A DNA stretch of 23,453 nucleotides from Nitrospinae bacterium RIFCSPLOWO2_12_FULL_45_22 (GTDB lineage: Bacteria; 2-12-FULL-45-22), in contig MHDQ01000134.1 of assembly GCA_001803565.1 (NCBI GenBank), positions 1-23,453 on the forward strand, given 5' to 3'. The translations under genes and the position numbers were made by a program. Position 1 is the stretch's first letter. Every line of letters starts with the position of its first letter. Below the pieces are notes generated by a model. That model saw nothing but the letters and a program-made list of their open reading frames with translations. It had not been told where the DNA came from and searched no databases. Below, one piece after another: positions 1 to 23,453 of the stretch.

Positions 1-481
1 TTAGTGATAATAAAACTCCACCTAAGACAGATCGTACTTCTTCTTGTGAGGTGGCAAAAATAGTCTTATTAATCATATCCTTTATTACCTTTGTCTCTAA
101 TTCTAAAGATATGGTTGGTTTTTTTTCACTGAATTTAGGAAACTCTTCATCAGGTAAACCAGGAATCTTAAAAACACTTTTACCTAATTGTATTTTAGCC
201 CAGTTTTCTTCAGTACTTATATTGATAGAGGTACCGAAAGTTTCTCTTACTATTTCAAAAGACTTTCGAGTAGGAAGAACGATAGAGCCTGAATTGAGGA
301 CTTTTGCGGGATAAAAACCTTTGTATTCTATTTCTAAATCCGTAGCTGATATTTCTATTCCCTCTTCTTTTGTACTCAATAAAAAATTGTTTAATATGGG
401 AAGGGTTGTACGTTTTTCAACAATAGTTTGAATATTTTTTAGTCCCTCAAACAGATCCCCCCGTAAAATATTTATTTCCAT
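1..481 (-). CDS. dnaN: DNA polymerase III beta subunit (sliding clamp), N-terminal part
   Basis: This is the first 160 codons of the beta clamp, the ring that holds DNA polymerase III on DNA; the rest lies beyond the left edge. Reading the minus strand from ATG at 481 gives a protein beginning MEINILRGDLFEGL, with beta-clamp landmarks LPILNNFLL, a DLEIEY stretch, an LPTRKSFEIV segment, PDEEFPKF and a FATSQEEVRSVLGGVLL block that begins domain 2. GAGGA sits 8 bases upstream of the start. An ATG 15 bases further upstream is followed by a stop, so 481 is the start. It follows dnaA on the same strand, the common dnaA-dnaN order, with 260 bases between them. Identity is very secure from motifs; nothing unusual is visible in the part present. 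Confidence 0.95.
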   Translation of the reverse strand, partial: MEINILRGDLFEGLKNIQTIVEKRTTLPILNNFLLSTKEEGIEISATDLEIEYKGFYPAKVLNSGSIVLPTRKSFEIVRETFGTSINISTEENWAKIQLGKSVFKIPGLPDEEFPKFSEKKPTISLELETKVIKDMINKTIFATSQEEVRSVLGGVLLSL

Positions 482-522
482 AACTTATGTCCTCATACTA
501 TTTATAAATATATAGAAGTTTA

Positions 523-536
523 ATTACTATAGTAAT
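523..536. repeat. Perfect 14-base palindrome upstream of dnaN
   Basis: ATTACTATAGTAAT is its own reverse complement and lies 42 bases upstream of the dnaN start codon, downstream of the candidate promoter. It could be an operator or a weak hairpin in the leader. Confidence 0.6.
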
Positions 537-558
537 AGTAAGACATGTTAATTTCTTT

Positions 559-587
559 AATTTAAGCAATTTAGTACAAAAAATCAA
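559..587 (-). promoter_or_regulatory. Candidate promoter for dnaN
   Basis: On the minus strand TTGATT (587-582) and TAAATT (564-559) are separated by 17 bases, each matching four of six consensus positions. They lie about 80 bases before the dnaN start. In such AT-rich DNA chance matches are common, so this is tentative. Confidence 0.3.
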
Positions 588-741
588 TAGGTTAAGTTGT
601 TAAAAAAATTTACCTCCTACTAACAGAATCTTACAAAGAAAAAGAAATCCACAACTTACTAACATGATATTTATAAGAAATTAACCTGAATTACACAAAT
701 CTGGTAATTCCCTAAGAGGTTTAATGGGGGCATAATTTAGG

Positions 742-2085
742 TTATCCTTTCACGGTTTTTGTTATAGTCTTGATGGCGGTATTGATCTCTCGGTCTTTAT
801 TCATTAAGGATTTTATCTTGTTGACGGAGTGAAGGACTGTGGTATGATCTTTCCCCCCAAATTGCCTCCCTATTTCAGGCAAAGAAAGTTTAGTCATTTC
901 CCGGCATAAGTACATAGCTATTTGCCTGGGCAAGGAAATGGTTTTATTTCTCTTGGAAGACCTTAGCTCTGCTACTGTTATACCGAAATATCGGCTGACA
1001 AGTTTCTGGATGTTTTCTATATTGGTAGCCCTGTCTTTTATATAAAAAATCTCCTTTAGTACTTCCTGGGCTAACTCCATAGATAATTTTGTATTGGTAA
1101 GGGAAGCATAGGCACTGAGTCGAACTAAGGCCCCTTCCAATTCTCTGACATTGGATTTAATATTTGTTGCTATATAAAGGGCTATTTCTTCAGGAAGATA
1201 TATCTTCTTTTCTTCTGCTTTTTTGTTTAAAATAGCTACTTTTGTTTCTAAATCAGGGGGTTGAATATCAGCAATAAGCCCCCATTCAAACCTGGACTGT
1301 AAGCGTTCTTCCAGAGTAGGTATCTCTTTAGGAGTCCTATCACAGGAAAATACAATCTGCTTATTTGATTCATATAAGGTATTAAAAGTATGGAAAAATT
1401 CTTCTTGAGTCCGCTCTTTTCCACCAATAAACTGGATATCATCTATTAAAAGGACATCAATATTTCGATATTTATTTCGGAAATTGGTCATTTGGTCATG
1501 TTGTAAAGAAGAGATTAGCTCATTAACAAACTTCTCTGAGGGAAGATAGCTTAGCCTCAAATTTTTCTTTTTTTCGGTAATGGTAATATAGTTAACTATT
1601 GCATGTAGTAGATGTGTTTTTCCTAAACCTACTCCACCATAAATAAACAGAGGATTATAGGCATTGGCAGGGGACTGAGCTACTGCCAGACTGGCAGCAT
1701 GGGCAAATTGATTACAAGAGCCGACAACAAAGCTTTGAAAGGTATTTTTAGGATCCAGAAAGGAATTATGAGTAGAGTGTTTCTCGGGAGAAGGGTAAGG
1801 GTCCGGTGACGGCTTTTTCTTTTCTTTGTCCGGGATAATAAGGTTCACCTGGGCCTTTTGCCCAAAAGTCTTTTCTATGGTCTTTTTGATTAGTTCTCCA
1901 TAGTGCTCTTCTAGCCAGTCCTTAAAAAATTTATTTGGTACTGATATTAGAACCTTTCCTGATTGTATACCAATTAAGGATAGAGAAGAAAACCAGGTAT
2001 CAAAGATCTTTGGGCTTACCCATTCCTTTATATGGAGGAGGAATGATTCCCAGGAAAGTTCTACGGACTTTTCTACTGGAGACAT
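742..2085 (-). CDS. dnaA: Chromosomal replication initiator protein DnaA
   Basis: DnaA binds 9-mer boxes at oriC, melts the origin and loads DnaB. The 447-residue product has the normal length and all four domains: domain I (about 1-85), a short Lys/Pro/Ser-rich linker (about 86-110), the AAA+ domain with Walker A GGVGLGKT at 150-157, Walker B LLIDDIQF at 212-219 and the NVRELEGAL sensor-2 region at 312-320, then domain IV with the DnaA signature GGKDHTTVLHSVNKI at 410-424 for box recognition. The ATG at 2085 is the only sensible start before the domain I motif ELSWESFLLHI, yet no clear Shine-Dalgarno sequence precedes it, so initiation may be weak or leader-dependent. A DnaA-box cluster 56-87 bases upstream suggests autoregulation. 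It is divergent from rpmH. Confidence 0.97.
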   Translation of the reverse strand: MSPVEKSVELSWESFLLHIKEWVSPKIFDTWFSSLSLIGIQSGKVLISVPNKFFKDWLEEHYGELIKKTIEKTFGQKAQVNLIIPDKEKKKPSPDPYPSPEKHSTHNSFLDPKNTFQSFVVGSCNQFAHAASLAVAQSPANAYNPLFIYGGVGLGKTHLLHAIVNYITITEKKKNLRLSYLPSEKFVNELISSLQHDQMTNFRNKYRNIDVLLIDDIQFIGGKERTQEEFFHTFNTLYESNKQIVFSCDRTPKEIPTLEERLQSRFEWGLIADIQPPDLETKVAILNKKAEEKKIYLPEEIALYIATNIKSNVRELEGALVRLSAYASLTNTKLSMELAQEVLKEIFYIKDRATNIENIQKLVSRYFGITVAELRSSKRNKTISLPRQIAMYLCREMTKLSLPEIGRQFGGKDHTTVLHSVNKIKSLMNKDREINTAIKTITKTVKG

Positions 2086-2140
2086 ATGGGTTTATTTGTA
2101 AAGATTTATAAGTCAGGAAAAGATGGCGCTGTAACCGCAA

Positions 2141-2172
2141 ATATCCACAAGTTATTCACAGCTTGTGGAAAA
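2141..2172. promoter_or_regulatory. Cluster of three DnaA boxes
   Basis: ATATCCACA at 2141-2149 has one mismatch. TTATTCACA at 2152-2160 is an exact TTATNCACA match. TTTTCCACA on the minus strand at 2172-2164 has one mismatch. The first and third face each other, giving the perfect inverted repeat CCACAAG (2145-2151) / CTTGTGG (2162-2168). The cluster is 56 bases upstream of dnaA, so it can serve both origin firing and dnaA autoregulation. Confidence 0.75.
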
Positions 2173-2310
2173 CTTGCCTTTTTAAAATTAACACCTCTAA
2201 TAGTTCACGATGTTGCTTCGCGGGTGGAAGGATTAAATGAAATGAGTTTATTTTATCAAAGGAAAATCAATTAGGCAATAAAAATTTTTGCCGGGTTGGA
2301 AAAAGCAGAG

Positions 2311-2339
2311 TTGACAAGATAAATTATAATGGCTAAGTT
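2311..2339 (+). promoter_or_regulatory. Candidate promoter for rpmH
   Basis: A perfect TTGACA lies at 2311-2316; with 17-base spacing the -10 would be TAAGTT (2334-2339, three of six). A perfect TATAAT also lies at 2325-2330 but only 8 bases from the TTGACA, too close for one promoter. Read on the minus strand, TATAAT at 2328-2323 could serve dnaA. The elements are suggestive, but their pairing is unresolved. Confidence 0.4.
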
Positions 2340-2369
2340 TATTTAGTCCACAATAAGGAGGGAAATGAA

Positions 2370-2504
2370 ATGAAAAGACCTTATCAGCCAAGTGTTATAA
2401 AGCGGAAGAGAACACATGGGTTTTTAGTAAGAATGAGTTCCAGAGGAGGCAGAGATGTCCTTCGAAGAAGAAGAAGGGAAGGAAGGAAACGGTTAGCAGT
2501 TTGA
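2370..2504 (+). CDS. rpmH: Large ribosomal subunit protein bL34
   Basis: This 44-residue, highly basic protein is the classic L34: it begins [18 protein letters not shown] and contains the conserved [14 protein letters not shown] segment followed by an Arg-rich tail ending RLAV. L34 binds 23S rRNA in the large subunit. AAGGAGGG at 2355-2362 lies 7 bases before ATG 2370. A closer upstream ATG at 2365 hits a stop after two codons, which fixes the start. It heads the rpmH-rnpA-yidD-yidC cluster found next to many bacterial origins. The frame stays open after its TGA straight into rnpA. Confidence 0.97.
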
Positions 2505-2555
2505 GGTTATGCTACGGGGAGGCTTCAAAAGGAGAAAGACAGGGAGACCCGGAGA

Positions 2556-2903
2556 TTGAAGCAGAGTAGAATGTTAAAGACTTGGGCTGAATATACCCGG
2601 ATATTATCTCACGGGGGAAGGGTAGAAGATAGAGATTTCACTCTGTTCTTTTATAGAAAAAGTGGAAAATGGCCTCGGCTTGGTATTTTAGTCTCTAAGC
2701 GACTTGGAAAAGCCGTTAAACGAAACCGGTGTAGACGGTTATTAAAAGAGAGCTATAGATTGAATCAGGAACTATTTGGTTCAGCTATTGATATTATAAT
2801 AAAGGCCAAAAGGGATATTAGCCAGTTAGCTTTTAAAGAGATAGAAGCGAACTTAATAAAGTTAGGAAAGGCTATTATTGAAGATACTCCAGGGAGAATT
2901 TAG
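2556..2903 (+). CDS. rnpA: Ribonuclease P protein component
   Basis: RnpA is the protein cofactor of RNase P, which trims tRNA 5' ends. The roughly 115-residue basic protein carries the family signature around residues 52-65 (KAVKRNRCRRLLKE, containing the RNR motif) and the upstream RLGILVSKRLG strand. The start is uncertain: TTG at 2556 with AGGGAG 9 bases upstream fits the family N-terminus, while ATG at 2571 would shorten it by five residues with a poorer ribosome-binding site. It begins 51 bases after rpmH in the same frame and is followed after 2 bases by yidD, consistent with a single transcript. The RNase P RNA gene is not in this window. Confidence 0.93.
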   Translation: MKQSRMLKTWAEYTRILSHGGRVEDRDFTLFFYRKSGKWPRLGILVSKRLGKAVKRNRCRRLLKESYRLNQELFGSAIDIIIKAKRDISQLAFKEIEANLIKLGKAIIEDTPGRI

Positions 2904-2905
2904 GA

Positions 2906-3127
2906 TTGGGTAATATAGTAAGAGACAAAATAATAGCTATGATCCAGACTTACCAAAAACTGGTTGCCCCCTTTATCCCTCCCTGCTGTCGGTTTTATCC
3001 CAGTTGCTCCAATTATGCTGTCCAGTCGCTGGAGAAATACGGGGTGTTTAAAGGGTCATTATTAAGCCTGAAAAGGCTTCTTAAATGCAATCCTTTTCAT
3101 CCTGGGGGGCTGGATCCAGTTGAGTAA
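2906..3127 (+). CDS. yidD: Membrane protein insertion efficiency factor YidD
   Basis: A 73-residue protein matching the YidD family, which aids insertion of membrane proteins by YidC. The hallmark segment is complete: PPCCRFYPSCSNYAVQSLEKYG, then KGSLLSLKRLLKCNPFHPGGLDPV at the C-terminus, including the conserved Cys, Tyr and HPGG residues. The N-terminus is amphipathic rather than a clear membrane span. The start is TTG at 2906, two bases after the rnpA stop; an internal ATG at 2939 is an alternative that would still keep the conserved core. It sits between rnpA and yidC, as in most bacteria. Confidence 0.93.
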   Translation: MGNIVRDKIIAMIQTYQKLVAPFIPPCCRFYPSCSNYAVQSLEKYGVFKGSLLSLKRLLKCNPFHPGGLDPVE

Positions 3128-3286
3128 TAATCCGCCCTCTGTCCGCTATCATAAGTCTTCAAGATAAGAAATCTCTTCATAAAAGGGAACCCCTCATAGC
3201 TCAGGTTACAAAGGCGCTTGAAAATAAATATTTGCTCTATGGTACACTATGCTATAATTTAAGAAATTAAGGGAGACAAAGAAAGT
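3128..3286. other. yidD-yidC spacer with promoter
   Basis: The 159-base gap contains no ORF of interest. A promoter lies near its right end; no stem-loop followed by a T run is evident, so the upstream transcript may read through. Confidence 0.5.
3232..3258 (+). promoter_or_regulatory. Extended -10 promoter for yidC
   Basis: TATAAT at 3253-3258 is preceded by TG at 3250-3251 with one base between, a perfect TGNTATAAT extended -10. The -35 is poor (TTGCTC at 3232-3237, 15-base spacing), as is usual for extended -10 promoters. It would let yidC and genes after it be expressed apart from rpmH-rnpA-yidD. Confidence 0.55.
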
Positions 3287-4876
3287 ATGGAAAAACGTTT
3301 ACTTTTGGCTACTTTTCTTTCTATTGCGATCTTGGTACTCTTTCAGTATTTATATGGTACTAAAAGACCGATAAAATATCATGATGAACCGGAAAAAGTT
3401 TCAGTCAAACCGCAACGATTAGTAGAGGAGAAAACCATTAGCAAGAAAGAAATAGATAAAAAGGAGACAGACAAAAACATAAGAGAACTTACCTTTGAGA
3501 CTAAATTAATTAGGGTAGTATTGACAAATCCTGGAGGTCGTCTTAAAGCCGTATATTTAAAAAAGTATACGGATGAGAAGAATCAACCAGTAAATCTGAT
3601 AAGGGCAGGCGGTTTAGTAGATTCTTATCCAGTCACCTTTCGTTTTGCGGATACTAATATTACCGATAGAGCTAATAATGCCTTATATGAAGTCTCCTAC
3701 CAGACATTAGCCACTACCAAATACCAGCCGGAAGGGGTTATAACTTTCAAATATACCGATCCCGAGGGAACTAAGTACAGCAAGTCTTATATATTTAACC
3801 ATGATAATTACCTCATAAAAGTTAGACTCTCTATTGAAAATCTATCTGAAAAGCAAAGGAAAAAGACTTATCAGGTCCTTTGGGGGGCAGGATTAGGGGA
3901 AGTGGAGGTTAATAAATCAAGCTACACCCATCAAGGCCCGGTAGTTTACCTGGATAAAAAACTAATAAGGGATCAGATGGAAAACGTTTCCACTCCTATC
4001 AGGCATTATGGGCAGATATCCTGGGTTGCTTTAGAAAGTAAATATTTCGTTATCGCCCTGATTTCACCCGAGAACCTCTCTACGGCAGTTATTGATAAGT
4101 CTAGGGGCCAGGGGCTAGAGGTAGGCTTAGAATATCCGATAGAAGACTCTAGGATTGAGAAGGAATTTAGAATATATGCGGGCCCCAAAGAGACCCAGAG
4201 TTTAAACCATGCCCACTCCGACCTAGAAAAAATAATAGATTTTGGCTGGTTTAGTTTCCTGGCTATACCATTATTGCAACTTCTCAATTACACCTATCGG
4301 TTTACTCATAATTATGGGTTTTCTATTATCCTCTTGACGATCTTGATAAAGATTGTCTTTTATCCCCTCTCGCACAAGAGTTATAAGTCTATGCAGAAGA
4401 TGCAGGAGTTACAGCCTAAGATAAAGTTGATTCAGGAAAGATACAAGAAAGACCGGGAGAAACTTAATCAGGAGATGATGGCCTTGTATAAACAGCACAA
4501 GGCAAACCCTTTAGGGGGCTGTTTACCAATGCTTTTACAAATACCGGTATTCTTTGCTTTGTACCGCGTACTTCTAGATGCTATTGAATTAAGGCAAGCC
4601 CCTTTTATTTGGTGGATAAAGGATCTGTCCGAGAAAGACCCTTATTATTTCTGGCCAATATTTATGGGGCTGACAATGTTTATCCAGCAGAAGATGACCC
4701 CCCCTATGGGCGATCCTCGGCAAAATCGGATGATGCTGATGATGCCCGTAATATTTACCATAATGTTTTTGAACTTCCCGGTTGGCCTGGTAATATATTG
4801 GTTGGTAAATAACTTATTGTCCATAATGCAACAATATTACATTACCAAGAAGGTTAGTAAGCCGAGACCGGCTTAA
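3287..4876 (+). CDS. yidC: Membrane protein insertase YidC (long, diderm type)
   Basis: YidC inserts and folds inner-membrane proteins, alone or with SecYEG. At 529 residues this is the long form: an N-terminal transmembrane helix (about 6-23), a Lys/Glu-rich stretch, a large extracytoplasmic domain (about 65-310), then the conserved five-helix core from about 319. Core landmarks include YPLSHKSYKSMQKMQELQPK, the cytoplasmic hairpin with MMALYKQHKANPLGGC, the ELRQAPFIWWIKDLS loop and FPVGLVIYW near the end. The hydrophilic-groove position occupied by Arg in E. coli is Lys here (LIKIVFYPL), also seen in other families. The big domain points to a cell with an outer membrane. GGGAG lies 11 bases before ATG 3287. 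Confidence 0.96.
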   Translation: MEKRLLLATFLSIAILVLFQYLYGTKRPIKYHDEPEKVSVKPQRLVEEKTISKKEIDKKETDKNIRELTFETKLIRVVLTNPGGRLKAVYLKKYTDEKNQPVNLIRAGGLVDSYPVTFRFADTNITDRANNALYEVSYQTLATTKYQPEGVITFKYTDPEGTKYSKSYIFNHDNYLIKVRLSIENLSEKQRKKTYQVLWGAGLGEVEVNKSSYTHQGPVVYLDKKLIRDQMENVSTPIRHYGQISWVALESKYFVIALISPENLSTAVIDKSRGQGLEVGLEYPIEDSRIEKEFRIYAGPKETQSLNHAHSDLEKIIDFGWFSFLAIPLLQLLNYTYRFTHNYGFSIILLTILIKIVFYPLSHKSYKSMQKMQELQPKIKLIQERYKKDREKLNQEMMALYKQHKANPLGGCLPMLLQIPVFFALYRVLLDAIELRQAPFIWWIKDLSEKDPYYFWPIFMGLTMFIQQKMTPPMGDPRQNRMMLMMPVIFTIMFLNFPVGLVIYWLVNNLLSIMQQYYITKKVSKPRPA

Positions 4877-4979
4877 ACAAGATTGAAACACCCATGTCTG
4901 GTCCCCCACCCAGTGGCATTGGGCGTTTATAATTTAATCCAAAAATTCAAGGAACATTAATAGACGTCAGGAGGGGATA

Positions 4980-5657
4980 ATGGAGTGGATAATTGAGAGA
5001 GGTAGGACCAAGGAACAAGCCCTGGAGAAAGCCCTGAAAAAACTCGGTGCTAGGCCCGAGGAGGTAAAAGTGGAATTATTGGAAAAAAACAAGGGATTTC
5101 TCTCTTTCCTGGGTGACCGCTCGGTAAAGGTAAAGGTCAGTTATATAAACCAGGAAAACGATATAGAAGAAACAGAGGAAATGTCGAATGAACTAAAGGA
5201 GGCAAAGCAGGTATTGCTCGCTATCGTGGAGAAGATGGGTATCCCGTGCACCGTTGATGGGGAAAACGGGCCAGAGGGTTTATACCTGACTATAAGGAGC
5301 GACAAAGGTGGATTAATTATTGGGAAGAGGGGAGAAACGCTAGATGCTTTGCAGTATATAGTTACCAAGATAATCCAGAAAAGGGCCAAAAGAAAGATGA
5401 CTATATTGGTAGATACCGAGGACTATAGAAAGAGGGGGGAAGAAAAATTAACGGATTTGGCTAGGACTATGGCCGCCAGGGTTAAGCAGACCGGCCAGTC
5501 GGTCACACTAAGAAATTTGACTACTAGGGAGCGAAAGCTAATTCACACCCTCTTTAAAGAAGAACCGGAGATAGAAACCATCAGCCAAGGAGATGGAATA
5601 ACGAAAACCCTGGTCATTACCTTAAGAGGTAAATCCAAGAACGAATGGATAAACTAA
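4980..5657 (+). CDS. jag: RNA-binding protein Jag/KhpB (SpoIIIJ-associated)
   Basis: A 225-residue protein with the three-part Jag layout: Jag-N domain (about 1-52, with the family's KNKGFLSFLG motif), a central KH domain (about 75-145, GxxG loop GKRG at 115-118) and a C-terminal R3H domain (about 150-215, with ERKLIH at 184-189). Jag/KhpB binds RNA and is linked to cell-envelope and cell-elongation control in Firmicutes; its exact role here is inferred from the family. A strong AGGAGG at 4969-4974 lies 5 bases before ATG. It follows yidC, as usual, and its last 13 bases overlap mnmE, implying translational coupling. Confidence 0.93.
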   Translation: MEWIIERGRTKEQALEKALKKLGARPEEVKVELLEKNKGFLSFLGDRSVKVKVSYINQENDIEETEEMSNELKEAKQVLLAIVEKMGIPCTVDGENGPEGLYLTIRSDKGGLIIGKRGETLDALQYIVTKIIQKRAKRKMTILVDTEDYRKRGEEKLTDLARTMAARVKQTGQSVTLRNLTTRERKLIHTLFKEEPEIETISQGDGITKTLVITLRGKSKNEWIN

Positions 5658-7036
5658 GCGATACTATAGCTGCTATAGCTACCCCTTACGGGGAAGGGAG
5701 CATAGCTATAATCCGCATTAGTGGGGAAGAGACTATTAACATAGTCAGTCAGTTCTTTCTCAGGCCCAAAGGGAATAAACTAAAGGAGATAGAATCTCAC
5801 AGGTTATATTATGGTTATATTATTGATCCCATTAGTAGGAAAAAGATAGATGAAGTAATGCTTGCCCTCATGAAGGAACCTAACAGTTATACCCGGGAGG
5901 ATGTGGCTGAAATATCCTGCCATGGCGGTATGGCAATATCAAGGACGATCCTGCAATTGGTTTTGAGCTGTGGGGCCCGGTTAGCCGAACCGGGAGAGTT
6001 TACCCGGCGGGCCTTTCTTAATGGGAGAATAGACCTGGTGCAGGCCGAAGGGGTAAACGAGACCATTAAGGCAAAGAGTGAAGCTGATCTAGGGATAGCT
6101 CTGGGTCAGGTTGAAGGACGGCTCTCCAGGGAGATTAAAGAGATTAGGGAGGTATTAGGAGGGTTACTGGCACATATCGAGGCATCGCTGGATTTTGCTG
6201 AGGAAGGGATCGATCTGCCCCCCACGGTTAATATCTTAGCGGATATAGAAGAGGCTTTATCCAGGATAATAACCCTTATCGAGAGTTATGATAGAAGTAA
6301 AACTATCCGCGAGGGGATAAATCTGGTTATTGTGGGAAGGCCTAATGTAGGGAAATCGAGCCTGATGAACTGCCTGTTAAGGGAAGATAGGGCCATTGTT
6401 ACCCCTATTCCAGGTACTACGCGAGATGTCCTGGCCGAAGAAATCGAGTTGGGTGGCGTACCGCTTAGACTTAAGGATACAGCAGGGATATTAGAAGATT
6501 GCCGGGACTTAATAGAGGCCGAGGGAATTCGACGGACGAAAGAAGCGCTGGAAAAAGGAGACATTATCCTATTAGTACTGGATGGTTCGCAACCAATGGA
6601 TACCCGGGATGAGCAGGTCATATCTCTGGTTAGTAATAAAGAAACCCTGGCAATAATTAATAAGATTGATCTCCCTCAGAAAGTGAGGGAGGAAGATTTA
6701 ATACCATCCTTTAAGTTAGAAAGGATTATCCCGGTTTCGGCAAAAGAAGGTTATGGTATTGAAGAGCTCAAACAAAAGATCGCGCAACTAATTCAAGCCT
6801 TGCGAATAACCCCATGGGAAGGCGCGGTATTGACTAAACTAAGACAGAGAGAGGCATTAGTTAAGGCCCGAGATAGGTTGCTGGGGGCCAAGAGGAATAT
6901 AGAATCCAGACTACCAGAAGAGATATGGTCTATAGACCTGAAGGAGGCCATAGATTCCTTGGCTGAACTGCTTGGCGAAACTTATGATGAAGAAGTTCTG
7001 GATAGAATATTTTCCACTTTCTGTATCGGTAAATGA
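5645..7036 (+). CDS. mnmE: tRNA uridine-5-carboxymethylaminomethyl modification GTPase MnmE
   Basis: MnmE, with MnmG, adds the carboxymethylaminomethyl group to the wobble uridine of certain tRNAs. The 463-residue protein has the N-terminal tetrahydrofolate-binding domain (about 1-120), a helical domain, and an inserted G domain with G1 GRPNVGKSS at 231-239, PGTTRD at 256-261, G3 DTAG at 278-281 and G4 NKID at 339-342. It closes with the catalytically important FCIGK at 459-463. Length is normal and every motif is intact. ATG 5645 lies inside the end of jag, and the stop overlaps the mnmG start by four bases (ATGA), so the two partner proteins are translationally coupled. Confidence 0.97.
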
Positions 7037-8916
7037 TGGGTAGGAAGTATGATGTAGTAATAATCGGCGGGGGCCATGCCGGTTGTGAGGCGGCCCTGGC
7101 GGCGGCGCGGATGGGGTGCCAGACCCTACTGATTACCATAAGCCTGGATACTATTGCTCAGATGTCCTGCAATCCTGCCATTGGTGGCCTGTCTAAAGGG
7201 AATCTGGTACGGGAAATAGATGCCCTGGGAGGTCAGATGGCTAAGGTAATTGATAAAACCGGTATCCAGTTCCGGATGCTTAATCTGAGTAAAGGACCAG
7301 CCGTGAGGGCTATCCGTGCTCAAGCAGACAAACAAAAATACCGGCTATATATGCAGTGGGTTTTACAGGAACAAAGAAGGCTGGATATACTCCAGGGGTC
7401 CGTCAGCCGGGTGGTAATAGGAGATGAAGGGGTTATGGGCCTGGAGACCGATGGCGGTATCCAGATAGAGACGCGGACTATAGTAGTTGCTCCAGGGACT
7501 TTCCTGAACGGACTGCTACATTTCGGCCTGAACCACTATCCCGGGGGCCGGGCAGGCGAATCCTCCGCGGTAGCCTTGCCAGAGAGCTTGAAGGAAGCAG
7601 GACTCCAGATGGGGCGGCTGAAAACGGGGACCTCTCCCCGTCTCGATGGAAAGGCCATAGATTACTTTCGATTAGAGATCCAACCGGGTGACCAGCCGCC
7701 TCCACCTTTCTCTTTTTCCACTACCGACATAGCTCAAGAGCAAATCCCCTGTCATTTGACCTATACCAATAAGAAAACCCATGAGATAATCCGTAAAAAC
7801 CTGGATCGGTCACCTTTGTATCGAGGGGTGATCCAGGGGATAGGACCCCGGTATTGCCCATCCATTGAAGACAAGGTAGTAAGGTTCCCAGAAAAGGAAA
7901 GACATCAAATCTTCCTGGAACCAGAAGGGTTGCAAACCCGGGAGGTATACGCTAATGGTATATCTACCAGTCTCCCATACGATGTTCAGGTAGAAATCGT
8001 CAGGAGCATCAAGGGATTAGAAGACGCCAATATCCTCCGGCCCGGTTATGCCGTGGAGTATGACTATGTTTTCCCTACCCAGCTTAGGCCCACATTAGAA
8101 ACCAAGCAAATTAGCGGGTTATTTCTAGCCGGCCAGATAAACGGCACCTCCGGCTATGAAGAGGCCGCTGCCCAGGGATTGATAGCCGGGATAAATGCCG
8201 CCCTAAAAGTCCAGGGACGAGAACCAGTGATTCTAGCTCGGTCAGAGGCTTATATTGGGGTATTGATTGACGACTTAGTTACTAAAGGCACCCAGGAACC
8301 CTATCGTATGTTTACCTCCAGGGCAGAATATAGACTCCATCTAAGGCAAGATAATGCCGACCTCAGGCTTAGGGATAAGGGGTATCAGATAGGACTGGTA
8401 GGGGAGCATGAGTATCAGGTGTTTCTCCAACAGAGAGAAGAGTTTGAAAGAGAGCGGAAAAAGCTGGGCGACGAAAGGCTCAAACCTTCTCCAACGATCA
8501 ATAAAAAGCTCCAGGAGCTGGGAACATCTCCTCTGGATAAGAATCCTTCTCTTTTAGAACTCCTTAAGCGGCCCGAGATACGGTATAATGATCTAGTGGA
8601 ATTAAGCGGTGCTAGCCCAGGGGTTAGCAGGCGGGTAGCCGAGCAGATAGAAATCCAAATAAAATACGATGGCTATATCCAAAGACAGATGGAGCAGATA
8701 AAGAAATTTCAACATATGGAACAAAGGAGGGTCCCGGAAGATATAGACTACGATGCTATGCCAGCCCTATCTTCCGAGGTAAAGGAGAAACTAAAAAAGG
8801 TTCGACCCATATCATTAGGCCAGGCTTCCCGTATCCCGGGAGTTACCCCCGCCGCCATTACTGCTTTGATGAGCTATCTCGAGCACCGAAAAAGGGTAGG
8901 GAAGGGGACTTCCTGA
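7033..8916 (+). CDS. mnmG: tRNA uridine-5-carboxymethylaminomethyl modification enzyme MnmG (GidA)
   Basis: FAD-dependent partner of MnmE in wobble-uridine modification. The 627-residue protein begins with a Rossmann FAD motif ([14 protein letters not shown], glycines at 12-17), followed by SCNPAIGG at 45-52. The redox-active Cys is in [13 protein letters not shown], and a second conserved region contains [14 protein letters not shown]. The C-terminal helical domain ends with [16 protein letters not shown], the MnmE-binding family signature. The start can be ATG 7033 or 7036 because the sequence reads ATGATG; 7033 gives the four-base overlap with mnmE. Complete, normal length, next to rsmG as in many genomes (the gidA-gidB pair). 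Confidence 0.97.
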
Positions 8917-9069
8917 GATTTTAGCCCTGGATGAAGACGGAGCAATTTACTCCTCGCCGCTCCCTTCTCTTGCTGAACGTCTACCGGGGAAAGGATTTTT
9001 CCTTGCTGTGTCCATCCGGGGTTGCGGGGTCTAAATCTTTTTAGCTAAACCGTTACGGAGGTTAAAAGT
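8917..9069. other. mnmG-rsmG spacer with a repeat fragment
   Basis: The 153-base gap contains GACGGAGCAATTTA at 8936-8949, identical to part of the larger repeat element near 19520, followed by CTCCTCGCC, which resembles the facing arm of that element. No ORF or clear terminator is seen. It ends in the rsmG ribosome-binding site. Confidence 0.45.
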
Positions 9070-9723
9070 TTGACAGGAAAAGAGGAGACCTGGCGATTAT
9101 TTGATACCTTAGGTTTATCAGTTGACCAGGGATTAAGGGAGCGTTTTGAGAAATATATAGACGAACTGCTCCGGTGGAGCCAAAAGATAAACCTAACGGC
9201 CACTAAGAAGCCGGAAGAGATACTGAGCAACCATATCCTTTGTTCCTTGAGCTATCTAATGGCCTTTACCCCTAAGCCAGGGTTGCAGGCTATAGATATA
9301 GGTAGTGGGGCAGGCTTCCCAGGTATCCCCTTAAAGATTTATAATCCTGATCTCTCATTGACCCTCTTGGAACCCTCACAGAAGAAGCTAGCCTTCTTAA
9401 GACATATCGGGCGATTACTCCAGCTAAAGGATGTCACCTACCTGGCCATGCCTGTGGAAGGCATGGATCGAGAAAAAACCTTTGACCTGGCCTTTGCCCG
9501 GGGCTTTGGGCCGCTCAGCCGACTCGCAAGAAAAGCCGGGAGAGCCCTCCGCATGGGCGGTCTCCTCTTGGTCCGCAAAGAGAAGAATTATCTAGGAGAA
9601 ATAAAAGCGGCTGCTGCTATCCTGGCCTGGGAGGGACTCAAGCTGGACAAAGTAGTTGCTATCACCCAGGACAGACCAAGGATGGAATATTATATCTTGG
9701 CCTTCAAGAAATGTTCCACGTGA
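9070..9723 (+). CDS. rsmG: 16S rRNA (guanine(527)-N7)-methyltransferase RsmG
   Basis: RsmG (GidB) methylates G527 in the 530 loop of 16S rRNA using S-adenosylmethionine. The 217-residue protein has the family N-terminal helix region with WSQKINLTA (36-44), the SAM-binding motif AIDIGSGAGFPGIPLKI (74-90), an FARGFGPLSRL segment, and the C-terminal strand ending near YYILAF. Start codon is TTG at 9070 with GGAGG at 9057-9061, 8 bases upstream. Its stop codon lies inside the parS site, and parA begins 3 bases later. Complete and of usual length. Confidence 0.95.
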   Translation: MTGKEETWRLFDTLGLSVDQGLRERFEKYIDELLRWSQKINLTATKKPEEILSNHILCSLSYLMAFTPKPGLQAIDIGSGAGFPGIPLKIYNPDLSLTLLEPSQKKLAFLRHIGRLLQLKDVTYLAMPVEGMDREKTFDLAFARGFGPLSRLARKAGRALRMGGLLLVRKEKNYLGEIKAAAAILAWEGLKLDKVVAITQDRPRMEYYILAFKKCST

Positions 9724-9727
9724 AACA
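9712..9727. promoter_or_regulatory. parS centromere site
   Basis: TGTTCCACGTGAAACA at 9712-9727 exactly matches the Bacillus-type parS consensus TGTTNCACGTGAAACA, the site where ParB loads and spreads. It covers the last codons and stop of rsmG (TGA 9721-9723) and the first base of parA. No second copy was noticed elsewhere in the window. Confidence 0.93.
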
Positions 9728-10503
9728 TGGGTAGGATTATTGCTATAACTAATCAGAAAGGGGGTACCGGGAAGACCACTACGGCCATTAACCTGACAGC
9801 CTGCCTGGCTGCGGGCAGGAAACAGACTTTATTGATAGACTTAGACCCGCAAGCCAATGCTACCAGCGGCATAGGGATTAACCCTAAGGAGTTAAGGCGT
9901 AGTGTCTATCACCTCCTGGTGGAGCAGACCCCTTGGGAGCAGATCTTGCGGCATACCTCCTTGAAGCACTTAGACCTTATCCCTTCTAATATAGAGCTAT
10001 CCGGTGCAGAGATCGAGCTGGTTTCTATGCCCCGGCGGGAAAAAAGGCTTAAGGAAGCCTTGATGCCACTCCAAGACCTATACGAATATATCATTATTGA
10101 CTCTCCACCCTCCCTAGGACTCCTTACTCTAAATGCCTTAGTAGCTGCCAGTGCTGTCCTTATACCCCTCCAGTGCGAATATTATGCCCTGGAAGGCCTG
10201 GGCCATCTGATGGCCACTATTCATTTAGTGAAAAAGAACCTCAACCCTGATATTGCCGTAGAAGGGATTGTGTTGACAATGCATGACCGAAGGACTACAC
10301 TGAGCACCCAGGTGATCCAGGAGGTCGTGAGCCATTTTAAGGACAAAGTGTTTAAGACAATTATTCCAAGGAATGTCCGGTTGAGCGAAGCCCCCAGCCA
10401 TGGCAAGCCCATAATCTTTTATGATATCCATTCCCCTGGGGCCCAGGCGTATATCAGTCTAGCTAAGGAACTTGTCCGCAATGCCAAAAAGAGGATTGGG
10501 TAA
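9727..10503 (+). CDS. parA: Chromosome partitioning ATPase ParA (Soj)
   Basis: ParA binds DNA non-specifically as an ATP dimer and drives segregation of ParB-parS complexes. The 258-residue protein has the deviant Walker A KGGTGKTT at 11-18 near the N-terminus, DLDPQANAT for the A' motif, IIIDSPPSLG for Walker B, and the family C-terminal block NVRLSEAPSHGKPIIFYD. It lacks the N-terminal HTH of plasmid-type ParA, as expected for chromosomal Soj. ATG 9727 coincides with the end of parS; no good Shine-Dalgarno sequence precedes it, so translation is probably coupled to rsmG. Its final 23 bases overlap parB. Confidence 0.96.
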   Translation: MGRIIAITNQKGGTGKTTTAINLTACLAAGRKQTLLIDLDPQANATSGIGINPKELRRSVYHLLVEQTPWEQILRHTSLKHLDLIPSNIELSGAEIELVSMPRREKRLKEALMPLQDLYEYIIIDSPPSLGLLTLNALVAASAVLIPLQCEYYALEGLGHLMATIHLVKKNLNPDIAVEGIVLTMHDRRTTLSTQVIQEVVSHFKDKVFKTIIPRNVRLSEAPSHGKPIIFYDIHSPGAQAYISLAKELVRNAKKRIG

Positions 10504-11338
10504 AGGCTTAGGTGCCTTGATTCCACAACTGGAGGATATCTCTGGTCAAGAGCCCAGAAATATCCCGCTGGCAGAGATTTCTTTGGGCCAGTTTCAGCCC
10601 CGCAAAGGGATGGACCCGGGCCGGCTGGAGGAGCTGGCCCAATCTATCAAAGAAAAGGGGGTCATCCAACCTATCATAGTGAGACGGGCTCAGAGGGGGT
10701 ATGAGCTTGTTATAGGGGAGAGGCGTTGGCGGGCGGCCCAACTTATCGGCCTTGAGAAAATCCCGGCCCTAGTCCGAGAAGCCAGTGACTCCGAAGCCAT
10801 GGAGATGGCATTAATAGAGAATATTCAGCGAGAGGATTTAAACCCGGTAGAAGAGGCATTAGCCTATCAACGCCTCCTTCTGGATTTCAACTTAACCCAG
10901 GAGCAGATAGCCGGGCGGGTAGGTAAAGACCGCTCTTCCATAGCCAATTATCTCCGCCTCTTGCGGCTGCCGGAGATAGTCAAGCGGGACCTGGCAGAGG
11001 GGTCGCTCAGTATGGGTCATGCCCGAGCCCTCCTGGCCTTACCATCGCCAGAAGAACAGGAGGCTGCACGGAACTTAATCCTAACCAGGGGATGGTCTGT
11101 AAGGCAGACCGAGGCATATCTTAAGGAGCGGAAGACAAAACAGCAGTTGTCCGCCAGCAAAAAGTCCTTAGCGAAGGATATATTTACCCGAGACCTGGAA
11201 GAAAATCTCCAGGTCGTCTTAGGGACCAGGGTAAGGATCAAGAGGAGAGGGGGGCAAGGCAAGATTGAAGTCCACTTCTCCTCTCTGGAAGAGTTAGAGA
11301 GGATAATAAGGTTTTTCCCTTCAGTTAAAGGAGGCTAA
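10481..11338 (+). CDS. parB: Chromosome partitioning protein ParB (Spo0J)
   Basis: ParB is the parS-binding CTPase clamp that loads at the centromere and signals to ParA. From ATG 10481 the protein is 285 residues and opens with the typical MPKRGLGKGLGALIP; a TTG three codons upstream is possible but AAGGA at 10465-10469 suits the ATG. It has the CTP-binding GERRWRAA at 79-86, ENIQREDLNPVEEA at 113-126, a helix-turn-helix at about 139-162 (QEQIAGRVGKDRSSIANYL) for parS recognition, and a short C-terminal dimerisation domain. It overlaps parA by 23 bases and is followed 3 bases later by a bactofilin gene. The whole ParABS set is intact. Confidence 0.96.
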   Translation: MPKRGLGKGLGALIPQLEDISGQEPRNIPLAEISLGQFQPRKGMDPGRLEELAQSIKEKGVIQPIIVRRAQRGYELVIGERRWRAAQLIGLEKIPALVREASDSEAMEMALIENIQREDLNPVEEALAYQRLLLDFNLTQEQIAGRVGKDRSSIANYLRLLRLPEIVKRDLAEGSLSMGHARALLALPSPEEQEAARNLILTRGWSVRQTEAYLKERKTKQQLSASKKSLAKDIFTRDLEENLQVVLGTRVRIKRRGGQGKIEVHFSSLEELERIIRFFPSVKGG

Positions 11339-11341
11339 GAT

Positions 11342-11788
11342 ATGCTCTGGGTAAAAGAGAGAGAGAGGATAAGAGCCTATTTGGGAGAGGGCACGTCCTT
11401 TAAAGGTCAGCTAAACTTTGAAGGAACGGTTCGGCTGGATGGTAAATTAGAAGGGGCGATAATTACTAAGGATAACCTGGTTTTGGGGGAGACGGCTCAA
11501 ATAAAGGCTGATATTTCCGTAGGCAACTTAATAACCAAGGGAAGGATCATTGGGGACATTACTGCCACGGGAAGAGTGGAGATCCATGCTGGGGCCGAAG
11601 TCTATGGTAGTATAAAAACCCCCATCCTTAAAATAGAGGAAGGAGCAATTTTTGTCGGCAAGTGTGAGACGCATAGAGAAGGTGGAAAGCCCCTGCGGGT
11701 ACCTTCTCCTATGGCCTCTGACACGGTGGGAGAAGGACAGCGGCAGTTGGTCCTTTACCCTACTAAACCCGAGAAGCGATCCTCATGA
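11342..11788 (+). CDS. Bactofilin (polymer-forming cytoskeletal protein, DUF583)
   Basis: A 148-residue protein whose centre (about 18-115) is a run of short beta-strand repeats rich in Gly, Val and Ile, starting FKGQLNFEGTVRLDGKLEGAI, which is the bactofilin signature. Bactofilins polymerise without nucleotides and act as scaffolds for cell-wall enzymes, stalk formation or, in Myxococcus, positioning of ParABS. The N-terminus is short and charged, the C-terminus polar and likely disordered. AAGGAGG at 11328-11334 lies 7 bases before ATG. It sits immediately after parB and overlaps the next gene by four bases (ATGA), so it is co-expressed with the partition genes. Confidence 0.9.
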   Translation: MLWVKERERIRAYLGEGTSFKGQLNFEGTVRLDGKLEGAIITKDNLVLGETAQIKADISVGNLITKGRIIGDITATGRVEIHAGAEVYGSIKTPILKIEEGAIFVGKCETHREGGKPLRVPSPMASDTVGEGQRQLVLYPTKPEKRSS

Positions 11789-13317
11789 TAGCCAGGGTGT
11801 GGAGTTGTTCGGTTTATGGCATAGAGGCATATCGGGTGGAGGTAGAAGTGGATATTTCTCCCGGTTTTCCTGGTTTTTCTGTGGTAGGCCTTCCAGATAT
11901 CGCGGTCAAAGAGAGCCGGGATCGAGTTAAGGCAGCTATAAATAATGCCGGTTTTTCCTTCCCCTTTAAAAAAATCACCGTAAACTTGGCCCCGGCAGAT
12001 ATCCGGAAAGAGGGACCCTACTTTGATCTACCTATCGCCATAGCCATATTGAAGGCCATGGGATTCGTTACCGGAGAGGGGATAGAGGATCTGATCATTT
12101 CCGGCGAACTATCCCTGGATGGAAGGGTGAAAGGGATCAAGGGGGCTCTTTCTATGGCTTTGGCAGCAGAAAGGACTTCCAGCCCGGGAATGATCCTACC
12201 CGAAGAGAACGCGGCTGAGGCCGCGGCTGTGCAAGGGATTGATATTTATGGGGTTAAGTCCCTCCCCCAGGTGATAGAGTTTCTCAATGGGCAGCTTTAT
12301 ATACCGCCAAAGAGGGTAGAGATCGGAGAAGTCTTACGTCCGGAGGATTGCTACCAATTGGATTTTTCTGATGTGAAGGGACAGGCCCATGTGAAACGGG
12401 CTTTGGAGGTAGCAGCGGCCGGGGGGCACAATGTCTTAATGTTGGGCCCACCTGGTTCAGGAAAATCAATGTTGGCCAAGCGTATACCTACCATATTGCC
12501 TTCTATGACTTTAGAAGAGGCCGTATCTACCACTAGAATCCACAGCATTATGGGATTAATCCCCCCCGGGCAACCCCTAATTACTACTAGACCTTTCCGG
12601 GCTCCTCACCATACTATTTCTGATGCGGGCTTAATCGGAGGGGGACAGATACCTATGCCTGGGGAAGTGAGTCTGGCCCATAATGGAGTATTATTTTTAG
12701 ATGAACTCCCAGAGTTTAAAAGGAATGTCCTGGAAGTCTTGAGACAGCCTATGGAGGATGGAACGGTCACTATAGCCCGGGCCTCTATGTCAGTATCTTT
12801 CCCTACACGAATTATCCTTATAGGTGCCTGTAACCCTTGCCCCTGCGGTTATTATAACGACCTGTTGCGGGAGTGTACGTGCAGCCCATTAGAGATTAAA
12901 CGTTACTTAAGTAAGCTGTCTGGACCTCTTTTGGATCGGATTGATATCCATATAGAGGTACCATCGGTAAGATATAAGGAATTGACAGGAGAAGGGTTAA
13001 CTGAACCTTCTGCCGCTATAAGGGGAAAGGTGGAAAAGGCCCGGGAGAGGCAGCGAGCGAGGTTTAAGAACCAGGCTATATTCTGCAATGCCCAGATGAA
13101 TCCTAAGCAGTTGAGGCGGTATTGTCCGATTAGCGAGGATTCCAAAAGGCTTTTAGAGGTGGCCATAACCAAATTTGGTATGAGTGCCAGGGCATATGAT
13201 AGGATACTTAAAGTGGCCAGATCTATTGCCGACTTAGAGGGAGAGGAAGAGACGGGCCCTCATCATATTTCTGAAGCCCTCCAATATAGATCCCTGGATC
13301 GGGAGTATCGCCTGTAA
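11785..13317 (+). CDS. YifB/ComM-family Mg-chelatase-like AAA+ ATPase
   Basis: A 510-residue protein of the YifB/ComM family. It has an N-terminal S5/Lon-protease-like fold (about 1-165, including SVVGLPDIAVKESRDRV), a central AAA+ domain with Walker A GPPGSGKS at 221-228 and Walker B VLFLDELPE at 302-310, a Cys-rich insertion GACNPCPCGYY, and the C-terminal Mg-chelatase-type domain with RAYDRILKVARSIADLEG. ComM in Vibrio and Acinetobacter is a branch-migration helicase in natural transformation; most homologues are uncharacterised, so a DNA-processing role is inferred. It starts in a four-base overlap with the bactofilin gene; murJ follows after 11 bases. Confidence 0.93.
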   Translation: MIARVWSCSVYGIEAYRVEVEVDISPGFPGFSVVGLPDIAVKESRDRVKAAINNAGFSFPFKKITVNLAPADIRKEGPYFDLPIAIAILKAMGFVTGEGIEDLIISGELSLDGRVKGIKGALSMALAAERTSSPGMILPEENAAEAAAVQGIDIYGVKSLPQVIEFLNGQLYIPPKRVEIGEVLRPEDCYQLDFSDVKGQAHVKRALEVAAAGGHNVLMLGPPGSGKSMLAKRIPTILPSMTLEEAVSTTRIHSIMGLIPPGQPLITTRPFRAPHHTISDAGLIGGGQIPMPGEVSLAHNGVLFLDELPEFKRNVLEVLRQPMEDGTVTIARASMSVSFPTRIILIGACNPCPCGYYNDLLRECTCSPLEIKRYLSKLSGPLLDRIDIHIEVPSVRYKELTGEGLTEPSAAIRGKVEKARERQRARFKNQAIFCNAQMNPKQLRRYCPISEDSKRLLEVAITKFGMSARAYDRILKVARSIADLEGEEETGPHHISEALQYRSLDREYRL

Positions 13318-13328
13318 AGGGTGGAAGA

Positions 13329-14897
13329 ATGGTTGAAGAAGAGCGAATAGTGAGGGCGGCAGGCTTAGTAGGTTTTCTTACCCTGCTGAGCAGGGTCTTT
13401 GGTCTATTAAGGGATATCGTGGTGGCCAATTTTTTTGGTGCCACTATGGCGGCTGATGCCTTCTATGTAGCCTTCAGGATCCCTAATCTCCTCCGGCGCC
13501 TCTTAGCCGAAGGGGCCTTGAGCATATCCTTTATCCCTATCTTTACCGACTATTTGACCCATCAAAGCAAGGGGGAAGCCTTTAAGGTTGCTCGAGTTAC
13601 TCTAACCTTGATTATCCTAATCCTAATCCTTGTTTCTGTCCTGGGGATCATCTTTTCTCCAAAGATAGTAACCGTATTTGCCCCGGGCTTTTCTGTCCAG
13701 CCGAATAAATTTGCCCTAACAGTATTACTCAATCAAGTTATGTTCCCGTTTATCTTTTTTGTTGGGCTAGTTGCCCTGGCTATGGGCATCTTGAATTCCC
13801 TTAATCACTTCGCTGCCCCGGCCCTTGCCCCGGTTTGCTTGAACATTGCTATTATTTGTTCGACTATACTTCTTTCTCGTTATCTGACAGAGCCCATTAT
13901 GGCTGTGGCTATTGGAGTGATGTTAGGTGGCCTGATGCAGCTCCTCTTACAAATCCCTTTTTTGCTTCGGGCGGGGATGGTATTTGGCCTGGATTTTCAT
14001 TTCGGCCATCCAGCCATAAGGAGAATGGGGATACTTTTTGGGCCAGCAGTTTTAGGGGTTGCAGTCTATCATTTAGATGTTTTCGTTTCCACAGTGCTGG
14101 CTTCCCTATTAGAGGAGGGGAGCGTGTCTTATCTATATTATGCCTCTCGCTTCTTTGAATTTCCTCAAGGCATCTTTGTTATTTCCGTGGCAACGGTGGT
14201 CTTTCCTGCCCTTTCCCGCTATGGGGCTACGGGTGATATGGAAAACTTCAAGGCGGGGCTTTCCCTTGCCTTGAGGCTGGTATCTTTTATTACTATCCCG
14301 GCTACTATAGGGTTGGTTATCCTTAGGGTTCCCTTGATAAAACTCTTTTTCCAGCGGGGGGCTTTTGATGCAGAGACTACCTGGGCAACGGCACAGGCCC
14401 TTCTATATTATTCATTGGGGTTATGGTCAGTAGCTGGTGCCCGAATTATGGTCCAGGCCTATTATTCACTAAAGGATACCAGGACCCCGGCATTTTTAGC
14501 CTTTCTAACTTTTCTGATCAACCTTTTCCTGAGTCTGATACTGATGGGCCCCTTGAGTTATGGGGGGTTAGCCCTGGCTAATTCCTTCGCCTCCTCCTTC
14601 AATTTCGTCAGCTTAATTTGGATACTACGGAGGAGGCTTGGTGGAATTAGACTAGGGGAGCTGGGTCTTTCTCTGGCAAAAAGCAGTGTTTGTTCGTCTG
14701 TTATGGGCCTTGGGTTATATATTTATTGCCGGCAGGTTCTTTGGCAATCGCCGGGTTCCTGGTTTCAGGAGGGGCTTTTTCTTTTGGGCGCTATCCTTTT
14801 AGGAAGCTCAATTTTTTTTGTACTGGCTTACCTTCTAAGAACCCAGGAGCTGAAAGTAGTTATGCAGTTATGGGATAGAGGTAGGCATAAGCTATGA
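13329..14897 (+). CDS. murJ: Lipid II flippase MurJ (MviN)
   Basis: MurJ moves the peptidoglycan precursor lipid II across the inner membrane. The 522-residue protein is almost entirely hydrophobic, with about 14 predicted membrane helices, and has the family N-terminal block GFLTLLSRVFGLLRDIVVA followed by ADAFYVAFRIPNLLRRLLAEGALS, plus FQRGAFDAETTWATAQALLYYSLG in the second half. Length is normal. The start ATG 13329 is preceded by a purine-rich GGTGGAAG. It is the last gene of the long plus-strand series; its stop is only 4 bases from the end of the convergent regulator gene, so any terminator must lie within coding sequence. Confidence 0.95.
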   Translation: MVEEERIVRAAGLVGFLTLLSRVFGLLRDIVVANFFGATMAADAFYVAFRIPNLLRRLLAEGALSISFIPIFTDYLTHQSKGEAFKVARVTLTLIILILILVSVLGIIFSPKIVTVFAPGFSVQPNKFALTVLLNQVMFPFIFFVGLVALAMGILNSLNHFAAPALAPVCLNIAIICSTILLSRYLTEPIMAVAIGVMLGGLMQLLLQIPFLLRAGMVFGLDFHFGHPAIRRMGILFGPAVLGVAVYHLDVFVSTVLASLLEEGSVSYLYYASRFFEFPQGIFVISVATVVFPALSRYGATGDMENFKAGLSLALRLVSFITIPATIGLVILRVPLIKLFFQRGAFDAETTWATAQALLYYSLGLWSVAGARIMVQAYYSLKDTRTPAFLAFLTFLINLFLSLILMGPLSYGGLALANSFASSFNFVSLIWILRRRLGGIRLGELGLSLAKSSVCSSVMGLGLYIYCRQVLWQSPGSWFQEGLFLLGAILLGSSIFFVLAYLLRTQELKVVMQLWDRGRHKL

Positions 14898-14901
14898 GCC
14901 G

Positions 14902-16818
14902 TTAGCAATTTATGCCATAGCGCTTCATTTTTTTTTGTAAACCAACCCGGCTCAATCCCAGTTCCCTGGCAACTCTTGACTTATTCCCACGAAGGGCCTT
15001 GAGGGACTCTTCAATCATATGCCGCTCTACCTTTTCGATAGTCTTCTTTAAGTTCCCCTTCTCATTCATGGCCAAGGTCAGTAATTCATCTCTTTGCCGC
15101 ACATGATCTGATAGGAGGTCTATCTGGATAATTTCCTGGTCAGGGGCTATAGTTACTACTCTTTCAATCTCATGTTCCAGTTCGCGGATATTGCCTGGGA
15201 ATGGGTAGTTTAGTAGAGCCTCCATGGCTTCTTTGCTAAAACCCCTAATAGACTTATGCATCCGCTGACTAAATTTGGTTAAAAAATGCTTTGCCAGCAG
15301 GACTATATCATCTTTGCGTTCCCTTAAAGGGGGTAATACGATGGGAAAAACATTCAAGCGGTAATAAAGATCTTCCCTAAACCGGCCGGAGTCTACTTCT
15401 TTTTTTAGGTCTTTATTGGTGGCAGAAAGTATCCTGACATCAACTTTTTTGTAATTAGTATCACCTAAAGGTCTAATCTCCCCTTCTTCCAATACCCTCA
15501 GGAGCTTAGCCTGCATAGCCGGAGAGGTTTCACTAATTTCATCCAGGAATATAGTGCCCCCGTCAGCCATTTCAAAGAGGCCCTTTCTATCACTAACCGC
15601 CCCGGTAAAAGCCCCTTTCTTATTGCCAAAGAGTTCACTTTCTAACAGGGTCTCTGGAAGGGCGCTGCAGTTCTGGTCAATAAATCTACGGTCTTTACGC
15701 CGGCTGTTATAATGGATGGCGCGGGCAATCAATTCCTTACCGGTCCCGGTTTCTCCCTGGATAAGGACCGTGGTAGGGGTATCAATGACTTTTTCCAATA
15801 ATTCAAAAACCTTCCTCATCTTTGGGTTATTACCGATGATCTGGTCAAATTTATACCTCTTTTCCACTTCTTGCTTTAGGAAGATATTCTCGGCATTAAG
15901 CCGTTCTTTGGCCTCTTTCAATTCTTTATACAAACGGGCGTTCTCGATAGAGATAGCGAGGTTTCCTGCCAGGGTGTTCAATAGGTGGAGGTCTTCTTCG
16001 CTAAACATGCTATCTAATTTGTTCTTGGTGGCTATAGCACCAATGATTGCCCCTTTGCTTTGCAAGGGGGTACAGAGTATGGACCTGAGCCCAGATACGC
16101 CAATATTATCAATGTGTGGATCGTATCGGGGATCTTCTGTGGCAGTAGATACTACCAGGCCCTTTCCTTCCCTGATAACCCAGCCACAAATCCCTCTATT
16201 CATTGGGAAACGATGGCCATTGACGAGTTCGGGGGGGGTAGCAGCCTTTTCATTCACTAATGGTAGATATAATTCATTCTTATCCACCAGGATAATAGAA
16301 GTATTTTCTGCTTCTAATAACATACTGATTTTTGCCGTAGTAAATCTTAATAATTCCTCAATCTCTATCATAGCATTTAGGGAACTACTAATATCGTAAA
16401 GAAGAGACAGCTCCTGCATCCTTCGCTCCAATTCCCGGGCAAGGTGGTAAGTTTCTAAGGCCCGTTTGACCGTAATTTTTAGTTCCTTTGCATTCCAGGG
16501 TTTGAGGATATAACGGTAAACGTGGCCAGTGTTAATAGCTTCTAAGAGTTCATCGGCATCAGTATAGCTGGTAAGGATCATCCGTATGGCCTTAGGGAAA
16601 TATTTTAACGATATCCCGAGCAGTTCTACACCGGTTATTCCTGGCATTCTTTGATCAGCAAGGATCAGGGCAAATTCTTCCTTCTCCATAAGCTTAATAG
16701 CCTCTTGCCCGTTCTTGGCAGAAAATACCCGATATTCACCCCGGAAAGCCCTTTCTAATGCCTCCAGATTGTGAATTTCATCATCAACTACCAATATATT
16801 ATATTTAGGTAATTCCAT
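14902..16818 (-). CDS. NtrC-family sigma-54-dependent response regulator with REC-GAF-AAA+-HTH domains
   Basis: A 638-residue regulator from ATG 16818. The REC domain (about 6-120) has VVDDE, phospho-acceptor Asp55 in LILADQRMP, Thr83 and Lys106 (YILKPW). A GAF domain follows (about 143-295), then a coiled linker. The AAA+ domain has Walker A GETGTGKE (355-362), the sigma-54 contact loop GAFTGA (402-407) and Walker B IFLDE (423-427). A Fis-type HTH forms the C-terminus (GNKSRVARELGLSRVGLQKKM). All catalytic residues are present. A TTG 17 codons upstream extends the frame but has no ribosome-binding site, whereas AGGAA precedes 16818. No histidine kinase is adjacent, so its sensor partner and target promoters are unknown. 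The GAF domain suggests a second, small-molecule input. Confidence 0.92.
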   Translation of the reverse strand: MELPKYNILVVDDEIHNLEALERAFRGEYRVFSAKNGQEAIKLMEKEEFALILADQRMPGITGVELLGISLKYFPKAIRMILTSYTDADELLEAINTGHVYRYILKPWNAKELKITVKRALETYHLARELERRMQELSLLYDISSSLNAMIEIEELLRFTTAKISMLLEAENTSIILVDKNELYLPLVNEKAATPPELVNGHRFPMNRGICGWVIREGKGLVVSTATEDPRYDPHIDNIGVSGLRSILCTPLQSKGAIIGAIATKNKLDSMFSEEDLHLLNTLAGNLAISIENARLYKELKEAKERLNAENIFLKQEVEKRYKFDQIIGNNPKMRKVFELLEKVIDTPTTVLIQGETGTGKELIARAIHYNSRRKDRRFIDQNCSALPETLLESELFGNKKGAFTGAVSDRKGLFEMADGGTIFLDEISETSPAMQAKLLRVLEEGEIRPLGDTNYKKVDVRILSATNKDLKKEVDSGRFREDLYYRLNVFPIVLPPLRERKDDIVLLAKHFLTKFSQRMHKSIRGFSKEAMEALLNYPFPGNIRELEHEIERVVTIAPDQEIIQIDLLSDHVRQRDELLTLAMNEKGNLKKTIEKVERHMIEESLKALRGNKSRVARELGLSRVGLQKKMKRYGINC

Positions 16819-16869
16819 GGTATTGTTATTCCTAATTACGGTTTCAATTGATTGGTGGGGGAATAGCAA

Positions 16870-16881
16870 CTAGCGCGCTAG
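16870..16881. repeat. Perfect 12-base palindrome upstream of the sigma-54 regulator
   Basis: CTAGCGCGCTAG is a perfect palindrome 52 bases before the regulator start and downstream of its candidate promoter, a position suited to an operator, possibly for autoregulation. Function is inferred from position alone. Confidence 0.5.
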
Positions 16882-16947
16882 ACGGGGAAGATGCCTTACC
16901 TCAGCGGGAACAGCCGAAATGATTGTTGTACGGGAGAACTTTTTCTA

Positions 16948-16976
16948 AAGATATATCAACCTTATAAGATTGTCAA
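16948..16976 (-). promoter_or_regulatory. Candidate sigma-70-type promoter for the regulator gene
   Basis: On the minus strand a perfect TTGACA (16976-16971) is followed after 17 bases by TATCTT (16953-16948, four of six). The gap from here to ATG 16818 is about 130 bases. It separates the regulator from the upstream mutase gene as an independent transcription unit. Confidence 0.5.
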
Positions 16977-17019
16977 TTAGAAATTAGTTTGTGTTACACT
17001 TGACATATAGGTTTAGGAG

Positions 17020-18609
17020 CTATTGGGTTATCTGATCCCGGCCATATATCTGACCCAACTCTCTAACTATCTCTCCTTGAGTAACATTAGCTTTGACGGC
17101 CTCTATGACGGCCGCAAAGATATTTTTGTTTTCAGCCAGGGCCGCTGCCCGTAGCTTCTTAAGGGTTTCCTGGGCTAGGGAGTGGTTTCGTTCTTTCTTC
17201 AACCGCTTTGTCCGCCTTACCTGCTCCTCTATAAGATCCCTTCTTAATCCAGGGGGAGGAGGGGTTAATCCTTCTTCTTCCATGGTATATTTATTGACTC
17301 CTACTATTATGCGCTCTTTATTATCTATCTCTTTTTGGTATTGGTATGCCGCCTGGCTGATCTCTTTTTGCGGATATCCTTGTCTAACAGCCTCAAGCAT
17401 ACCACCCATCTCCTCTATTCGATTAATATATTCCCCGGCCCGGTTTTCTATTTCATTTGTCAGGTACTCTATATAATACGACCCACCTAAAGGGTCAATC
17501 ACATCAGTTACACCAATTTCCTCTGACAGTATGTTCTGAGTCATCAAGGCAACCCGGGCTGCTTCCTGAGTAGGAGACCATAATGCCTCATCATAAGCAT
17601 CGGTATGTAGCGACTGGACACCGCCTAGAACCGCGGCCAGAGCCTGGATAGACACTCGGGCAATATTGTTTAGGGGTTGGCACCGGGTTAGGGTAGTTCC
17701 AGAGGTCTGGGCATGGAACTTCAGCCGTAAACATTTAGGTTCGGTGATACCGAATCTTTCCCTTAATATCCTGGCCCACATCCGCCGAGCAGCCCGGAAC
17801 TTAGCTATCTCCTCAAAGAATTCATTGCCCACATCAAAGAAAAAGGTAAAGCGGGGGATAAAATCCGCGCCGTTTAACCCGCACTCCAGGCTCTTCCGGA
17901 CATATAATATGGCGCTAGCCAGGGTAAAGGCCAGGGCTTGTACTGGAGTTGCGCCTGCCTGCTGCATGTGCTGACCCACTATACTCAGGCAATTCCATTG
18001 AGGCGCATGCTGGGCACAGAACTTTATATGATCTAGCAAGATGCGTAGGTGTCCGTCTAAGGAGAAGCGAAAGAACATATTGCAACTGGTATAATGGGAG
18101 ATGAAATCAGATTGATTAGAAGTACCCCGAATACACTTCCAGGGGATACCTTGCTTCTCCGCATAGGCCAGGTACATGGCTATTAAGGCAAAAGGGCCTG
18201 GGTCATTAAACCCAGATGTAACTTTATCCAGCGGTATATTTTGGAAGGCTATCTCTAAGTCTTGCAGGGAGTCTATGGTAGTACCGCAGCGGCCCAACAG
18301 TTCTATATCTACTTCATCAGAATCATACCCCCGCGCATAAGAATTACATGGAACAAAATTGATCCCTGTGGTCCCATTTTGAAACATTATCTTTTGTCGG
18401 GCGTTAAATATTTCTGGAGTCTCATGACCTACCAGCATTCTCTTTGTCCAGGGCTGACTCCGGTACATAGTAGGGTAAACCCCTCGGGTAAAGGGGTATT
18501 GGCCCGGGTTGCCGAGAGCCTCTCCCTGGTCAAACTCTTTGGTATCGTCTGAGGTATAAAAAGGCTTTAGTGGGAAACCCGATAGGGTCTGAAATTTTTC
18601 TTTTCTCAT
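17020..18609 (-). CDS. B12-dependent acyl-CoA mutase, catalytic (large) subunit; not canonical methylmalonyl-CoA mutase
   Basis: A 529-residue protein of the methylmalonyl-CoA mutase large-chain family, covering the TIM-barrel substrate domain and its C-terminal extension (ending near LGQIYGRDQITQ) but lacking the cobalamin-binding domain, so it needs a separate small subunit. Landmarks are RGVYPTMY (about 43-50), RGYDSD (93-98), GQHMQQAGA with the catalytic His214, SLHTDAYDEA and DVIDPLGGSYY. Residues that bind the carboxylate in methylmalonyl-CoA mutase differ: Arg82, Tyr89 and Arg207 correspond here to Gln52, Leu59 and a Cys-Asn pair near 176. A branched or non-carboxylated acyl-CoA substrate is likely. 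ATG 18609 has GAGGAG 8 bases upstream; a TTG-type... upstream extension to 18723 runs through repeat DNA and is rejected. No small subunit or MeaB chaperone lies nearby. Confidence 0.85.
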   Translation of the reverse strand: MRKEKFQTLSGFPLKPFYTSDDTKEFDQGEALGNPGQYPFTRGVYPTMYRSQPWTKRMLVGHETPEIFNARQKIMFQNGTTGINFVPCNSYARGYDSDEVDIELLGRCGTTIDSLQDLEIAFQNIPLDKVTSGFNDPGPFALIAMYLAYAEKQGIPWKCIRGTSNQSDFISHYTSCNMFFRFSLDGHLRILLDHIKFCAQHAPQWNCLSIVGQHMQQAGATPVQALAFTLASAILYVRKSLECGLNGADFIPRFTFFFDVGNEFFEEIAKFRAARRMWARILRERFGITEPKCLRLKFHAQTSGTTLTRCQPLNNIARVSIQALAAVLGGVQSLHTDAYDEALWSPTQEAARVALMTQNILSEEIGVTDVIDPLGGSYYIEYLTNEIENRAGEYINRIEEMGGMLEAVRQGYPQKEISQAAYQYQKEIDNKERIIVGVNKYTMEEEGLTPPPPGLRRDLIEEQVRRTKRLKKERNHSLAQETLKKLRAAALAENKNIFAAVIEAVKANVTQGEIVRELGQIYGRDQITQ

Positions 18610-18811
18610 AGCTTTTGCTCCTCGTAAAAGTTTAGCCACAAAAAGGCACAAAAAGCACCCGAGAATTTTAGGAGTCAGGAGACAGTAGTCAGTAGATAAA
18701 AATCTGGCTCCTGACTCCTGCATTCTCTATTATCCAACAGGTTGTGTTGGTATGATCGTTCCGCTTATTTTTGCGCTTCTTTGCGGCTATATTTTAGAAG
18801 ACCTTAGTTGG
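18610..18811. other. csp-mutase spacer with inverted repeats
   Basis: The 202-base gap has a 16-base inverted repeat (18670-18685 and 18704-18719) and a smaller hairpin CCAACA/TGTTGG at 18734-18750. Text such as GCCACAAAAAGGCACAAAAAG at its mutase-proximal side looks like low-complexity intergenic repeat. No promoter pair could be assigned and no terminator-type T run follows either hairpin. Confidence 0.5.
18670..18719. repeat. Inverted repeat, 16-base arms with one mismatch
   Basis: AGGAGTCAGGAGACAG at 18670-18685 pairs with the reverse complement of 18704-18719 (AGGAGTCAGGAGCCAG); 12 bases are perfect and there is one mismatch in 16. The intervening 18 bases would form a loop. It lies about 60 bases upstream of the mutase start and could be a mobile repeat remnant or an RNA hairpin in the leader. 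Confidence 0.7.
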
Positions 18812-19021
18812 CTAAACAATTTCAGCAACAGTAACGTTTATAGCTTTTGGGCCTTTATCTCCTTTCTCGACTCCAAATGTCACTGCATCGCCTTCATGCA
18901 AAGAATCAAAATCTATTCCTACTACCGCTGAGCGATGAAAGAATATCTCCCTTCCATCGTCGGCACTAATGAATCCAAATCCTCGGTCTCTAATTAATTT
19001 CTTTACTGTACCTTTAAACAT
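18812..19021 (-). CDS. CspA-family cold-shock domain protein
   Basis: A 69-residue single cold-shock domain, an RNA/DNA chaperone that melts secondary structure and binds single strands. The RNP1-like motif is RGFGFIS (about 13-19) and RNP2 is IFFHRSAV (about 26-33), with the conserved EGDAVTF and GPKAINV strands after them. The ATG at 19021 has an excellent GGAGGAG about 6 bases upstream. The usual KGFGFI Lys is Arg here, a mild variation seen in other family members. A short stem TGTGTC/GACACA lies in the leader at 19050-19063. It stands alone between the mutase and the large ATPase gene; family members are often induced by cold or growth change, but nothing in the sequence proves that here. 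Confidence 0.95.
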   Translation of the reverse strand: MFKGTVKKLIRDRGFGFISADDGREIFFHRSAVVGIDFDSLHEGDAVTFGVEKGDKGPKAINVTVAEIV

Positions 19022-19363
19022 TAGCTCTCCTCCCTTCCAATATAAATTTTGTGTCTGGACACACCCATAAAATTGCTTCTATTACATCCTTTACATCTCA
19101 ACTGCGCCTTCCTGTGGGATACCTGCAGGAATAGAAATATGCCCTTCCTTTTTCAGACCCGCAATTACAGATAGCCCCTTCATATATTAAGGGGTTTGGA
19201 TATACATCCCTCTTGCTGCACTGCTTTAACCCTTTTCTTCCGCAATCATTATACCACCTATTTAAACTAAAAGGGAGTAGCCCCAGGGTATAATCGTAGG
19301 TGCAGCAGGTAAAACCCTTGAGGCGAGTATGGATAAGGGCAAGGAATTTTCTGGACTTTTGAG

Positions 19364-19392
19364 TTGACTTAGGGCAGATAAGATGATAGAAA
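19364..19392 (+). promoter_or_regulatory. Weak candidate promoter for the giant ATPase gene
   Basis: TTGACT at 19364-19369 (five of six) and TAGAAA at 19387-19392 (four of six) are 17 bases apart, about 160 bases upstream of the ATG at 19554. The transcript would include the repeat element in its leader. Confidence 0.25.
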
Positions 19393-19420
19393 AGACTTTG
19401 AATAGACATACCCACTTCAC

Positions 19421-19526
19421 TTTTTGCGCTTGCTTCGCTTCCCTCGCAATGACAAGATTATTTCTTCATGGTTATTGCGAGGAGCGGGTACTCACCCGAA
19501 AGGGTGGGTGGGACGGAGCAATTTAA
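19421..19526. repeat. Dispersed repeat-like element with nested hairpins
   Basis: The left arm has GCTTCGCTTCCCTCGCAATGA, and the right part has ATTGCGAGGAGCG then GACGGAGCAATTTA. CCTCGCAAT (19442-19450) is the exact inverse of ATTGCGAGG (19474-19482). A second hairpin inside the right part, CACCC-GAAA-GGGTG (19493-19506), has a GNRA-type loop. Elements of the type TTGCGAGGAGCGAAGCGACGAAGCAAT are widespread as intergenic repeats in many bacterial genomes. A partial copy of the right end is found at 8936-8949. Confidence 0.65.
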
Positions 19527-19553
19527 ATTCTAATAAGCGAAGTCCTTATCAGC

Positions 19554-22500
19554 ATGGAAAAAAGACTTAGAGACTTAATAGAGCTACCATCGGTCAGGAC
19601 TGTTATCCAACTGTCAGACACCTCTGACCCAAAGCTGAAGAAATTAATAGGGGAGAGCTTTGTCCTTACCCAGGAGGTCTATTTTCACTTCCTCACTATA
19701 CTTCAGAGTATCAAGGAAGGGCAAGGGGAGGGGTTTTTCGTCCTGGGGAACTATGGTTCAGGTAAATCCCATTTTCTTAGTATCCTGGATCTCCTCTTGA
19801 GAGAAGAGGGGGTATGGGGATTCCTGGTGGAGCAAAGGCCGGCCCTGCAAGAGTATAGCCAATGGATCCAGCCCGGGGCATATTTAGTAGCCAGTGATAG
19901 TTTAGTAGACTATCAGGCCTGGGAGAGGTTGGAAGATATAATATTGACAAAGATACAAGAGCGTCTCCAGAGGGATTATAACATCAAGGTGGCGTATGAC
20001 TGGACAGAACAATTAAATAAAGACCTCAAACTAATACTAAAAGAGAGGTATCCGAAAGCGCTGGCCTCTTTTTTAAAGAAGATAGGCTGGGAAGATGAAG
20101 AGCCACTATTTGAGCCCAGCAATTACCCGGTATTAGAAAACCTTATCCTGGAACTGAATCTGCCTTATAAGCTACGGCCCAGCCGCCACCAGGTCTTCCA
20201 GCACCTGCAGGCCCTTTTGGAAACCGGCCCGCTTCAGGGGATAGTAATATTGTTGGATGAGCTATCAGAGTTTTTGCGCTCCAAACCTACGGGCCGGGCC
20301 TTTAACGAAGATATTCGCTTCTTGCAATTCCTGGGTGAATGGGCCAACAAACATTCCCTATGGATAATTGCCACCTTACAGGAGCGGATAGAGGATACAG
20401 GTGATATCCCACAAGAGGCCTTCAATAAGATTAAAGACCGCTACCCTAAGACCATTTCCCTTACCGCCAGGCATATAGAAGAGCTGATCCACCAGCGCTT
20501 AATCCGAAAGAAACCCGGGGCAGAGGAGATTATTAATCAGACCTATCAGGATTTTAAGACCGCCTTCTCTACCTGGATGGTTCCTCAAGATAGGTTTTAT
20601 CGCCTCTATCCCGTACATCCCCAGACCCTGAAGTTCCTTGACCAACTAAAACCCCTCTTTTCGCAACATCGGGGTATAGTAGATTTTATTCATTATCAAC
20701 TCCAGGGGGACCCCGGACGACGCATACCGGGTATGCTGGAGCTGCCGTCAGATATACTCTTAACACCAGATAGTATCTTTGATCACTTCCTCCGCCGGAT
20801 CAAAGAGCGGGTAGAAACTAATCCTTACAGCGAGGTGGTCTACAAGTATTATGAGGAGTCGGGGGAAAGTATTTTCCCTGAGCCCGAAGAACGGGCCTTA
20901 GCCCTAAAAATTATCAAGACCCTGATCCTGCAGGCCATATCTCCCTGGAGATACCAGATCAGTTTGCGGGAGCTGGCCGAGACGCTTCTCACAAAAGTTT
21001 CTACCTGGGACTCAGAGGTAAACTACCAGTATATCCGGGATATTTGCGAGAAGCTGTACAAACAAGGCTCCTATATAGGGAAAAAGCCAGGGGCTGGCCC
21101 GCTGGAAGACATTTATTATATAGACCTGGAAGCCGACATAAACCTGATAATAAGGCGTAAGGTAGAATATATTGAAAAAGGTCTCGAGCCAGGGGACTCC
21201 CGGATATTCTATCGCCTGGCCCATTATTTAGATTCTCCACAACTGCCCCTGGCATGGCTCCACCGGGAAGGGAAGGGCAAACGGGAGATAAAATGGCAGA
21301 ATACCCCCCGCTGGGGTTATCTGATATTATCCGATCTCAGAGAAAATTCTTTAGACCTTATAGCCTCTCTGATAGAGGAATTTAATAATACTGAACTGGA
21401 CTTTGTCCTTTTCCTGGCCACTCCTTTTCAACTAAGGGCTCAGCAAGAATATCTCCTGGAAACTCTCCTCCCCTATCTCCGTTCTCATGGCCCGGAGGAT
21501 ACTTCCCAACATATCCCCTTGATCTTCTGGCTCCCCGGCCCGGTAGAAGATGAAAAAGCCTTACGACGGGCTTATGCCCACTCCATATTACTGGAAGAGA
21601 GCAAAAAAGACTCTACCCAGCTAGGACAACGCCTCCATAGCCATCTGGAAGCTATTATGGCCGATGATAAGCGGGTAGTTAAAGAGGTTTTTACTGTGGC
21701 TTATTATGACGGTACTTTAATCTCTAACCTAATGGAGCAGGAGCGTTCTTTAGGGGAGATTGGGCAGTTGTCCTTTGATCGCAGCCTGCAAGAGATCATC
21801 CCGCCGGTCCTGGCCCAACGCTTCCCCAGGCATCAGCAGCTTGCCCCTTATACCGATATTTACTTGAGAGGCACAGCCCAGGAATTAATTAGCTCTTTCT
21901 TAAAACCCGGTCAGATTGTCTTCCCTAAAGGTACGAGCACCAGCCTTAAATTACTTATTGAAAGCTATCTAAGACCCCTTAAAATTATCAAAAATATCCC
22001 TAATGGCTTCCATCTGGCAGTGGATCCCAGAAAGAGCTCCATAGTAGCCTATTATTTACAGAGCTTAGAGGAGGGACGAGTAGACTTGAAAACCCTTTAT
22101 TGGCGGCTACGAAAAAGCCCATATGGAATAAGCTTTGATCAATTTCAACTCCTGACCCTAGCCCTCATCTTCAGTGGCCAGATCATACCTTATAGCCAGG
22201 GTAAGCGCAAACCCCTGGAAGAGATCACCACCCTGGACCTGGCTAATATCTCCGAGATCGGCCCGGGAGAGCTTTTATCTGCCACCCAGCAAAAGTCTCT
22301 TCAGCTTATCCCCCTTATACCACCGCAGTTAAAGAAAGAACCCCTTACTATCCAGCAACAACAGGCCATCTGGGAATATTTGAGACAGTTTAAAGAAGAG
22401 AGACTCAATGAGCTGAACCGCCTGAGGACGATTTTCGAGCACGCCCAGCAATATCCGGCAGGAAGTGGTCTGGATTGGGCAATGATAAATGAAGAGATAG

Positions 22501-23453
22501 GAAAAATGTCCCAATTTCTGGAAGCAATAGAGCCTTCTTATTCGTCGAAAGAAGGGCTGGAAAGGTTTTTGGAGAGCTACCAGCAATATCCCCTGATCGG
22601 GAGCGTTTTGCAGCAATACCAGACTATCAAAAACTTCTTTTTTAATTACCTGGATAAATATTTCCTCATTTCCCGCTACTTGCAGGAAAGGGGCTGGAGT
22701 CTACCTTCGGAGGAGAGATATCAGGCCCTTGCCGCGCAGCGGGAGGGTTTGATAGAGCGGTTAAGAGAGTCCGATAAGGTCTTCGATGAAGAATATCTGG
22801 AGGCGCTTTTTCAGGCCTTCGAACCCTTTAAAGAAAACTATATTACCTTATATCAGGAGGGGCACCGTAAGTACTGCTCTCCAGAACGATTCACTGCCTA
22901 CCATCAACTCCGTAAATCTCCTGATTATCGGCTGCTGAGTCTGTTGGCCCAAATAGAGCCTATCTCGGTAAAAGACGATCTGGTAAAGGTAGAGCGGCAG
23001 TTGGCCAGGATTGATCAATACCAGTGCCCGGGGCCCGACCCCCAGGTCTTGCAGCACCAACCCTTCTGTCTATGCGGTTACCAGTTAGGCCAGTCTCTAG
23101 ATTTAGCCCCGGTAGCGGAACTAGAAGCTATTATCCAAAAAGGGATAAGGGAATATGTCCAGACCCTCCAGGAACCTATGTATTGCCAGAAGATAATGGA
23201 TCATATAGCTGATTTGGAAGTAATAGGCGACAACCAGGTAGCTGATGTTTTAAAGAAGGTGCTGGAGATCAAGCTGGACGATCCGGGCCAGGAGACAGGA
23301 TTAGCTAACCTAATATCGCCCCGGGCAATCCAGAGTATTAATGAGGCTCTAAAGGGCCACCCACAGCCAGTAGTGGCCCGTGACCTCGATGAGCTTTATG
23401 AAAACCTGGTAGAGAGAACCTTTTCCAGAAAGAACCTTTTAAAAATCTTTAAT
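19554..23453 (+). CDS. Giant P-loop ATPase, DUF6079/PglY/BrxC-like (3' end beyond window)
   Basis: An uninterrupted frame of exactly 1300 codons from ATG 19554, still open at the right edge. The N-terminus reads MEKRLRDLIELPSVRTVIQL, then a SFVLT segment, Walker A GNYGSGKSH at 65-73 and Walker B IVILLDELSEF at 230-240 (Asp235, Glu236), followed by a sensor-1-like strand LWIIATLQE (269-277). The rest is long, helical, Leu/Gln/Glu-rich and without motifs I know, apart from a possible zinc site Cys1158, Cys1172, Cys1174. From memory, this layout and the early motifs match DUF6079 proteins and the PglY/BrxC ATPases of BREX phage-defence systems; I could not search this. No strong ribosome-binding site is seen. 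Base composition looks like that of its neighbours. Alternatives are another STAND-like or DNA-handling ATPase family. Coding status is certain; function is not. Confidence 0.85.
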   Translation, partial: MEKRLRDLIELPSVRTVIQLSDTSDPKLKKLIGESFVLTQEVYFHFLTILQSIKEGQGEGFFVLGNYGSGKSHFLSILDLLLREEGVWGFLVEQRPALQEYSQWIQPGAYLVASDSLVDYQAWERLEDIILTKIQERLQRDYNIKVAYDWTEQLNKDLKLILKERYPKALASFLKKIGWEDEEPLFEPSNYPVLENLILELNLPYKLRPSRHQVFQHLQALLETGPLQGIVILLDELSEFLRSKPTGRAFNEDIRFLQFLGEWANKHSLWIIATLQERIEDTGDIPQEAFNKIKDRYPKTISLTARHIEELIHQRLIRKKPGAEEIINQTYQDFKTAFSTWMVPQDRFYRLYPVHPQTLKFLDQLKPLFSQHRGIVDFIHYQLQGDPGRRIPGMLELPSDILLTPDSIFDHFLRRIKERVETNPYSEVVYKYYEESGESIFPEPEERALALKIIKTLILQAISPWRYQISLRELAETLLTKVSTWDSEVNYQYIRDICEKLYKQGSYIGKKPGAGPLEDIYYIDLEADINLIIRRKVEYIEKGLEPGDSRIFYRLAHYLDSPQLPLAWLHREGKGKREIKWQNTPRWGYLILSDLRENSLDLIASLIEEFNNTELDFVLFLATPFQLRAQQEYLLETLLPYLRSHGPEDTSQHIPLIFWLPGPVEDEKALRRAYAHSILLEESKKDSTQLGQRLHSHLEAIMADDKRVVKEVFTVAYYDGTLISNLMEQERSLGEIGQLSFDRSLQEIIPPVLAQRFPRHQQLAPYTDIYLRGTAQELISSFLKPGQIVFPKGTSTSLKLLIESYLRPLKIIKNIPNGFHLAVDPRKSSIVAYYLQSLEEGRVDLKTLYWRLRKSPYGISFDQFQLLTLALIFSGQIIPYSQGKRKPLEEITTLDLANISEIGPGELLSATQQKSLQLIPLIPPQLKKEPLTIQQQQAIWEYLRQFKEERLNELNRLRTIFEHAQQYPAGSGLDWAMINEEIGKMSQFLEAIEPSYSSKEGLERFLESYQQYPLIGSVLQQYQTIKNFFFNYLDKYFLISRYLQERGWSLPSEERYQALAAQREGLIERLRESDKVFDEEYLEALFQAFEPFKENYITLYQEGHRKYCSPERFTAYHQLRKSPDYRLLSLLAQIEPISVKDDLVKVERQLARIDQYQCPGPDPQVLQHQPFCLCGYQLGQSLDLAPVAELEAIIQKGIREYVQTLQEPMYCQKIMDHIADLEVIGDNQVADVLKKVLEIKLDDPGQETGLANLISPRAIQSINEALKGHPQPVVARDLDELYENLVERTFSRKNLLKIFN

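What the first reader, a model, noticed from the sequence alone, without database searches (positions are those of the whole stretch)
19554..23453. Giant BREX/PglY-like ATPase beside the origin: possible start of an undescribed defence locus
Seen: a frame of at least 1300 codons with intact Walker A (GNYGSGKS) and Walker B (LLDE), a sensor-1-like strand, then a very long helical part and a late C-x13-C-x-C cluster. Known: large P-loop ATPases of the BrxC/PglY type are core parts of BREX loci, which also need a methyltransferase (PglX) and usually a PglZ phosphatase-fold protein; DUF6079-type ATPases also occur in poorly described loci with helicases. Inference: the left flank holds no BREX partner (only csp, mutase and a regulator), so this is the first gene of an operon that continues to the right. 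It may be a non-canonical system.
Basis: partly seen in the sequence, partly recalled or inferred. Interest (0 to 1): 0.8.

Follow-up and report, generated by a model that had tools for sequence, protein, structure and literature searches.

The report
PglZ-less BrxC-like ATPase, TPR partner
The giant ATPase is real and resembles the motor protein of BREX phage defence, but it does not start a defence operon: it is a trimmed member of a family for which I found no published description, in which most members fuse this ATPase to the BREX nuclease domain PglZ and pair it with one conserved TPR-repeat protein, with no methyltransferase recurring beside it.

Summary
In detail: an intact DUF6079/BrxC-like AAA+ ATPase starts at 19554 and runs off the window. 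Contig C273 overlaps the window end by exactly 80 bp and completes the gene (1323 aa); homology crosses the junction. The next genes are a DMSO-reductase-type oxidoreductase pair, then MutS2, so the "first gene of a defence operon" reading fails.

The relatives are the interesting part. A divergent subfamily (motif DELSEFL…NEDxRFLQFLGE; 46 loci, at least a dozen phyla, not found in viral or phage collections) is mostly 1.4-2.1 kaa proteins in which this ATPase is fused to a C-terminal PglZ domain with a complete alkaline-phosphatase-type active site. 36 of 46 loci encode one orthologous TPR protein nearby, often overlapping the gene. Of nine other genomes searched, four hold it elsewhere, including the window's own (C173, cut by the contig end). 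ATPase and TPR distances correlate at r = 0.93. No methyltransferase recurs among neighbours.

The window copy, like its sister L050, lacks PglZ and is unlinked from its TPR gene. Best reading: a reduced member of a BREX-core-like "TPR + BrxC-PglZ" system. The architecture is well supported; the immune role is inferred only.

The parts
19554..23453 (+). BrxC/PglY-like AAA+ ATPase gene (DUF6079), residues 1-1300 of 1323; the last 23 codons and the stop are on overlapping contig G000:C273 (L003, about positions 81-152)
19746..19769 (+). Walker A GNYGSGKS (residues 65-72)
   Evidence: conserved columns
20250..20276 (+). Walker B and subfamily signature LLDELSEFL (residues 233-241)
19563..21131 (+). 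ORC/Cdc6-type AAA+ domain plus following wHTH region (residues 4-526) that superposes on BrxC 2-552
   Evidence: AF2 model m1cbe7cfb7280; VIA-align Z 23.0, 414 residues, rmsd 4.8; Foldseek top 5 all BrxC
23025..23075 (+). C-x13-C-x-C cluster (residues 1158-1174), late in the helical part, family-wide
   Evidence: 38 of 41 long members

Best explanation
The gene encodes a divergent BrxC/PglY-like AAA+ ATPase from a subfamily for which I found no description. Its usual form is one polypeptide, BrxC-like ATPase + helical connector + PglZ nuclease/phosphodiesterase domain, working with one dedicated TPR protein. SHOWN: BrxC-like fold; PglZ fold and intact active-site set in the relatives; TPR pairing by operon structure, by unlinked co-occurrence and by matching distances. 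INFERRED mechanism: the ATPase part oligomerises and engages nucleic acid through its AAA+ and wHTH parts; the TPR protein binds the ATPase and gates or senses (in the place that BrxB/iSTAND holds in BREX); ATP turnover licenses PglZ to cut nucleic acid. No MTase is linked, so self/non-self would have to be read another way (DNA ends, replication state, a phage protein sensed by TPR). In the window lineage (window + L050) PglZ was lost and the TPR gene lies elsewhere; this copy would then be a nuclease-less ATPase+TPR machine that either blocks or remodels without cutting, or borrows another nuclease. Immune role: about even odds.
For: Family: DUF6079 166.7 bits, PADLOC BrxC 122 bits, profile match to solved BrxC E 7e-17, fold match. 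Fusion: most loci give a C-terminal domain with D, T, D..H, DH, H columns conserved; its model (pLDDT 89) matches PorX Z 22.9 and BREX PglZ Z 17.7 over 419 residues. Pairing: TPR orthologue in 36 of 46 loci; unlinked orthologues in the genomes of the window (232 bits, next best 92), L050, L054 and L080; in one class of 40 genomes TPR hits above 200 bits occur only in the two genomes with the fused ATPase; distance correlation r = 0.93, 0 of 5000 permutations. Patchy distribution: 7 of 290 genomes, 2 of 40 in a class and absent from a congener. Occasional SNF2, RecQ, RecD2, Uma2 neighbours.
Against: No defence islands: 121 neighbours are mostly unrelated metabolic genes, and the recurrent PADLOC hits come from only three SNF2-bearing loci. 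No relative found in phages or viral contigs, and only distant DUF6079/BrxC on plasmids. No recurrent modification enzyme. The PglZ-less forms show that the nuclease is dispensable in some lineages. Genome G000 is 85% complete, so a PglZ gene or a second full copy next to the C173 TPR gene could be in a gap. The distance correlation partly reflects shared descent.
Confidence: 0.6

Rival explanations
1. First gene of a BREX or BREX-related defence operon that continues to the right.
For: BrxC/PglY-type profile hits.
Against: Contig C273 joins by an exact 80-bp overlap with homology continuing across the joint, and the following genes are a molybdoenzyme, its chaperone, MutS2 and a transporter. 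No PglZ and no second DUF6079 in the assembled genome.
Confidence: 0.04
2. A cellular, non-immune machine: an ATPase-TPR(-PglZ) complex for nucleic-acid turnover, signalling (PorX-like hydrolysis of oligonucleotides) or stress response.
For: Neighbours are ordinary chromosomal genes; no viral and no plasmid copies of the subfamily; L034 and L035 share neighbours; PglZ's closest solved fold is PorX, a response regulator.
Against: Patchy presence, absent in most of a class and in a congener; a tree that mixes phyla; the closest ATPase relatives of known role belong to defence systems.
Confidence: 0.38
3. The window copy is a decaying remnant: PglZ and TPR linkage lost, the ATPase on its way out.
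For: PglZ absent, TPR unlinked.
Against: 1323 intact codons; all ATPase motifs and the Cys cluster kept; sister L050 at 40% identity keeps the same truncated form with its own unlinked TPR gene, so the form has persisted over long divergence.
Confidence: 0.1

Closest known systems
BREX BrxC / PglY (DUF6079)
   Same: ORC/Cdc6-type AAA+ followed by a wHTH region and long helical parts; BrxC chains are the top fold matches
   Different: Falls far below the NCBIfam cut-offs for BrxC (86 of 400 bits) and PglY (19 of 1700 bits); own signature DELSEFL; relatives usually fused to PglZ; no PglX, BrxA, BrxB or BrxL linked
BREX PglZ (9zn5, 9nv3)
   Same: The fused C-terminal part of relatives superposes over 419 residues on PglZ 226-753, with the active-site set kept
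   Different: Covalently fused to the ATPase; the N-terminal ~220 residues of PglZ are missing (PglZ 1-98 is the part crystallised with BrxC and BrxB, PMC13326643). The window protein has no PglZ at all
PorX (T9SS response regulator with PglZ domain)
   Same: Closest fold for the PglZ core, Z 22.9 over 271 residues
   Different: No receiver domain; context unrelated
BREX-related (BR, DUF499) and BREX-related capture (BRC) systems (PMC12839542)
   Same: BrxC-type ATPase; in BRC and type-3 BR together with PglZ outside BREX
   Different: No DUF499 match, no MTase+helicase triad, no HerA/FtsK; the main text of that survey has no BrxC-PglZ fusion and no TPR partner

Membership tests
DUF6079 (Pfam PF19557) | Score above the curated cut-off | tested here: met
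   166.7 bits against 23
BrxC (NCBIfam NF033441) | Score above the curated cut-off | tested here: not met
   86 bits against 400
PglY (NCBIfam NF047891) | Score above the curated cut-off | tested here: not met
   19.3 bits against 1700
BREX system | BrxC-type ATPase | tested here: met
   fold and profile, as a divergent relative
BREX system | PglZ in the locus or genome | tested here: not met
   none in the window, in C273 or in the assembled genome by PF08665 and by a family-specific profile; genome 85% complete
BREX system | Modification enzyme (PglX or PAPS reductase) in the locus | tested here: not met
   none among the flanking genes of the joined locus that were annotated; none recurrent among neighbours of the relatives
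BREX-related (DUF499) systems | DUF499 ATPase with MTase and helicase | tested here: not met
   no DUF499 hit at E 0.01, no such neighbours
TPR + BrxC-PglZ subfamily described here | DELSEFL...NEDxRFLQFLGE ATPase | tested here: met
TPR + BrxC-PglZ subfamily described here | Orthologous TPR gene in the genome | tested here: met
   C173:5851-6681, 232 bits over 273 of 330 positions, cut by the contig end
TPR + BrxC-PglZ subfamily described here | Fused C-terminal PglZ | tested here: not met
   window protein ends at residue 1323, where the connector would begin; same in sister L050
Anti-phage defence | Protects against phage or plasmid | not testable with these tools
   needs an experiment

The most novel reading that the evidence does not exclude
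An MTase-free, two-gene system, TPR protein + single-chain BrxC-PglZ, spread over at least a dozen bacterial phyla, that reduces BREX to ATPase plus nuclease with a TPR sensor in place of BrxB; and a lineage, seen in this window, in which the same machine runs without its nuclease and with the two genes unlinked.
Probability: 0.5. Interest if true: 0.75.

Novelty: new variant of a known kind. Interest (0 to 1): 0.6.

Why it matters
How BREX restricts phage, and what BrxC does in it, is still open. A natural one-chain BrxC-PglZ fixes their stoichiometry and contact, and the absence of a linked methyltransferase would separate restriction from modification. The PglZ-less lineage asks directly whether the ATPase with its partner can act without the nuclease. 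The 46 loci here give a ready set for tests in laboratory strains.

Tried and rejected
Phages (tblastn) and viral contigs (two scans): no relatives. Plasmids: only distant DUF6079/BrxC, at most 30% of the query covered. PglZ-like hits in the genomes of L050 and L053 (703 and 693 aa frames) lie in what looks like a separate BREX-like locus with a helicase, so they are not a split-off domain. I first read the PglZ-less forms as having lost TPR too (Fisher p 2e-5 for linkage); that is true of linkage only: the window and L050 genomes keep the TPR gene elsewhere, and with three independent changes the tree test has no power. No convincing TPR or PglZ remnants beside the window gene. The end of C173 overlaps no other contig. 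Armatimonadetes L072/L082 lack the DELSEF and Cys signatures and sit on long branches; their membership is unsure. The Pfam and PADLOC tallies of neighbours used a meaningless alignment only as a container for 121 proteins.

Full report
OBSERVATION. The window is contig C134 of a 3.67-Mb, 321-contig genome that is 85% complete. Walker A, Walker B, the sensor-like strand and the C-x13-C-x-C cluster are at residues 65, 233, 270 and 1158. Pfam gives DUF6079 with 166.7 bits; PADLOC BrxC models give up to 122 bits and SspC 37; NCBIfam BrxC and PglY stay far under their cut-offs.

WHAT FOLLOWS THE WINDOW. The last 80 bases of the window are the first 80 of contig C273, and of no other contig in the bin. 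Joined, the frame ends 23 codons later (1323 aa). The joint is believable because the 20 residues after it align with those of homologues. Then come a DMSO-reductase-type-II chaperone, its molybdoenzyme, MutS2, an EmrB-like transporter and oxidoreductase genes. The predicted defence operon to the right does not exist, if the joint is right.

RELATIVES. PF19557 in 290 genomes found six proteins with our signature besides the window's. Altogether 46 loci including the window. The tree (quick method) places the window with L050 (SH-aLRT 95), inside a set of 15 that mixes phyla.

FUSED PglZ. Most full-length members are 1.4-2.1 kaa. Their last ~450 residues carry D, T, D..H, DH, H columns. The profile finds PorX (E 3e-9) and PglZ chains; the model (pLDDT 89) matches PorX at Z 22.9 over 271 residues and BREX PglZ at Z 17.7 over 419. 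The PglZ residues covered are 226-753, so PglZ's N-terminal part is absent; PglZ 1-98 is the part crystallised with BrxC and BrxB in Acinetobacter BREX (PMC13326643). That fits a covalent fusion replacing a bridge; this last step is inference.

TPR PARTNER. Clustering the neighbours of 46 loci gave one recurrent gene: a 300-400 aa TPR protein (Pfam), by profile in 36 loci, usually just upstream and often overlapping by 4-40 nt, in one clade divergent with 66-189 nt between. The profile was built on linked copies, so linkage counts are partly circular. Independent support: a 16-row profile found single strong unlinked orthologues in the genomes of L050 (286 bits), L054 (253), L080 (228) and the window (232), each well above the next TPR protein, and, in one class of 40 genomes, hits above 200 bits in exactly the two genomes with the fused ATPase. 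ATPase and TPR distances correlate at 0.93 over 38 loci. The genomes of L034, L035, L036 and of L072, L082 show no such orthologue; these also lack PglZ beside or in the ATPase (L036 is short).

THE WINDOW COPY. It ends where the connector to PglZ would begin, as does L050. No PglZ is found in the assembled genome by Pfam or by the family's own profile, and no second ATPase. Its TPR orthologue is the last gene of contig C173 (5851-6681, cut by the contig end), 23 bases after a CoA-transferase-like gene; what follows it is unknown. Its best BLAST match is the TPR gene of L050. The simplest history is loss of PglZ and unlinking in the common ancestor of the two; the gap after C173 leaves open a second, complete copy. 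G+C and third-position G+C of the gene (47%, 53%) are close to those of its neighbours, so there is no sign of recent import.

STRUCTURE. The AF2 model of residues 1-1199 (pLDDT 88; pTM 0.49, so domain positions are not to be trusted) matches BrxC first, Z 23.0 over 414 residues, then ORC/Cdc6 (Z up to 14.8), over residues 4-526. The rest was barely tested by that search.

MECHANISM. Shown: ATPase type, PglZ domain with intact catalytic set in relatives, TPR pairing. Inferred: oligomeric ATPase on nucleic acid, TPR as sensor or gate, PglZ as the cutting part (Type I BREX PglZ is reported as a metal-dependent nuclease, PMC12205998). Immunity is about even odds: distribution is patchy and the nearest kin of known role are defence proteins, but the neighbours are ordinary genes and no phenotype is known.

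PRIOR ART. The largest recent BREX survey (PMC12839542) describes DUF6079/BrxC, PglZ, BR and BRC systems; a search of its main text shows no BrxC-PglZ fusion and no TPR. Other searches of the held library found none. Subscription papers, supplements and preprints were not searched, so novelty is provisional.

Noticed in passing
L052:9377-12049, L055:6924-9575, L068:6091-8547: A SNF2-type helicase (819-891 aa) sits beside the TPR/ATPase-PglZ genes in Desulfobacteraceae and Thermodesulfovibrionia; possible third component in that lineage.
   Followed up: partly
L052:1213-3435, L067:14947-17133, L059:11826-12371: RecQ, RecD2 and a Uma2-type putative endonuclease directly next to the system, one locus each.
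   Followed up: partly
L034:10687-11289 and L035:8360-9070: The PglZ-less ATPases of G220 and G078 have a small protein with an N-terminal membrane-like segment directly upstream in place of TPR, and share two further neighbours (PaaI-like, and a 104-108 aa protein).
   Followed up: no
L075:16803-17168: A second, short PglZ-like frame (102 bits) about 2.5 kb after the fused gene.
   Followed up: no
L149:5840-10877, L151:5597-9682: The genomes of L050 and L053 also hold a separate BREX-like locus (PglZ of about 695 aa with a helicase), so the two can coexist in one genome.
   Followed up: partly
L048:11983-12327 (same in L046, L056): A 114-aa protein without Pfam match in three Halanaerobiales, 4-8 nt after the gene where measured.
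   Followed up: no
window 23374-23453 / L003:1-80: Exact 80-bp overlap between contig ends, i.e. an assembly-graph break inside the ATPase gene close to the place where fused relatives go on into PglZ; strain variation there is possible.
   Followed up: partly
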